Assembly: GCF_008933165.1 (NCBI RefSeq)
Contig: NZ_WBVQ01000001.1
Coordinates: forward strand, 1,054,001 to 1,118,000
Reading direction: 5' to 3'
Length of the DNA stretch: 64,000 nt
DNA from: Phaeocystidibacter marisrubri
GTDB lineage: Bacteria; Bacteroidota; Bacteroidia; Flavobacteriales; Schleiferiaceae
The notes beneath the pieces are model-generated. The model saw only the letters and a list, made by a program, of their open reading frames with translations. It did not search any database and was not told the origin of the DNA. Shown here piece by piece: positions 1 to 64,000 of the stretch. Every line of letters begins with the position of its first letter. The first letter of the stretch is position 1. The position numbers and the translations under genes were made by a program.

Positions 1-117
1 GCATGAGAAGTATGCTTCACGGTGATTGACCTCACCAATGGTGACTTGCAAATGGGGTTGAGCAAATGAAAGCAGGGGGATGGAAGCAAGAACGCTTAGA
101 TACTGTATCTTGGTCAT
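1..117 (-). CDS. 5' end of a secreted protein (cut by window edge)
   Basis: An open frame of 39 codons starts with ATG at 117 and runs off the left edge. It begins M-T-K-I, then a hydrophobic stretch, then S-F-A-Q-P, which reads as a Sec signal peptide cleaved after Ala or Gln. It is divergent from the carboxypeptidase gene at 198, whose longer possible frame (from 66) would overlap it; this supports the later start there. A TACTTTCG box on the minus strand (145-138) could be its -7 element, leaving a leader of about 20 bases. The rest of the protein is outside the window, so no function can be given. Confidence 0.55.
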   Translation of the reverse strand, partial: MTKIQYLSVLASIPLLSFAQPHLQVTIGEVNHREAYFSC

Positions 118-197
118 TGAAATCAGGTTATAAACAGCGAAAGTATAGAGTGTATGTAAACTCTAGATTTCGTTTCAAGTTATTAAACTCTTCTTCA

Positions 198-1382
198 ATG
201 TCTACTTCTGACTCTACCTTGACTAATGCATTGTCATGGTGGCACTCCAATAGTGAACCGCATGACCGTTGGCTTACTCATGCTCAAATGGTGAGATTGT
301 TTACAAAAGTAAACGTTAACTATAGCGTAATAGGAAGGTCGGTAGAAGGAAGAGAGATTCGCGAGTATGTTCTTGGCACCGGAAGTCGCGGAGCAGTGCT
401 ATGGTCGCAAATGCACGGCAATGAAGCGACTGCTACTTACGCACTGGTGGATTTACTTTTGTATATAGAGTCGCATGCTCAAGAATCTTGGTTAGCGGAT
501 GTATTAAGGCGAATTCATATACGGGCTATTCCGATGGTTAACCCTGATGGAGCGGAAAGATGGAGTAGACGTACTGCGTTGAATATCGATCCCAATAGAG
601 ATGCTGTGGCCTTGAGTTCACCAGAAACGAAATTACTCATGGATCGCATCAAGGCATCTGGCGCTGAAGTTGCGTTTAACCTACACGATCAGCGCAACAT
701 ATTCCACTTAGAGGGCACTGATCACAGTGCAGTCATCAGTTTTTTAGCACCTTCAGCCGATGCGAGCAGATCGGTTAACCCTACGCGCCGAAAATCGATG
801 AATTGGATATCTCATTTACAGAAGATCACCAAGCAGTTTTACGAACCTGGAGCGGGTAAATATACTGATGAGTACTATCCTACGGCATTTGGAGAAAATG
901 TTCAAGCTTTGGGGATTCCCACTATTTTGATTGAATCAGGTGCTGCTCCCGGTGACCCGAATAGAAACGTGGCTAGGAAACTCAACTTTATTCTGCTGAT
1001 AGAAGCTTTGCGCGTACTGTCGAATTCGACCGTTTTGAACGATTATTCCATTGCTGATTACAAGGCAATCCCACTTAACGACAATAAGCAGTGGGATTTA
1101 AAGATTGAGAATGTAACGATTCGCTATTCAGATCGAAGCATTGTTGCGGATCTAGGGATTCGGTATAACTACCATCCTGATAAAACGACGGGCAAGTTGG
1201 CGTACATGGCAATTCTTGGAGATATCGGCGATCTTTCCCATCAATGTGCCTTGCAAACGATAGATGCTAAGGAAGCGGTCTTCGAGAATGGAGAAAGGCT
1301 ACCTCAATTGGATGAGGCAGCCTCGTTCACTCTCTATGGAGAGCAGAATATCTCCATAAAGAATGGCGTTCTTATTCCTTAG
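198..1382 (+). CDS. M14-family zinc carboxypeptidase-like protein
   Basis: Predicted metallocarboxypeptidase of 394 residues. The M14 zinc motif HxxE is visible (H73-G-N-E76), followed by NPDGAERW and a DPNR substrate-binding segment, a later LHDQ that supplies the third zinc ligand, and IESGA, which carries the expected catalytic glutamate. A C-terminal beta-rich extension follows the catalytic domain. No signal peptide is seen with this start, so the protein may be cytoplasmic. An in-frame ATG at 66 exists, but the added residues are basic, unlike the family, and overlap a divergent gene, so 198 is preferred. The 3' end overlaps the convergent ssb gene by 11 bases. The substrate is unknown. 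Confidence 0.85.
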   Translation: MSTSDSTLTNALSWWHSNSEPHDRWLTHAQMVRLFTKVNVNYSVIGRSVEGREIREYVLGTGSRGAVLWSQMHGNEATATYALVDLLLYIESHAQESWLADVLRRIHIRAIPMVNPDGAERWSRRTALNIDPNRDAVALSSPETKLLMDRIKASGAEVAFNLHDQRNIFHLEGTDHSAVISFLAPSADASRSVNPTRRKSMNWISHLQKITKQFYEPGAGKYTDEYYPTAFGENVQALGIPTILIESGAAPGDPNRNVARKLNFILLIEALRVLSNSTVLNDYSIADYKAIPLNDNKQWDLKIENVTIRYSDRSIVADLGIRYNYHPDKTTGKLAYMAILGDIGDLSHQCALQTIDAKEAVFENGERLPQLDEAASFTLYGEQNISIKNGVLIP

Positions 1383-1719
1383 CGGTATCAGCAGAAGCTA
1401 TCACTTGAAGCGTATTGCATCTCACTTCGGTCACATAGTGGGTTTGCTCGCCTTTTTCGTAAGAGTGAGTAGTGAGCTTTCCTTCTAAAATGACGCGTTT
1501 TCCCTTTCTTAAGTGTGACTCTACATACTCGGCGTCTTTACCCCATGCAATAGCACGATGCCACTCCGTCGATTCAATACGTTCACCTTTGTCGTTGGTG
1601 TAGTAATCATTTGTAGCAATTGAGAACGAGGCTTTCTTCTTGCCGCTTTCAAATGTGGTGATTTCAGGATCTTTCCCGAGCGACCCCATTAGGGTAACAC
1701 GATTAACACTGTTTTTCAT
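1372..1719 (-). CDS. ssb: Single-stranded DNA-binding protein
   Basis: A 115-residue OB-fold SSB: N-V-T-L-M-G-S-L-G-K-D-P-E near the start, then F-S-I-A-T-N and W-H-R-A-I-A-W-G-K further on, are standard for the family. It should bind and protect single-stranded DNA in replication and repair. The protein stops just after the OB fold (ending A-D-T-A-K-E). It therefore lacks the long linker and the acidic D-x-x-P-F tip through which normal SSB recruits partner proteins. This suggests an accessory SSB rather than the main replicative one. It is convergent with the carboxypeptidase gene, with overlapping 3' ends. Confidence 0.9.
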   Translation of the reverse strand: MKNSVNRVTLMGSLGKDPEITTFESGKKKASFSIATNDYYTNDKGERIESTEWHRAIAWGKDAEYVESHLRKGKRVILEGKLTTHSYEKGEQTHYVTEVRCNTLQVIASADTAKE

Positions 1720-1805
1720 AACCCATCATATTTTGATTAAGACTTCAAAAGTGAGGTAATGAAAAAGAGAAGTGCCGTGTATAGATGGGTACAATCGTCT
1801 ACACA

Positions 1806-1817
1806 CGTTTGCAAACG
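1806..1817. promoter_or_regulatory. Perfect 12-bp palindrome CGTTTGCAAACG
   Basis: The palindrome lies in the 187-base divergent spacer between ssb (minus) and the zinc-ribbon gene (plus). Its arms resemble half-sites of LacI-family regulators, but no such regulator is encoded in the window. Assigning it as an operator is inference from symmetry and position only. Confidence 0.3.
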
Positions 1818-1906
1818 ACTATTCTTTTTGAGATTTGTTGCTTTTTAAAAACAATGTGTACATTAGAACAGCCTGCATCGCTTTTTTAACCAAATCACCA
1901 ACCAAA

Positions 1907-2269
1907 ATGGACACAAAATGTCTACACTGCGGAGCAAGTTTCTATGGTCGTACTGACAAGAAATTCTGCGATGATCATTGCAGAAGCACTTACCACAATG
2001 CTTTAAATTCTGAATTTTCAAACATGATGCGCTATACGCATCGCCGTTTGAGAAAGAATTGGAAAATCCTGACTTTCCACTTTAAGAAAGGGGAGTACAC
2101 CCTTCCTTATCAAAAATTACACAAGAAAGGGTTTATGATTGATTTGATGACCGGAATTGTTCGAGAAAACGATCGAGTCATCTACAAGTGTTATGAACAT
2201 CTATATGAGCTGAGCGATGATGGGTGTATCCACCTCGTGGGTATAGATGTAGAACGTCAACTCAAGTAA
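1907..2269 (+). CDS. Small zinc-ribbon protein of unknown function
   Basis: A 120-residue protein with an N-terminal zinc-binding knuckle, C-L-H-C at residues 5-8 and F-C-x3-H-C-R near residue 22. The rest is basic and mixed (RRLRKNW; FHFKKGEYTLPYQKLHKKGF). Similar small zinc-ribbon proteins are common in Bacteroidota, but I know of no established function. The start at 1907 places Met right before the zinc motif; the upstream in-frame extension from 1835 has no family-like sequence. It is convergent with the ACT-domain gene, only 2 bases apart. Confidence 0.65.
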   Translation: MDTKCLHCGASFYGRTDKKFCDDHCRSTYHNALNSEFSNMMRYTHRRLRKNWKILTFHFKKGEYTLPYQKLHKKGFMIDLMTGIVRENDRVIYKCYEHLYELSDDGCIHLVGIDVERQLK

Positions 2270-2271
2270 GA

Positions 2272-2931
2272 TTAATTCTTCTTGAGGCCGTGTATAACTT
2301 GGAATGCGCGGTTCAAATCGCTCTCTGTTACAATTACGGTGAATTCATTGGTTGTAGAGATAACTTCTACAACGTTGATTCCGTTTTGAGCGAGCTGCTT
2401 GAATAAGTAGTAGTACAAACCGAGTACATCTGTATTGGTTTGTGGAAGCTTCACGGTAATGGAAGATAGCGGAGAGCGGGATTGAACCATTCGTTCCTTG
2501 GCATAACACTTCTTGACCGTTTCATCCAGTTTTTGAGAAACGACTACAGTTGTTTCTTCCACACCTCTGGAGAATGTATGAAAGACATCTCCCATGTTGG
2601 TTAGCTCTTGCAAGAACTTAGCTTGAGCTTCTACGAGTGTGGAAGAGTTGATGAAAGTGTAATCAACAAGTCCAGATCGAACAACGATATCACCAAGGCT
2701 CTTGATGTAGAGAGTGAGTTTGTGCTTGGCTCGGTAAGATCCTGGAGGGTCTAATCGGCGGATGGCCATAATCACAGCACCTTCCTTCAGCTCTTTGCCT
2801 AAGTGCTCTTCTAAATCGGGCATTAGCTGTCTTGCGAGAGCAGAAACGTTGAGTAGATTCTCATGTAATGCCTCTTCAAGAAACGGGTGTTCATCGAAGT
2901 ACTTGAGTAAATAATCACGGAGCGTAGTCAT
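2272..2931 (-). CDS. Conserved protein with a C-terminal ACT-like domain
   Basis: A 219-residue protein. Residues 1-100 are mostly helical and include a segment reminiscent of winged-helix or regulatory domains found in ACT proteins. From about residue 100, two repeats with ACT-like strand-helix-strand pattern follow (S-S-I-T-V-K-L-P near 155; F-T-V-I-V-T-E near 200). Such proteins are sometimes named aspartate kinase by pipelines, but no kinase domain is present, so that name should not be used. A ligand-sensing role is inferred only from the fold. Confidence 0.6.
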   Translation of the reverse strand: MTTLRDYLLKYFDEHPFLEEALHENLLNVSALARQLMPDLEEHLGKELKEGAVIMAIRRLDPPGSYRAKHKLTLYIKSLGDIVVRSGLVDYTFINSSTLVEAQAKFLQELTNMGDVFHTFSRGVEETTVVVSQKLDETVKKCYAKERMVQSRSPLSSITVKLPQTNTDVLGLYYYLFKQLAQNGINVVEVISTTNEFTVIVTESDLNRAFQVIHGLKKN

Positions 2932-3015
2932 GGTCTAGATGTAGTTAGTTGAGAGTTTAAAATTAAACTCAGCGTCAAAAATAAGCGTAATAATCGAAAT
3001 TATTGTTACATAATG

Positions 3016-3023
3016 TACCTTCG
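3016..3023 (+). promoter_or_regulatory. -7 box TACCTTCG, 4 bases before ATG
   Basis: Variant of the Bacteroidota -7 consensus TAnnTTTG. It lies inside the longer possible reading frame (ATG at 3013) and ends 4 bases before the ATG at 3028, so the transcript should start at or next to the second ATG. This is the reason for choosing 3028. Confidence 0.5.
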
Positions 3024-3027
3024 AGCC

Positions 3028-3660
3028 ATGAGAGTGAAGAAACCTACTAGTGTGGCGATAATTGGATCTGGCAATGTGGGGCGAGGCTTAGCTTCATCTT
3101 TGTCGGCTAACGGGTACACAGTAACCTTTGGTGTTAGAGATTTAGAGAATTTTTCAGCGAAGAGCTGGCTCTCGGAACACCCGAGCATTTCTGTAGCGCG
3201 AGTAGAAGATGCTGTCGATCAATCCGATGTCGTTATTACAGCGTTTAAGCCTGAGGGATTGAAAGAGATGATCGAGCGGATGGGGGATCTCGAGAACAAG
3301 GTTCTTATTGACGCTATGAACTCCATCATGAACAAGCGCACTCCATTTGAGACCACTACACACGCGCTAGAAGAGCTTACTCATTGCAAGAATGTAGTAA
3401 AGTGCTTTAATACCACAGGAGCGAACAACTTGGCTAATCCTATGTTTGGCAGACAGGGCATGGACATGTTCTATGCTGGAAATGATTCATATGCCAAAGA
3501 CGTAGCTCAGCAATTGGCTAAAGCCATTGGTTTTTCTGAGTGTTACGACTTGGGAGGTAGCGAATCCTATGTTTTACTAGAACAGTTAGCTATGGTTTGG
3601 ATTCGAATCTCGAGAGGTGAAATTGGTAGAGATTTTGGATTTAAACTATTGCGTAGATAA
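3028..3660 (+). CDS. F420-oxidoreductase-like NAD(P)-binding protein
   Basis: A 210-residue Rossmann-fold protein. Near the N-terminus is the dinucleotide motif I-I-G-S-G-N-V-G-R-G, followed by GVRD at the end of the second strand; an arginine here often indicates NADP preference. The later parts (VVKCFNTTGA, M-F-Y-A-G-N-D) match the NADPH-dependent F420 reductase / coenzyme F420-dependent oxidoreductase-like family. In bacteria without F420 this family usually acts as an NADP-binding reductase of uncertain substrate. The start at 3028 is chosen over 3013 because a -7 box lies between them. Confidence 0.75.
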   Translation: MRVKKPTSVAIIGSGNVGRGLASSLSANGYTVTFGVRDLENFSAKSWLSEHPSISVARVEDAVDQSDVVITAFKPEGLKEMIERMGDLENKVLIDAMNSIMNKRTPFETTTHALEELTHCKNVVKCFNTTGANNLANPMFGRQGMDMFYAGNDSYAKDVAQQLAKAIGFSECYDLGGSESYVLLEQLAMVWIRISRGEIGRDFGFKLLRR

Positions 3661-3674
3661 CGCAATCCTGTACG

Positions 3675-3682
3675 TACCTTTG
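3675..3682 (+). promoter_or_regulatory. -7 box TACCTTTG, 4 bases before ATG
   Basis: Exact match to the TAnnTTTG consensus, followed by CAAA and then the ATG at 3687. It predicts a leaderless transcript for the flavoprotein gene. Confidence 0.6.
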
Positions 3683-3686
3683 CAAA

Positions 3687-4925
3687 ATGTCCGAAACGCG
3701 AAGTAAATCTGTCATTATTGGCGGGGGAGCTGCTGGCTTCTTTGCTGCCATTGCTTGTGCTGAAGCTGATCCGTTCAGTGAAGTGGTAATCCTCGAAAAG
3801 ACACCGAACTTGTTGGGAAAGGTGAAAATTTCTGGAGGAGGAAGGTGTAATGTTACACATGCATGCTTCAATCCTGATGAATTGGTGGAGTTTTATCCCA
3901 GAGGAACCGTTGAGCTCAAAGGTCCTTTTCATCGATTTGGAACGGCAGATACAATGGAGTGGTTCACAGATAGAGGCGTGGAGTTAAAGGTGGAGTCGGA
4001 TAACCGAATTTTCCCTGTAACCGATGATTCTCAAACCATTGTTGATTGTTTGACAGAATTTGCAGAGCGTGCTGGTGTTGTCATCAAGACGAGAACTGGT
4101 GTAGAAGGACTAGAGAAAGAAGGTGATAAGTGGCTGGTTCGCCTCGAAGACAAGCAGGCGATTACAGCTGATAAAGTCTTGATTGCTACGGGGAGTAGTA
4201 AAAAGATGTGGGACTCACTTAAAAAGCTAGGACATAAGATTGTACCTCCTGTTCCTTCATTGTTTACATTCAATGTAAAAGACCCCAGAATTGCAGGATT
4301 GGCAGGGGTTAGTGTTCCTAATGTGGAACTTTCGTTACCCGCTTTTGGTATTGAGGCAAGCGGCCCTCTTCTCGTTACACATTGGGGGTTGAGTGGTCCA
4401 GCTATTCTTCGTCTCAGCGCCTGGGGAGCTCGTGATTTACACGGCACTTCATATCGTTTTCTTCTTCATGTGAATTTTGTCCCTCAACTGGAAGAGGAGT
4501 TGCTTTTGGATGTTTTGAACGATTTCAGAAAAGATCCAGATCAACAACGCAAACGCATTCACAGTAATGCGTTGTTTGACTTGCCGCTCCGACTCTGGAA
4601 GAATATCTGTACATCCGCCAAAATCCCAGAAAAAGCCACTTGGTCAGATGTGTCAAAACCCGGTTTGAAGAAGCTGGTAGATCAGCTTCACAAGGCGGAG
4701 TTTGTGGTTTCGGGTAAGAGTACATTTAAAGATGAGTTTGTGACAGCGGGGGGTATTGACTTAAATGATATCGACTTCCGCACTTTTTCTAGCAAGCTTC
4801 ATGAAAACCTCTTTATGGCGGGAGAAGTCTTGGATATTGATGCCATCACGGGTGGATTCAACTTTCAGGCTGCTTGGACCGGCGGATGGATTGCTGGACA
4901 CGCTATGGCGGGCGAGCAGGTTTAA
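3687..4925 (+). CDS. BaiN/YhiN (HI0933-like) family flavoprotein
   Basis: A 412-residue FAD-dependent oxidoreductase. The N-terminal Rossmann motif I-G-G-G-A-A-G-F-F-A is followed by L-G-K-V-K-I-S-G-G-G-R-C-N-V-T, the diagnostic glycine-rich stretch of the HI0933 family. The C-terminus has the second family motif, F-V-T-A-G-G-I-D-L near 350 and D-I-D-A-I-T-G-G-F-N-F-Q-A-A-W-T-G-G after it. It should bind FAD and NAD(P)H; the physiological substrate of these proteins is not settled. It is expressed from its own promoter. Confidence 0.88.
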   Translation: MSETRSKSVIIGGGAAGFFAAIACAEADPFSEVVILEKTPNLLGKVKISGGGRCNVTHACFNPDELVEFYPRGTVELKGPFHRFGTADTMEWFTDRGVELKVESDNRIFPVTDDSQTIVDCLTEFAERAGVVIKTRTGVEGLEKEGDKWLVRLEDKQAITADKVLIATGSSKKMWDSLKKLGHKIVPPVPSLFTFNVKDPRIAGLAGVSVPNVELSLPAFGIEASGPLLVTHWGLSGPAILRLSAWGARDLHGTSYRFLLHVNFVPQLEEELLLDVLNDFRKDPDQQRKRIHSNALFDLPLRLWKNICTSAKIPEKATWSDVSKPGLKKLVDQLHKAEFVVSGKSTFKDEFVTAGGIDLNDIDFRTFSSKLHENLFMAGEVLDIDAITGGFNFQAAWTGGWIAGHAMAGEQV

Positions 4926-5005
4926 AATTAACAGTATCTTTTTAGCGCTCTGTAACTAGCTGATAATTAATCGTATCGGATAAAATTTCGTTTTCTTAAT
5001 TTGAA

Positions 5006-5045
5006 CTTTGCTAAAAATAGTATCATTCTTATTATTTTAGCAAAG
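5006..5045. promoter_or_regulatory. Candidate operator: 11-bp inverted repeat CTTTGCTAAAA
   Basis: Arms CTTTGCTAAAA (5006-5016) and TTTTAGCAAAG (5035-5045) are perfect inverse copies separated by 18 bases, just before the repressor gene at 5060. A near-consensus -7 box (GAACTTTG, 5003-5010) overlaps the left arm, so a bound protein would block transcription. I infer autoregulation of the whole cassette by the S24 repressor. Confidence 0.6.
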
Positions 5046-5059
5046 CAAAAGAAAACGAC

Positions 5060-5857
5060 ATGCATCATTTGTCCTCCAATTTAAAATACCTTCGGAAGCA
5101 GAAAGGGCTCACTCAAGCTCAGTTAGCAGAGAGAGTTGGACTCAAGCGTCCAATTATTGGCGCTTACGAAGAAGGGCGAAGCGAGCCTAAGCTTGCTACG
5201 CTTATACATTTAGCACATTTTTTTGAGGTCAATATCGACGCGCTAATTAGTGCTGATTTATCCGATCCGGAAGCTTTGTCAAGTGGTAACATTCCCGACA
5301 CGATTGGTCGCTCTCTGCGAATTCTCCCGATTGCTGTAGATCGAGACAGTGATCAAGAGTTGAGTTCTCTGGTTCCAGTAAAGGCTTCAGCAGGATATCT
5401 AAACGGTTACGGCGATGTGGACTTCATAGAGCAATTGCCGCGATTTGATCTGCCTTTCCCTGAATTGACAGGGAATAGGAGTTATCGCGTGTTTCAAATT
5501 AAGGGAGATAGTATGCTTCCTATTCCTCCGGGATCTTACATTATATGTGCCTACGTACAGGATTGGTCGGATATAAAGAATGACGAATGCTATGTGATGG
5601 TCACTCGAAGCGAGGGTGTAGTCTACAAACGTGTCATAAGTGAGTTGAACAAGGGGTATTTCAGATTGAAATCGGATAATCTTGAATACGACCCGTATGA
5701 AGTTCCTGTTCACGATGTGATAGAAGTGTGGAAGGCTGTTGGCTTCACTTCGTTTGAGATTCCAGATGGTGTGACTTCCGCTTCAGATACGCATCATCTA
5801 TCGGGAGCTCTACGTCAGATTCAAATGGACTTGAACGAAATCAAACAGAAAATATAA
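5060..5857 (+). CDS. LexA/CI-like repressor: HTH (XRE) plus S24 autopeptidase
   Basis: A 265-residue repressor. Residues 5-60 form an XRE-type helix-turn-helix (L-T-Q-A-Q-L-A; I-I-G-A-Y-E-E-G-R). Residues 105-215 are a peptidase S24 domain with all expected parts: the cleavage bond A111-G112, catalytic Ser151 in K-G-D-S-M-L-P, and Lys190 in V-V-Y-K-R-V. A RecA-DNA filament should trigger self-cleavage, relieving repression after DNA damage. The short C-terminal tail looks helical. It heads a same-strand run of dinB, SRAP, dnaE and radical SAM genes, with only 7 bases to dinB. An inverted repeat upstream is its probable operator. Confidence 0.88.
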   Translation: MHHLSSNLKYLRKQKGLTQAQLAERVGLKRPIIGAYEEGRSEPKLATLIHLAHFFEVNIDALISADLSDPEALSSGNIPDTIGRSLRILPIAVDRDSDQELSSLVPVKASAGYLNGYGDVDFIEQLPRFDLPFPELTGNRSYRVFQIKGDSMLPIPPGSYIICAYVQDWSDIKNDECYVMVTRSEGVVYKRVISELNKGYFRLKSDNLEYDPYEVPVHDVIEVWKAVGFTSFEIPDGVTSASDTHHLSGALRQIQMDLNEIKQKI

Positions 5858-5864
5858 ACCTCAG

Positions 5865-7127
5865 ATGTCAAGCGTAAAGCCACAGCGAAAGCGGTACTTA
5901 TTGCGGTCTTCTAGCGAGAGATCCATTGCTCACATGGACTTAGATACCTTCTTCGTCTCTGTGGAAAGACTGATGGATAGTCGTCTGAATGACAAGCCTA
6001 TACTTATTGGCGGGACCAGCGATAGAGGGGTGGTGGCTTCGTGTAGTTATGAGGCTCGAAAATTCGGTGTGCATTCTGCTATGCCGATGAAGATGGCTCT
6101 TAACCTCTGTCCAGAGGCTATTGTCATTCGAGGAAACTCCTCCAATTACACAAAGTACTCGCAGCTAGTAACAGATGTTATCAAGGATGCGGTTCCGGCG
6201 TATGAGAAGTCATCCATCGATGAGTTTTATCTTGATTTGACGGGGATGGATCGCTTTTTCGGATGTTACCAATACACTTCAGAGCTGCGTCAGACAATTA
6301 TGAAGGAAACGGGACTTCCTATTTCTTTTGGTTTATCAGTCAATAAGACGGTTTCAAAGGTGGCCACAGGAGAGGCGAAGCCGAATAACCAGATGCACAT
6401 TGACTTTGGGCAAGAGCGGGGGTTTTTAGCGCCTTTGTCGGTTCGAAAGATTCCAATGGTTGGTGAAAAGACGTATCAAACCCTTCGGCACTTGGGGGTT
6501 AGGAAGATTCACACGGTTCAAGATATGCCTATGGAAATGATGGAGCGCGTGTTGGGTAAGCACGGCAAGGTGATTTGGGAGAAGGCTAGGGGAGTGGACT
6601 TGACGCCTATTATTCCATATTCAGAGCGCAAATCCATTTCTACCGAGCGGACCTTTGATAAGGATACTATAGATGTTGTGAAGCTGGATAGTATTCTAAC
6701 GGCCATGGCTGAGAATTTAGCGTTCCAACTTAGGCGGGGAACGAAGTTAACCGCCTGTGTAGCTGTTAAGGTTCGCTATTCGGATTTCAATACACACACC
6801 CTGCAAGCTAGGATACCGTATACCGCTTCGGATCATATCCTAATACCAAAAGTAAAAGAGCTGTTTAGAAAACTATATGACAAGAGGTTGTTGGTTCGGC
6901 TTATTGGTATTCGAATGAGTCATCTGGTTAGCGGTGGACATCAAATGAATCTGTTTGAGGATAATGTTGAGATCCAACAGCTCTATCAGGCGATGGATAA
7001 AATGAGAGATAAGTATGGAGATCGGTCTGTTATTCGGGCGGCTGGAATGCAGGCTAGGAGTATAGGTAGAATGATGAATCCCTTTAATGGAGATCCGCCC
7101 ATACTGTTGGCGAACAGAAGGTCGTGA
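5865..7127 (+). CDS. dinB: Y-family DNA polymerase (DinB / Pol IV)
   Basis: A 420-residue translesion polymerase. The catalytic carboxylates are intact: M-D-L-D-T-F-F near residue 25 and S-I-D-E-F-Y-L-D-L near residue 117. This separates it from ImuB proteins, whose active site is destroyed. The little-finger domain follows, then Q-M-N-L-F near 362, a good match to the beta-clamp binding motif. It should copy damaged DNA, at the cost of mutations. It lies 7 bases after the S24 repressor gene and is almost certainly co-transcribed with it, so damage-inducible expression is expected. Confidence 0.93.
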   Translation: MSSVKPQRKRYLLRSSSERSIAHMDLDTFFVSVERLMDSRLNDKPILIGGTSDRGVVASCSYEARKFGVHSAMPMKMALNLCPEAIVIRGNSSNYTKYSQLVTDVIKDAVPAYEKSSIDEFYLDLTGMDRFFGCYQYTSELRQTIMKETGLPISFGLSVNKTVSKVATGEAKPNNQMHIDFGQERGFLAPLSVRKIPMVGEKTYQTLRHLGVRKIHTVQDMPMEMMERVLGKHGKVIWEKARGVDLTPIIPYSERKSISTERTFDKDTIDVVKLDSILTAMAENLAFQLRRGTKLTACVAVKVRYSDFNTHTLQARIPYTASDHILIPKVKELFRKLYDKRLLVRLIGIRMSHLVSGGHQMNLFEDNVEIQQLYQAMDKMRDKYGDRSVIRAAGMQARSIGRMMNPFNGDPPILLANRRS

Positions 7128-7161
7128 GTGGTGATAGATTTCTTTTATGAAACGTTGTTAT

Positions 7162-7188
7162 GATTTTTAAAATCAGGACTTTAAAATC
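7162..7188. repeat. Short AT-rich direct and inverted repeats before the SRAP gene
   Basis: TTTAAAATC occurs twice (7166-7174 and 7180-7188), 14 bases apart, and GATTTT-T-AAAATC (7162-7174) is also an inverted repeat. They lie in the only sizeable gap (101 bases) of the damage cassette, so a second regulated promoter is possible. No clear -7 box is seen here. Confidence 0.3.
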
Positions 7189-7228
7189 GATTAATTAAAG
7201 CTATAGTTAGAGCCTAAAAAGCGCAATC

Positions 7229-8065
7229 ATGTGTGGTAGATATGTAACAGTTAGCAAGGTTAAGGCGGTTGAAAAGAGATTCAACGCAGAGGTTCTGGCG
7301 CCTGAAAAATGGACTTTCAATACGAATGTAGGTCCCGGCTCTAACGCACCTGTCATTACCAATCACAATCCGGAATCTGTTCAACGATTTCAGTTTGGCT
7401 TCACGCCTCATTGGTCTAAGAAACCCATGTATGTTTTCAACGCTCGGTCTGAAGGAGATTTCAATTCTGATAACAATCCTAACTACCGCGGTGCAAAAGG
7501 GATTATTCACAAACCGATGTTTCAAAATTCCATTCGAGATAAGCGTTGTTTGGTTTTGGCGGATGCTTTTGTAGAGGGGCCTGAGGTTGAAAAGCTAAAT
7601 AAACCCTATCTGGTTTACCTACGAGAACGCAGGCCTTTTGCTTTTGCGGGAGTCTGGGATGAATGGGTGAACACGGAGACAGGTGAAATATTGAGGTCTT
7701 TTGCTATTCTTACAACCGTTGCAAATTCTTTGATGCAAAAGATTGGTCACCATCGATCACCTGTTATTCTTGAGCCTGACGCCGAATTGGATTGGCTTTC
7801 GAGGGATTTGCCTCTTAGTGAGGTTACATCTCTGTTAGAGCCATATGATGCAGCCTTGATGAATGCGTACCCCATCAATAAGGCCATCAAAAACCCTAGA
7901 TCCCAGGGGTTGGAGCTACTAAAGCCTGTGGGGCAAAGGGTTTTTACAGAGTATGATTATGAAATCTACGATGAGTTGAAGCTTGAGGGGATGGGGGAAA
8001 CTCGAGCTCGACAAAGGAAGAGGCAACAAGAAGATCCTCCGTCGGGGCAGCAGAGCTTGTTCTAA
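7229..8065 (+). CDS. SRAP (YedK/HMCES) abasic-site protection protein
   Basis: A 278-residue SOS response-associated peptidase family protein. It begins M-C-G-R-Y, so removal of Met exposes Cys2, the residue that forms the thiazolidine crosslink with abasic sites in single-stranded DNA. Other family marks are F-N-A-R-S-E near residue 70 and H-H-R-S-P-V-I-L near 175, which holds the active-site histidine. It should shield abasic sites at stalled forks. Its place between dinB and a DnaE polymerase agrees with its known association with SOS operons. Confidence 0.93.
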   Translation: MCGRYVTVSKVKAVEKRFNAEVLAPEKWTFNTNVGPGSNAPVITNHNPESVQRFQFGFTPHWSKKPMYVFNARSEGDFNSDNNPNYRGAKGIIHKPMFQNSIRDKRCLVLADAFVEGPEVEKLNKPYLVYLRERRPFAFAGVWDEWVNTETGEILRSFAILTTVANSLMQKIGHHRSPVILEPDAELDWLSRDLPLSEVTSLLEPYDAALMNAYPINKAIKNPRSQGLELLKPVGQRVFTEYDYEIYDELKLEGMGETRARQRKRQQEDPPSGQQSLF

Positions 8066-8096
8066 TCGTTTTACCATTTATAAGAAGTGTTTCCAA

Positions 8097-11000
8097 TTGT
8101 TACTTAACTGTCACACATATTACAGTTTTAAGTACGGCACCTTATCGCCGGAAGTCTTGCTCCAAACAGCAGTGGAGCAGGGGCATGATCGCATTGCAGT
8201 TACTGATATCAACAATACTTCAGCGGCTTTACAATTGCTTCGATTAGCCCCTAAATACAACATACATGTTGTAGTTGGGGTTGATTTTAGGAGGGGGAGC
8301 GAGCAACAGTTTATTGCGCTAGCAGTTAACAACTCCGGTTTTCAAGAGATTAACACGTTTTTGAGTTCATACTTACATTCTGGAGATCCAATCCCGGCAG
8401 AGATGGCTCTTGCAAATGAAGATGATGTTGTTGTGGTGTACCCTCTCAGGAATGCTCCTAGGAGAAAGCTGAAGTCCAATGAGTATATCGGCATAGCTCC
8501 ACATCAGATGTTTAGAACCACGTGGAAGCAGGGGCAATGGGAGGAGAGTCGGTATGTTGCGTTGATTACTGTAACTTTTCGCCACAAGCGCGACTTCAAT
8601 GCGCATAGGTTGCTTAGGTCCATTGATCGAAACACCTTGTTGAGTAAACTTCCACAAAAGGAAGTAGGCGAAATGTCGGAACGTTTCAGAACTCCAGTTG
8701 AATTAGTTGATGCGTACGCTGAGCGTCCAGCTTGGCTTATTCGCAGTTCCAATATTCTCGAGCGGTGCAATGTGTATTTTGGTTTTGGCGAAGATCAGGA
8801 ATCCCAAAATCAATCTACGTATACAGGTTCAGAGGAGGAGGATTTTGCGCTGTTGACAAGACTCTGTAAGGAGGGGCTTGCATACCGGTATCCCAATGGG
8901 GGCGAAAGCGTGGAAGAACGCCTCAGGAAAGAGCTGGGTATCATTAGGGAAAAAGGCTTTGTCTCGTACTTTTTAATCAACTGGGACATTGTGTGTCACG
9001 CCAGATCAAAGGGTTATTTCTACGTAGGACGAGGAAGCGGTGCGAATAGTGTAGTAGCTTATTTGCTGAGAATAACAGATGTAGACCCCATGGAGCTCGA
9101 TCTGTACTTTGAGCGCTTCATTAATCTATATCGAGTTAATCCTCCTGACTTTGATATTGACTTCTCTTGGAAGGATAGAGAGGATATGACGAACTATATT
9201 TTTAGAAGGTTCCCAAATACTTCTCTACTAGCTACTTACAATACGTTTCAGTTTAGAGCAGTGGTTCGTGAGTTGGGGAAGGTCTTTGGATTGCCCAAGC
9301 ATGAGATTGATGGATTGGCGTCGGGAAGGTTTCAGTCTAAAACAAGTGACCCTGTGGTTCAAGCTGTGCTTAAGTACAGTCAGTATATTCAAGACTTTCC
9401 CAGTCATTTGAGTATTCATGCGGGTGGAATATTAATCACTGATAAACCTGTTCAAGCATATTCAGCCACATTTATGCCTCCTAAAGGTTTTCCAACTACG
9501 CAATTCGACATGGTTGTAGCTGAAGATATTGGGATTTACAAGTTTGATATCTTGAGTCAGAGAGGGTTGAGTAAGATCCAAGACTCTATTGCTATTATTC
9601 GCAAGAATCAGCCGGATAAAGGTGAGGTTGATGTTCATGATATTCAGCGATTTAAGGACGATGAAGGTGTTAAAGACCTACTTAGAAACGGGAGGGCTGT
9701 TGGTTGCTTTTATGTAGAGTCTCCAGCTATGCGCATGTTGCTCAAGAAGTTAAAGGTTGATAATTACTTAGCGCTTGTTGCTGCTAGCTCCATTATTCGT
9801 CCAGGTGTTGCAAAGTCGGGAATGATGCGGGAGTACATTCTTCGTTACCGGTATCCTGAAAGACGTAAAGAAGCCAACCCCATTTTGTTGAGTATTATGC
9901 CTGAAACCTTTGGTGTAATGGTTTATCAGGAGGATGTCATTCGGGTTGCACACCACTATGCAGGGCTTTCTCTAGCTGAAGCTGATGTTTTGCGTCGGGG
10001 AATGTCTGGGAAATATCGCTCGAGAGAAGAGTTTCAAAAGGTTAAAGAACAGTTTTTTGTCAATTGTAAATCAAAGGGTTATCCTGATTCGGAATCGTCA
10101 GAAGTTTGGCGACAAATAGAAAGCTTTGCTGGATATGCTTTTGCTAAAGGTCATTCGGCTTCATACGCTGTAGAGAGTTATCAAAGTCTCTTTTTAAAAG
10201 CGCACTATCCATTGGAGTACATGGTGGCGGTCATCAATAATTTTGGTGGTTTTTATCGAACGGAGTTTTATGTGCACGAGGCTAGGATGGCTGGTGCTAC
10301 TATTTGTCCGCCGTGTGTCAATTTGGGGGATTACCACACCACGATTAGAGGGAAGGATATCTATTTGGGATTTATGCATTTACATTCCTTTGACGATAAG
10401 ACGGGGCTTGCTATTCTCCAAGAACGCGACGCTAATGGTGAGTTTGAGAGCTTTGACGATTTTATTAATCGAGTGTCGATAGGTATAGAGCAAGTGAGTA
10501 TTCTTATTCGTATCAACGCTTTTCGCTTTACGGGTAAATCAAAACGTGCGTTGCTTTGGGAGGCTCATTTTAAACTTGAAAAGAAGCCTAAAAACGAACT
10601 GGTTCCCAGTTTGTTCAAGACTGAACGTCGACCTTTTGAGATTCCTTCATTGCATCAGAGTGGACTAGAAGATTTGTTTGATCAAATAGAATTGTTGGGT
10701 TTCCCATTGGAGAGTCCTTTTTACTTGTTGAAAGAGGAGGTAGACAGTCCTGTTTTAGCTAATGATTTCGCTCGTTACAACGGAGAGAATATTCGCATTT
10801 ATGGCTACTTGATAACAGTTAAAGATACTCGAACGGCTCAGGGTAAGCGAATGCACTTTGGAACCTTTTTAGATCGTGACGGCTGTGTTTTTGACACGGT
10901 GCATTTTCCTCCATCAGTTACGCAATGGCCATTTAGAGGGAGAGGTGTATATATCGTTGAAGGAAAGGTGGTTGAAGAGTTTGGCTTCTACAGTTTGGAG

Positions 11001-11108
11001 GTGAGTAAGCTCGTAAAGGCCGATATGATTCCCGACCCAAGGTTTGCGGAGGAGGAGTATGAAGAGTGGGAGAAGAGATTGGATAATGATCAAAAAGCGG
11101 TTTCATGA
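8097..11108 (+). CDS. dnaE: DNA polymerase III alpha subunit, DnaE2-like, in SOS cassette
   Basis: A C-family polymerase of 1003 residues, shorter than the usual replicative DnaE (about 1160). It contains a PHP domain (N4-C5-H6-T-Y-Y-S), a polymerase core with P-D-F-D-I-D-F (two catalytic Asp) and K-F-D-I-L-S (third Asp), and a C-terminal OB fold (I-R-I-Y-G-Y-L). The PHP metal sites are eroded (T-D-I-N instead of T-D-H-G), so nuclease activity is not expected. No ATG fits: the TTG at 8097 gives the family-like start, whereas the ATG at 7983 lies inside the SRAP gene and adds unrelated residues. The context points to an error-prone ImuC/DnaE2 role. Its last 4 bases overlap the next gene. Confidence 0.88.
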   Translation: MLLNCHTYYSFKYGTLSPEVLLQTAVEQGHDRIAVTDINNTSAALQLLRLAPKYNIHVVVGVDFRRGSEQQFIALAVNNSGFQEINTFLSSYLHSGDPIPAEMALANEDDVVVVYPLRNAPRRKLKSNEYIGIAPHQMFRTTWKQGQWEESRYVALITVTFRHKRDFNAHRLLRSIDRNTLLSKLPQKEVGEMSERFRTPVELVDAYAERPAWLIRSSNILERCNVYFGFGEDQESQNQSTYTGSEEEDFALLTRLCKEGLAYRYPNGGESVEERLRKELGIIREKGFVSYFLINWDIVCHARSKGYFYVGRGSGANSVVAYLLRITDVDPMELDLYFERFINLYRVNPPDFDIDFSWKDREDMTNYIFRRFPNTSLLATYNTFQFRAVVRELGKVFGLPKHEIDGLASGRFQSKTSDPVVQAVLKYSQYIQDFPSHLSIHAGGILITDKPVQAYSATFMPPKGFPTTQFDMVVAEDIGIYKFDILSQRGLSKIQDSIAIIRKNQPDKGEVDVHDIQRFKDDEGVKDLLRNGRAVGCFYVESPAMRMLLKKLKVDNYLALVAASSIIRPGVAKSGMMREYILRYRYPERRKEANPILLSIMPETFGVMVYQEDVIRVAHHYAGLSLAEADVLRRGMSGKYRSREEFQKVKEQFFVNCKSKGYPDSESSEVWRQIESFAGYAFAKGHSASYAVESYQSLFLKAHYPLEYMVAVINNFGGFYRTEFYVHEARMAGATICPPCVNLGDYHTTIRGKDIYLGFMHLHSFDDKTGLAILQERDANGEFESFDDFINRVSIGIEQVSILIRINAFRFTGKSKRALLWEAHFKLEKKPKNELVPSLFKTERRPFEIPSLHQSGLEDLFDQIELLGFPLESPFYLLKEEVDSPVLANDFARYNGENIRIYGYLITVKDTRTAQGKRMHFGTFLDRDGCVFDTVHFPPSVTQWPFRGRGVYIVEGKVVEEFGFYSLEVSKLVKADMIPDPRFAEEEYEEWEKRLDNDQKAVS

Positions 11109-12139
11109 AAAGAGGAAGCAACGACAAGCCGCATAATTCATTTGAACAGTTAGAGTATGTTCCGGTAGAGGAGTGGCTGGTAGAAACGGAGGAGGAGCGA
11201 ACTGAGTTGATTCGAACGTCACCGAAAACAATTGTTAATCCCGTTACAAGTCCAGATGTGAGCATGAGCTGGAGTATGAATCCCTACGCGGGGTGTGAGC
11301 ACGGTTGTCCGTATTGCTACGCCAGAAACAGTCATCAATACTGGGGGTACAATAGTGGAAGTGATTTTGAAACTAAAATTCTTTACAAAGAGAATGCTGC
11401 AGAGTTGCTTCGCAAGAAGTTAAATACGCCGTCTTGGAATGGTGAACCTATCATGTTATCGGGGAACACTGACTGTTACCAACCAGTAGAGCGCAAACTA
11501 GGACTGACGAGGCAATTGCTTGAAGTAGCATTAGAATATGGCCAACCTATAGGGGTTATTACGAAGAATGCTCTCGTATTGAGAGATTTAGATGTATTGA
11601 AGGAAATGGCAAAACGAGACTTAATTCGTGTTGCCATTTCAGTAACGACTTTGGATGCAGAGCTTCAAAGAGCGCTCGAGCCTCGGGCAAGTGCTCCTTA
11701 CAAGCGGCTAAGGGCGATTAGGGAGTTATCGGAAGCGGGAATTCCAACAGTTGCTATGATTGCCCCCATTATCCCAGGATTGAACAGTCATGAAATATTG
11801 CCACTGATGAAGGCTACATCTGAGGCTGGCGCAGTTCAAGCAAAGTTCATTACGGTTCGGCTCAATGGGCAACTCGAAGGAATTTTTGAGAATTGGCTGG
11901 AAGAACATTACCCGGAAAGGAAGAGCAAAGTAATGAACGCCATTCGACAAACGCACAATGGAAGTGTAAAGGCCTTTCGATATGGAATACGAATGGCGGG
12001 AACAGGAAGAGTTTCGGAGTCGCTACGGCAAGCCTATGCCGTTGGACAAAGGAGGTATTATTCCAATAAAAAAGTGCCCAATCTTTCGACTGAGCACTTT
12101 GTGAAATTAAAAGACAGGCAACTTGGATTATTCCTCTGA
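11105..12139 (+). CDS. Radical SAM protein, PA0069/Rv2578c (SPL-like) family
   Basis: A 344-residue protein with the radical SAM cluster motif C-E-H-G-C-P-Y-C (CxxxCxxC) near residue 65, preceded by the family sequence M-N-P-Y-A-G. This family is distantly related to spore photoproduct lyase; its own reaction is not established. The ATGA overlap with dnaE shows translational coupling, which ties it to the DNA damage cassette and suggests a repair role. The 3' end overlaps the convergent lipoprotein gene by 12 bases. Confidence 0.88.
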   Translation: MKRGSNDKPHNSFEQLEYVPVEEWLVETEEERTELIRTSPKTIVNPVTSPDVSMSWSMNPYAGCEHGCPYCYARNSHQYWGYNSGSDFETKILYKENAAELLRKKLNTPSWNGEPIMLSGNTDCYQPVERKLGLTRQLLEVALEYGQPIGVITKNALVLRDLDVLKEMAKRDLIRVAISVTTLDAELQRALEPRASAPYKRLRAIRELSEAGIPTVAMIAPIIPGLNSHEILPLMKATSEAGAVQAKFITVRLNGQLEGIFENWLEEHYPERKSKVMNAIRQTHNGSVKAFRYGIRMAGTGRVSESLRQAYAVGQRRYYSNKKVPNLSTEHFVKLKDRQLGLFL

Positions 12140-12679
12140 TTGCTTTCGGGCTTGCTCGAGGATTTCTTTCATCGCCTCAACGACCGCTTCATTCTGTTCA
12201 GCTTTGAGTTCAATTTGATCTTCAATCATATCAAACATTGAATTCTTGTGAATCTCATAAGCGGTAAAGGCTGTGTATTGCTGCTTTTCACTGTTGTAGT
12301 ATACTTTTTCATCAAGCTTTCGCACATCCGCTAAGCGCGTATTCATCACCTGACGAGAAAGGGATTGAAATTGAGTCATGACTTCGCTGCGGTCAACAAT
12401 CGCTGATTCTCTCAAGTAATCGTCCGCTACCTCTTTAATCGTAACGTCTACCATTCCAGCTAACTGAGTGCGAGCGTCCATGTCTGATTTGCTGCGAGCC
12501 ACTCGTTCGTCGGCACTTTGCCCTTTGCCAACGGCTCTAAAGTAGCGTCGACTAGATTCATAGTCAGATCCTCTGAATGGAGTTTGTTGTTCTACTCCGT
12601 ATTGATCGACGCTCTTACAAGAGGGAGCTAGTAGTAGTACAGAGAAGGCGATGGCGGTTGTGATATAAAGGCGTTTCAT
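12128..12679 (-). CDS. LPP20-like outer-membrane lipoprotein
   Basis: A 183-residue predicted lipoprotein. After M-K-R-L-Y there is a hydrophobic stretch and the lipobox L-L-A-P-S-C, with acylated Cys21. The mature part contains Y-F-R-A-V-G-K-G-Q-S followed by R-S-K-S-D-M-D-A-R-T-Q-L-A, which fits the LPP20/FlgP type of lipoprotein domain. The C-terminus is a highly charged helix. The start at 12679 is chosen over 12706 because it gives a clean signal peptide. The function is unknown. Confidence 0.65.
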   Translation of the reverse strand: MKRLYITTAIAFSVLLLAPSCKSVDQYGVEQQTPFRGSDYESSRRYFRAVGKGQSADERVARSKSDMDARTQLAGMVDVTIKEVADDYLRESAIVDRSEVMTQFQSLSRQVMNTRLADVRKLDEKVYYNSEKQQYTAFTAYEIHKNSMFDMIEDQIELKAEQNEAVVEAMKEILEQARKQSEE

Positions 12680-12806
12680 GTCGATGATTGTTAGTTCGGA
12701 AATCAAATTTCAGAAATCATGCCAATATACTACAAGTGAGCACCACTCCGGGGGCGAAGTAGGAGTGGAATTTCCTACACTAAGGTATATTCCAGATTCA
12801 ATAGAA

Positions 12807-12833
12807 ATAAAAAAAGCCGCCCGGAGGCGGCTT
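12807..12833 (-). terminator. Intrinsic terminator of clpC
   Basis: An 8-bp stem AAGCCGCC/GGCGGCTT (12814-12833) with loop CGGA, followed on the minus strand by a run of T. It lies 25 bases past the clpC stop codon. Confidence 0.85.
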
Positions 12834-12858
12834 GCGGTCTCATGGGTTAGAGAACGGC

Positions 12859-15438
12859 TTAAGATTTGGAATCGTCGCCTGAAGCTTCAGGCTCTTGCTT
12901 CTGCTTTTCGACAACGATTACAATTTCTTCTTTCTTCTTATCGAAATCTATTTTCACGGAATCGCCTTCTTCAACCTTGTTTGAGATGATCTCTTCAGCT
13001 AGTCCATCTTCAATGTACTTCTGAATGGCTCTGCTCAATGGGCGGGCACCATAGGCTTCATCGTATCCTTTGTCAGCAATAAAATCTTTGGCTGCTTTAG
13101 AAATCTTCATTTCATAACCAAGGTCTTTGATTCTACCAAAGAGTTTAGCTAGTTCAAGATCAATGATCTTATGGATGTCTTCCGGTTTCAGAGAGTTGAA
13201 TAGAACAACATCGTCAATTCGGTTCAAGAACTCTGGGGCAAAGGCCTTTTTCAAAGCATTCTCAATAATTCCTTTGGTGTTTGTTTCAACACTTTCAGAA
13301 CGTGCTTTGGTTCCAAAACCAACACCTTGACCAAAATCTTTCAATTGGCGACTACCAATGTTAGAGGTCATGATAATGATACAGTTCTTGAAATCAACTT
13401 TTCTTCCCAAGCTGTCTGTCATTTGGCCATCGTCGAGGGCTTGAAGCAGCAAGTTGAAGATGTCAGGATGTGCTTTTTCAATCTCATCCAACAAAACAAC
13501 AGAGTAGGGCTTACGACGAACTTTCTCGGTCAGCTGACCGCCTTCTTCGTATCCTACGTATCCCGGAGGCGCTCCAACCAATCTAGAAAGGGCGAATTTC
13601 TCCATGTATTCACTCATGTCGATGCGAATCAAAGCATCTTCTGAGTCGAATAAGGTTTTTGCAAGCTCTTTGGCTAATTGCGTTTTACCTACACCAGTAG
13701 GGCCAAGGAAAATAAATGAACCAATGGGTTTATTTGGATCTTTCAATCCTGCTCGGTTTCTCTGAATTGCGCGAACGACCTTCTTAACAGCGTCATCTTG
13801 TCCGATTACACGACCTTTAAGTTCGTCGCCCATGCGAGTTAAGCGTTGACTTTCCTGTTGAGCCACGCGTTGAACTGGAATTCCAGTCATCATAGCAACA
13901 ACTTCCGCGACGTTTTCTTCAGAGACGATTTCTCTGTTCTCTTTTACGTTTGCTTCCCATTGTCGCTGTGCTTCTTCGAGTTGCTGTTCTACGCGTTTTT
14001 CATCATCGCGAAGTCTAGCAGCCTCTTCGTAGCGTTGTTTTTTAACGACAGAGATCTTGTCTTCGCGAATCTTCTCGAGTTCTTTTTCTAGATCAAGAAC
14101 CTCTTTAGGAACATGAATACTCGTAATGTGAACACGTGAACCAGCTTCGTCCAAGGCGTCAATCGCCTTATCTGGCAAATGACGATCAGAAACGTAGCGC
14201 TGCGTGAGCTTCACACATGCTTCCAGTGCTTCTTGAGTGTAGGTTACATTGTGATGATCCTCGTATTTGTCCTTGATGTTGTTGAGGATTTGAATGGTTT
14301 CTTCTACAGAGGTAGGTTCCACCATTACCTTCTGGAAACGACGTTCCAAGGCGCCATCTTTCTCGATGTATTGACGATACTCATCAAGTGTTGTTGCACC
14401 GATGCATTGGATTTCTCCTCGCGCCAAAGCAGGCTTGAACATGTTAGAGGCATCGAGAGAACCGGTTGCTCCACCTGCGCCTACAATCGTGTGAAGTTCA
14501 TCGATGAAGAGGATAATGTCATCATTCTTCTCGAGTTCATTCATCAATGCTTTCATGCGCTCTTCGAATTGTCCGCGGTACTTCGTTCCCGCCACCAAAG
14601 AGGCAAGATCAAGAGTTACCACTCGCTTATTGAAGAGTACACGAGACACTTTCTTCTTAACAATGCGAAGCGCTAGACCTTCGGCAATGGCAGATTTACC
14701 AACCCCAGGCTCTCCAATGAGTAGGGGGTTGTTCTTCTTTCTTCGTGAAAGGATTTGAGAAACGCGTTCAATCTCTTTCTCACGCCCCACTACAGGGTCG
14801 AGTTTAGATTCTTCCGCTAGTTTTGTCAAGTCTCTTCCAAAGTTGTCCAAAACAGGAGTTTTGGTTTTAGAATCAGCCTTTCCTCTAGGGTTTCCGCTAC
14901 TTTGATAACCGCTTCCTTTGTTTTCAAAATCCTCGTCTTCATCGCCGAAAGGCATCTCTGATTTTGGTTCTGAAGGAGTGATAGAGTCGGTTCCTTTATC
15001 GAGATGATGTGCTTGGAACTCGCCTTTAAAGCTTTCGTAGTCTATTCCCATTTGTTTTAAGAGTCGGGTAACAGGATCGTCCTCATTCCTTAAGATACAC
15101 AAGAGGAGGTGAGGAGTTCGTATGATATTGCTCTGGAAGATTTTCGCTTCTAGAAACGTTGTTTTCAAAGCCTTTTCTGCTTGGCGCGTAAGGGGTAGAT
15201 TCTTTTTGGAAGATAACTGACGTGCCGCAGATGGCACGGAGATGTTCTCGATTTTTGTTCGCATTGCGCGAATGTCAACACCGAGATCTTCTAAAATTTG
15301 AACGGCTGTACCCTCACCCTCACGAATCAAGCCGAGCATTAAGTGCTCAGTTCCAATGTAATCATGGCCAAGGCGAAGAGCTTCCTCCTTGCTGTAGCTG
15401 ATTACGTCCTTTACTCTGGGTGAAAAATTTTCGTCCAT
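12859..15438 (-). CDS. clpC: ATP-dependent Clp protease ATP-binding subunit ClpC
   Basis: A 859-residue Hsp100 unfoldase that feeds substrates to ClpP. In order it has two Clp-N repeats, AAA module 1 with Walker A G-E-P-G-V-G-K-S, a middle coiled region with a UVR-type segment (Y-E-E-A-A-R-L-R-D), AAA module 2 with G-P-T-G-V-G-K-T, and the D2-small domain. The C-terminus is acidic and Gln/Glu-rich. The start M-D-E-N-F-S at 15438 is the normal family start; 41 further in-frame codons upstream are not family-like and contain the promoter. It is divergent from gyrA, as is common in this phylum. Confidence 0.95.
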
Positions 15439-15492
15439 GATATTATATATGCTGGTCTGTGAGTCTACGTATACAACGAAAGTTGTGCCAGC

Positions 15493-15511
15493 TTGGTTTA
15501 AACCAAATGTA
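15493..15511 (-). promoter_or_regulatory. clpC promoter: TACATTTG box joined to a 14-bp palindrome
   Basis: The -7 box TACATTTG (15511-15504, minus) runs directly into the perfect palindrome TTGGTTTAAACCAA (15506-15493), which would cover the transcription start. Such placement suits an operator for a stress regulator; which protein binds is unknown. The predicted leader is about 60 bases. Confidence 0.5.
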
Positions 15512-15625
15512 CCGTTTAGCGTAGTGAATCGAAAATTTTCTTTGCATTGAGTTATAAACACGGATTTGTGTAAAAAGTACAGATTATTCGCGGCCTATAG
15601 CTATGGTGTAACGCTCAGTAAACCC

Positions 15626-15633
15626 TATTTTTG
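15626..15633 (+). promoter_or_regulatory. -7 box TATTTTTG of gyrA
   Basis: Exact TAnnTTTG match 43 bases before the gyrA start codon, giving a leader of about 35-40 bases. Confidence 0.5.
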
Positions 15634-15676
15634 AAACTTGTCATAGACTGTATTGTGATCATCTGAAACTGACATT

Positions 15677-18211
15677 ATGGCTGAAGGAGAACGCATTATA
15701 CCGATAAACATTGAAGAGGAAATGAAATCCTCGTACATCGATTATTCGATGTCTGTAATTGTTTCTCGGGCGCTTCCCGACGTGCGCGACGGCTTAAAGC
15801 CCGTGCATCGTCGAGTATTATTTGGTATGCACGAATTGGGAGTATTTTCCAATCGTTCTTATAAGAAATCCGCACGTATTGTAGGGGAGGTACTTGGTAA
15901 GTTCCACCCACACGGCGATAGCTCTGTATACGATACTATGGTTCGTATGGCGCAGGACTGGTCGCTGCGTTACACGTTGGTAGACGGTCAAGGTAACTTC
16001 GGTTCCGTTGACGGTGATAGTCCAGCGGCTATGCGTTACACCGAGGTGCGAATGAAGAAGTTGGCAGAGGAAATGCTCGCTGATATCGAAAAAGATACAG
16101 TGGACTTCCAGCTTAACTTCGACGACTCGTTGAAAGAGCCTACCGTATTGCCAACTCGTATTCCACAATTGCTTGTGAATGGTGCTAGTGGTATCGCAGT
16201 GGGTATGGCCACCAACATGGCTCCACACAACTTGACGGATACGATTGATGCAACCATCAAGTACATTGATAACAACGATGTTGAGATCGATGAGTTGATT
16301 GAAAGCATTAAGGCACCTGATTTCCCTACTGGAGGTACTATTTACGGATACGAAGGTGTTCGTGATGCCTATCATACAGGTAGGGGTAGAGTAGTGCTTC
16401 GCGCTAAGGCCAATATCGAAGAGGTGAATGGTCGCGAGTGCATTATTGTTAACGAGATTCCATATCAAGTTAACAAGGCCGAAATGATCAAGAAGACGGC
16501 CGATCTCATCAATGAAAAGAAACTAGACGGCATCTCGGATATTCGCGATGAATCTGACCGTAACGGTATGCGTATCGTTTACGTTTTAAAGCGTGATGCG
16601 GTTCCCAATGTCGTTTTGAATAAATTATTCAAGTATACTTCTCTCCAGTCGTCTTTCAGCATCAACAGCATTGCTTTGGTGAATGGACGTCCGGAAATGT
16701 TGAACTTGAAAGACCTCATTCGTCACTTCGTTGACCACCGTCACGATGTCGTTGTTCGCCGAACCAAGTACGAGTTGGCTCAAGCTGAAAAGCGTGCGCA
16801 TATTCTAGAAGGCTTGTTGATTGCCATCGACAACTTGGACGAGGTTATCAAATTGATTCGTGCTAGTACTACGGTAGAAGAAGCACGTGAAGGTTTGATG
16901 AGCAACTTTGGCTTAAGCGAGCTACAAGCGCGTGCTATTCTAGATCTTCGTCTGCAAAAGCTCACTGGACTTGAGCGCGATAAAATTAAAGAGGAGTATG
17001 CTGAATTGATGGATAAAATCGCTTACTACAAGCGAATTTTGAACGAGGTTGAACTTCGTATGTCCATCATCAAGGAAGAGCTTATCGAAGTGAAAGAGAA
17101 GTACGGAGATGAGCGCAGAACCAACATTGAATATGCCGGTGGTGATGTGAGCATTGAAGATATGATTCCGGATGAAGAGGTAGTTATTACCATTTCACAT
17201 GCCGGGTATATCAAGCGTACCTCACTCAGCGAATACAAAACGCAAACTAGAGGTGGTGTAGGAGCGAAAGCGGCTTCGATGAGAGATGCTGACTTTATCG
17301 AATACGTGTTTGCCGCCACCAATCACCAGTTTATGTTGTTCTTTACAGAGCAAGGAAGGTGTTTTTGGCTACGCGTATTTGAAATCCCAGAAGGAACAAG
17401 AGCAAGTAAGGGTAGAGCTATCCAAAACTTGATCAATATCCCTCAAGATGATAAGGTTAAGGCCTTTATCAACGTGAAGAACTTGAAGGATGAAGAATAC
17501 ATAAGCAACCACTTTATCGTGATGTGTACGAAGAGTGGTATCATTAAGAAAACTCCGCTTGAAGCGTATAGTCGTCCACGTGTGAATGGTATCAATGCCA
17601 TTGGTATTCGCGAAGGAGATATGCTTCTTGAAGCGAAACTCACCAACGGCAACAATGAGATTTTGATGGCCGTTCGTTCAGGTAAGGCGATTCGATTCCA
17701 CGAAAGCGCGGTTAGAAGCATGGGTAGAACTGCTTCGGGTGTACGAGGAATGACATTAGGTCATGATGGTGATGAAGTGGTTGGAATGGTATGCGTTCAA
17801 GAAGGTGAAGCAGATATCCTTGTTGTAAGTGAAAAGGGATCTGGTAAGAGATCTAGCTTGGAAGATTACCGCGTAACCAATCGAGGTGGCAAAGGTGTGA
17901 AGACCATTAGCGTTACAGATAAGACAGGTGAGCTCATCGCAATGAAGGGTGTAACCGACGAAGAAGACTTGATGATTATCACCCGCGCAGGCGTAATGAT
18001 CCGCATGAAAATCAGCGAATTACGTGTGATGGGTAGAGCTACTCAAGGTGTTCGACTTATCAACCTTAAAGGGAAGGATTCTATTGCAAGTGTTGCAAAA
18101 GTTCCAACCAGTGACGAAGATGAAACGTTGGAAGATGTAGATGGAGTTGAAAATGTGGAAGGGGCAGAAGACGCTGCACCGGAAGCTGGCACAGAAACTG
18201 CCAACGAGTAA
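15677..18211 (+). CDS. gyrA: DNA gyrase subunit A
   Basis: An 844-residue type IIA topoisomerase subunit that cuts and rejoins DNA. The catalytic tyrosine is in A-A-M-R-Y-T-E near residue 120. The quinolone region [11 protein letters not shown] has Ser and Asp at the positions equivalent to E. coli Ser83 and Asp87, so no classical resistance change is seen. The C-terminal beta-pinwheel has a GyrA-box-like N-R-G-G-K-G near 740, supporting gyrase rather than topoisomerase IV. The tail is acidic. It is followed by a TPR gene 55 bases downstream, likely co-transcribed. Confidence 0.96.
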
Positions 18212-18266
18212 GCTTCGAAACATTCATTATTTTTACCCAACAGGAAAAACATTAAGTATTTATACT

Positions 18267-19577
18267 ATGGTATCTAAAGCACGTTTAGTTGTCTTCGCGA
18301 CGTTGATGAGTGGAGGAGCATTGCTGGCCCAGGAATCAACAATGGTATCCAGTGCAATTCTTGCATTGAAGCGTCCTGACTTGATTTCAGCTAAAGATTA
18401 CATTGATCAAGCCGATTCAGTGATCGCAACAAAATCCGTTGACGACATCCGTGAATCAACGATGCAGAAATTCTTGTTTCACAGAGGTTTGATTTATGAA
18501 ACATTGAATCAAGAATCAGCGTCCGTTGAGTATATCCATGAAGCGCTCGAGAATTACACTGCGCTTATCGCCTATGATAAGAAAGTGGACGATGACGACT
18601 ACATGGAGGAAGCGCAAAGTGGTATTGCATCTTCCGTAGTTGCACTTTCTGCTCTAGCAGACGACGCATACTTCAGCAAACAGGATGCAGAACAAGCTTA
18701 CAATCTTCATTCTGAAGTGATTAAGTACAAAACAGATTATTTGGGTAAAACGGATACGGTAACGGTTTACACCATGGCGCGTATCGCTACTGAATTGGAG
18801 AAGTATGAGAATGCGTTGAAGCACTATAACTTCTTGATTGACAATGATTACAGAGGTAGAGTATGGCAAGCATATTACAACGGAAGTGAAAACCGTATGA
18901 ATATGCCGGATAAGTACACTATGGACATGCTCATTCAGCAAGGAAAGGCAAGTGATCCAGTTCTTTCTCCAGATATTAATTACACACTTTGGTGGCAGTC
19001 AGCTAAACTCACTCATGATTTAGGAGACACGGCAAAGGCAATGGAAATTATTTCTAAGGGATTGGAGATGCATCCAGGAAACGCTAGTCTCCAGAATCTT
19101 CAACTTCAGTTTATGTTGGAAACGGGCGACTATGAAAGTGCACTTTCTAAGTTCGAAGCGGCGCTAGAGTCGGACCCAACTAATACTTTGTACTTGTATA
19201 ACATCGGTTATATCTACCAGACAAAGAAGAACGATACGGAAAAAGCACTTGAGTTCTACAATAGAGCATTGGAAGTAGATTCAACCAATTCAGCTTCAGC
19301 GTATATGGCGGGTTATATCTTCATTGATAGAACGAATGCGATTTCAGAGAAGATGAATAGTTTGAATAGAAACCAAACTTCTGAATTCAATCGTTTAGAT
19401 GCTGAGCGTGATGAAATCTATAAAGAAGCTCTTAATTATTTCTTGATCGCTTACGAAGCAGATCCAAATGACTTGAGTACGGTTAAAGCTCTTCGTGAGG
19501 TGTACTTCAAGTTGGGGAATGTTGAGAAAGTAGGTGAGTTCACTCAGAAAGTAAAAGCACTTGAATCTGCTGAATAA
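18267..19577 (+). CDS. Exported tetratricopeptide repeat protein
   Basis: A 436-residue protein with a signal peptide (M-V-S-K-A-R-L-V-V-F to L-L-A-Q). It has several TPR units, most clearly in the C-terminal half, for example Y-L-Y-N-I-G-Y-I-Y-Q and A-L-E-F-Y-N-R-A-L-E-V-D. TPR proteins mediate protein contacts; this one should act in the periplasm. TPR genes directly after gyrA are common in Flavobacteriia. The start at 18267 gives a proper signal peptide; the open frame upstream overlaps gyrA in another frame. A terminator follows. Confidence 0.8.
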   Translation: MVSKARLVVFATLMSGGALLAQESTMVSSAILALKRPDLISAKDYIDQADSVIATKSVDDIRESTMQKFLFHRGLIYETLNQESASVEYIHEALENYTALIAYDKKVDDDDYMEEAQSGIASSVVALSALADDAYFSKQDAEQAYNLHSEVIKYKTDYLGKTDTVTVYTMARIATELEKYENALKHYNFLIDNDYRGRVWQAYYNGSENRMNMPDKYTMDMLIQQGKASDPVLSPDINYTLWWQSAKLTHDLGDTAKAMEIISKGLEMHPGNASLQNLQLQFMLETGDYESALSKFEAALESDPTNTLYLYNIGYIYQTKKNDTEKALEFYNRALEVDSTNSASAYMAGYIFIDRTNAISEKMNSLNRNQTSEFNRLDAERDEIYKEALNYFLIAYEADPNDLSTVKALREVYFKLGNVEKVGEFTQKVKALESAE

Positions 19578-19604
19578 TATTGAAGCGCACTGAGTAAGCT
19601 TCAC

Positions 19605-19640
19605 AAAAGGGAGGTTAATAAATTGATCTCCCTTTTCTTT
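19605..19640 (+). terminator. Intrinsic terminator after the TPR gene
   Basis: Stem AAAAGGGAG (19605-19613) pairs with CTCCCTTTT (19628-19636), with a 14-base loop and a T-rich 3' side. It lies 27 bases after the stop codon. Confidence 0.75.
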
Positions 19641-21957
<2,317 letters not shown>

Positions 21958-21976
21958 GCTCGCATACTTATAAGAG

Positions 21977-22009
21977 AAAAGGCCTGATGTATTCACATCG
22001 GGCCTTTTT
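21977..22009. terminator. Bidirectional terminator between convergent genes
   Basis: A stem of about 14 bp (AAAAGGCCTGATGT pairing with ACATCGGGCCTTTT, one T-G pair) with loop ATTC and T-runs on both strands. It serves the ABC-F gene (plus) and the pirin gene (minus). Confidence 0.85.
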
Positions 22010-22022
22010 CGTTTATTCACAA

Positions 22023-22748
22023 TTAGTATTGCGGTAGTTCCATTGGAACTTCAATAGCCAGTACCGTAGATTCACTAGTGGCGGATAAACTCACTTTGCT
22101 CGATTCCCACACACCAAGTCCATCTCTTTTGTCAAGATGTTGATCGGCTACGTTGAGCGCTCCCTCAATCACAAAGAAGTAAACCCCGTTTCCCTCACTG
22201 TTGAGTTGGTATTCTGTAGAATCACCACTCTTCAGATCTATCAAGTACATGTAGGCGTTCTGATGAACCCATAGTCCTGAGCCCTCTGCATCCTTTGGCT
22301 GAACAATGCGTTGCCACATGCCCTTTCTCTCACTAACATCAAAGGTTTTTTGATCATAACGAGGTTCTACACCGCGCTTCTCAGGGAAAATCCAAAGCTG
22401 AAGAAAATTCACTTCATCGGTTTTACTCTCGTTGAATTCAGAGTGTTGTAACCCTGTGCCCGCAGACATCACCTGCACATCTCCTGTATTAATTGCCTGT
22501 GCATGCCCCATGGTATCTCGATGCGTCAGAGCTCCCTTAAGTGGAATGGAAATAATTTCCATGTCGGCATGTGGATGCTGTCCGAATCCGTTTTCGGGAC
22601 TCACAATATCGTCGTTTAGCACACGCAATGCACCAAAGTGCATCTGATTAGGATTGTACCAATTCCCAAAACTAAAAGTGTGGTGGGTGTCTAACCAACC
22701 GTGATTAGCATATCCCCTGTCTGTAGATTTATGTAGTACCGTTTTCAT
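22023..22748 (-). CDS. Pirin family protein
   Basis: A 241-residue bicupin. N-terminal family blocks are visible: H-T-F-S-F-G-N-W-Y-N-P near residue 28, then H-P-H-A-D-M-E-I-I-S near 58, and L-Q-H-S-E-F-N near 100. These supply the His, His, His and Glu metal ligands of pirins such as YhhW, some of which have quercetin dioxygenase activity. The physiological role is unknown. A consensus -7 box (TATCTTTG, 22790-22783) lies 35 bases before the start. Confidence 0.9.
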   Translation of the reverse strand: MKTVLHKSTDRGYANHGWLDTHHTFSFGNWYNPNQMHFGALRVLNDDIVSPENGFGQHPHADMEIISIPLKGALTHRDTMGHAQAINTGDVQVMSAGTGLQHSEFNESKTDEVNFLQLWIFPEKRGVEPRYDQKTFDVSERKGMWQRIVQPKDAEGSGLWVHQNAYMYLIDLKSGDSTEYQLNSEGNGVYFFVIEGALNVADQHLDKRDGLGVWESSKVSLSATSESTVLAIEVPMELPQY

Positions 22749-22782
22749 GACTTTCTGAATTTGAATTCAATCAATGTTACAA

Positions 22783-22790
22783 CAAAGATA
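22783..22790 (-). promoter_or_regulatory. -7 box TATCTTTG of the pirin gene
   Basis: Exact consensus match on the minus strand, 34 bases before the ATG at 22748. Confidence 0.5.
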
Positions 22791-22845
22791 TGGTGATATG
22801 GACAATTCTCCACATCATATCTACCCCGATTTATTCGTTATCAAT

Positions 22846-24162
22846 TTACTCTATATCAAAGGAATGCAGCGGATGATCTCGAAGTAAAGCGTTTAATATT
22901 TGTCGCGCTGTTGGACTCTCATGGTAATGCCACAAGTTCTCTTTCAATAAAGATAATGTCCACTTTTCTATACCTAAGCTCACGGTTCCAATGCCTGAGT
23001 ATCCTCCATTCTCAATGAGCACATATCCCACTGAAGCATCGGGACCGTCAAACTTCAAATAACCATTTACCTCACTCTCTTTCTTGCGTTGGTCAAGCCA
23101 AGCGTTTAGACGCTCGGTGTGGAGTTCAATTTCTACATCAGAGTCCCAACCGAGGCCACTTAGTTTTGGGTGAAGCTCTAATTCTCTAACCAATTCACCT
23201 AAAAACTGTTGCGCAGATGTAAAGCTGTAGAAGTGTTCGAGGATATCAATGCGCTTTTCTGCTCTTTGAACAGCCAGTCGAGGCACGCCTTTCCTATCCT
23301 TATAAGATACAATACCCCACTTCGCTACGGGGTGCTTTTGAGCGGCATTGTACGGTGGCCAGTAATGTCTTATCTCGTGATCTTCATGTAAGAGTGCCAA
23401 TCCTTCTGAACCCGTTTCTATGTACTTGATATCATGAATCTCACGCAACCAACGCTGCCTTCGCTTCTCACCCGAACTGCCCGTAAAATGTTGAGAAATA
23501 CGCTGTTTGATATTAATGGCTTTGCCAATGTAAAGGTTCTCCCCCTTCTCACTTTTCATGTAATACACCCCAGGTGTTTCCGGTAAGCTGTGGAAGACAT
23601 TCGCATCTAAATGGATGGGAAGCTGAGAAGTACCTCTATTCTTGTTCAATTGCGAGTTCACTTCAGTTTCATCTTCCTTCAATAACAAATGAAGAATATC
23701 TGCTGCAGTTTCTGCATCTGCTAATGCGCGGTGTGGATTCGGATTTACAATTTGAAAATGACTGGCGAGGTTGCCAAGGCTATAACTTTTCAATCCGGGA
23801 AAGATCTTTCTGGACAATCGAACAGTGCAGAGCTTCTTCGCATTCCAAGTATACCCGACCTCTTCCAATTCCCTTTTAATAAAGGTGAAATCGAAGTTTA
23901 CATTGTGAGCTACAAACACTTGACCTTGAAGAAGATCATACACCTTGGCTGCTATTTCGCTAAAGGGTGGAGCTCCCTCAATATCAGCATTGGATATTCC
24001 AGTAAGTTGGGTGATGTGAGCGGGAATGGTACGTCCGGGATTCACCAATGCGTTAAAGCGTTCAGTGATTTGAGTCCCATCACTGATCGCAATACCCACC
24101 TCAATTACACGGTGGTTATCCGAATATCCACCGGTTGTTTCTACGTCGACAATTGCAAACAC
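22846..24162 (-). CDS. DEDDh exonuclease fused to a GIY-YIG nuclease domain
   Basis: A 438-residue fusion. Residues 1-165 are an epsilon-like 3'-5' exonuclease: V-D-V-E-T-T-G, A-H-N-V-N-F-D-F and H-R-A-L-A-D-A supply the D-E-D-D-h residues. Residues 190-270 are a UvrC/Cho-type GIY-YIG domain (P-G-V-Y-Y; Y-I-G-K; later E-G-L-A-L-L-H-E). The C-terminal 150 residues are unassigned. Similar fusions are usually labelled DNA polymerase III epsilon, but the nuclease pair suggests repair. The start is GTG at 24162. A NUMOD/HNH-like gene lies 19 bases upstream in the same direction. Confidence 0.85.
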   Translation of the reverse strand: MFAIVDVETTGGYSDNHRVIEVGIAISDGTQITERFNALVNPGRTIPAHITQLTGISNADIEGAPPFSEIAAKVYDLLQGQVFVAHNVNFDFTFIKRELEEVGYTWNAKKLCTVRLSRKIFPGLKSYSLGNLASHFQIVNPNPHRALADAETAADILHLLLKEDETEVNSQLNKNRGTSQLPIHLDANVFHSLPETPGVYYMKSEKGENLYIGKAINIKQRISQHFTGSSGEKRRQRWLREIHDIKYIETGSEGLALLHEDHEIRHYWPPYNAAQKHPVAKWGIVSYKDRKGVPRLAVQRAEKRIDILEHFYSFTSAQQFLGELVRELELHPKLSGLGWDSDVEIELHTERLNAWLDQRKKESEVNGYLKFDGPDASVGYVLIENGGYSGIGTVSLGIEKWTLSLLKENLWHYHESPTARQILNALLRDHPLHSFDIE

Positions 24163-24181
24163 ATGGCAATTTACAACCTAC

Positions 24182-24784
24182 TCACTTCTTTTTTAAGGTA
24201 TGATCCGGTTCGTTTTCAACACGAATGTGACTCCAGTTTTCGCCAGATTTAATTCGGTACAATTGCATTTCTGAAATACCAAATTGCTTGGCGATCAAGC
24301 GAAGTCGCGTTTTCCGATTGGGATCCCAAATCTTCTTCTTGATACGCATCACATCTGTTGTAGTGAGTTTGTGTCCCACTTCAGGTACGTACTGAGCTTG
24401 TATTTTTTTGGCAGCAATCACGGCTGGATTCTCTTTGTGATGATTGAGCGCTTCGGCTTTGGTCACCCACCTTAGATTGGACACGTGGTTGTTCTTCTTG
24501 TCAAAATCCAAGTGGATGAGTTTACTTCTTTCTTCGCTTTGTCCATCAACAAAGTACTCTCCTACTAACTTATGGATATAGAACGTTTTATCTTTTCGAT
24601 CGATACGAATCTTTAAGGAAGGATATCCACCAATAATGCCGCCTCGGAGAATGCGACCTTGTTTGATATCAACATCAAATACTCTTACTCGGCCATGGTT
24701 AGAAACAGCGTAACTTTTGTTTGGCGATTGGTTCGATGGAAAAGAAAGTTCTACCCACTTCTCCTCTTTGTGAAGTGTTGGCAT
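24182..24784 (-). CDS. NUMOD4/HNH-like protein
   Basis: A 200-residue protein. Residues 8-40 fit NUMOD4 (E-E-K-W-V-E-L; Y-A-V-S-N-H-G-R-V-R-V). Residues 65-110 fit an HNH nuclease core (Y-I-H-K-L-V-G-E-Y-F; L-I-H-L-D-F-D-K-K-N-N-H-V-S-N-L-R-W-V-T). The usual N-H before the acidic residue is I-H here. The C-terminus is a helix-turn-helix like the DNA-recognition part of homing enzymes. No intron or intein is nearby, and it sits in an apparent operon with an exonuclease/GIY-YIG gene, so a domesticated role is possible. Confidence 0.7.
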   Translation of the reverse strand: MPTLHKEEKWVELSFPSNQSPNKSYAVSNHGRVRVFDVDIKQGRILRGGIIGGYPSLKIRIDRKDKTFYIHKLVGEYFVDGQSEERSKLIHLDFDKKNNHVSNLRWVTKAEALNHHKENPAVIAAKKIQAQYVPEVGHKLTTTDVMRIKKKIWDPNRKTRLRLIAKQFGISEMQLYRIKSGENWSHIRVENEPDHTLKKK

Positions 24785-24827
24785 TGCTTTCTATTCTATT
24801 TTGCCCTTTTCGGACTTAGGTAAATAT

Positions 24828-24835
24828 TAAATTTG
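24828..24835 (+). promoter_or_regulatory. -7 box TAAATTTG of the DUF456 gene
   Basis: Exact consensus match about 70 bases before the ATG at 24904. Confidence 0.4.
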
Positions 24836-24903
24836 GTAGGTGCTTTCGCACAGGATTCAATATCGGTAATAATTTCACAAGTAGCGTTAGCTTTTAAACG
24901 ATT

Positions 24904-25386
24904 ATGGATTATCTACTTTATTTCCTCTCTTTCATCTTCATACTCGCGGGAATCGCTGGAAGTATTTTACCTGTTTTACCGGGACCTCCCCTGGGGTGGA
25001 TCGGACTCCTACTCTTCTCATTTACCGCGGAATCAAGCTTTTCAACCTCCTTTCTGATATGGACTGCAATTGCCGCAGCGATAATCACAGCCTTGGATTA
25101 TGTAATTCCGGTTTGGGGGACTAAGAAATTCGGTGGAACGAAAGCGGGAGTAAGAGGGTCAACCGTAGGTCTTCTCATCGGCGTTTTCTTCGCTCCTTTT
25201 GGATTAATCTCAGTGATTATTGGACCGATGATTGGTGCCTATGTTGGAGAGATGATGCAAGATAAGGACTCGTCAAAAGCCTTGAAATCAGCCATCGGTT
25301 CCTTTATTGGATTCCTGTTGGGGTCGGGTATGAAGTTGATTTATGGTTGTTTGGCGCTGTATTGGGCTATTGCCGAGTTCTTTTGA
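24904..25386 (+). CDS. DUF456 family membrane protein
   Basis: A 160-residue protein with four to five hydrophobic helices. The G-S-I-L-P-V-L-P-G-P-P-L-G-W-I-G block near residue 20 and the glycine-rich G-T-K-A-G-V-R-G-S-T-V-G-L-L-I-G region are typical of DUF456. The function is unknown. It is convergent with the CoA-binding gene, one base apart. Confidence 0.82.
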   Translation: MDYLLYFLSFIFILAGIAGSILPVLPGPPLGWIGLLLFSFTAESSFSTSFLIWTAIAAAIITALDYVIPVWGTKKFGGTKAGVRGSTVGLLIGVFFAPFGLISVIIGPMIGAYVGEMMQDKDSSKALKSAIGSFIGFLLGSGMKLIYGCLALYWAIAEFF

Positions 25387-25387
25387 G

Positions 25388-25774
25388 TTAATACTGCCCT
25401 GTAGACAACAGCACGAGTGTACAAGCCATATCAGCTTCGATACCTTGCGCTTCTAACTCCTTCGCCCACTCCATGTTTTCAGTACCTGGATTAAAAATGA
25501 CGCGTCTGGGATGAACTTTGGCAATCAATTCTTTGTAATCCTCTTGTATAGTAGGATTAATGTAAAGCGTCACAGTGTCCACATTTTGTCCGATCAAGGT
25601 AGATGGATCAGTCTGAATTGAGAGTCCGCCTGCTGTTACGCCTTCACGACGACCTATTGGAATAACAGTATGACCTTTGGATAGTAGGGAATCGGCAGCC
25701 AAATAAGCATATCTTGAAGGACTCGGGTGAGCTCCTAGGATTGCTACTACTTCATGTTTTAGATTTGTGTTCAT
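25388..25774 (-). CDS. CoA-binding domain protein (YccU-like)
   Basis: A 128-residue single-domain Rossmann protein with the CoA-binding pattern: A-I-L-G-A-H-P-S-P-S-R-Y-A near the N-terminus, V-I-P-I-G-R-R-E-G in the middle and V-I-F-N-P-G-T-E-N later. The role is unknown. Its ATG (25774-25772) overlaps, on the opposite strand, the ATG of the divergent ABC gene (25773-25775), so CATG holds both start codons. Confidence 0.85.
   Translation of the reverse strand: MNTNLKHEVVAILGAHPSPSRYAYLAADSLLSKGHTVIPIGRREGVTAGGLSIQTDPSTLIGQNVDTVTLYINPTIQEDYKELIAKVHPRRVIFNPGTENMEWAKELEAQGIEADMACTLVLLSTGQY
25760..25767 (+). promoter_or_regulatory. -7 box TAGATTTG, 5 bases before ATG
   Basis: Exact consensus match located inside the first codons of the divergent CoA-binding gene. 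It predicts a leaderless start for the ABC operon. Confidence 0.5.
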
Positions 25775-26414
25775 GATTGATCAACTTAGTTGGAATTCAC
25801 TTTCATATACGTACGACGGAAGAACGACCCTTTCCTTTCCAGATGGAGTGGTTCATCGCGGAGAGATGATAGCCGTTATCGGAAATTCTGGTAGTGGCAA
25901 AAGTACTTGGATGCAGCTTCTTTCTGGTATTTTGGCCATTCAAGAAGGCAACATACTCTACGGAACCACTTCCCTACTTCGCAAATCGGAAACGCAGCGC
26001 GACAAACTCCGGTCTCGACATATCGGACTCATCTTTCAAAAGAATCACTTTTTGAATGACTTGTCCGTGCAAGACAATCTCATGCTCCCAAGTTACGCGG
26101 TTCGTCAGAAGCCTGACGTGAGCTTCATCACTGAGCATGCGGAGAAGTTATCCGTTTCTCATTTACTACAATCGAAGCCCAGTGAATGTTCAGTAGGTGA
26201 ACTACAACGCTTGTCTATACTGCGTACCTTAAGTACAAAACCATCTTTCATATTGGCGGATGAACCTACAAGTGCCCTAGACGATGTAAATGCTAGTGCC
26301 ATTTTGGACATTTTCGAGACCATCTCGAAAGAACAAAACATTGGAATCCTCATTGTCACCCATGATCAGCGTGTTAAGAGCAGAGTTTCAAATACCATAC
26401 AAATAGGAAAATGA
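25773..26414 (+). CDS. ABC transporter ATP-binding protein (LolD/MacB type)
   Basis: A 213-residue ATPase with Walker A G-N-S-G-S-G-K-S-T, signature C-S-V-G-E-L-Q, Walker B F-I-L-A-D-E-P-T-S-A-L-D and H-loop V-T-H-D. It is the energising subunit for the permease gene that overlaps its end by 4 bases. The subgroup is that of LolD, FtsE and MacB partners. A GTG at 25767 in the same frame falls inside the promoter, so ATG 25773 is used. Together with the DUF3299-like genes downstream, it suggests a metal-related exporter or lipoprotein-type machine. Confidence 0.85.
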   Translation: MIDQLSWNSLSYTYDGRTTLSFPDGVVHRGEMIAVIGNSGSGKSTWMQLLSGILAIQEGNILYGTTSLLRKSETQRDKLRSRHIGLIFQKNHFLNDLSVQDNLMLPSYAVRQKPDVSFITEHAEKLSVSHLLQSKPSECSVGELQRLSILRTLSTKPSFILADEPTSALDDVNASAILDIFETISKEQNIGILIVTHDQRVKSRVSNTIQIGK

Positions 26415-27586
26415 AGAAGATGACCACGCTTAAGCTGGCTGTTCTTCAGCTATGGAATCGCAAAACTCGATTGATTGTACAATGGGTCATGGTGATTCTA
26501 GGATTTGGCTTAATCTCAGGCTTTTTTACACTGCAATCCAGTGTAGATGATCAATTGGTATCCGACTTAGGGGATGTAAATCAGGTTTGGACTGCCAAAG
26601 GCTCTCCTTTACAGGGATTACTTGCCAATGTGTATCACATGGATGCTCCACTCGGAAATATCGCTTTGCAGGAAGTGAAACCATGGTTGAAGAATCCCAT
26701 GGTTGAACGGGCCTCGCTTATAGGGTATGGCGACACCTACAAAGGCCGCAGAATTCTGGGAACAGATAGCACTTGGAAGTCCATTTATAACCTAACATTA
26801 TCTGATGGGAGTTGGCCTGTCAACACCATGGATGTCGTTCTTTCCAAATCCCTTTCTTCAGAATTAGGTCTTTCAATTGGAGATAATTTTCAAGGTCAAC
26901 ATGGCGAATCTGCTGACGAGCATCATCATGAAGAGAAATACCATGTAGTAGGTTTGTTCGACAACTCACAAACTGTGGCAGATCGATTGCTCATCACGCC
27001 GCTTTCTAGCGTGTGGCATGTCCATCACATATCTGAAGAAGAACAAGCTGTAACCGCTGTTTTAGTCAAGACAAATTCCCCAATGGCTATGTTCCAATTG
27101 CCACGGGTAATCAATGAAAAGTCTACATTCCAAGCCATCTTACCCAGTATTGAAGTCAACCGCATTTACGCACTACTCGGCAATACCAAGAGTGCATTCA
27201 TCGTGTTGAGCGTGCTTTTCCTATTACTTGGGGTATTCAGCATTTCCATCACCCTTTACGAAGTGATGCGTGCTCAACAATTTGACCATACCCTTTTGAG
27301 GGTTTTTGGACTCTCTCCACGGCGATTAGGTGCCATGATTTACCTTCAAGCCTTTTTTATTACGTCCTCGGGCTGGGTGATTGGTGTTGGAATCATCAAG
27401 TTGATTCAAGTGCTTTACAGAAGTCAAATCGCTCAAAAATTCGGCGTCAACCTTGCACCTCCCACACTCACACCTACAGATATTTACTTGTTTTCTCTTG
27501 CAGTGCTACTTGCACTTGTAGTGTCGGTTCCTGTAATCATCCGTATCTTTAAAATGACGATCCACAAGAATATAAAGAATGCGTAA
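26411..27586 (+). CDS. FtsX-type ABC permease with His-rich periplasmic loop
   Basis: A 391-residue MacB/FtsX-like permease. There is one helix near residues 22-42, a large periplasmic domain (about 45-265), and three more helices from about 265. The periplasmic domain carries an unusual His cluster (H164, then D-E-H-H-H-E-E-K-Y-H at 169-178, and H203-V-H-H), which looks like a metal-binding site. Its last bases overlap the first DUF3299-like gene by 8. In the Pseudomonas PA4063-4066 and Vibrio zrg operons, comparable ABC genes sit with DUF3299 genes and respond to zinc. Confidence 0.82.
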   Translation: MKKMTTLKLAVLQLWNRKTRLIVQWVMVILGFGLISGFFTLQSSVDDQLVSDLGDVNQVWTAKGSPLQGLLANVYHMDAPLGNIALQEVKPWLKNPMVERASLIGYGDTYKGRRILGTDSTWKSIYNLTLSDGSWPVNTMDVVLSKSLSSELGLSIGDNFQGQHGESADEHHHEEKYHVVGLFDNSQTVADRLLITPLSSVWHVHHISEEEQAVTAVLVKTNSPMAMFQLPRVINEKSTFQAILPSIEVNRIYALLGNTKSAFIVLSVLFLLLGVFSISITLYEVMRAQQFDHTLLRVFGLSPRRLGAMIYLQAFFITSSGWVIGVGIIKLIQVLYRSQIAQKFGVNLAPPTLTPTDIYLFSLAVLLALVVSVPVIIRIFKMTIHKNIKNA

Positions 27587-27998
27587 AATCCTATTCTCCA
27601 CACTGCTTCTATGTAGTATTTACAGTCAAGCTCAATTGATTGTAGACTGGTCAGCTTTTACTGGTACAGGCTATGAATTAAACGAAGATGGGGCTTTTGT
27701 AAATCCTGAATACACGGAGACACTCAAACAATTGGATGGAAAAATGATTATGCTCAAAGGGTATATCGTTCCAGTGGATGTCCAGCTCCAGACTTATGTG
27801 CTTTCAGCCTATCCGCTCGCACAGTGTTTTTTCTGTGGAAATGCGGGTCCTGAAACCGTTGTGCAGTTGTATTTCAAGAATGCTCCTCCTCGCCTGCTTA
27901 CCGATCAATATGTAGTTTTAATGGGCCGCTTGAGGTTAGAGCAAGTGAAGCCAGGAAGCTTTTTCTTTACACTGTTTGAAACGCAGCTCGCCGGATGA
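27579..27998 (+). CDS. DUF3299-like exported protein, copy 1
   Basis: A 139-residue protein with a signal peptide (M-R-K-I-L-F to Y-S-Q-A-Q). The mature part has the block G-Y-I-V-P-V-D-V-Q and then A-Q-C-F-F-C-G-N-A-G-P-E-T-V, matching copy 2 downstream. The C-x-x-C pair could bind metal or form a disulfide. It overlaps both neighbours by a few bases, so it is translated with them. The relation to DUF3299 is my reading of the pattern. Confidence 0.7.
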   Translation: MRKILFSTLLLCSIYSQAQLIVDWSAFTGTGYELNEDGAFVNPEYTETLKQLDGKMIMLKGYIVPVDVQLQTYVLSAYPLAQCFFCGNAGPETVVQLYFKNAPPRLLTDQYVVLMGRLRLEQVKPGSFFFTLFETQLAG

Positions 27999-28435
27999 AA
28001 AACTTCATACATCTGTTAATCCTGCTATGGCTTCCTCTTTCTGCCGAAGCTCAACAGGTTATTAAATGGGAAGATTTAAACAAGGTTGAATTTGTAGAGT
28101 TCTACGATAGAGATCGCAGCGATTGGTCGCTCAAAGCGGAATACTCACCTGAAATTCTAGGACTTGATAGCACTTCGGTGCAGATTACTGGCTATATCAT
28201 TCCCTTAGATGTTCAAGGTGACGACTATGCCTTATCTGCCTTTGCATTCAGTTCTTGCTTCTTTTGTGGAGGGGCTGGACCTGAAACGGTTATGGGCTTA
28301 TCCTTTCGAGATGTCCCTGATCGAATGTCTACCGATGACGTCGTAAAGCTCAAAGGAGTTTTGCGCGTAAGAGAGTTGCCTGGACAAGGGTTTCATTATC
28401 AATTAGATCAGGTTGAAATTATTCGTAGATATTAA
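27995..28435 (+). CDS. DUF3299-like exported protein, copy 2
   Basis: A 146-residue paralogue of the preceding gene, with its own signal peptide (ending S-A-E-A-Q). It shares G-Y-I-I-P-L-D-V-Q, S-S-C-F-F-C-G-G-A-G-P-E-T-V and the spacing between them, but differs elsewhere, so the duplication is old. The ATGA overlap with copy 1 indicates coupled translation. Two non-identical copies could form a heterodimer working with the ABC transporter upstream. Confidence 0.7.
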   Translation: MKNFIHLLILLWLPLSAEAQQVIKWEDLNKVEFVEFYDRDRSDWSLKAEYSPEILGLDSTSVQITGYIIPLDVQGDDYALSAFAFSSCFFCGGAGPETVMGLSFRDVPDRMSTDDVVKLKGVLRVRELPGQGFHYQLDQVEIIRRY

Positions 28436-28437
28436 TC

Positions 28438-29439
28438 GTGAAAAAGCGCCGTACTCTTTTAGTGCTTGGATTGCTAGCAGTGATTTTCTGGTTTTTAGGC
28501 CCTTCTCCAAACAGACCCGATTACGAAAATGCATCCTTTCAGACGAACCTCTCATTTGACGGAAGTTTGTCTCGTATTCAGGATTGGAATGATTCGCTTC
28601 CTTTTAAACAAGGATGTGAACCATATCTGTATTTAAAAGACAGCGCTAAAACACCCTATTGCATTCTCTACTTGCACGGTTTTAGCGCAACTCCTGAAGA
28701 AGGCGCTCCAACCCATACCCAAATGGCCGACACCTTCGGTTTTAACTTGTTTGCTCCTACGCTCTTCGATCACGGGTTGGTGACAGATAATCCACTACTT
28801 CATTACACTGCAACCGGAGCATGGCACACTGCGCTTCAAGCGCTTTCTATAGCACATGGATTGGGTGATTCCATCTTGATTGTATGTACCTCTACTGGAG
28901 CTCCATTAGGGTTGCGACTAGCGAATTTAGACCCAACGGTTGCCGGACTTGTGTTTTACTCGCCCAATGTTACACCTGCCGACCCCAATGCCCGACTCTT
29001 AAATGGCCACTGGGGTGAAACTATTGCTCGATTGGTTTTGGGATCGAGAATGCGCGATGTGGGCGTTGAAGACGAATACTACCAAATGTATTGGGACAAA
29101 TTCTACAGGATTGAATCGCTTCCTGAAATGCAGGAACTCTGTGAATCAGCATTTGAAGACGACGCGGTTACAGCCACAAGAACACCTGTTTTCATTGTAG
29201 CATGGTATGAAAGTGATACGTCACAAGACAATGTAGTTAGTGTTGAACACATGAGGTGGCTCGCCGAAAACTTAGGCTCCAAGCGCGTTGTATTTGAAAC
29301 GTTTCCAGCAGGTTCGCACGTGATTGCCAATGGCAAATACAGTCTTTCTCAAGAGGAAGTGCTTTCAAGGAGTATTCATTTCATCCGCTCATTAGGTATT
29401 CTATCACGCAACGTTGCAGACACCACATTGCTTCGTTAA
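28438..29439 (+). CDS. Alpha/beta hydrolase
   Basis: A 333-residue protein with an N-terminal membrane anchor or signal sequence (L-L-V-L-G-L-L-A-V-I-F). The lipase-type oxyanion sequence L-H-G-F-S-A-T-P-E-E is followed by V-C-T-S-T-G-A-P-L, where Ser sits in C-x-S-x-G in place of G-x-S-x-G, and a His in G-S-H-V-I-A-N near the end. It is likely an extracytoplasmic esterase or lipase. GTG start at 28438, two bases after the preceding gene, so it belongs to the ABC/DUF3299 operon. Confidence 0.78.
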   Translation: MKKRRTLLVLGLLAVIFWFLGPSPNRPDYENASFQTNLSFDGSLSRIQDWNDSLPFKQGCEPYLYLKDSAKTPYCILYLHGFSATPEEGAPTHTQMADTFGFNLFAPTLFDHGLVTDNPLLHYTATGAWHTALQALSIAHGLGDSILIVCTSTGAPLGLRLANLDPTVAGLVFYSPNVTPADPNARLLNGHWGETIARLVLGSRMRDVGVEDEYYQMYWDKFYRIESLPEMQELCESAFEDDAVTATRTPVFIVAWYESDTSQDNVVSVEHMRWLAENLGSKRVVFETFPAGSHVIANGKYSLSQEEVLSRSIHFIRSLGILSRNVADTTLLR

Positions 29440-29444
29440 GTTTG
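29437..29444 (+). promoter_or_regulatory. -7 box TAAGTTTG formed partly by a stop codon
   Basis: Exact TAnnTTTG match. Its first three bases are the TAA stop codon of the hydrolase gene, and it ends 6 bases before ATG 29451. This argues for ATG 29451 rather than TTG 29442 as the start. Confidence 0.5.
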
Positions 29445-29450
29445 CTCTCA

Positions 29451-31448
29451 ATGGATTTTATCAACCCCTATATGCTTTGGGGATTGCTGGGGATCAGCAT
29501 TCCAATCGCTATTCATCTTCTTCAACTGAAGAGGTATAAGACGCTTTATTTTAGCGATATACGATTTCTAAAAGAAGTTCAGCAATCTGCCAAAAAGCAA
29601 CAACGCATTCAGCATTGGATCATTCTATTGTGCAGGATAATAGCATGGGGATCGCTTACCATCGCATTTGCCCTTCCCTTTTTTCCAAAAGAGTCGAATC
29701 CATCGATCTCCACCAATGATATTCTCATTTATGTAGATAATTCTCCAAGCATGTCTCTCAAATCTGGTGAGGGGCCGCTGTGGTCGCAGGCTAAGCAAGC
29801 TGCGCAACAAATCGTAGAGAATTACCCTAATGCATCCTTTCACATCTTGACTTCAACGCTGGATGGTTCTGATGCCGTCCCGTTAAATGCAACAGCTGCA
29901 GGTAGGAAGATCAATGAAATCACACTTTCAGAAAACTCCATCAGTTGGACGGATTTAGCCAAGCGAATCTCAACCTATGGCTTAAAAGACTCAGCTCTTT
30001 TCTTCGTGCTTACAGATGGGCAATCATCTGCAATTGAGAATTTTAATACGCATAACCAACCCATTAAATGGATTCCATACCTATTTGAACCAAGCGGAAG
30101 CATCTCTAATATTTCAATTGACAGCGCCTGGATATCTACTCCTGTTATCTTACCAGGGCAGTCTGTTGACGTACACTATTCCATCCATGCGTTTGGAGAA
30201 AACCCTACACAAACACAGGTGGAGTTATGGGTTGGAAACGAAGTAAGGGGGACTCTATCTATTGAAATTGAACCCCATACTCCAAAAACAGGTAAATTTT
30301 CTTTTTCAGCTCCTCAACAGCAGCATATTCCGGTTGAGATAAGAATCAAAGATGAGAGTGTTCACTTTGACGATCATTACCCAATCGCCATAGATACTCG
30401 AAAAAATTTGAGCTTCTTGGATATTCGGAATCCGAATGGAGAGTTTTTGCCACTAGAGAGTTATATCTCAGATTCGAGTTCTACCGTAGATGTTGTGAGC
30501 TTTCAAAACATTCCTTTCGGAAGTCTGTCTAATTACGATTTGGTGGTCGTAGAACCTACGTCCCAATGGCCTACAGGTCTTGCTCCTTCTCTTTCGGATG
30601 CTTTAGAGTCGGGTGCTTCAGTACTTGTCTTTCCAAGCGGTCCTACTAATGCCGAGTTACAATCATTAGGACTTGCTCCATTTTATCAATCCGACACCCT
30701 TAAGGTTCGCGATATTGAGATAAAAAGCAATGACCCTTTTTATTCGGGTGTCTTTTATGAGAGTACCGACAGAGTCAAAATGCCCGCCGTATCCTTTGAG
30801 TATCAAATTGATAATCAATACGTGCGTTTGGGTGCGAAATCTCTATTATCAAGAAGCAATGGCGCTCCGTCACTCATTCGATATCCAAGTGGTATTGGTC
30901 AGGTTTATCAATGGAATGCCCATCCAAACAAGCATTACGGCACCAGCGATTTATATCCTGTATTGCTCTATCAAATGGCGATTTTCAAGGAATCAAAACC
31001 TTGGTACAGCTTTGACTTAGATCATTCGGAATGGCTTCGAATTCCTGTTGCCATGCGCGGTGATCACATTGTTGAGATTGTACAGGATAGCCTCGTATCC
31101 ATACCTGAACAGAAAGTTTCTGGAAAGTATGTAGATGTGAATACGAAAGTGGATATTCTTCACTCGGGTATGGCAGAATTGAAGTCTGAGGATGAAATTT
31201 TAGGGCTGATTGCTTACCATGCCAACAGACGAGAAAGCGACGTGAGAAGGCTATCTACCAATGACATTGAGAGCATCTTAGAAACCAATTCCGCAGACTT
31301 TACCGTATTTGAAGTCAGTAATTCTTCGGAAATAGACACGGCGATTAACGAAATGAATTCCCCTGATTCCCAATCGAATTTGTGGATCTATCTCGTAATT
31401 GTGGTTCTTCTTTTAGAAATGATTCTTTGGAGACGTCCAAAAGCATAA
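29451..31448 (+). CDS. BatA-domain membrane protein with degenerate vWA domain
   Basis: A 665-residue protein. The N-terminus has the BatA motif (M-D-F-I-N-P-Y-M-L-W-G-L-L; I-A-I-H-L-L-Q-L-K-R-Y-K-T-L-Y-F-S) with a helix, then a second helix near residue 60. A von Willebrand A-like domain follows (I-Y-V-D-N-S-P-S-M-S, a recognisable MIDAS D-x-S-x-S), then a long periplasmic region and a C-terminal helix (W-I-Y-L-V-I-V-V-L-L). Such proteins are common in Bacteroidota and unassigned. It starts its own transcript just before the dihydroorotase-like gene. Confidence 0.82.
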   Translation: MDFINPYMLWGLLGISIPIAIHLLQLKRYKTLYFSDIRFLKEVQQSAKKQQRIQHWIILLCRIIAWGSLTIAFALPFFPKESNPSISTNDILIYVDNSPSMSLKSGEGPLWSQAKQAAQQIVENYPNASFHILTSTLDGSDAVPLNATAAGRKINEITLSENSISWTDLAKRISTYGLKDSALFFVLTDGQSSAIENFNTHNQPIKWIPYLFEPSGSISNISIDSAWISTPVILPGQSVDVHYSIHAFGENPTQTQVELWVGNEVRGTLSIEIEPHTPKTGKFSFSAPQQQHIPVEIRIKDESVHFDDHYPIAIDTRKNLSFLDIRNPNGEFLPLESYISDSSSTVDVVSFQNIPFGSLSNYDLVVVEPTSQWPTGLAPSLSDALESGASVLVFPSGPTNAELQSLGLAPFYQSDTLKVRDIEIKSNDPFYSGVFYESTDRVKMPAVSFEYQIDNQYVRLGAKSLLSRSNGAPSLIRYPSGIGQVYQWNAHPNKHYGTSDLYPVLLYQMAIFKESKPWYSFDLDHSEWLRIPVAMRGDHIVEIVQDSLVSIPEQKVSGKYVDVNTKVDILHSGMAELKSEDEILGLIAYHANRRESDVRRLSTNDIESILETNSADFTVFEVSNSSEIDTAINEMNSPDSQSNLWIYLVIVVLLLEMILWRRPKA

Positions 31449-31453
31449 ATTTG
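31446..31453 (+). promoter_or_regulatory. -7 box TAAATTTG formed partly by a stop codon
   Basis: Exact match. The TAA is the stop codon of the BatA-like gene and the box ends 5 bases before ATG 31459, the same arrangement as at 29437. Confidence 0.5.
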
Positions 31454-31458
31454 CGGTC

Positions 31459-32730
31459 ATGACAAGCATTCTTCTCCGCAGTGCGCGAGTAATAGATACG
31501 CGCTCACCTTACCACAACAGTGTAGTAGATATCCTGATCAAGGATGAACAGATCGTTGCTATTGGCGAAAATCTTGAAGCAGATGATGCTACGCGAGTAC
31601 ACGATTTAAGCGGAGCATGTATTTCTCCGGGTTGGGTTGAAATGCACAGCAGTTTTGCTGATCCAGGTTTTGAAGAGCGAGAGCACATTATCTCTGGTGC
31701 AAATGCCGCTTTAAAAGGTGGTTTTAGCACCGTTTGCTTGACGCCGTCAACCTCGCCTATCGTTCAGAGTAAAAGTGATATTGAGTATATCTACGCGAAA
31801 GCTCAAGGCACACCGATTAACCTGTTCCCGCTTGGAGCACTTTCTAAGAACATGTCGGGAGAAGAGATGACGGAGATGTACGACATGTTTGGAGCAGGTG
31901 CTGTAGGGTTTTCAGATGACAAGAATCCAATCAAGAACCCTAACCTACTTCGTATGGCTCTGCTCTATGCTAAGCCGCACGAAATGCCCATTGTCGATTT
32001 TCCTTTTGAACCCCTCCTCGCTTCTGCGGGTCAGATGAATGAAGGACATACTGGTACATATTTAGGGATGAAGGGAATTCCAAACTTGAGTGAAGAGCTG
32101 ATTGTCGCCCGAGATTTGGAATTGGCAGCTTATACCGAAGGTCACATTCACTTGTCTTCTATTTCTACTAAAGGATCTGTTGACCGAATACGAAAAGCCA
32201 AAGAGAACGGAATTCACGTGACCTGTGATGTGAATTTGTACAATTTGATCCTTACTGACGAAGTTTTGAGAGACTACGACAGTATGTACAAAGTGCTTCC
32301 TCCTTTGAGAAATACCGAGGACAAAGCCGCGCTCATTGAAGCGGTAAACGATGGCACTATTGACGCCATTGCAGTAGATCACATTCCTTTTGATGTAGAA
32401 CACAAGAAGTGTGAATTTGAGCACGCTTCATTCGGCATGGCCTATCTAGAGCATGCATTTGGGCTTTACGGAGCTCACCTATCGGAAGTGATTTCGCTCG
32501 ACCGTTGGGTGGAATGCGTGGCGCATGGACCGAGAGATTCATATAATCTAGGTGCGATAGAAATTGTAGAAGGTAGCCCAGCTGAATTCACCATCTACAA
32601 CGAAACCACCACTTGGAGTGATCGCGTAACTGACACAGCTAGTATCGCTTATAATCAACCCTTTACCAAAGTTGAGTTGAAAGGAAAAGTGAGCGGAATC
32701 TTCAACAAAGGAGAGTACTTCCCTGTTTAG
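31459..32730 (+). CDS. Dihydroorotase homologue lacking metal ligands
   Basis: A 423-residue amidohydrolase-fold protein that aligns along its length with class I dihydroorotases. The residues that hold the metals are mostly gone: the H-x-H motif is H63-S-S65, the next His (D-H-C-E-D in active enzymes) is V-D-F-P-F-E, the Q-H-V-S-T His is replaced in H-L-S-S-I-S-T, and the final D-H-A-P-H is D-H-I-P-F. Asp307 and the D-D near 153 remain. Catalysis is therefore unlikely. It may be a structural partner of aspartate transcarbamoylase, as with known inactive PyrC-like proteins. Confidence 0.85.
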   Translation: MTSILLRSARVIDTRSPYHNSVVDILIKDEQIVAIGENLEADDATRVHDLSGACISPGWVEMHSSFADPGFEEREHIISGANAALKGGFSTVCLTPSTSPIVQSKSDIEYIYAKAQGTPINLFPLGALSKNMSGEEMTEMYDMFGAGAVGFSDDKNPIKNPNLLRMALLYAKPHEMPIVDFPFEPLLASAGQMNEGHTGTYLGMKGIPNLSEELIVARDLELAAYTEGHIHLSSISTKGSVDRIRKAKENGIHVTCDVNLYNLILTDEVLRDYDSMYKVLPPLRNTEDKAALIEAVNDGTIDAIAVDHIPFDVEHKKCEFEHASFGMAYLEHAFGLYGAHLSEVISLDRWVECVAHGPRDSYNLGAIEIVEGSPAEFTIYNETTTWSDRVTDTASIAYNQPFTKVELKGKVSGIFNKGEYFPV

Positions 32731-32733
32731 TTT

Positions 32734-33507
32734 TTATTCCTGATGTACATGGATACGCATCCCGTCGTATCCCAGTTCAATTCCTGTTGGAAGCTCCGCG
32801 GAAACCTCGTCATGCAATCCCATTTGATGACTGATGTGTGTGAAAATCGTTCGATTGGCACCAATGAGCTTAGCCACCTTTATTCCTTCTTCTAGATGAT
32901 AATGGGAATGATGCTGTTTTTGGTGAAGAACGCCCAAAACGAGCACATCTAATTCTGTCAACAATTCGAGAGAAGAAGCGGGAATGGCGTTCACATCTGT
33001 GATGTACGCAAAGTTTCCGATTCTAAATCCCATGACTGGCCATTTGCCATGCCACACTGGAATAGGTTGAACAATCACATCATTCAATTGAAATGGATTA
33101 GAGTCAATCACATTCGTTACAATCCGAGGTGCTCCAGGATAGGGAACTCTAGAAAAGGCATAATCAAAATGGTGGCGAATCCTGGCCAATACCTGTCCGG
33201 TTCCATACACATTCATGTCCACCCTGTTAGAAAAGTTAAAAGCCCGCACATCGTCCATTCCAGCGATATGGTCCATGTGCTCATGTGTCAACAGAATGTG
33301 TTCAAGTGAATGAATATCATTTGCCAGTATTTGTTGACGAAAGTCTGGACCACAGTCTATTTGAATATTGAGTCCATTAGACATTTGAATAATCGCGGCA
33401 GTTCTCAGTCGAACATTGTGAGTGTCAGTCGACTTACAAACGGTACAATCACAGCCTATAACTGGGACGCCTTGCGATGTTCCGGTACCAGACAATATTA
33501 CTTCCAT
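32734..33507 (-). CDS. MBL-fold metallohydrolase (PhnP-like)
   Basis: A 257-residue metallo-beta-lactamase fold protein. The H-x-H-x-D-H motif is in L-T-H-E-H-M-D-H near residue 80. The start S-G-T-G-T-S-Q-G-V-P-V-I-G-C-D-C-x-V-C includes the cysteines seen in PhnP-like phosphodiesterases, which bind an extra zinc. Later His residues are in W-H-G-K and H-S-H-Y-H. A cyclic phosphodiesterase activity is plausible, but the substrate is unknown. The ATG at 33507 is used: a -7 box ends 4 bases before it. Confidence 0.85.
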   Translation of the reverse strand: MEVILSGTGTSQGVPVIGCDCTVCKSTDTHNVRLRTAAIIQMSNGLNIQIDCGPDFRQQILANDIHSLEHILLTHEHMDHIAGMDDVRAFNFSNRVDMNVYGTGQVLARIRHHFDYAFSRVPYPGAPRIVTNVIDSNPFQLNDVIVQPIPVWHGKWPVMGFRIGNFAYITDVNAIPASSLELLTELDVLVLGVLHQKQHHSHYHLEEGIKVAKLIGANRTIFTHISHQMGLHDEVSAELPTGIELGYDGMRIHVHQE

Positions 33508-33511
33508 GGTG

Positions 33512-33519
33512 CAAAAATA
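33512..33519 (-). promoter_or_regulatory. -7 box TATTTTTG, 4 bases before ATG
   Basis: Exact match on the minus strand, ending 4 bases before the MBL gene's ATG at 33507; it predicts a leaderless mRNA. Confidence 0.55.
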
Positions 33520-33553
33520 CACGGTAATTCACGGTAAACGTAGAACTTCTCGT

Positions 33554-33561
33554 TACCTTTG
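33554..33561 (+). promoter_or_regulatory. -7 box TACCTTTG
   Basis: Exact match 29 bases before the ATG at 33591, in the divergent spacer with the MBL gene. Confidence 0.55.
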
Positions 33562-33590
33562 TCTAAGTACGAAAGTGCAAAGCCCTTTAC

Positions 33591-35018
33591 ATGGATCGCT
33601 TAATTCTCAACCCAGCGCAAAAAGCGTTGAAGATTAATCTTGACCCGAACATTTACGGCACCTTTGCCGAAATCGGAGCTGGTCAAGAGACTGTTCGTCA
33701 CTTCTTTAGAGCAGGTGGTGCTTCCGGCACCATCGCAAAGGCCATGTCTGCATACGACAAGGATTTCTCTGATGCCATTTACGGCAAAGAGAAAGACAAT
33801 CGCTATGTAACGGAAGAGCGCCTTCGCAAAATGCTCGATCACGAATACAAGCTCATGAATGATCGCTTGAGTCGTGATAAGCACCCTGACAAACGCTTCT
33901 TCACTTTTGCGAATACAGTGGCTACGATCAACTTTGCCAAGACCTTCAAAGGACATGGTTGGTTGGGGTTGCGTTTCCAGACTTCTCCTGAAAAATTGCC
34001 AAATGAAATCATTCTGCACATACGAATGCACGAGAATGAGGCACGCTATCAACAGGAGACCATTGGCGCTATGGGTGTTAATCTCATCCATGGAGCTTTC
34101 CATCTTTGGGAAGATCCAAAGGAGCTCTTAGTTTCGCTTTACGACAACATTTCTAGAGATGCCATCGAAGTGGACATGATCAATTTCATTGGTCCAGACT
34201 TCGAAGATGTGGACAACCGATTGATGAGTTTGCAGCTTATCAAGAACGGGTTCACCGACGCTGTCATCTTTGGTCCAGAAGGAAATAACCTCCTTCCAGC
34301 CGAGCTGCTCTACAAAAAGAATGTACTCGCCTTGCGCGGATCTTTCCGCCCAGTTACCAAGGTGAATATCGATATGATTAAAAAGGGATACCGAATGTTC
34401 GTTAAAGAACGAAAGGTAGACCGCGAAAACCTTGTTGTACTCTTTGAAATCACCCTTAACAACTTGTTAGCCGAAGGTGAAATTGACGAACAAGACTTCT
34501 TGGATAGAGCTGAGATACTCTGTTCACTTGGACAAACTGTTCTCATCTCTAACTATCAAGAATACTACAAGTTGGTGGATTATTTCGGAAGATTTACTTC
34601 CAAGCGTTCGGGCCTTATTATGGGCATCCCTAACCTCGAAGAAATCTTCAATGAGAAGTACTATCGCAATTTGAATGGAGGCATTTTGGAGGCATTTGGT
34701 AAAATCTTCTCCAAAGACATCAAGATATACGTGTATCCATTCAAACCTACTTCCAAATCCAAACTCACTACCAGCAAGAACCTAAAAGTTCACCCTCGCT
34801 TCCGCCCTATTTTCGACTATCTCATCTACAACGGTAGAATTGTAGATATCGAAGACTTTGACGAGTCTATCCTCCATGTTTTTTCAAGAGAAGTTCTCTC
34901 GAAAATCAAAAACGGAGAATCGGGTTGGGAAGAGAGTTTACCTGCTTATGTAGACAACATCATCAAAGAGAAAGGATTGTTCGGTTGCGAAGTAGTGAAG
35001 GAAAAAGCGAATAACTAG
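33591..35018 (+). CDS. Conserved protein of unknown function
   Basis: A 475-residue soluble protein with very conserved-looking blocks: Y-G-T-F-A-E-I-G-A-G-Q-E near residue 22, F-F-R-A-G-G-A-S-G-T-I-A-K-A, F-F-T-F-A-N-T-V, and G-P-D-F-x-D-x-D-N-R-L near 205. I recognise it as a family found across Bacteroidota and beyond. Pipelines sometimes call it nicotinate-nucleotide adenylyltransferase, but I see no H-x-G-H type nucleotidyltransferase motif, so the name is not supported. Its stop codon overlaps that of the convergent photolyase. Confidence 0.75.
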   Translation: MDRLILNPAQKALKINLDPNIYGTFAEIGAGQETVRHFFRAGGASGTIAKAMSAYDKDFSDAIYGKEKDNRYVTEERLRKMLDHEYKLMNDRLSRDKHPDKRFFTFANTVATINFAKTFKGHGWLGLRFQTSPEKLPNEIILHIRMHENEARYQQETIGAMGVNLIHGAFHLWEDPKELLVSLYDNISRDAIEVDMINFIGPDFEDVDNRLMSLQLIKNGFTDAVIFGPEGNNLLPAELLYKKNVLALRGSFRPVTKVNIDMIKKGYRMFVKERKVDRENLVVLFEITLNNLLAEGEIDEQDFLDRAEILCSLGQTVLISNYQEYYKLVDYFGRFTSKRSGLIMGIPNLEEIFNEKYYRNLNGGILEAFGKIFSKDIKIYVYPFKPTSKSKLTTSKNLKVHPRFRPIFDYLIYNGRIVDIEDFDESILHVFSREVLSKIKNGESGWEESLPAYVDNIIKEKGLFGCEVVKEKANN

Positions 35019-36316
35019 TTATTCAATCCACTTTTGTAACGCTCTAACGCTCGTTCACGTGCCTGCTTATGGTCAACCATAGGTTTAGCGTACGACGATG
35101 TGCCATATTCTGGCACCCACCGTTTAACGTATTTCAAATCCGGATCAAACTTTTCCAATTGACTGGTAGGATTGAAAATTCTGAAATACGGAGCAGCATC
35201 GCATCCACTTCCTGAAGCCCATTGCCACCCGCCTACATTCGAAGCTAAGTCGTAATCCAGGAGTTTCTCTGCGAAGTAGCGCTCTCCCAAGCGCCAATCA
35301 AGCAATAAATGTTTGGTTAAGAAACTGGCAACCACCATCCTAACTCGGTTGTGCATGTATCCTGTTGAGTTCAATTCACGCATGCCTGCATCTACCAAAG
35401 GATATCCAGTTTGCCCTTTACACCAACGCTCGAAATGCTCTTCACTCGACTCCCATTCGATGTTATCGTATTGAGGTTTAATCGCTTTAGTGGGACATTC
35501 TGGATAATGAAAAAGGATCATTTGATAGAAATCCCGCCATATCAATTCGTTCACAAAGGTTTGATTGGAACTAAGTGCTGTTTGCAGAAGTTTTCGAATA
35601 GAAATGGTTCCAAATCTCAAGTGTACGCTGAGCCGAGAGGTTCCGTCTTTACCCGGATAGTCGCGCGTCTCATCATATGTTCGGATGATTTTCTTTGGAA
35701 ACTCTCTGGATGGGAACTCCAATTCACTCTTTTCAAAACCCAAGTCGCTTAATGACGGAATCTGAGTGGGAGTTGACCGGTGAAGATTACCAAGATACTT
35801 TTCTGTAGGATAAGAGGAAGTGTAGAAGTCATTCAGCTTTTGTCGCCATTTAGAAGCATACGGACTAAATACTAAATAGGGTGAGCCATCTCCCTTTACC
35901 ACTTCATCCTTATCGAAAATTACATGATCTTTTGCACCAATAAAATGGACATTAGAGGCATTTAACAACTCATAAACTTCTGAGTCGCGTTCCTTTGCAT
36001 ACGGTTCGTAATCGCGATTTGTATAGACATTTTCAATCGAGAACTCAGACAAAAGCTCCTTCAAAATGTCTACGGGGTTCCCATAACGAACCATGAGTGA
36101 AGAACCGTGCGATTCATACTCCTTTGAAAGGCGAGTAATCTCATTGTGGATGAAGGTGATTCGAGCATCTCGTTTATCTTCTAGTTGAGACAAAATATTC
36201 TCGTCGAAAATAAAGAGAGGTTGCACCGGTAAATCACCCCTAAGCGCCTTGTAGAGTCCAGCATTATCCTCGATGCGCAAATCTCTCCGATGCCAAAAGA
36301 TATTCAGTTTCGTCAT
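35015..36316 (-). CDS. Cryptochrome/DNA photolyase family protein
   Basis: A 433-residue FAD flavoprotein. The N-terminal antenna domain starts I-F-W-H-R-R-D-L-R-I-E-D-N. The FAD-binding domain has L-x-W-R-D-F-Y, P-L-V-D-A-G-M-R-E-L, and W-Q-W-A-S-G-S-G-C-D-A-A-P-Y-F-R, the usual region for class I CPD photolyases. It should use blue light to split pyrimidine dimers. It heads, in map order, a minus-strand block of pterin, isoprenoid and carotenoid genes. The last bases overlap the convergent gene (shared CTAG). Confidence 0.9.
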   Translation of the reverse strand: MTKLNIFWHRRDLRIEDNAGLYKALRGDLPVQPLFIFDENILSQLEDKRDARITFIHNEITRLSKEYESHGSSLMVRYGNPVDILKELLSEFSIENVYTNRDYEPYAKERDSEVYELLNASNVHFIGAKDHVIFDKDEVVKGDGSPYLVFSPYASKWRQKLNDFYTSSYPTEKYLGNLHRSTPTQIPSLSDLGFEKSELEFPSREFPKKIIRTYDETRDYPGKDGTSRLSVHLRFGTISIRKLLQTALSSNQTFVNELIWRDFYQMILFHYPECPTKAIKPQYDNIEWESSEEHFERWCKGQTGYPLVDAGMRELNSTGYMHNRVRMVVASFLTKHLLLDWRLGERYFAEKLLDYDLASNVGGWQWASGSGCDAAPYFRIFNPTSQLEKFDPDLKYVKRWVPEYGTSSYAKPMVDHKQARERALERYKSGLNN

Positions 36317-36345
36317 TTGTTGGCTTTTATATAAGCCCTCAAATG

Positions 36346-36492
36346 CTATCGATCTCTCAATTCGATTTCCGTGAGGGCAGAATCGTATTCTTCAACTGGA
36401 ATAGCCGCAGCTTTGTTCTCATTCATCTCTGAAACAGCATCAAATTCACGATGCTTCCATGCAGGTCGAAACAATTTTCGGAGGATCTTCAT
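36346..36492 (-). CDS. Small 48-residue protein, unknown
   Basis: An ATG at 36492 opens 48 codons ending in TAG at 36346. The product is basic at the start (M-K-I-L-R-K-L-F-R-P-A-W-K), then acidic (P-V-E-E-Y-D-S-A-L-T-E-I-E-L-R-D-R). It fills most of the gap between folE and the photolyase gene and has the same orientation. The regular composition and fitting position suggest a real gene, but I know of no family. No consensus -7 box was seen directly upstream. Confidence 0.4.
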   Translation of the reverse strand: MKILRKLFRPAWKHREFDAVSEMNENKAAAIPVEEYDSALTEIELRDR

Positions 36493-36587
36493 AAGTGTTC
36501 TGTTGTCTTCAAGGATACAAATCCTTTTTCGATTTATAAACTCTTGAATCCATTGATTTTATTAGGCTCTCCGTTGATTTCTGGCTA

Positions 36588-37259
36588 TCAAGCAGATATA
36601 TATTTCAAAAACTCTTTGCGCTTGGATTTCTTTTGGAATGAGCCACCGTAGTGAGTGGTAACAGTACTCGAGCCACAATCTTCCACTCCGCGAGTTGAAA
36701 CACATAGGTGTTCTGCATCAATGTATACAGCAACATCTTCTGTGTTCAATACTGCTTTCAATTCTTCGGCAATCTGTTCCGTTAGTCTTTCCTGAACCTG
36801 TGGACGTTTGGCGAAATGCTTCACAATTCGATTGATCTTGCTCAATCCAACAACTTGTCCGTTTGATATATAGGCCACGTGACATTTGCCTAGAATAGGG
36901 ACGAAATGATGCTCACAATAACTCTGTAGAGTGATCCCTTTCTCCACTAGCATCTCACCGTACTGATACTTGTTGTCAAACAGCTTCGCTTCGGGTTTAT
37001 TAGCAGGATTGAGCCCTTGAAACACCTCTTTGACGTACATCTTTGCAACGCGACGAGGAGTGCCAGAAAGACTATCATCATTAAGGTCCATCCCAAGAAT
37101 CTCCAGAATATCACGGAACTTCTCCTCGATTCTGTCAATTTTCTCATCATCTGAGATGTCAAAGGCATCGGAACGAAGCGGAGTTTCTTTGGACGTCCCA
37201 ACATGCGACTCCCCTGCCATTTCAATCACGTGGAGAATCTCCTCAGGTGAGGTTTCCAT
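36588..37259 (-). CDS. folE: GTP cyclohydrolase I
   Basis: A 223-residue enzyme that turns GTP into dihydroneopterin triphosphate. Zinc ligands are in S-Y-C-E-H-H-F-V-P and in H-L-C-V-S-T-R-G; the active-site H and the V-G-L-S-K-I-N-R-I-V block are present. The N-terminal 40 residues are variable. ATG 37259 begins one base after the PTPS stop codon; longer in-frame starts (37310, 37319) would overlap that gene. The adjacent PTPS-like gene uses its product, so the pair forms a pterin pathway. Confidence 0.93.
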   Translation of the reverse strand: METSPEEILHVIEMAGESHVGTSKETPLRSDAFDISDDEKIDRIEEKFRDILEILGMDLNDDSLSGTPRRVAKMYVKEVFQGLNPANKPEAKLFDNKYQYGEMLVEKGITLQSYCEHHFVPILGKCHVAYISNGQVVGLSKINRIVKHFAKRPQVQERLTEQIAEELKAVLNTEDVAVYIDAEHLCVSTRGVEDCGSSTVTTHYGGSFQKKSKRKEFLKYISA

Positions 37260-37260
37260 T

Positions 37261-37680
37261 CTATCGTTGCGTGGTTCCATCGAACTCGCAGAAGTTTCTT
37301 GGCGTTTCATAGAGAACAACCTTTAAATCTAGATCCTCAGAAATGTGTGGTCGAAGCCATTCCCAGATCGTAACTGCGATCCACTCTACGGTAGGGATAC
37401 GCGTTTTGAAGATGGGAACTTCTTCATTTAAGTTCTTGTGATCTAGCTGTTTTTCAACCTTGTCTTCAATCAAATCTGCAAGTACTTTCATATCCATCAC
37501 ATAACCGGTTTTGGGGTCGATTGGACCTTTAACTGTTACGATCAATTCGTAATTATGACCGTGGTAATGAGGGTTGTTGCACTTACCGAAAATCTCATCA
37601 TTCTGCTCATTGCTCCACTCCTTGTTGAAGAGGCGATGTGCGGCATTAAAGTGTGCGTGTCGACTAACCGAGACAATCAT
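37261..37680 (-). CDS. 6-pyruvoyl tetrahydropterin synthase-like enzyme
   Basis: A 139-residue T-fold enzyme. The zinc histidines are in H-F-N-A-A-H and H-G-H-N-Y, and the catalytic Cys lies in G-K-C-N-N-P. That last motif and the D-H-K-N-L-N and Y-E-T segments resemble animal PTPS more than E. coli QueD. It probably turns dihydroneopterin triphosphate into 6-pyruvoyl tetrahydropterin (toward tetrahydrobiopterin); a QueD role in queuosine synthesis cannot be excluded. It sits between folE and idi, overlapping idi by 4 bases. Confidence 0.88.
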   Translation of the reverse strand: MIVSVSRHAHFNAAHRLFNKEWSNEQNDEIFGKCNNPHYHGHNYELIVTVKGPIDPKTGYVMDMKVLADLIEDKVEKQLDHKNLNEEVPIFKTRIPTVEWIAVTIWEWLRPHISEDLDLKVVLYETPRNFCEFDGTTQR

Positions 37681-38192
37681 ACGTTTGCCTCTTGGAGGAA
37701 TCGGTCAAAAATGATTTTAAACCATTCCGTGTAATTTCCAGGATGGGCTTCAATATCGGCACGTAAGGCTGGTACTTCTATCCACTTCCAATCGCACACT
37801 TCGTCAGGGTTGGGATTGGGTTCACCTTCAAAATGGCCAATCATCACGTGGTCATACTCGTGTTCGGTTAGCCCGCTGTCTAACTCTGCTTTGTAGGTAA
37901 ACTCCAACACCTTAGTTAAGGGTGTCGTAAATCCCATCTCCTCCATTAAGCGACGATTTCCAGCCTCTAGAATGCTCTCCCCTTGACGAGGGTGGCTACA
38001 ACAAGCGTTGGTCCACAAACCTCCGGAATGGTATTTTTCCAAAGCTCTACGATGAATCATCATCTCACCTTTGGCGTTGAGGATAAAAACGGAAAATGCG
38101 CGGTGAAGAAGACCTTTACGGTGGGCTTCCAACTTCTCCATCAGTCCGAGCTCTTTATCGTGCTCGTCGACCAGGATTACGTGTTCTGCCAT
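37677..38192 (-). CDS. idi: Isopentenyl-diphosphate delta-isomerase, type I
   Basis: A 171-residue Nudix-fold isomerase. The catalytic Cys is in T-N-A-C-C-S-H-P and the catalytic Glu in E-H-E-Y-D-H. It interconverts IPP and DMAPP, the building blocks for carotenoids made by the crtB and crtI products next to it. A variant -7 box (TACCTTCG, 38232-38225) precedes it. It is followed by the PTPS gene with a 4-base overlap. Confidence 0.94.
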   Translation of the reverse strand: MAEHVILVDEHDKELGLMEKLEAHRKGLLHRAFSVFILNAKGEMMIHRRALEKYHSGGLWTNACCSHPRQGESILEAGNRRLMEEMGFTTPLTKVLEFTYKAELDSGLTEHEYDHVMIGHFEGEPNPNPDEVCDWKWIEVPALRADIEAHPGNYTEWFKIIFDRFLQEANV

Positions 38193-38224
38193 GAATGTGT
38201 GGTTAAGGCGTAAATAAACTCTGG

Positions 38225-38232
38225 CGAAGGTA
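38225..38232 (-). promoter_or_regulatory. -7 box variant TACCTTCG of idi
   Basis: Lies 32 bases before the idi start on the minus strand. TACCTTCG also precedes the gene at 3028, which supports it as a real variant. Confidence 0.4.
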
Positions 38233-38300
38233 AGAACAGAATAACACTAAAATGCCTGCTCATTCAGAAATCCAACCTTCTGCTAGGGTTACCTATTCGA

Positions 38301-39137
38301 TTACAATAAGTTAAAACTGTGTCGCAAGTACGAACTCACAAACAGACCGTATTTGCGCTTGTTTGATATGCGAATCCGTTCTTTGAAGATCACATGAGAA
38401 GACGTTCTCTTGATCTTCCTAAATAAGGAGTAATAGTAAACATACGCAATATATACTCCAAAGCGAGCACCTTTCGGAAGAGCTCTAACTCCTTCAAAAC
38501 CTGCTTTAAAGTCGGCTTCGATATCTTCTTCAATCTCAGCTTTTGTTTTATCGCAGAACTGATTTAAATCCACACCTGGAAAGTATGTTCTGCCAAGCTT
38601 GTGGTAGTCATCACTCAAATCGCGCAAGAAGTTGATCTTCTGAAAGGCAGATCCCAGCTTCATGGCCGGTTGTTTTAAGCGTTGATACGTCTGTTCATCA
38701 CCATTGACGAAGACTTTGAGACACATCAACCCAACAACCTCTGCACTGCCAAGTATGTATTCCTCGTACTTATCGCTGGTATAGTCAATAGGATTTAGGT
38801 CCATCTCCATGCTATGCAAGAAAGACTCGATAAGCTCAATATCAATATTGTAATCTCTAACCGTTTGCTGAAAACTGTTGAGTATGGGATTGGTGCTAAT
38901 TCCTCTTTCTAGAGCTAGATAGGTATCTCTTTTAAACTCAGCCAATAATTCTGGTTTCGGATAATCGTGGAAGGAATCTACAATCTCATCTGCGATGCGA
39001 ACATAGCCATACAACGCATAAATAGGGTCGTGATACTTACGTTGTAACCCCAAGATACCCAAGGTAAAAGAAGTACTGTAACGATGTGTTACTAGGCGGC
39101 TAGCGCGAAAGGACAATTGGTCGAACAGAGCTTTCAT
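38301..39137 (-). CDS. crtB: Phytoene synthase
   Basis: A 278-residue squalene/phytoene synthase. It has both Asp-rich motifs: D-E-I-V-D near residue 46 and F-L-R-D-L-S-D-D near residue 175. It joins two geranylgeranyl diphosphates to phytoene, the first carotenoid step. It overlaps the end of crtI by 4 bases, so the two are translated together, behind the ECF sigma factor gene. Confidence 0.94.
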   Translation of the reverse strand: MKALFDQLSFRASRLVTHRYSTSFTLGILGLQRKYHDPIYALYGYVRIADEIVDSFHDYPKPELLAEFKRDTYLALERGISTNPILNSFQQTVRDYNIDIELIESFLHSMEMDLNPIDYTSDKYEEYILGSAEVVGLMCLKVFVNGDEQTYQRLKQPAMKLGSAFQKINFLRDLSDDYHKLGRTYFPGVDLNQFCDKTKAEIEEDIEADFKAGFEGVRALPKGARFGVYIAYVYYYSLFRKIKRTSSHVIFKERIRISNKRKYGLFVSSYLRHSFNLL

Positions 39138-40618
39138 GCGGTTACTTTTAGTTGATCTTTTACAATTTCTCCAGCCACGACACGACCAGAGATCAAGGAA
39201 GGTGGCACACCAGGACCAGGCGTTGTTAATTGCCCTGTATAGTACAGATTTGGAACCACTGGGCTCTTCATCTTTGGCTTTAAGATAGCGGTTTGATCCA
39301 GCGTATTGGCTAAACCATAAGCATTTCCCTTAAATGCGTGGTAATCTTTTACAAAATCCGAATGGGCATAATCTCTTTTAAAGACAATATGTGGACGTAA
39401 GTCTTGTCCAGTTCTTGTCTCTATTCGGTTCATCACCTCTTCAAAGTAAACCTCCATGATATCGGACGTTTCTTTCATTCCCGGGGCAATGGGAATCAAG
39501 ATAAAAAGATTCTCACCGTCGGATGGCGCTACAGTTTCATCCGTTTTAGATGCCAAGCAAGTGTAGAACAGGGGGTGATTAGGCCATTCAGGTTTTTCAT
39601 AAATGGCAGAAGCATGAACATCAAATGGACTGTCAAAAAACAAGTTGTGATGAAGAAGCTCATCTACTTTGGTATCCAATCCAACATAATATATGATGGA
39701 AGATGGAGCTAGTTTTCTAGAATCCCAATACTTCTCATCGTATTGTCTCGATTCTTTTCGGAGAACGTTTTGTTCAATGTGATGGTAATCGCCTGCAGCA
39801 ACAAAGACATCCGCTCTATAATTCGCGTTGGCCGTAATCACTTCTGAAATACGAGTTCCTTCATAATGAAAACTCAGAACTTCTTCATTGCATTTGAATT
39901 GAACCCCATTCTCCTCAGCTAAGCTCACCATAGCCTCAACAATCTTATGCATACCACCTTTGGGATACCAAGTTCCCAATTGCATATCTGCATAATTCAT
40001 TAAGCTATATAAAGCTGGAGTATTCTTGGGAAGAGCACCTAAGAAAAGAATGGGAAACTCCAGTAATTGGATGAGTCGTTGATCTTTGAAATGTCTACGA
40101 ATGTAAGACTTCATCGACGAGAGCAGATTCATTTGAACCAGTCCTTTGACCACTCTCATATCGGCAAACTCCATGAGGGATCTACCCGGTTTGTAGACCA
40201 GTTCCTGAATACCTACTTCATACTTGAATGCCGCTTCCTTGAGGAACTTCTTCAATTTATCGCCACTCCCCTTCTCTATTTTGTCAAACAACTTGAACAG
40301 CGCGTTTGTATCCGCTGGCATATCAACTGCCTCTTTCTCGAAATAAACGCGGTAAGACGGGTCTAGACGGACTAATTCATAATAATCAGACACTTTCTTG
40401 CCAAAGTGGTTGAAATAGTCCTCAAACACATCAGGCATCCAGTACCAACTTGGTCCCATATCAAAGGTAAAACCTGAATCAGAGAATTTTCGAGCTCTCC
40501 CTCCTGGGGTGGAATTCTTTTCCAACACCGTAACAGAATATCCTTTAGCGGCAAGAGAAGTAGCAGCCGCCATACCGGCGAAACCGCTTCCAATAACAAC
40601 GGCGGTGGGTTTTGACAT
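39134..40618 (-). CDS. crtI: Phytoene desaturase
   Basis: A 494-residue FAD-dependent desaturase. The N-terminal dinucleotide motif V-I-G-S-G-F-A-G-M-A-A is followed by E-K-N-S-T-P-G-G-R-A. The bacterial CrtI C-terminal motif Y-Y-T-G-Q-L-T-T-P-G-P-G-V-P-P-S is clear. It turns phytoene into lycopene-type products. It begins 8 bases after the ECF sigma gene and overlaps crtB, which makes a three-gene operon. Confidence 0.94.
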   Translation of the reverse strand: MSKPTAVVIGSGFAGMAAATSLAAKGYSVTVLEKNSTPGGRARKFSDSGFTFDMGPSWYWMPDVFEDYFNHFGKKVSDYYELVRLDPSYRVYFEKEAVDMPADTNALFKLFDKIEKGSGDKLKKFLKEAAFKYEVGIQELVYKPGRSLMEFADMRVVKGLVQMNLLSSMKSYIRRHFKDQRLIQLLEFPILFLGALPKNTPALYSLMNYADMQLGTWYPKGGMHKIVEAMVSLAEENGVQFKCNEEVLSFHYEGTRISEVITANANYRADVFVAAGDYHHIEQNVLRKESRQYDEKYWDSRKLAPSSIIYYVGLDTKVDELLHHNLFFDSPFDVHASAIYEKPEWPNHPLFYTCLASKTDETVAPSDGENLFILIPIAPGMKETSDIMEVYFEEVMNRIETRTGQDLRPHIVFKRDYAHSDFVKDYHAFKGNAYGLANTLDQTAILKPKMKSPVVPNLYYTGQLTTPGPGVPPSLISGRVVAGEIVKDQLKVTA

Positions 40619-40626
40619 AGTGCTGA

Positions 40627-41133
40627 TTAAATTCGGTAATCCTTGAGACGATCCATCATTTTCTTGCGGGCCAAGAAGATTCTACTCTTCACTGTACCCA
40701 ATGGGATTTCCAAAATTTCGGCAATTTCTTCGTATTTGTAACCATTATAGTGCATCATAAATGCTTCCAAGTAGTTTTTATCAATGGATTCTACTTGTCG
40801 CATGATGTACTCATGATCTACGAGACTGTCCGTATCCACGGTTTTGGCTGATTCACCTGAATTGATGAAATAGCGATTCTCCGTATCGTCTACGAATGTG
40901 TTTTGATTCTTCTTCTTGCGATAATTGTTGATGAAGGTGTTCTTCATTATCGTGTACAACCAACCCTTGAGGTTCGTTCCAGCACGATACTTATCCTGAT
41001 TCTTTATGGCTTTATAGAAAGTCTCCTGAATCAGGTCATCAGCGTCATCTCCTCTCTTCGTCAACTTCAATGCAAGTTGCTTTAGAAAAGAATGATGTTG
41101 GTTGATAAGGTTCCCGAATTCGGCGTTTGACAT
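40627..41133 (-). CDS. ECF-type RNA polymerase sigma factor
   Basis: A 168-residue sigma70 of the ECF group. Region 2 is D-D-A-D-D-L-I-Q-E-T-F-Y-K-A followed by L-K-G-W-L-Y-T-I-M-K-N; region 4 holds the helix-turn-helix (Y-E-E-I-A-E-I-L-E-I-P-L-G-T-V-K-S-R). No anti-sigma gene is adjacent, so control may act on its transcription. It is first in the operon with crtI and crtB, and a MerR regulator gene is upstream. GTTTAAC repeats flank its -7 box. Confidence 0.92.
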   Translation of the reverse strand: MSNAEFGNLINQHHSFLKQLALKLTKRGDDADDLIQETFYKAIKNQDKYRAGTNLKGWLYTIMKNTFINNYRKKKNQNTFVDDTENRYFINSGESAKTVDTDSLVDHEYIMRQVESIDKNYLEAFMMHYNGYKYEEIAEILEIPLGTVKSRIFLARKKMMDRLKDYRI

Positions 41134-41145
41134 CTTAGTAGTTTT

Positions 41146-41186
41146 GTTTAACTATTTGAAATCAAAGTTAAACATTTTGTTTCAAC
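41146..41186 (-). promoter_or_regulatory. Sigma-crtI-crtB promoter with GTTTAAC/GTTAAAC repeats
   Basis: On the minus strand, the -7 box TAACTTTG (41170-41163) is overlapped by GTTTAAC (41173-41167 read in reverse) and followed 21 bases later, centre to centre, by its inverse copy (41152-41146). A looser copy (GTTGAAAC) is at 41186-41179. The layout suits a repressor that blocks transcription. The binding protein is inferred to be the neighbouring CarH-like regulator. Confidence 0.5.
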
Positions 41187-41232
41187 ATTGATTAAAAATG
41201 ATCAAAAGATTTCCTCAAGGTTCAGAATGCGC

Positions 41233-42138
41233 TTAAACACTGAGTTTTTCGAAAAGGGCCTTCTTCAAAGAGGCAATGTCTGGGGTCAATACGAACCTTT
41301 CATCCAGTCTAGATGCATCGTATTCACGGATTTGCTGTCCAGTGATGAACCATTTCAAATCTCTTCCGTCTAGCAAATCAACGGCCGATTTGAAATAAGT
41401 ATCTAAGTCCGAAGAACATGGAGTAGTTGTAAAAACACTCACGAGACCATCGGCTTTCATTCGAACTACAACTTCTTTCAAATAATCAATAGGCACGCTT
41501 TGACCGAGGAACACGACCCTGTGCCCTGCATTCCGGAGAATGAAGTTAAGATAGAGCAAACCGAGTTCGTGAAGCTCACCCGATGGTAGATAAAGAACTA
41601 GAGTTTTTGAATAGTCTGATTGGTTCATAGAGAATACAGAATCAATCGCCACAAACAGCTTTTGCTTGATGAGATTAGAAGCAAAATGCTCGTGAACCAA
41701 ACTGATTGTATTCGTTTGCCATAGCAAACCAACTTGTTGAATGAATGATCCGACTACTTTCGAGAAAGTCTCTTCAGACCCAATCTGAGCGATGCTATTC
41801 GTCAAGATTCTATCAAACATAAGCTCGTTAAAATCAAGCATGGCTATTTTAAGACCGTTTACTTGGCTCTCGTAATTACCATTGTATTTCGACGAGTCAA
41901 GCACAAGTGCATTTCTCTCAGCGTCAGAAAGTTCTGCAACCTTGGAGATCTTCATCCCATTATGTACGAGCGTTGAAACGTTCAACAAACGTTTGAGATC
42001 ACTGTCGCAATAGAGTCGAATATTGGTATCTGTCCGTGCCGGACAAACTACGTTGTAGCGCTGTTCCCACACACGTATGGTGTGCGCTTTAACTCCTGTT
42101 AATCGCTCTAAGTCTTTTATTGAGTACTTACTCTCCAT
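41233..42138 (-). CDS. MerR-family regulator with B12-binding domain (CarH-like)
   Basis: A 301-residue regulator. Residues 5-72 are a MerR winged helix (Y-S-I-K-D-L-E; H-T-I-R-V-W-E-Q-R-Y). The next helical bundle contains W140-x9-E150-H151, the motif of CarH-type adenosylcobalamin photoreceptors. The C-terminal Rossmann domain has E188-L-H190-E-L-G193, a DxHxxG-type motif whose His should bind cobalt from below. In known CarH proteins, the dark B12-bound tetramer represses carotenoid genes and light breaks it apart. Its position next to sigma-crtI-crtB fits this. Confidence 0.88.
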   Translation of the reverse strand: MESKYSIKDLERLTGVKAHTIRVWEQRYNVVCPARTDTNIRLYCDSDLKRLLNVSTLVHNGMKISKVAELSDAERNALVLDSSKYNGNYESQVNGLKIAMLDFNELMFDRILTNSIAQIGSEETFSKVVGSFIQQVGLLWQTNTISLVHEHFASNLIKQKLFVAIDSVFSMNQSDYSKTLVLYLPSGELHELGLLYLNFILRNAGHRVVFLGQSVPIDYLKEVVVRMKADGLVSVFTTTPCSSDLDTYFKSAVDLLDGRDLKWFITGQQIREYDASRLDERFVLTPDIASLKKALFEKLSV

Positions 42139-42143
42139 TGCAA

Positions 42144-42161
42144 TTTTAACTTCTGTTTAAC
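42144..42161 (-). promoter_or_regulatory. Direct repeat GTTAAAC/GTTAAAA, 11-bp spacing, before the MerR gene
   Basis: Two copies (42161-42155 and 42150-42144, minus strand) repeat at 11 bp, the spacing reported for CarH operators. The same core appears before the ECF sigma gene, suggesting autoregulation. Confidence 0.45.
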
Positions 42162-42240
42162 TGTATAACCGGAAAGTTCAACAAAAGTGCGAAAAAAAAT
42201 GAGATTTGTTTCTGCCTTGTGCTTCTACGCGTGTAATAGC

Positions 42241-42248
42241 TACCTTTG
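42241..42248 (+). promoter_or_regulatory. -7 box TACCTTTG of prfC
   Basis: Exact match, 29 bases before the ATG at 42278. Confidence 0.6.
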
Positions 42249-42277
42249 CGCGCTAATCCAACACGGAAGAACACGAC

Positions 42278-43858
42278 ATGGGCTTTAAGGAAGAAATTGC
42301 ACGTAGAAGAACCTTTGGTATTATCTCTCACCCTGATGCCGGTAAAACGACACTAACAGAGAAACTTCTCCTATTTGGTGGTGCAATCCAAGAAGCAGGC
42401 GCTGTAAAATCGAACAAGATTAAGAAAGCTGCTACTTCCGACTTTATGGAAATTGAGAAACAGAGAGGTATCTCTGTGGCTACTTCCGTAATGGGATTTG
42501 AATATGCAAACAAGAAGATTAATATTCTAGATACTCCTGGTCACCAGGATTTTGCAGAAGATACCTATCGCACGCTTACCGCCGTAGATAGTGTGATTGT
42601 AGTCATCGACGTTGCAAAAGGTGTGGAAGCTCAGACCGAGAAACTCGTTCAAGTTTGTAGAATGCGCGACACTCCAATGATCATCTTCATCAACAAATTA
42701 GACCGTGAAGGTAAAGATGCCTTTGACTTGCTAGATGAAGTGGAGCAGAAACTCGGCCTCTCCCTCTGCCCTATGTCGTGGCCTATTGGAATGGGACAAC
42801 GTTTTCAGGGTGTTTACAATATGTGGGGAAATAACCTTCAGTTGTTTAGTGCTGCGAGTAAGCAGAGAATAGCGGAGTCGATTGAATTTGACAACATTGA
42901 AGATGAAAGTCTGAACGATCACATTGGAAGTGATGCAGCTGATACACTACGTGAAGAAGTGGAATTGGCTCAAGGAGTTTACCCTGAGTTCAATCGAGAT
43001 GAATACCTCAAAGGTCAGGTTTGTCCGGTCTTCTTTGGTTCAGCTTTGAATAATTTCGGCGTTAAAGAGCTACTCGATTGTTTCGTCGACATTGCACCTG
43101 CCCCTCAGCCTAAAGCAGCAGAAGAAAGATTAGTAGAACCTAGCGAGAAGGATTTCTCTGGTTTTGTATTCAAAATCCACGCGAACATCGACCCGAATCA
43201 CCGAAGTCGTATTGCCTTCGTTAAAGTGGTGTCAGGGACCTTTGAACGAAACACCAACTACCTACATGTTCGTCAGGGTAAATCTTTGAAATTCAGCAGC
43301 CCAACAACGTTTATGGCTTCTAAAAAGGAGATTGTAGACGCAGCATATCCTGGAGATATTGTCGGTTTGCCGGACACAGGAAACTTTAGAATTGGAGATA
43401 CGATTACCGGTGGAGAAACTCTTCATTATACTGGAATCCCGAGCTTTTCACCTGAGCACTTCCGCTTCATTAATAACGCAGATCCTCTTAAAGCTAAGCA
43501 GCTCAACAAGGGGATTGATCAATTAATGGATGAGGGGGTTGCACAGCTCTTTACTCTCATTCAAAACGGAAGGAAAATTATCGGAACCGTTGGAGCCCTT
43601 CAATACGAAGTAATTCAATACCGCTTAGAGCACGAATACAATGCAAAGTGTTCATACGAGAATTTCCCTGCCTTTAAGGCCTGCTGGATTGAAAGCACTG
43701 ACAACGATCAACTAGAAGAGTTCAAACGCTTAAAGCAGCGTTATCTCGCCACCGACAAGTTCGGTAAGCTCGTATTTCTTGCCGACTCAGCCTTTGGATT
43801 ACAAATGGCACAAGACAAGTTCGACAAGATTACCTTTCACATGAAGAGTGAGTTCTAA
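42278..43858 (+). CDS. prfC: Peptide chain release factor 3
   Basis: A 526-residue translational GTPase that removes RF1/RF2 from the ribosome after termination. The G1 motif H-P-D-A-G-K-T-T, G3 D-T-P-G-H-Q-D-F and G4 N-K-L-D are present, and domains 2 and 3 follow. The length is the usual one for RF3. It is convergent with the ArsC-like gene, with stop codons directly next to each other. Confidence 0.95.
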   Translation: MGFKEEIARRRTFGIISHPDAGKTTLTEKLLLFGGAIQEAGAVKSNKIKKAATSDFMEIEKQRGISVATSVMGFEYANKKINILDTPGHQDFAEDTYRTLTAVDSVIVVIDVAKGVEAQTEKLVQVCRMRDTPMIIFINKLDREGKDAFDLLDEVEQKLGLSLCPMSWPIGMGQRFQGVYNMWGNNLQLFSAASKQRIAESIEFDNIEDESLNDHIGSDAADTLREEVELAQGVYPEFNRDEYLKGQVCPVFFGSALNNFGVKELLDCFVDIAPAPQPKAAEERLVEPSEKDFSGFVFKIHANIDPNHRSRIAFVKVVSGTFERNTNYLHVRQGKSLKFSSPTTFMASKKEIVDAAYPGDIVGLPDTGNFRIGDTITGGETLHYTGIPSFSPEHFRFINNADPLKAKQLNKGIDQLMDEGVAQLFTLIQNGRKIIGTVGALQYEVIQYRLEHEYNAKCSYENFPAFKACWIESTDNDQLEEFKRLKQRYLATDKFGKLVFLADSAFGLQMAQDKFDKITFHMKSEF

Positions 43859-44242
43859 TTAGGCCGAAATTCCAATATTCGAATTTGCCAGTTTGAGAAT
43901 GGCGGTAGGTGTATCGCAAAGAACCACCTTCCCTTTATACATCGCAATGGGAGCCCGAAGTAATTCGGGACGTCTTTTGATGGCTTCAATCCACACCGCA
44001 GGGTTGTACTCTCTTCCTTTGTGAATTCGCTGATACTCGGGATCCGCTTTATTCAACAAGCTCTTCGGGTCGCCGTCAAATCGGTCTAGAAGAATTCGGA
44101 ATAAAGTACCTGATATGGGAACGGAACTCACTTCTTGCTTGTTCACGTGCGATGTAATGGTTAGCGCGTAGGCTAAAGTCTGACGATCACGAGAATTTCT
44201 CGCGTTGTACAGAAGGGTTAATTCTCTTTCGTTGAAATGCAT
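43859..44242 (-). CDS. ArsC/Spx-like protein without the catalytic cysteine
   Basis: A 127-residue thioredoxin-fold protein of the ArsC family. The segment L-L-Y-N-A-R-N-S-R-D-R-Q-T-L-A-Y-A aligns with the active-site loop Y-x-x-P-R-C-S-K-S-R of arsenate reductases, but the Cys is Asn. The later part (E-L-L-R-A-P-I-A; D-T-P-T-A-I-L) matches L-x-R-P-I. Arsenate reduction is therefore not expected; a binding or regulatory role like Spx (without its redox switch) is possible. Confidence 0.75.
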   Translation of the reverse strand: MHFNERELTLLYNARNSRDRQTLAYALTITSHVNKQEVSSVPISGTLFRILLDRFDGDPKSLLNKADPEYQRIHKGREYNPAVWIEAIKRRPELLRAPIAMYKGKVVLCDTPTAILKLANSNIGISA

Positions 44243-44480
44243 GACTCTTGTAGATGGGTTGTTCCTTCATAAGATACTAAAAATGAGGGACATTAAATCT
44301 ATCATCATGCTAGAGTATAAGCTTTACGGGCTGCGTCCTCTTCGCAAATCGGCAGGGGGCCACCGCTCCTCCTCCCCACAATCAAGGTACGAATCAAACC
44401 ACGCTTAGTCGTAGGATAAACGTTTACTTACGCCTCTACCCTCACAAAACTAAACTTCTATCACCCAATCTTCAACCTAT
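44243..44480. other. Intergenic segment with a GC-rich unexplained core
   Basis: About 240 bases without a convincing gene. The part at about 44328-44380 is much richer in G and C than its surroundings, with C- and G-runs (GGGGGCCACCGC; CTCCTCCTCCCC) that could fold. An open frame of 67 codons crosses it but has no credible family sequence. It could be a structured RNA, a repeat element copy or a remnant of mobile DNA. Confidence 0.3.
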
Positions 44481-44511
44481 AAAAAAAGCCACCTACACAG
44501 TAGATGGCTTT
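44481..44511 (-). terminator. Intrinsic terminator of fabI
   Basis: A 12-bp stem (44485-44496 with 44500-44511, one G-U pair in the minus-strand RNA), 3-base loop and a run of seven T on the minus strand. Confidence 0.85.
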
Positions 44512-44534
44512 GTATAAAATAGGAATAGAAAACG

Positions 44535-45359
44535 TTACTTCTCTCCTCCTGATATGAATTGATCCATAACCACATCGCTCACTCCCATGTTTGAGAAGCC
44601 GCCATCGTGGTAGAGGTTTTGAAGCGTCACTTTCTTCGTGAAATCGCTGAACATCATAACACAGTATGATGCACACTCATCTGCATCAGCATTACCCAGT
44701 GGAGACATCTTGTCTGCGTAGGCTACAAAACCATCAAATCCTTTGACACCAGAACCTGCAGTTGTCATGGTTGGTGACTGACTAATGGTATTCACACGAA
44801 CATTCTTCTTCACACCCCAGTGGTAACCGAAGCTACGTGCAATAGATTCCAAATACGCCTTGTTGTCGGCCATATCATTGTAATCTGGGAAGGTGCGCTG
44901 TGCTGCCATGTACGTCAATGCGAGGATACTTCCCCACTCATTCATGCAATCTAGATTCCATGCGGTTTGCATAACCTTATGGAAAGAAACTGCTGACACG
45001 TCCCATCCTTTCTCCAACCAATCGTAATTCAAGTCGGTGTAATGCTTGCCTTTGCGAACATTGACAGACATTCCGATGGAATGCAACACGAAATCAAGCT
45101 TACCTCCCAAGTGCTCAACTGCACCCTTGAACAGCTTGTCAAGATCTTCCATATTGGTGGCATCCGCAGGAATGATAAGTGATCCCGTAGCCTCAGCCAA
45201 TTCGTTGATTTCACCCATACGCATAGCGATAGGCGCGTTTGTCAATACAAACTCAGCACCTTGAGCGTGACATTGCTCCGCTACTTTCCAGGCGATTGAG
45301 TCTTTATTAAGGGCGCCAAAGATGATTCCCTTTTTGCCGGCTAATAGATTGTTCGACAT
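44535..45359 (-). CDS. fabI: Enoyl-[acyl-carrier-protein] reductase (NADH)
   Basis: A 274-residue SDR enzyme that performs the last step of each fatty acid elongation cycle. The cofactor loop G-K-K-G-I-I-F-G-A-L-N-K-D-S-I-A-W is of FabI type. The catalytic Tyr and Lys lie in F-P-D-Y-N-D-M-A-D-N-K-A-Y. The sequence near 190 (T-I-S-Q-S-P-T-M-T) is the substrate loop. It has its own terminator. Confidence 0.94.
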   Translation of the reverse strand: MSNNLLAGKKGIIFGALNKDSIAWKVAEQCHAQGAEFVLTNAPIAMRMGEINELAEATGSLIIPADATNMEDLDKLFKGAVEHLGGKLDFVLHSIGMSVNVRKGKHYTDLNYDWLEKGWDVSAVSFHKVMQTAWNLDCMNEWGSILALTYMAAQRTFPDYNDMADNKAYLESIARSFGYHWGVKKNVRVNTISQSPTMTTAGSGVKGFDGFVAYADKMSPLGNADADECASYCVMMFSDFTKKVTLQNLYHDGGFSNMGVSDVVMDQFISGGEK

Positions 45360-45414
45360 ATGTTGGATAGATTAAATCAATTGTTGAGCGGGCTAAGATA
45401 CGTATTTGATATAC

Positions 45415-47067
45415 TTAGTCATTGGCCAAAAGCTCCTTTGCATTAGCACGAGCCGCTTCTGTTGCCTCTTTCCCACTCAATATTCTACTTACTTCTTCAA
45501 TTCTTTCATCAGGATTAAGCTGACGAATATGTGTGCGAGTTGCTCCAGCATTTACCTGTTTTTCAACTAGGTAGTGGGCTTGTCCTGCTGCAGCTATTTG
45601 AGGAAGGTGGGTAATGGCCAAGACTTGCATATTGCTGCCCATTTCTCGTAGGATTTCTGCAACACGCTTTGCCGTTTCACCACTGATACCAGTATCAATT
45701 TCATCAAAAATGATAGTCGGCAAGCCTTTTACTTTACTCATCAGCGCTTTGAGAGCAAGCATCACCCGTGAAAGTTCACCACCACTTGCGATCTTACTGA
45801 TGGCCTGCGGAGTTCGACCTGCATTGGCAGAGAAAAGCCAGACCATTTCATCAACCCCGGAACCCGAAGGTTCTACCGCGGCTAATTGAAGCTGCACACG
45901 AGCATCGGGCATATTCAAACGAGTGAGTAATTCTGCAATGTGATCTTGAACTACAGGAAGCACACTCTTTCTAGATTGTGTCAACTTCACAGCGGCGTTA
46001 TCCCGCTCCTTTGCAGCTTCCTCAACTTCTTTCTGAGCTTCGGCTAGATGTTCTTCTAGTCTCTCGAAGGTATCAAGCTTAACTGCGATGTCGTCGCGAA
46101 GCTCCATGAGCTCTTCTATGCTTGAAGCTCGATGCTTTGCCTTTAAATGCTGGAGAACACCCATTCTGTCATCAAGCACTTGCAAGCGATGTGGATCCGA
46201 CTCTAGATCTTCCGCAAGAGATGACACTTCTGAGGAAATATCCTGCAATTCTATCCTTGAGGATTGAACTCGCTCCACCATGGATTGAATTCTTGAATCG
46301 TATTTAGCCCCTGAAGTCAAGCTAGACATCAATGCATCTATGTTCTCTAACAGTCCATTGGATTCAACCAAAACTCGATCGGCATTACCTAAAGATTCTG
46401 CTACATCCTCTGCATGCTGTAATCGATGAAGCTCTTCTTCAATAACTTCTTCTTCATTTGGGTTGTCAATTTTAGCTTCCACCAATTCGTCCAAAAGGAA
46501 TCGCTGATAATCCATATCCAGGCCATCTGTTGACTTTTGAAGAAGCTGTTCGTGATCAGTCACGGCTTTTCTCCATTTGGAATAGGCCGATTTATAGGAT
46601 TTGAGCTCTGAGGCATTATTGGCCATACCATCGATCAAATTCAGCTGAAATGCAGGATCTCTCAATAAGATGGTGTCGTTCTGAGAGTGAATATCGATTA
46701 ACCGATTGGCAAAAGCGGATAAAGCCGTAACCTTGGTAGGGGTATCGTTTACAAACGCCCTAGATTTTCCCGAAGGCAAGATTTCTCGACGAAGAATGGT
46801 TTCGTCAGCATAGTCTAAGTCGTGTTCATCAAACAGACTCTCCATACCATAGCCCACAATCTTAACGGTCAATTCTACGATGCACTTTTCATCGGCATTC
46901 AAGGCCGATTTTAGATCCGCTCGGTCACCTAGAGCTAAACCAATTGCACCAAGTAAAATGGACTTCCCCGCACCTGTTTCGCCAGTAATTGATGAAAATC
47001 CCTTGTCGAACTGCATATCCAGCTCGTCAATCAACGCATAGTTACGTACGTGTAGACTTGTTATCAT
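45415..47067 (-). CDS. recN: DNA repair protein RecN
   Basis: A 550-residue SMC-like ATPase used in double-strand break repair. The N-terminal Walker A G-E-T-G-A-G-K-S is followed by two long coiled-coil arms (about 160-370). The C-terminal part has S-G-G-E-L-S-R and Walker B I-I-F-D-E-I-D-T-G-I-S-G. No copy of the cassette operator (CTTTGCTAAAA) was seen upstream, so I have no evidence for control by the S24 repressor. Confidence 0.95.
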   Translation of the reverse strand: MITSLHVRNYALIDELDMQFDKGFSSITGETGAGKSILLGAIGLALGDRADLKSALNADEKCIVELTVKIVGYGMESLFDEHDLDYADETILRREILPSGKSRAFVNDTPTKVTALSAFANRLIDIHSQNDTILLRDPAFQLNLIDGMANNASELKSYKSAYSKWRKAVTDHEQLLQKSTDGLDMDYQRFLLDELVEAKIDNPNEEEVIEEELHRLQHAEDVAESLGNADRVLVESNGLLENIDALMSSLTSGAKYDSRIQSMVERVQSSRIELQDISSEVSSLAEDLESDPHRLQVLDDRMGVLQHLKAKHRASSIEELMELRDDIAVKLDTFERLEEHLAEAQKEVEEAAKERDNAAVKLTQSRKSVLPVVQDHIAELLTRLNMPDARVQLQLAAVEPSGSGVDEMVWLFSANAGRTPQAISKIASGGELSRVMLALKALMSKVKGLPTIIFDEIDTGISGETAKRVAEILREMGSNMQVLAITHLPQIAAAGQAHYLVEKQVNAGATRTHIRQLNPDERIEEVSRILSGKEATEAARANAKELLAND

Positions 47068-47143
47068 AGTAATAGTACTCCTCGATCAAAGATAGGAGTT
47101 GTTCCCGAAGAAAGAAGGAAATTGAAGAGCTTGCTTAGGGAAA

Positions 47144-48055
47144 TTACTGACCGGTAATGGCGTCGTAATCGGAAGCTCTTGGACCATCTATGGTCTGCAG
47201 TACTTCTACCAAATCACGAGCTTCCATTTTTGGACCTGCACTAAAAATGTTGATAATCTCATCACTTTTAGCTTCCATAAAGACTTGCATTAGGAATGAA
47301 CCTGGTCTGCGTTGATGTACTTCTTTCAAAGCCATCAAACTGCTTTTGATTTGGAGTTTTGCCGCTTCTTGCTGACTTGGGTCGTACATTTTGTCCAACC
47401 CTAAACGATGATAGGTGTATAGTGTGTTAATCACTTGCGAGAATGCGGGGTTCAACAAGTTATCGACCAACCAATATCGGTTTCTGTTGCTATCAAAAGA
47501 TCTCCAACCGGTTGCTCCATTATCATTCTGAGCTGCGGCCGCAATTCCTTGCGCTTTCACAAAGTACACCTCTCCTCCACCTGGGCTAAAGGTTGCTTGA
47601 TCTAAACCGATAATCACATAAGCGTAATAGGCCAAGATGGAAGTCATATTACTCAAATGTTGATTCTCTACGTAATCAATAGGCGATCCTTCAACGTATT
47701 CGAACTGAATGGCGTTGTCTATCCAGTTTAAGACTGGAGATTGATAAGTGGAGTTGTAAACCGGTCGACTGTAATTCACTTGCAGTTGTCCCGAAAACTT
47801 ACCAGACTGTTGGTCGTAGGAATTTATAGTAAAAACGAAAGAACAAGCAATTCTCTCCTCCTGTTCGTATTTCTCGTTAGTCCACTTTCTATTATTCATA
47901 AACTCCTGAAGCGAAGTAGCCAAACTGTTGAAGATGGATTTATCCGTAATCTGAACCGCTGGCGCTTGCATTACAACCGTCGCCATGAGTTCTTGACCCG
48001 TTGATCCGAAACTCAATAAAATTACAGCAATACAAGTGGAGAGAAACTTACGCAT
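47144..48055 (-). CDS. DUF4835 family exported protein (PorD-like)
   Basis: A 303-residue protein with a signal peptide (M-R-K-F-L-S to S-T-G-Q). Family blocks include R-P-V-Y-N-S-T-Y, an A-Y-Y-A-Y-V-I-I-G-L-D segment, and G-W-R-S-F-D-S-N-R-N-R-Y-W-L. DUF4835 proteins are confined to Bacteroidota and some databases name them PorD of the type IX secretion system; I cannot confirm that role. The gene follows coaBC with an 8-base overlap; an ATG three codons earlier (48064) is an alternative start. This neighbourhood is conserved in the phylum. Confidence 0.82.
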   Translation of the reverse strand: MRKFLSTCIAVILLSFGSTGQELMATVVMQAPAVQITDKSIFNSLATSLQEFMNNRKWTNEKYEQEERIACSFVFTINSYDQQSGKFSGQLQVNYSRPVYNSTYQSPVLNWIDNAIQFEYVEGSPIDYVENQHLSNMTSILAYYAYVIIGLDQATFSPGGGEVYFVKAQGIAAAAQNDNGATGWRSFDSNRNRYWLVDNLLNPAFSQVINTLYTYHRLGLDKMYDPSQQEAAKLQIKSSLMALKEVHQRRPGSFLMQVFMEAKSDEIINIFSAGPKMEARDLVEVLQTIDGPRASDYDAITGQ

Positions 48056-49253
48056 GTAGTTCATTTATCTTTTCGAAGATGCGTACCGCAACTTCATCTT
48101 TGCTCATCAACGGTAATTCTGTACGATTCTTATTTCGATCAAAGAGAATTACCTTATTGGTATCGTGTCCAAAACCCGCACCAGAGTCACGAAGACTATT
48201 CAGCACAATCAAATCGAGCTTTTTCTTTTCTAGCTTCGATTGGGCATACTCTTCTTCATTGTTGGTTTCTAAGGCAAAACCAGTCAAGAACTGACCAGAC
48301 GTGCGCTTTTGTCCCACGTCCGAAAGAATATCTACAGTAGGAACAAGTGCGATGGACCAATTGCTTTCCGACTTCTTCTGCTTTCGAGTAAGGACTTCAG
48401 CAGGCTTGTAATCGGAAACTGCGGCCGAAAGAATAATAATGTCGGCTTTTGGTAAAGCCTTCATCACTGCCTCGTGCATTTCATCGGTACTCACTACTCT
48501 TTCCAGTGTTAAACCAGATCGATTGAGATTTTGAGAAGTGGGGCCTAAAATGAGATGCACTTGAGCTCCCAACTCCAATGCAGCCTTAGCCAGACCAATC
48601 GCCATTTTACCAGTACTGTGATTCCCTATAAAACGCACAGCATCAATGGCCTCATAAGTTGGTCCGCCATTGATTAGAACCCTCTTTCCCGAAAGTGGTA
48701 ATCCCGCTCTGAGTGTCTCTTCAATAAATTGAATAATATTCTCAGGCTCAGCCATTCTACCTTCGCCACTTAAACCACTTGCCAACTCCCCAACCTCTGA
48801 AGGAATGAGGTGGTTGCCAAAAGATTGAAGCGCGGAGATATTCGCTCCATTTGCTGGATGAGCGTGCATATCCAGATCCATTGCAGGGGCAAAGAATACA
48901 GGACATTTGGCGGAGGCATAGGTTGCCGTAAGTAGATTGTCGCACTGACCACTTGCCATTTTACTCAAGGTGTTTGAGGAGGCAGGTGCTACAACAAATA
49001 AATCGGCCCACAATCCCAACTCCACATGATTATTCCACACCGAGTTCCCTGTCTCATCATTTGTAAACGATGACAGAACAGGGTTTTTACTCAATGTAGA
49101 TAAAGTGAGAGGAGTCACGAATTCCGTTGCGGCTTCCGTCATTACAACACGAACTTCCGCTCCGGCCTTCACGAACAATCTCACTAAGTGAGCTGACTTG
49201 TAGGCCGCGATACTGCCGGTAATCCCTAAAAGGACCTTCTTACCGTGCAGCAT
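48048..49253 (-). CDS. coaBC: Bifunctional CoaB/CoaC (phosphopantothenoylcysteine synthase/decarboxylase)
   Basis: A 401-residue enzyme of coenzyme A synthesis. The N-terminal CoaC half is a flavoprotein decarboxylase (G-I-T-G-S-I-A-A-Y-K; P-A-S-S-N-T-L-S-K; F-A-P-A-M-D). The C-terminal CoaB half is the synthetase, starting near residue 187 (L-I-N-G-G-P-T-Y-E; F-I-G-N-H-S-T-G-K-M-A). It is 7 bases after rpoZ and overlaps the DUF4835 gene. Confidence 0.94.
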   Translation of the reverse strand: MLHGKKVLLGITGSIAAYKSAHLVRLFVKAGAEVRVVMTEAATEFVTPLTLSTLSKNPVLSSFTNDETGNSVWNNHVELGLWADLFVVAPASSNTLSKMASGQCDNLLTATYASAKCPVFFAPAMDLDMHAHPANGANISALQSFGNHLIPSEVGELASGLSGEGRMAEPENIIQFIEETLRAGLPLSGKRVLINGGPTYEAIDAVRFIGNHSTGKMAIGLAKAALELGAQVHLILGPTSQNLNRSGLTLERVVSTDEMHEAVMKALPKADIIILSAAVSDYKPAEVLTRKQKKSESNWSIALVPTVDILSDVGQKRTSGQFLTGFALETNNEEEYAQSKLEKKKLDLIVLNSLRDSGAGFGHDTNKVILFDRNKNRTELPLMSKDEVAVRIFEKINELHA

Positions 49254-49260
49254 AGCTAAC

Positions 49261-49596
49261 TTAGAATACCTTCTTTACGTCGTCTGGGTAGCGCGTGTGC
49301 ACATTCCCTTCCAACCACTCTTGAAGCGCAAGAGCTTGTGGTTTTGGAAGACTTTCGTAAAACTTAGAAACTTCGATTTGTTCTTTGTTTTCAAAGATCT
49401 CCTCCAAGTTTTCTGTGTGAGTTGCGAACTCTTCAAGCTTTTCGTGAAGCTCTTCACGAATCTCATCATTGATCTGATCAGCACGACGTGCGATCATGAC
49501 CAATGCTTCGTAAAGGTTCTCAGTTGGCGCATCGATATCGTTAAAATTGCGCGTAATAGTAGTGCGTGGTGCTTGGCTCTTCTTGTAATCCATCAA
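49261..49596 (-). CDS. rpoZ: RNA polymerase omega subunit
   Basis: A 111-residue protein of the Bacteroidota omega type. T-E-N-L-Y-E-A-L-V-M-I-A-R-R-A-D-Q-I matches the conserved helix that holds the RNA polymerase beta' subunit (Y-E-A-V-x-I-x-A-x-R-A). The acidic second half is normal for the phylum. The start may be the first or second of two adjacent Met codons. It sits between bamD and coaBC, the usual position. Confidence 0.88.
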   Translation of the reverse strand: MMDYKKSQAPRTTITRNFNDIDAPTENLYEALVMIARRADQINDEIREELHEKLEEFATHTENLEEIFENKEQIEVSKFYESLPKPQALALQEWLEGNVHTRYPDDVKKVF

Positions 49597-49604
49597 GAAA
49601 CTAA

Positions 49605-50402
49605 TTAACCGTTCAAAAATTCTTCAATGTCCTGATTTACATCGTCAGCATCTTCTCTGAATTCACTTTCAGGATACGCACGAATAAAATCAAGATATGC
49701 TGTTCTCGCTTCTCTAAAGCGAGCTTGTTGCTTGTCTAATACACTGTTCTCAGCTAATTTAAATGCTGAAACCATCCGGTAATACATTGCCTCTTCTCGG
49801 TACGGAGTGTCCGGGAAATCGTTCAATGTGTTGTTAAACGATACTACGGCCGCTTGGTAGCGCTGTGTGTGATAGTACTGATGAGCGATTTCGAAACTCT
49901 TCCTCTCCAGTTTTGCTCTGAGCTCATCTACCATTTCATTGCACTCCGGAATAAAAATCGATCCACTATGAGTATTGATGAAGAGCTGTAGTTCATTCAT
50001 TGCTTTATACGTATAGCTCTGATCTAAGCTATACTTTGGCGCTTCTAGGTAATAGCACTTTGCGGCTAGAAACGCAGCTTCCTCGGCCTTTTCATGACGA
50101 GGAAAGGTTTGAGCAAATGTCTTAAAGTGATATCCCGCTAGAATGTAATCTTCCAAATGATAAAGCGATGAAGAGTAGTAATAATACACATCTCGCACGC
50201 GCATTGTTCCTTGGTAAAGAGTACGCAGTTCATCAAATAGACCGAACGAATAGTTATATTCTCCGTTTTCGTAATACTCCAATGCCTTGTCGTACTTGTA
50301 CTCCAAGTCTGTACTCTTCAAGACGCGCTGATATTCATTGCATCCTGTGAAGAGAATCATTGTCGAAATGACAAAAATGTATAATCCCGTTTTTCGAAAC
50401 AT
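49605..50402 (-). CDS. bamD: Outer membrane assembly lipoprotein BamD
   Basis: A 265-residue lipoprotein with lipobox I-L-F-T-G-C (Cys21) and TPR-like helices (Y-D-K-A-L-E-Y-Y-E-N-G-E-Y; Y-Y-Y-S-S-S-L-Y-H-L-E-D-Y). It belongs to the Bam complex that inserts barrel proteins in the outer membrane. The start is fixed at ATG 50402: it gives a proper signal peptide, and a consensus -7 box ends 4 bases before it. A longer frame to 50465 overlaps the glycosyltransferase gene. Confidence 0.92.
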   Translation of the reverse strand: MFRKTGLYIFVISTMILFTGCNEYQRVLKSTDLEYKYDKALEYYENGEYNYSFGLFDELRTLYQGTMRVRDVYYYYSSSLYHLEDYILAGYHFKTFAQTFPRHEKAEEAAFLAAKCYYLEAPKYSLDQSYTYKAMNELQLFINTHSGSIFIPECNEMVDELRAKLERKSFEIAHQYYHTQRYQAAVVSFNNTLNDFPDTPYREEAMYYRMVSAFKLAENSVLDKQQARFREARTAYLDFIRAYPESEFREDADDVNQDIEEFLNG

Positions 50403-50406
50403 CTTG

Positions 50407-50414
50407 CAAAAGTA
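50407..50414 (-). promoter_or_regulatory. -7 box TACTTTTG, 4 bases before bamD ATG
   Basis: Exact consensus match on the minus strand, predicting a leaderless mRNA for the bamD-rpoZ-coaBC set. Confidence 0.6.
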
Positions 50415-50440
50415 GTGGAAATCCAAGAACGTAGAAAGTA

Positions 50441-51445
50441 TCAATTTCGCATTCCTTCCCACCAAGTTTTTATTGCCTCCGCTACTTCGGGTCGGACATC
50501 CCCTTTCCCCTGCTCTATTCGCCTCCCGCCAAGTGCTTCATGAAGTGCCAAGAGCAACTGTGTTTTATTCAGCTTATAAATGACGTGAACGCCCATTTGG
50601 CGCAGCGCTTCTGCATTGCAGTGTTGTTCGTATTGACCTTTTATGGGGATAGTAACGAGCGATATTCCCAGGTGTAAACATTCTGCCGGAAGCTCAAATC
50701 CAGAAGCACAAAGCACCCCTTTTGATCGCAAAAGTTCTGTCGAAAACTTTTCTGCATTTATGGGTTTCCATTCTAAATTCTGCTCACTGAAGTCAGATTT
50801 AACACTTTTATGGAATACAATGAAGCGATATGGCATGGCTGAAAGCACCCTCTTTAGCTTTTTGGCACCAAAGGCGGGCAAGTACACGATTACTTTATCT
50901 CCAACACGGTGGTTGCTGAGCAAAACATCTTCGCGAATTACCGGAGGGAGAATGTGCTGATCGAATCGTTGAAAGTGAAAACCCAATCCTTCAGAGAAAG
51001 GTGCGTACCACCTCAATACCCACTTCCCAAAAGGCATGAATAGCGTTGGTTTTGGCGCATTCTCGGCCAATACCGCTGCTTGATGACTCAGCCCAAATAC
51101 GGGTACTCTCTTTTTCTTTGCCGATCGGATGGAAACACTTTCAAAATCGTTGATGATGAAATCGTATTGTTCCACTGGCATTTCTTCAATCTCTCTTTTG
51201 AAGACTGTAAGTGAATTCGAGCGGAGGGTTTTTAAAATGGAAACACTTCCCGATTTCGAATACTCCATCGTAATTCCTCTACCCGTCCATACCGGTGGAA
51301 CGGGTAACTCTACTTCGCTGTTCTTGCCAACTAGGGCAAAATCAACATCAAAGTACTTTATCAAACTGGGATATAGGGTACGCGCTCTAGAAACATGACC
51401 ATTTCCTGTCCCCTGAATCGCATACAACACTTTAGGCCGATTCAA
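50441..51445 (-). CDS. Glycosyltransferase of the MurG-like (GT-B) fold
   Basis: A 334-residue protein. The N-terminus A-I-Q-G-T-G-N-G-H-V-S-R-A resembles the glycine-rich loop of MurG-type enzymes. The C-terminal nucleotide-sugar site appears as G-F-E-L-P-A-E-C-L-H-L-G-I-S and P-I-K-G-Q-Y-E-Q-H-C-N-A. Donor and acceptor are unknown. It overlaps the LpxH-like gene by 14 bases, hinting at an envelope lipid or polysaccharide function. Confidence 0.8.
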   Translation of the reverse strand: MNRPKVLYAIQGTGNGHVSRARTLYPSLIKYFDVDFALVGKNSEVELPVPPVWTGRGITMEYSKSGSVSILKTLRSNSLTVFKREIEEMPVEQYDFIINDFESVSIRSAKKKRVPVFGLSHQAAVLAENAPKPTLFMPFGKWVLRWYAPFSEGLGFHFQRFDQHILPPVIREDVLLSNHRVGDKVIVYLPAFGAKKLKRVLSAMPYRFIVFHKSVKSDFSEQNLEWKPINAEKFSTELLRSKGVLCASGFELPAECLHLGISLVTIPIKGQYEQHCNAEALRQMGVHVIYKLNKTQLLLALHEALGGRRIEQGKGDVRPEVAEAIKTWWEGMRN

Positions 51446-52271
51446 TGATCTGGGTTTCTTTGAGAAGTTCGGCCAATATTGCTTTCGGACTCGCTTCTAT
51501 TAATACATCTTGTGACTCATCTTCAACATCGCTCATGTCGTGTTGATACATGGTCCATTTTCCCTCATTATACTCAAGCGCTGTGCAATTCTCCACCCAG
51601 TCGCCTGAATTGAGGTACATAGTTTTCCCGTTCTTAGTTTCCACCTCTCGCATTTGAGGTTGATGGATATGTCCGCAAATCACATAATCATACCCTTGAT
51701 CCACCGCGAGCTCAGCAGCTGCGTCTTCAAAATCGGTGATGTATTTCACAGCTTTTTTAACGCTGTTCTTGATCTTCTTTGACAAACTGTATTTCTCACG
51801 CCCCATCTTTTCTAGAGCGTAATTCATCCAACGGTTTATCAAAATGAGCATATCATATCCCCAACCTCCCAACTTAGCCAACCAGCGTGCATTCTGAATA
51901 CTCGCATCAAAGATGTCTCCGTGGAAAATCCACATTTTTGAACCGTCCTTTTCTAACACCAACTTATTGCGCAGGTGAATTTTTCCGAGGTCGTAATCGG
52001 CAAATCGACGAAGCAGTTCATCGTGATTACCCGTTAGGTAATACACATCGGTCCCCTTGCTCGCCATGTGCAAGAGGCGTTTTAAAATTCTGAGATGTGA
52101 TTTAGGGAAATATCTCTTTCTAAAATTCCAGATATCGATGATATCTCCATTTAAAACAAGAGTGCGAGGTTTTATACTGCGGAGATATTGATGCAGCTCC
52201 TTCGCGTGGCAACCGTATGTTCCAAGGTGAACATCACTGATTACTACGGTATCAACTATACGCTTTCGCAT
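51432..52271 (-). CDS. LpxH-like UDP-2,3-diacylglucosamine diphosphatase family phosphoesterase
   Basis: A 279-residue calcineurin-fold metallophosphatase. Metal-binding motifs are S-D-V-H-L-G, N-G-D-I-I-D, T-G-N-H-D and, near the end, G-H-I-H-Q-P. The arrangement matches LpxH and relatives, which act in lipid A synthesis; this group in Bacteroidota is longer than E. coli LpxH. An ATG at 52271 is preferred to a TTG at 52289. It is translated with the overlapping glycosyltransferase gene. Confidence 0.82.
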   Translation of the reverse strand: MRKRIVDTVVISDVHLGTYGCHAKELHQYLRSIKPRTLVLNGDIIDIWNFRKRYFPKSHLRILKRLLHMASKGTDVYYLTGNHDELLRRFADYDLGKIHLRNKLVLEKDGSKMWIFHGDIFDASIQNARWLAKLGGWGYDMLILINRWMNYALEKMGREKYSLSKKIKNSVKKAVKYITDFEDAAAELAVDQGYDYVICGHIHQPQMREVETKNGKTMYLNSGDWVENCTALEYNEGKWTMYQHDMSDVEDESQDVLIEASPKAILAELLKETQIIESA

Positions 52272-52339
52272 TCCTAAAGGTTTGAACAAAGGAAACCCTC
52301 TGTTCTTACCCTTAGGTTAATACGATATGAAGATTGATG

Positions 52340-53213
52340 TCACTTGGTCAAGCGATTGGTCTCGTTCTCGAGCTTCATGTAAAGATCGTTTGAGATGGGC
52401 CAAAGTGGCAATCGGAGCGTGTCTCCACAAATTCCACGTTGCTTGAGAACTGCTTTGATTCCACCTGGATTACCTTCAGCAAAAAGCATCTTGGTCACCT
52501 CAAACAATTGATAGTGCATTTCTCTTGCGCTATCCAGTTCGCTAGAAAGCACGCTTCTCACCATTGGAGTAAAGATCTCAGGAAAACCTTGTCCACTCAC
52601 TGAAATCACCCCATCGCCTCCAAGAGCGACAATGGAGTACGTCAAGTTGTCGTCTCCGCTGATAACGGCAAAACCAGCTGGACGTCCGTTGATGATCTCC
52701 ATCACCTGCTCCAAATTACCAGAAGCTTCTTTCACAGCGATGATATTGTCGAAATCATGTGCCAATCTCAAGATTGTAGCCGAAGAGATGTTGGAAGAAG
52801 TTCTACCTGGGACGTTGTAAAGGATGATATCAACAGGAGAAACTTCAGCAATTGCCTTGTAATGTTGATAAATGCCCTCTTGTGTTGGCTTGTTGTAGTA
52901 CGGACTTACCGATAGTATCGCATCAATGCCTTCTGGAATACCCGATTCCAAAGAAGAAACTACTTCCGCCGTGTTATTTCCACCAACTCCTAAAACCACT
53001 GGAAGCTTGCCCGCATTGGCGATCAACACCGTGCTGACTACTTCGAGTTTTTCCTCTGCGTTCAAAGTGGCACTTTCGCCAGTTGTTCCCAATACCACGA
53101 GGTATTCTACACCACCATCGATGCAATGGTGAACGAGTTTAGTCAATCCTTCGTGATCAACCGAACCATCCTTTGCAAACGGTGTAACGAGCGCCACACC
53201 TGTTCCTCTAAAT

Positions 53214-53224
<11 letters not shown>
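52340..53224 (-). CDS. dapA: 4-hydroxy-tetrahydrodipicolinate synthase
   Basis: A 294-residue TIM-barrel lyase of lysine and diaminopimelate synthesis. The G-T-T-G-E-S block, Y-Y-N-K-P-T (catalytic Tyr region) and I-A-V-K-E-A-S-G-N (Schiff-base Lys) are present. The start M-S-H-K-F at 53224 is preferred; the upstream in-frame Met at 53257 lies in the preceding gene. It overlaps the DUF6913-like gene by 11 bases. Confidence 0.95.
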
Positions 53225-55753
<2,529 letters not shown>

Positions 55754-55771
55754 TTATCTGCTCAAATTTCG

Positions 55772-56614
55772 TCAATTGGATTCTCTGTGCAAGATTGGAT
55801 TCGATATTCCAGAAACGAATCTCAATCTCCCCGTAATATCGGGATAAGTAGTCACCTTGTCATAGCCCGTGGCAACCATCTGCTGCGCTACTTCTTCAAC
55901 ATGATCAATGTGGCATTCAAACCAGAGTTGATCACAATGATTATAAGCACTTTCCATGATTCTCGAATAGAACAACAAGGGCTGTTCATTGGGTACAAAC
56001 AAAGCTGAACTAGGTTCGTAATCTACCACATGACCACTCATGCTATCGCGCTCCTTATCTTCAATGTAAGGTGGATTTGAAACGATGATATCGTAGTTGA
56101 TTTCCGGCCATTCACTTAGAATGTCCATTTCTATAAAGGTGCATTTCACCTGCATTTTTTCAGCATTGGTCGCCGCAACTTCCAAGGCTGGTTTTGAGAA
56201 ATCAAGCCCCCAAACCTGAAGGTCAGATCTCATTTTGGCTAATGATATAGGAATGCAACCACTCCCCGTGCCAATGTCTAAAACAGAAGCACCACGGGGT
56301 GTATAGTCCCTCAGCAAATTCACTAAGTCCTCCGTTTCTGGGCGTGGAATGAGCACGCTTGGGTTTACGTTGAAGAGCAAATCACTAAAAAAAGCCACCC
56401 CAGTAATATATTGAATCGGCTCTCCGGCTTTGAGTCGTTCTAACAAATCGGCATATGCTAAGTCTTCGGGAACTACGTCCATCAACATCCAACGAGAACG
56501 ACTAATCCCGGCGGAATCTTCCAGCCAAACGCGCAGTATTTCACTGGCTTCTCTAGAATCGTAACGCTCTGACAGCGCAGAAATCCATTGATTTGTAAAC
56601 TCTCGAGTGGTCAT
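55772..56614 (-). CDS. prmC: Release factor glutamine methyltransferase PrmC
   Basis: A 280-residue SAM-dependent enzyme that methylates the Gln of the GGQ motif in RF1 and RF2. The V-L-D-I-G-T-G-S-G-C-I-P-I-S SAM loop and the catalytic N-P-P-Y (V-S-N-P-P-Y-I-E-D) are present, and an N-terminal helical domain precedes them. The start is ATG 56614, 4 bases after a -7 box. Confidence 0.93.
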   Translation of the reverse strand: MTTREFTNQWISALSERYDSREASEILRVWLEDSAGISRSRWMLMDVVPEDLAYADLLERLKAGEPIQYITGVAFFSDLLFNVNPSVLIPRPETEDLVNLLRDYTPRGASVLDIGTGSGCIPISLAKMRSDLQVWGLDFSKPALEVAATNAEKMQVKCTFIEMDILSEWPEINYDIIVSNPPYIEDKERDSMSGHVVDYEPSSALFVPNEQPLLFYSRIMESAYNHCDQLWFECHIDHVEEVAQQMVATGYDKVTTYPDITGRLRFVSGISNPILHRESN

Positions 56615-56618
56615 AGCG

Positions 56619-56626
56619 CAAAGGTA
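56619..56626 (-). promoter_or_regulatory. -7 box TACCTTTG, 4 bases before prmC ATG
   Basis: Exact consensus match on the minus strand, followed by CGCT and the ATG. Confidence 0.6.
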
Positions 56627-56669
56627 AGTCAGCCTGTAACGATCTGATGCGAAAATCGCGAGACATCTC

Positions 56670-56867
56670 TTATCGGCACAAACACAAAAAGTTGAGAGCA
56701 CCAAGTATTGCATTTACTTCATAGTATCGCATTGGTGGGACTTCGTCCTTCCCCTCCCCGGTTTCAATTTCGTCATTCTCAATAAGAGTATGCCGCATCT
56801 CATTCGTGAAATTCAATTTGTGGAAATCTAAGCGATTGTAAACGTTTACCATACCCCTTAATTCCAT
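56670..56867 (-). CDS. Doubtful small ORF upstream of prmC
   Basis: A frame of 65 codons from ATG 56867, beginning M-E-L-R-G-M-V-N-V-Y-N. It lies in the 417-base spacer between prmC and ribD. It has no recognised family and no consensus -7 box directly upstream. It is kept because nothing else explains this stretch; the rest of the spacer (about 56910-57030) is AT-rich and without recognisable features. Confidence 0.22.
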   Translation of the reverse strand: MELRGMVNVYNRLDFHKLNFTNEMRHTLIENDEIETGEGKDEVPPMRYYEVNAILGALNFLCLCR

Positions 56868-57031
56868 TTCGATTACGAACTTGAATGCAGGGAAAATGAA
56901 AGGTGACAACTACAATTTATAATACAATTACCCCTTGCTATACCATGCCTTGGTCCCTCTCTCATCTCTGATGGTTTTCCTGTCTATCCCCTCTCTGAAT
57001 AGCTCTCCATTGAAGTACAAAAACTTGAATG

Positions 57032-57039
57032 TACTTTTG
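57032..57039 (+). promoter_or_regulatory. -7 box TACTTTTG, 4 bases before ribD ATG
   Basis: Exact consensus match, followed by AAGG and the ATG at 57044. A leaderless mRNA leaves no room for an FMN riboswitch. Confidence 0.6.
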
Positions 57040-57043
57040 AAGG

Positions 57044-58078
57044 ATGAATCATGAATTCTACATGCGTCGATGTATAGAACTCGCCTTGAATGGAGAGGGA
57101 TATACCCATCCGAACCCTATGGTAGGCTCCGTTATTGTTGAAGCAGGTGAGATTATCGGGGAAGGTTGGCATGCTAAACCTGGAACCCCTCACGCCGAGG
57201 TGGTCGCGATAGAATCCGTTGAGGATAAAAGCCGACTCAAGTCTGCAACAATCTACGTCAATCTTGAACCTTGTGCACATTTCGGTAGAACTCCACCGTG
57301 TGCAAATCGCATTGTAAGCGAGGGAATTCCGCATGTAGTGATCGGGACAATAGACCCTCATAGCGTTGTTGGCGGAAAGGGAATTGAAATTCTTGAAGAA
57401 AGCCAAACTCGTGTTGAGGTTGGCGTATTAGAAGATGAGTGCCGTTGGTTAAATCGAGCTTTTTTCACATTTCACAAGTTGAAACGACCTTATGTCACTT
57501 TGAAATGGGCGCGTTCCTCGGATGGTTTTATAGCTCCATCAGAGGAAGCCAGAAACCCCAATGAACCTCATTGGATTACGGGGCACCGCAGCAAGCAAAA
57601 AGTACACAAGTTGCGTGCTCAGGTAGATGGAATACTGGTGGGCGGAAAAACGGTGGTGATGGATAACCCTAGTCTAACAGCCCGACTTTGGCCAGGTAAC
57701 AATCCACAGCGTATTATTTGGACGCAACGTCCGATTGACAAGAGAAACACGGTGATGAACGATGGACAGTCTACCTGGATTGTTGGTCCGAACGCCGCTG
57801 ATTACGGGTATGAAGATCCCATCGAAGGTTGGAACACCTTCACGGCCATGGAACTGCTCCACGAGTTATTTGAGCGTGGTATAGTTCACGTGTTGATTGA
57901 AGGCGGTGCAGAAACAATCAAGCGATTTACCAACGATGATCTATGGGACGAGGCTTATATTCTTACAGGTCAGTCGATATTCGGTGATGGCATTGAATCT
58001 CCAGAATTGAGAAACGCCAGACTCATCGACACAACAGAGGTCGATCAGGACCTTTGGCAGAGATTTGTTCATCTATGA
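57044..58078 (+). CDS. ribD: Bifunctional riboflavin biosynthesis deaminase/reductase
   Basis: A 344-residue enzyme. The deaminase half has H-A-E-V-V-A-I and P-C-A-H-F-G-R-T-P-P-C, which bind zinc. The reductase half starts near residue 148 (Y-V-T-L-K-W-A-R-S-S-D-G) and has V-L-I-E-G-G-A-E-T near its end. It makes the pyrimidine intermediate of riboflavin. The last 4 bases overlap the transporter gene. Confidence 0.95.
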   Translation: MNHEFYMRRCIELALNGEGYTHPNPMVGSVIVEAGEIIGEGWHAKPGTPHAEVVAIESVEDKSRLKSATIYVNLEPCAHFGRTPPCANRIVSEGIPHVVIGTIDPHSVVGGKGIEILEESQTRVEVGVLEDECRWLNRAFFTFHKLKRPYVTLKWARSSDGFIAPSEEARNPNEPHWITGHRSKQKVHKLRAQVDGILVGGKTVVMDNPSLTARLWPGNNPQRIIWTQRPIDKRNTVMNDGQSTWIVGPNAADYGYEDPIEGWNTFTAMELLHELFERGIVHVLIEGGAETIKRFTNDDLWDEAYILTGQSIFGDGIESPELRNARLIDTTEVDQDLWQRFVHL

Positions 58079-58926
58079 TCTATCTTCTGCTGAGCATCGC
58101 CTGCTCCACCTTTATTTTTGTGATATTCAAGTGGTTTGGCAAATTTAATGTGAACAACCTCCAAGCCATTGTTGCCAATTATTTTATTGCTGGAACCTTG
58201 GGGTGGCTTCCACTTTCAGGAAGCGTGGAGCATCCAGAATCCCTTTTGGAATGGGGAGTTTGGCCATTCGCAATTGGGTTTCTCTTTATCACCCTCTTCC
58301 AGCTTATGGCAAAGATTACCCAAGACTACGGTGTAAACGTGGTTTCGGTAACCGTAAAAATGTCCTTCATCATTCCCATTTTATTCGGTGTTTGGATGCA
58401 TGGAGAAAGGCTCTCCACTTTTCACATCATCGGAATCCTTCTGGCCATCCTCGCGGTGTATAGCATTAACAAGCCTGAGAATTCATCAGGGAATTTTGAA
58501 TGGAAAGGACCACTCATACTCTTTGTAGGAAGTGGTGTTCTGGATGCAACTATGAAGATTGTGGAAAGCGGTGTAGCCAAAGAAAATCACCTTGCAACAT
58601 TTACCAGTTCTGCCTTTGCTGTTGCGGGAATTTTGGGCGTTCTCTATCTTCTTTATTCCATTTACATTCAAAAGAAAACAACATGGGACGCCAAGAGTTG
58701 GCTTTGGGGAATTGTGCTTGGCATCCCCAATTATGGGAGTATTTTCTTCTTACTAAAAGCCTTAGGAGGAGACTTCCCCAGCGCCATCTTGTACCCGATT
58801 AACAATGTTGGAATAGTTGCGATATCTGCTGTTATTGCCCGACTATTCTTTGCAGAATATTTTACAAAGTGGCGAATTATCGGATTGGTTACTGCCGCTT
58901 TTGCCATCTTGAGTTTATTGAATTAG
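58075..58926 (+). CDS. DMT superfamily (EamA-type) transporter
   Basis: A 283-residue membrane protein with about ten hydrophobic helices in two repeats. The typical EamA turn (M-S-F-I-I-P-I-L-F-G-V) is near residue 100 and its repeat (L-Y-P-I-N-N-V-G-I-V-A-I-S-A) near 240. The substrate is unknown. The start ATGA overlaps the ribD stop, so the genes are co-translated; the in-frame Met seven codons earlier lies within ribD. Confidence 0.85.
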   Translation: MIYLLLSIACSTFIFVIFKWFGKFNVNNLQAIVANYFIAGTLGWLPLSGSVEHPESLLEWGVWPFAIGFLFITLFQLMAKITQDYGVNVVSVTVKMSFIIPILFGVWMHGERLSTFHIIGILLAILAVYSINKPENSSGNFEWKGPLILFVGSGVLDATMKIVESGVAKENHLATFTSSAFAVAGILGVLYLLYSIYIQKKTTWDAKSWLWGIVLGIPNYGSIFFLLKALGGDFPSAILYPINNVGIVAISAVIARLFFAEYFTKWRIIGLVTAAFAILSLLN

Positions 58927-58929
58927 AAC

Positions 58930-59544
58930 ATGAGTGAATCCATAGAAGACACCTACAAAACCATACACCAACCAGGGGAAGCTCTGTTTAAAGACAGGGG
59001 TAGTAAGTTCTTCGCTTATGTTTTCCCAGTTCGAACAGAAGATGATTTCAAGGAACGGCTAGCAGAGTTGAAGAAAGAACATTACCAAGCGCGACATCAC
59101 TGTTATGCTTGGCGCATCAATCCCGATGAAATTGCCTTTCGTGCCAACGATGATGGCGAACCTTCTCACAGTGCAGGAACCCCTATTTTATATGCATTAC
59201 AGTCGGCAGAAGTTGTAAATGTTGGAGCTATCGTTGTTCGGTATTTTGGAGGCACGAAGCTGGGTGTTGGAGGATTGATCAACGCATATCGAACAGCCAC
59301 AGAGGAAGCCCTTCAATCCACAAAAATTGAAGTAAACCAATTGGAACATGGAGGTGTTCTTACAACGGATTACAACCACATGAGTCAGGTCCTACACCTA
59401 TTCGATAAATTGGACGTTACCATTGAAAAGCAAGTGTTGGAATACGATTGTCGATACACCATTTCATTTCGGCGATCTCACCTAGATCATTTGGAATCAA
59501 CCATTGAGCCTATGGAAAACACTATCTTTGAAAGGAAATTCTGA
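58930..59544 (+). CDS. YigZ/IMPACT family protein
   Basis: A 204-residue protein. The IMPACT N-terminal part has F-K-D-R-G-S-K-F-F-A-Y and later H-C-Y-A-W-R, E-P-S-H-S-A-G-T-P-I-L and R-Y-F-G-G-T-K-L-G-V-G-G-L, all conserved in YigZ. A small C-terminal ferredoxin-like domain follows. The family is linked with ribosome or translation control, but the activity is unclear. It starts 3 bases after the transporter gene. Confidence 0.88.
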   Translation: MSESIEDTYKTIHQPGEALFKDRGSKFFAYVFPVRTEDDFKERLAELKKEHYQARHHCYAWRINPDEIAFRANDDGEPSHSAGTPILYALQSAEVVNVGAIVVRYFGGTKLGVGGLINAYRTATEEALQSTKIEVNQLEHGGVLTTDYNHMSQVLHLFDKLDVTIEKQVLEYDCRYTISFRRSHLDHLESTIEPMENTIFERKF

Positions 59545-59550
59545 CATGTT

Positions 59551-61356
59551 ATGAAGAGATCTGGTTACTCCACAAACGTTTGCATTGCGCTTGCGATGCT
59601 CCTTTCTGCAAGTGTTTTCGGTCAGAAACACGGACTTGAAGACAGCAATACATGGGCTCATCCGGTAATGCAAAAGAAGGCCATACAATGGTATGACGGA
59701 ACACGTATCCAAGACGATGCTGAAGCTGCCATTCGAACCGCTGTTTTCCATGAAGTTCCGGAACTGACGGGCTCAGCATTAGAGCTTGATGGAGTAAGCA
59801 CTAGTCCAACTGGAAAGCACTATCGCTTTTATCAAACCATTTCAGGTCAACGTGTTTTTGGTGCGGGATTAACCGCCAATGTCGATCTCAACAATAGAAT
59901 TACGCTGATCACCGCAAATGTTTATCCAACGGCATTGGCTAACGGTACACCTCTGTTGGAGTCGACTACCATCAGTTCAGATGATTTCTTAAATGCAAGT
60001 GAAGCTGGAGTTTGGTTTTATAATGGTACCGATCTTCAACCAACCATTCGCAAGGTGATCATCGACGGGTATCAATACGAAGAAGTGGTTGTTGATGCAT
60101 CGAATTCGGTGATTTGGCACCGCGATTTGAATCTTCATGTCGATACTCCACTTACGATTGCAGTCTTCAATCCAGATCCACTTACAACGGCTCAATCTAC
60201 TTACATGAGTCCGTATTTAGATATGAACGATAACAATGAAACGGTTCTAAATCCACTCCGCACCATTAAGCAGGTTCCTGGCACTTATTCTAACGGCAGC
60301 TTCAAACTCGAGAATCCTTGGGTAGTGATCCAAGATTTTGACAGTCCTTCTATTCCTGTGGCAACAGGCGTGTCTTCTACATTTGATTTTGGCAGATCGG
60401 ATGATCGTTTTGAACAAGGGAATGCTTTCTATCATCTCACAGCTTTCCAGCTGTACATGCAGAGTTTAGGTTTCAATCTAGTGAACTATCAAATACCCGT
60501 AGATGCTAACGCACTGAGCGGATCAGATAACTCAATGTTCTCTCGTTCTACCAATCCACCTCGACTTTTCTTTGGCGAAGGCGGTGTTGACGATGCGGAA
60601 GATGCAGATGTAATTGTACACGAATACGGCCACGCGATCAGTTACAGCGCCGCACCGAATACCAATAGTGGTACAGAGCGCGGCTGCTTAGATGAAGCTA
60701 ACGGTGATTATTTAGCTGCTAGTTACAGTCGATCTATCAGCTCGTATGGCTACGATAGAATCTTCTCTTGGGACGGACACAATGAATACTGGCAAGGTAG
60801 AAATGGCTATAGCAACAAGAAGTACACTTCTCTGAGCTTTACGGGTATCTATGCCAACACCGACATCTGGGTGGCTGCCATGATGGAAATCTGGAGTCGG
60901 CTAGGAAGAGAGACCACCGACAAATTACTGTTGGAGTCGCTTTATGGATACAGTGTAAATATGACCATGTCGCAAGCCGCCATGTTAGTCGTTCAAGCCG
61001 ACAGCAGCTTTAACGGTGGACAAAACATCCAACCCATTTGGGAGTCTTTTGTGATGTACAGCATCTTGCCAAGCGCTCCTTGGAGTATTGACGAAAGCCA
61101 ATTGGAAACCGTTCGTTTCAACAACACAGCATCCTTCCCAACTACCGGAGAGTTAAATGTGTCATTGAATGCAAACAGTTCGTACCGTTTTATGCTGACA
61201 GATCTTTCGGGGAGAACACTTGACAATGGAACCATTCCTAGCGGACAGTCCAATTGGAATTACGACGGTTCAGCACTCAATAATGGTGTGTATATCATGA
61301 CACTCATTAATGAGCACGACAAAGCGTACAGCGAAAAACTTATTCGCTCTCGTTAA
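59551..61356 (+). CDS. Secreted gluzincin metalloprotease with T9SS-type C-terminus
   Basis: A 601-residue protein with a signal peptide (ends A-S-V-F-G-Q). A fungalysin/thermolysin-type propeptide follows (H-Y-R-F-Y-Q-T-I-S-G-Q-R-V-F near residue 90). The active site is V-H-E-Y-G-H-A (HExxH) near 355, and the third ligand is in D-E-A-N-G-D-Y near 380, as in M4/M36 peptidases. The last 70 residues form a beta-rich type IX sorting domain (F-M-L-T-D-L-S-G-R-T-L; G-V-Y-I-M-T-L; basic end). It is probably exported to the surface or medium to digest proteins. Confidence 0.88.
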   Translation: MKRSGYSTNVCIALAMLLSASVFGQKHGLEDSNTWAHPVMQKKAIQWYDGTRIQDDAEAAIRTAVFHEVPELTGSALELDGVSTSPTGKHYRFYQTISGQRVFGAGLTANVDLNNRITLITANVYPTALANGTPLLESTTISSDDFLNASEAGVWFYNGTDLQPTIRKVIIDGYQYEEVVVDASNSVIWHRDLNLHVDTPLTIAVFNPDPLTTAQSTYMSPYLDMNDNNETVLNPLRTIKQVPGTYSNGSFKLENPWVVIQDFDSPSIPVATGVSSTFDFGRSDDRFEQGNAFYHLTAFQLYMQSLGFNLVNYQIPVDANALSGSDNSMFSRSTNPPRLFFGEGGVDDAEDADVIVHEYGHAISYSAAPNTNSGTERGCLDEANGDYLAASYSRSISSYGYDRIFSWDGHNEYWQGRNGYSNKKYTSLSFTGIYANTDIWVAAMMEIWSRLGRETTDKLLLESLYGYSVNMTMSQAAMLVVQADSSFNGGQNIQPIWESFVMYSILPSAPWSIDESQLETVRFNNTASFPTTGELNVSLNANSSYRFMLTDLSGRTLDNGTIPSGQSNWNYDGSALNNGVYIMTLINEHDKAYSEKLIRSR

Positions 61357-61759
61357 TAAAATAGGGGCTGAAGATATCTATAACCGACTGCGGAGCCTTC
61401 TGCGGTCGGTTTGTTTCCATATTTACAAACACCAAGGTTACCGAACCCACATTGAGAAGAACCTCCTCTTCATTGTAAATTTCATGTTCAAAACGAATGC
61501 GTGTGTTGGGAAGTTCTGTGATTTTCGTAACCACTTTCAAGCGGTCGTCATATCTGGCAGGACGAATATACTTGCATTCCAACTGAAGAACGGGAAGCAT
61601 TGTTCCGCTCTCTTCAAGGGCTCTGTAACTCATCCCCAACTCTCTAAGTAACTCTACCCTACCTACTTCGTAATATTGAGCGTAATTTCCATAATACACC
61701 ACACCCATTTGATCCGTTTCGGAATATCGGACACGGACAAAAGTTTCAGTCGTAACCAT
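61340..61759 (-). CDS. Hotdog-fold acyl-CoA thioesterase
   Basis: A 139-residue 4-hydroxybenzoyl-CoA thioesterase family protein. V-R-V-R-Y-S-E-T-D-Q-M-G-V-V-Y-Y-G-N-Y at the start is the family signature, with the catalytic Asp in E-T-D-Q-M-G. It resembles YbgC/FadM-type enzymes. The 3' end overlaps the convergent protease gene by 17 bases, and the protease terminator lies within its coding region. A -7 box (TATTTTTG, 61793-61786) precedes it. Confidence 0.9.
   Translation of the reverse strand: MVTTETFVRVRYSETDQMGVVYYGNYAQYYEVGRVELLRELGMSYRALEESGTMLPVLQLECKYIRPARYDDRLKVVTKITELPNTRIRFEHEIYNEEEVLLNVGSVTLVFVNMETNRPQKAPQSVIDIFSPYFINESE
61382..61418 (+). terminator. Terminator of the protease gene, inside the convergent gene
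   Basis: A 13-bp stem (61382-61394 with 61399-61411, two G-U pairs), loop GCCT, followed by a T-rich tract. It lies inside the coding sequence of the minus-strand thioesterase, 25 bases after the protease stop codon. Confidence 0.6.
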
Positions 61760-61785
61760 TTATCTGATTATTAGCACGTTCCCGC

Positions 61786-61793
61786 AAAAATAC
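61786..61793 (-). promoter_or_regulatory. -7 box TATTTTTG of the thioesterase gene
   Basis: Exact consensus match on the minus strand, 26 bases before ATG 61759. Confidence 0.5.
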
Positions 61794-61969
61794 TGGGATT
61801 GAGAGAATAGAGCCTCGCTCAGAAGATTGGGCTAAAAAAGTTAAAAGTCAAGTCTAATTTCCCTTTTTTAATAACTTTTTTGTTCACACATTTGTCCTAG
61901 GAACAAGGCACTCGTCCATCTGTGACACTTTTACGGTGCTGAGCAACTAAAAATCAATTTACTAACTGC

Positions 61970-61977
61970 TAATTTCG
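61970..61977 (+). promoter_or_regulatory. -7 box variant TAATTTCG, 4 bases before dnaA ATG
   Basis: TTCG in place of TTTG, as at 3016 and 38225; followed by ATCG and the ATG at 61982. The spacer 61760-61969 is AT-rich and holds the thioesterase promoter; I saw no cluster of DnaA boxes (TTATCCACA), so no origin is called. Confidence 0.4.
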
Positions 61978-61981
61978 ATCG

Positions 61982-63415
61982 ATGGACAGAACCGCTGAAA
62001 CCGTCTGGAAGGGTTGTCTTGAATATATTCAGGACAATATCAACAGCCAAGCTTTCAAAACGTGGTTCTTGCCTATCAAGCCTCTCAAGCTTCAAGGTGT
62101 AGTTCTAACCATTCAGGTACCTAGTAAATTCTTTTACGAGTGGCTGGAAGAACATTACATCAAATTGTTGAAATCAGCAATCACCAGAGAGCTAGGAGAC
62201 GATGCCAAGTTGGTTTACAGCATCGTTATGGAGAATACCTATGGCAACTCCAATCCGCACACGGTTAAGATCCCTAGCACGAACAGAGGACCAATTAAAA
62301 ATCCACAGGTAAGCATGCCGGTGGAAATTGGCGGGAATGATGGAATCCGCAATCCTTTCATCATTCCTGGATTGAAGAAGGTGCACGTTGAGTCGCAGCT
62401 TAATCCAAACTACACATTTGAGAGTTTTATTGAAGGAGATTGTAACCGCCTAGCTCGTTCAGCAGGTTATGCTGTAGCGAACAAACCCGGAGGAACCTCT
62501 TTCAACCCCCTTCTGATTTACGGAGGTGTGGGCTTAGGTAAGACCCATTTAGCACACGCTATTGGTATTGAAATTAAAGACCGCTACCCTGAGAAGACCG
62601 TTCTTTATGTTTCGGCAGAAAAGTTCACGCAACAGTTTATTGATTCCATCCGCAACAACACAAAAAACGACTTCGTTCACTTCTACCAAATGATTGATGT
62701 ACTCATTATTGATGATGTACAGAGCTTCAGCGGTAAGGAGAAAACGCAAGATGTGTTCTTTGAGATCTTCAATCACCTTCACCAGCACGGCAAGCAAGTG
62801 GTATTGACTTCCGACCGCGCTCCGGTTGATCTTCAAGGAATGGAACAACGCCTACTCAGTCGTTTTAAATGGGGATTGAGTGCCGATTTGCAAAAGCCAG
62901 ATTTGGAAACTCGAATCGCCATCTTGCGCAAAAAACTATTTACGGATGGAATTGAGATGCCGGATGATGTAGTAGAATACCTTGCCTACAGCATCAATTC
63001 GAATGTACGTGAACTCGAAGGAGCCCTGATCTCCCTCTTGGCTCAATCTAGCTTGAACAAAAAGAAAATCACTGTCGACCTTGCCAAGCAAATGATCGAC
63101 AAGTTCGTTAAGAACACAACTCGCGAAATTTCCATTGACTACATTCAAAAGGTGGTATGCGATTACTTCGACATGCCAATGGAATTGCTCAAGTCAAAGA
63201 CGCGAAAGCGCGAAATTGTACAAGCGAGACAACTGACGATGTTCTTCTCCAAACAACTCACCAAAAATTCGCTGGCAACCATCGGAGCACAATGTGGTAA
63301 CAAAGACCACGCTACGGTACTACACGCTTGCCGAACCGTGAACAACTTAGCAGAGACAGACAAGCGTTTCCGAACCTATGTAGACGACTTGAGAAAGAAA
63401 CTGACTCTCGCCTAA
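61982..63415 (+). CDS. dnaA: Chromosomal replication initiator protein DnaA
   Basis: A 477-residue initiator. Domain I is at residues 1-80, a linker follows to about 140, then the AAA+ domain with Walker A G-G-V-G-L-G-K-T-H and Walker B L-I-I-D-D-V-Q. Domain IV ends with the DnaA signature C-G-N-K-D-H-A-T-V-L-H-A-C, which binds DnaA boxes. It opens the origin for replication. A terminator follows directly, and a phosphotyrosine phosphatase gene comes next. Confidence 0.96.
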   Translation: MDRTAETVWKGCLEYIQDNINSQAFKTWFLPIKPLKLQGVVLTIQVPSKFFYEWLEEHYIKLLKSAITRELGDDAKLVYSIVMENTYGNSNPHTVKIPSTNRGPIKNPQVSMPVEIGGNDGIRNPFIIPGLKKVHVESQLNPNYTFESFIEGDCNRLARSAGYAVANKPGGTSFNPLLIYGGVGLGKTHLAHAIGIEIKDRYPEKTVLYVSAEKFTQQFIDSIRNNTKNDFVHFYQMIDVLIIDDVQSFSGKEKTQDVFFEIFNHLHQHGKQVVLTSDRAPVDLQGMEQRLLSRFKWGLSADLQKPDLETRIAILRKKLFTDGIEMPDDVVEYLAYSINSNVRELEGALISLLAQSSLNKKKITVDLAKQMIDKFVKNTTREISIDYIQKVVCDYFDMPMELLKSKTRKREIVQARQLTMFFSKQLTKNSLATIGAQCGNKDHATVLHACRTVNNLAETDKRFRTYVDDLRKKLTLA

Positions 63416-63422
63416 ATTTTAG

Positions 63423-63450
63423 CCCCGCTTCTCGCGGGGTTCTTTTTTTC
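63423..63450 (+). terminator. Intrinsic terminator of dnaA
   Basis: Stem CCCCGC/GCGGGG (63423-63428 and 63434-63439), 5-base loop, then TTCTTTTTTT. It is 7 bases after the stop codon. Confidence 0.9.
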
Positions 63451-63515
63451 CTACAACTTCTGGAAAATCTTCGTTTTACCTTTCTAATTCAACCAACCTT
63501 ACCTAAATTCCTCTC

Positions 63516-63971
63516 ATGAAGATTCTAATGGTATGTCTCGGGAATATTTGCCGCTCTCCAATGGCTGAGGGCATCTTACGTCACCGAGCTGAAGGGACAA
63601 ATATTGAGGTAGATTCTGCTGGAACATCCGCTTTTCACATTGGAGAAAATCCAGACCCAAGAGCAGTGATGACCACACGCAAGCACGATGTGAAGATCGA
63701 CAAACTCGTTGGCCGTCAATTCACGGTTGCCGATTTCGATGCCTTTGATCGCATCTATGTGATGGATAAGTCCAACTTGAAAAACGTTCTCGACCTCGCT
63801 AGAAATGAAGAGGATAAGTTGAAAGTTTCCCTACTATTAGACGAAGCTGATAACATGCCGAAAGGAATGGAAGTTCCAGATCCGTACTACGGAGGCAATC
63901 GGGGATTTGAGGACGTATTTACGATGATTGATAGTGCTGCTGAAGCTATCGTTAAGAAGTACGGTAAATGA
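63516..63971 (+). CDS. Low-molecular-weight protein-tyrosine phosphatase
   Basis: A 151-residue phosphatase. The P-loop is C-L-G-N-I-C-R-S (CX5R) near residue 7, and the general acid Asp is in V-P-D-P-Y-Y-G-G near 122. Such enzymes remove phosphate from tyrosine residues or small phosphates. A TACCTTTC box lies about 30 bases upstream. Its stop codon overlaps the start of the next gene (ATGA). Confidence 0.93.
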   Translation: MKILMVCLGNICRSPMAEGILRHRAEGTNIEVDSAGTSAFHIGENPDPRAVMTTRKHDVKIDKLVGRQFTVADFDAFDRIYVMDKSNLKNVLDLARNEEDKLKVSLLLDEADNMPKGMEVPDPYYGGNRGFEDVFTMIDSAAEAIVKKYGK

Positions 63972-64000
63972 CACCTGAACTCCCTCCTGCCCCACTCTAT
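63968..64000 (+). CDS. Start of the next gene (cut by window edge)
   Basis: An ATG overlapping the phosphatase stop codon opens a frame M-T-P-E-L-P-P-A-P-L-Y that leaves the window. In related genomes a SAM-dependent methyltransferase of the RsmI type often follows at this place, and such proteins begin with a short tail and then L-Y-L-I-P. Identity is a guess from gene order. Confidence 0.35.
   Translation, partial: MTPELPPAPLY

Follow-up and report, generated by a model that had tools for sequence, protein, structure and literature searches.

The MerR protein encoded in the window (the whole stretch of 64,000 nucleotides of Phaeocystidibacter marisrubri DNA analysed here) is a regulator of the adenosylcobalamin-dependent (AdoCbl) CarH/LitR type by sequence, signature and predicted fold. 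Comparison with related genomes suggests that it is a B12-type light-sensing repressor, which would act on inverted repeats and control both its own gene and the neighbouring sigma-crt-phr operon; we give this reading a probability of about 0.8. The genes concerned are as follows:

41233..42138, minus strand: gene of the MerR-B12 regulator (CarH/LitR type), 301 aa; no further homologue in the genome
40627..41133, minus strand: ECF sigma factor gene, heading the putatively controlled operon
39134..40618, minus strand: crtI, phytoene desaturase (NCBIfam CrtID)
38301..39137, minus strand: crtB, phytoene synthase
37677..38192, minus strand: idi, isopentenyl-diphosphate isomerase
37261..37680, minus strand: gene of a 6-pyruvoyl tetrahydropterin synthase (PTPS) family protein
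36588..37319, minus strand: folE, GTP cyclohydrolase I
35015..36316, minus strand: phr, DNA photolyase; the gene order is kept in relatives

These genes of the 3.35 Mb genome form one co-directional run, from 42138 down to 35015, with the divergent RF3 gene upstream of merR. The preliminary description had placed the MerR open reading frame correctly, and had named the right genes in a sigma-crtI-crtB operon; however, that operon was drawn too short, as it continues through idi, PTPS and folE to phr. The same locus is carried by named relatives, including Flavobacteriales, Cryomorphaceae and Schleiferiaceae MAGs. MerR genes beside crtI have already been mentioned in flavobacterial genome papers, with no function given (PMC4732338, PMC11855829). 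A sigma-dependent promoter inside the operon was considered and rejected: the regions upstream of idi and phr are mostly neighbouring coding sequence, and no conserved promoter-like block was found there in the relatives compared. The crtB-idi gap (38192-38300) looks like a degenerate duplicate of the 3' end of crtB; in the relatives crtB and idi almost abut, unlike in the window. A 127-aa ORF (43859-44242) after RF3, which has no Pfam match, adjoins RF3 in some relatives too.

Pfam analysis of the MerR protein identified the MerR_1 (PF13411, E 4e-17) and B12-binding_2 domains, plus a weaker B12-binding match. In the homologue alignment, residues R22, W24, E25, R27 and Y28 of the RxWEQRY helix are invariant. 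The closest solved structures in a PDB sequence search are those of Thermus CarH (E 8e-15). An AlphaFold model was built from 32 homologues (pLDDT 88.7), and its top Foldseek matches are the CarH structures 5c8d and 5c8e (5c8d at E 8e-14); the B12 domain of the model superposes on that of CarH with a TM of about 0.82 and an rmsd of about 3.2 A. The model therefore predicts the CarH-like fold, with a helix bundle and a Rossmann B12 domain. The signatures on which a CarH-type assignment had first been based, W140-x9-E150-H151 and E188-L-H190-E-L-G193, are located at these residues and align with W131, E141-H142 and ExH177 of Thermus CarH; sequence, signature and predicted fold all bear this assignment out. 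W140 and E150 are conserved in 64 of 64 homologues, H151 in 63 and the axial H190 in 62. None of a further 80 homologues from named Bacteroidota contigs has lost the W, the E or the axial H190. G137, W140, E150-H151, G212 and P216 are invariant in 32 homologues.

The remaining parts of the B12 motif (ExHx2Gx41SxV/Tx22-27GG) are more variable in the 64 homologues. The E is present in 64/64, the axial H in 62/64, G193 in 53/64 and S234 in 45/64; the first G of the GG is found in 56/64 and the second almost never. The window protein has E-x-H-x2-G, S-x-x-T and a single G. Its best NCBIfam match is the CarH equivalog NF052513, at 92.6 bits, below the curated cut-off of 400. The position of His132, the upper ligand in CarH, is occupied by Gln141 in the window protein, and His was never found at the equivalent position in the 64 and 80 homologues, so the light-state chemistry must differ from that of TtCarH. 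An adenosyltransferase gene is present in the genome, a co-occurrence that is uninformative, as such a gene was found in 56 of 60 genomes. Seven genomes (G077, G091, G105, G141, G149, G153 and G171) have shorter MerR homologues of about 220 aa, which match the HTH and helical region only, like the LitR classes that lack the B12 domain. In two other genomes (G049, L045 4407-5294; G060, L074 1375-2262) the axial His is replaced by Asn in a MerR protein with intact Wx9EH and operators, and the loss of His-on B12 binding is possible in these two proteins, judging from the substitution.

These features also bear on a different reading, in which the MerR protein binds the palindrome without sensing light through B12, as a CarA-like B12-independent repressor that responds to another signal or antirepressor. 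The absence of His132, the erosion of the GG motif and the retention of operators by the two proteins with Asn at the axial position would fit such a repressor; whereas CarA is reported to lack Wx9EH (PMC8156234), which is almost invariant here, and W, E and the axial His are present throughout the further 80 homologues. Moreover, the apparent targets are photoprotection and phototrophy genes. The H132A variant of TtCarH still bound AdoCbl in the dark and was mostly tetrameric in the light (PMC10442372). Natural light-responsive proteins, however, carry Arg, Gln or Tyr at position 132 (PMC11796333); a Gln or Arg there is thus compatible with a light response, which makes light sensing by the window protein plausible. 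The CarA-like reading is considered unlikely.

The candidate sites of the preferred light-sensing repressor are as follows:

41144..41175, minus strand: operator O1 before the sigma-crt operon, inverted repeat ATGTTTAAC-N14-GTTAAACAA (sigma-coding strand)
41170..41163, minus strand: -7 promoter box TAACTTTG, in the left arm of O1, read by eye
42153..42184, minus strand: candidate operator before merR (autoregulation), TTGTTGAAC-N14-GTTAAACAG, 2 mismatches of 18

The general form of the predicted operator is TTGTTTAAC-N14/15-GTTAAACAA. O1 has 9-bp arms, a 14-bp spacer and 1 mismatch of 18; none of about 720 shuffled upstream regions contained a repeat with at most 1 mismatch. The -7 consensus of Bacteroidota promoters is TAnnTTTG. 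The GTTTAAC/GTTAAAC heptamers (41146-41152 and 41167-41173) do overlap the -7 box of the sigma operon, as had been proposed, the box having been read by eye. Taken singly, the heptamer occurs in the window about as often as chance predicts (9 occurrences against 7.9 expected). The position of O1 is unchanged in 28 relatives, and the -7 box at that place is conserved in nearly all of them. In most of the 28, another repeat is present further upstream, its centre 53-56 bp from O1 (46 bp in one genus); this repeat has been lost in the window species, in which the -33 box is weak. The arms of the operators are 23-24 bp apart, and successive operators are separated by about 34, 45 or 54-56 bp, which are near multiples of 11 bp.

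The preliminary description had instead proposed a direct repeat of the heptamer core at 11-bp spacing before merR. Such a repeat is present, with GTTAAAA (42150-42144) as its second copy; however, the two congeners do not share it, and conservation upstream of merR is found instead in the inverted repeat at 42153-42184. In a spacing scan with fixed arms and spacers of 0 to 40, inverted pairs were concentrated in a narrow peak around one spacing, with 22 and 11 of the 30 sigma promoters at two adjacent values, whereas dinucleotide shuffles gave at most 0.3 per spacing. Direct pairs at the 11-bp period were found in 5 of the 30 sigma promoters and in fewer than 2 of each merR-promoter set (30 from the family and 22 further ones); they are not enriched in the merR promoters, where inverted pairs dominate. 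The direct-repeat operator was thus not borne out; whereas the idea that merR and the sigma-crt operon share one type of operator holds in the form of the inverted repeat. The suggested genome-wide search for GTTTAAC pairs returned no direct pairs, and a strict palindrome search of the genome returned O1 and two sites with poor outer arms (C2:980755 and C3:282828). The O1 profile match in the genome has an E of 1.3e-5, and the profile matched just the two crt-locus operators among the 150 of 1122 candidates scored, so that weak targets may be missed.

Conservation of the repeat was compared between promoters with and without merR, with at most 2 mismatches of 16 as the criterion of presence; related genomes are non-independent observations in all of these operator counts. 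In 29 of 30 merR-sigma promoters of close relatives the inverted repeat is present before sigma (shuffles 4/300), and it was found in 0 of 22 promoters before crtI in a family without merR. A further 52 Bacteroidota loci with an ECF sigma gene after merR, mostly outside the family and 37-86% identical, include Algoriphagus, Hymenobacter, Rufibacter, Pontibacter and Marivirga; the repeat is present before sigma in 49 of them (shuffles 9/520). These counts strongly suggest that the ECF sigma gene, which had been put forward as the target at this locus, is a conserved target of the B12-MerR across Bacteroidota.

The repeat also follows merR through rearrangements. Five genomes in which sigma is absent or elsewhere (G017, G019, G038, G039 and G053) have it before crtI or merR. 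In G031, merR-crtI-crtB has been relocated to a fasciclin-SDR-merR-crtI-crtB stretch, at the head of which are two repeats at a distance of 51 bp; upstream of the sigma gene, which did not move with merR, no such repeat is present. In G036 both merR and the repeat are gone, and sigma-crtI-crtB is still beside RF3. Were the element a promoter through which the ECF sigma factor activates its own gene, and not a repressor operator, its place directly before sigma in most genomes would be accounted for; however, the genomes without a nearby sigma gene contradict it, the element is absent before the sigma genes parted from merR (G031, G036), and it overlaps a housekeeping-type TAnnTTTG box. Such autoactivation is the least credible of the readings and highly improbable.

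The arms of the repeat vary with the recognition helix of the protein. A KAHT, KPHT or RAHT helix accompanies the TTGTTTAA arms in 70 of 70 loci, and a different helix accompanies the TTGTATAA arms in 15 of 15; this co-variation is suggestive rather than independent, because the helix and arm types split along families and the loci include duplicates. The palindrome might instead be bound by a different transcription factor, with MerR as a mere neighbour; alternative palindrome-binding families would give a similar footprint. The repeat nevertheless tracks the presence and position of merR, and its arm type co-varies with the MerR helix, which makes a site of another factor very unlikely. Since the repeat tracks merR through rearrangements, is absent without it and has arms that vary with the helix, comparison shows that the inverted repeat belongs to this MerR regulator, as far as can be read from genome sequences. 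An entire family (f6; G041, G054, G065 and others) keeps crtI-crtB without this MerR and operator.

Under the light-sensing repressor reading, the B12-loaded MerR protein would bind in the dark to the inverted repeats covering the -7 boxes of its own and the sigma-operon promoters, and the DNA-bound protein would block RNA polymerase. By analogy with the characterised CarH proteins, light would break the Co-C bond and the protein would leave the DNA; the carotenoid, pterin and photolyase genes and the sigma factor could then be expressed. A putative second tier, in which the sigma factor might pass the light signal on to other genes, had also been put forward in the preliminary description.

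The system shares many properties with CarH of Thermus thermophilus, Bacillus megaterium and Myxococcus, including the MerR DNA-binding domain, the four-helix bundle with Rossmann B12 domain, the Wx9EH and axial ExH signatures, promoter-overlapping operators and carotenoid gene targets. However, every CarH operator characterised so far consists of direct repeats (PMC9304148); CarH and CarA use tandem 11-bp direct repeats (PMC8156234, PMC9304148), of the form nnnnTnnACAn in CarH, whereas an inverted repeat with a 14-15 bp spacer is found here. The geometry of inverted arms 23-24 bp apart is not described for CarH. In addition, His132 is replaced here, mostly by Gln, the GG motif is eroded, and the operon includes ECF sigma, pterin and photolyase genes. 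Given the operator form and the consistent lack of His132, the window system is regarded as a CarH variant. LitR-LitS of Streptomyces coelicolor is likewise reported to link a B12-type MerR protein to an ECF sigma factor and to genes of carotenoid synthesis (Takano 2005, cited in PMC6739363); it belongs to a different phylum and has a different operator, and here sigma, crt, folE and photolyase genes are in one co-directional run. CarH/LitR regulators, and the LitR-LitS system that includes an ECF sigma factor, are already known in other phyla. Photocobilins differ from MerR regulators. CtMerR and the photocobilins resemble the window protein in the GxxW and EH signature and in the non-His residue at 132 (Arg, Gln or Tyr), and they are light-responsive (PMC11796333). 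The light-induced sets of Class II LitR/PplR in Pseudomonas also include photolyase and folE (PMC9758184), and their operators (TGTACA-N12-TGTACA) are of palindromic type; however, arm and spacing differ from those here, and these proteins lack the full B12 domain and act with LOV proteins, unlike the window MerR.

Run over 45 relatives, the operator profile also matched promoters outside the crt locus, including those of proteorhodopsin, lycopene cyclase, fasciclin-domain lipoproteins and SDRs, as well as DUF4397 proteins, TspO, CIA30, an epimerase/TetR pair and others. Among 42 rhodopsin genes drawn from 196 genomes of the order, 26 have the repeat upstream with at most 2 mismatches (shuffles 5/300). 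For example, the palindrome, sometimes doubled, is directly before proteorhodopsin in the relatives G025 (L178 1961-1992), G016 (L181 1988-2020), G173 (L215), G087 (L217) and G139 (L221), and in family f3 several rhodopsin promoters contain a pair of repeats separated by 34, 45 or 46 bp, in some cases with a -7 box inside. The repeat is absent in three rhodopsin genomes without a full-length merR (G058, G105 and G153). It is also absent at rhodopsin in several merR-bearing genomes of the window's family, which makes the link dependent on the clade; no rhodopsin gene is present in the window genome itself. With the same element before all these genes, the regulator is likely to stand at the head of a wider light regulon in Bacteroidota. 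The full form of this proposal has a little better than even odds: a palindrome-using B12 photoreceptor would control sigma, carotenoid, pterin and photolyase genes in Bacteroidota, and also proteorhodopsin, lycopene cyclase, fasciclin, SDR and TspO genes in marine flavobacteria.

If this is true, light would switch on proteorhodopsin expression through the MerR protein, and ocean photoheterotrophy would be linked to vitamin B12, the supply of which might control phototrophy genes in the ocean. Light-induced carotenoid synthesis has been described in Chryseobacterium lacus (Flavobacteriales) with no regulator, and car/lit operon genes were not found there (PMC7064467). A search of the open-licence literature found no paper naming a proteorhodopsin regulator in flavobacteria, and none that describes an operator of the CarH type, either for Bacteroidota or for proteorhodopsin genes. 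The MerR protein is a testable candidate for the light switch of carotenoid and proteorhodopsin genes, and one conserved operator joining a B12 photoreceptor to both kinds of promoter makes the question of the regulator directly testable. Fasciclin-domain lipoprotein genes are recurrently located behind the operator (L164, L166, L172, L174, L176 and L180); in G031 (L037 9048-9130) two operators are followed by the fasciclin-SDR pair and then by merR-crtI-crtB.
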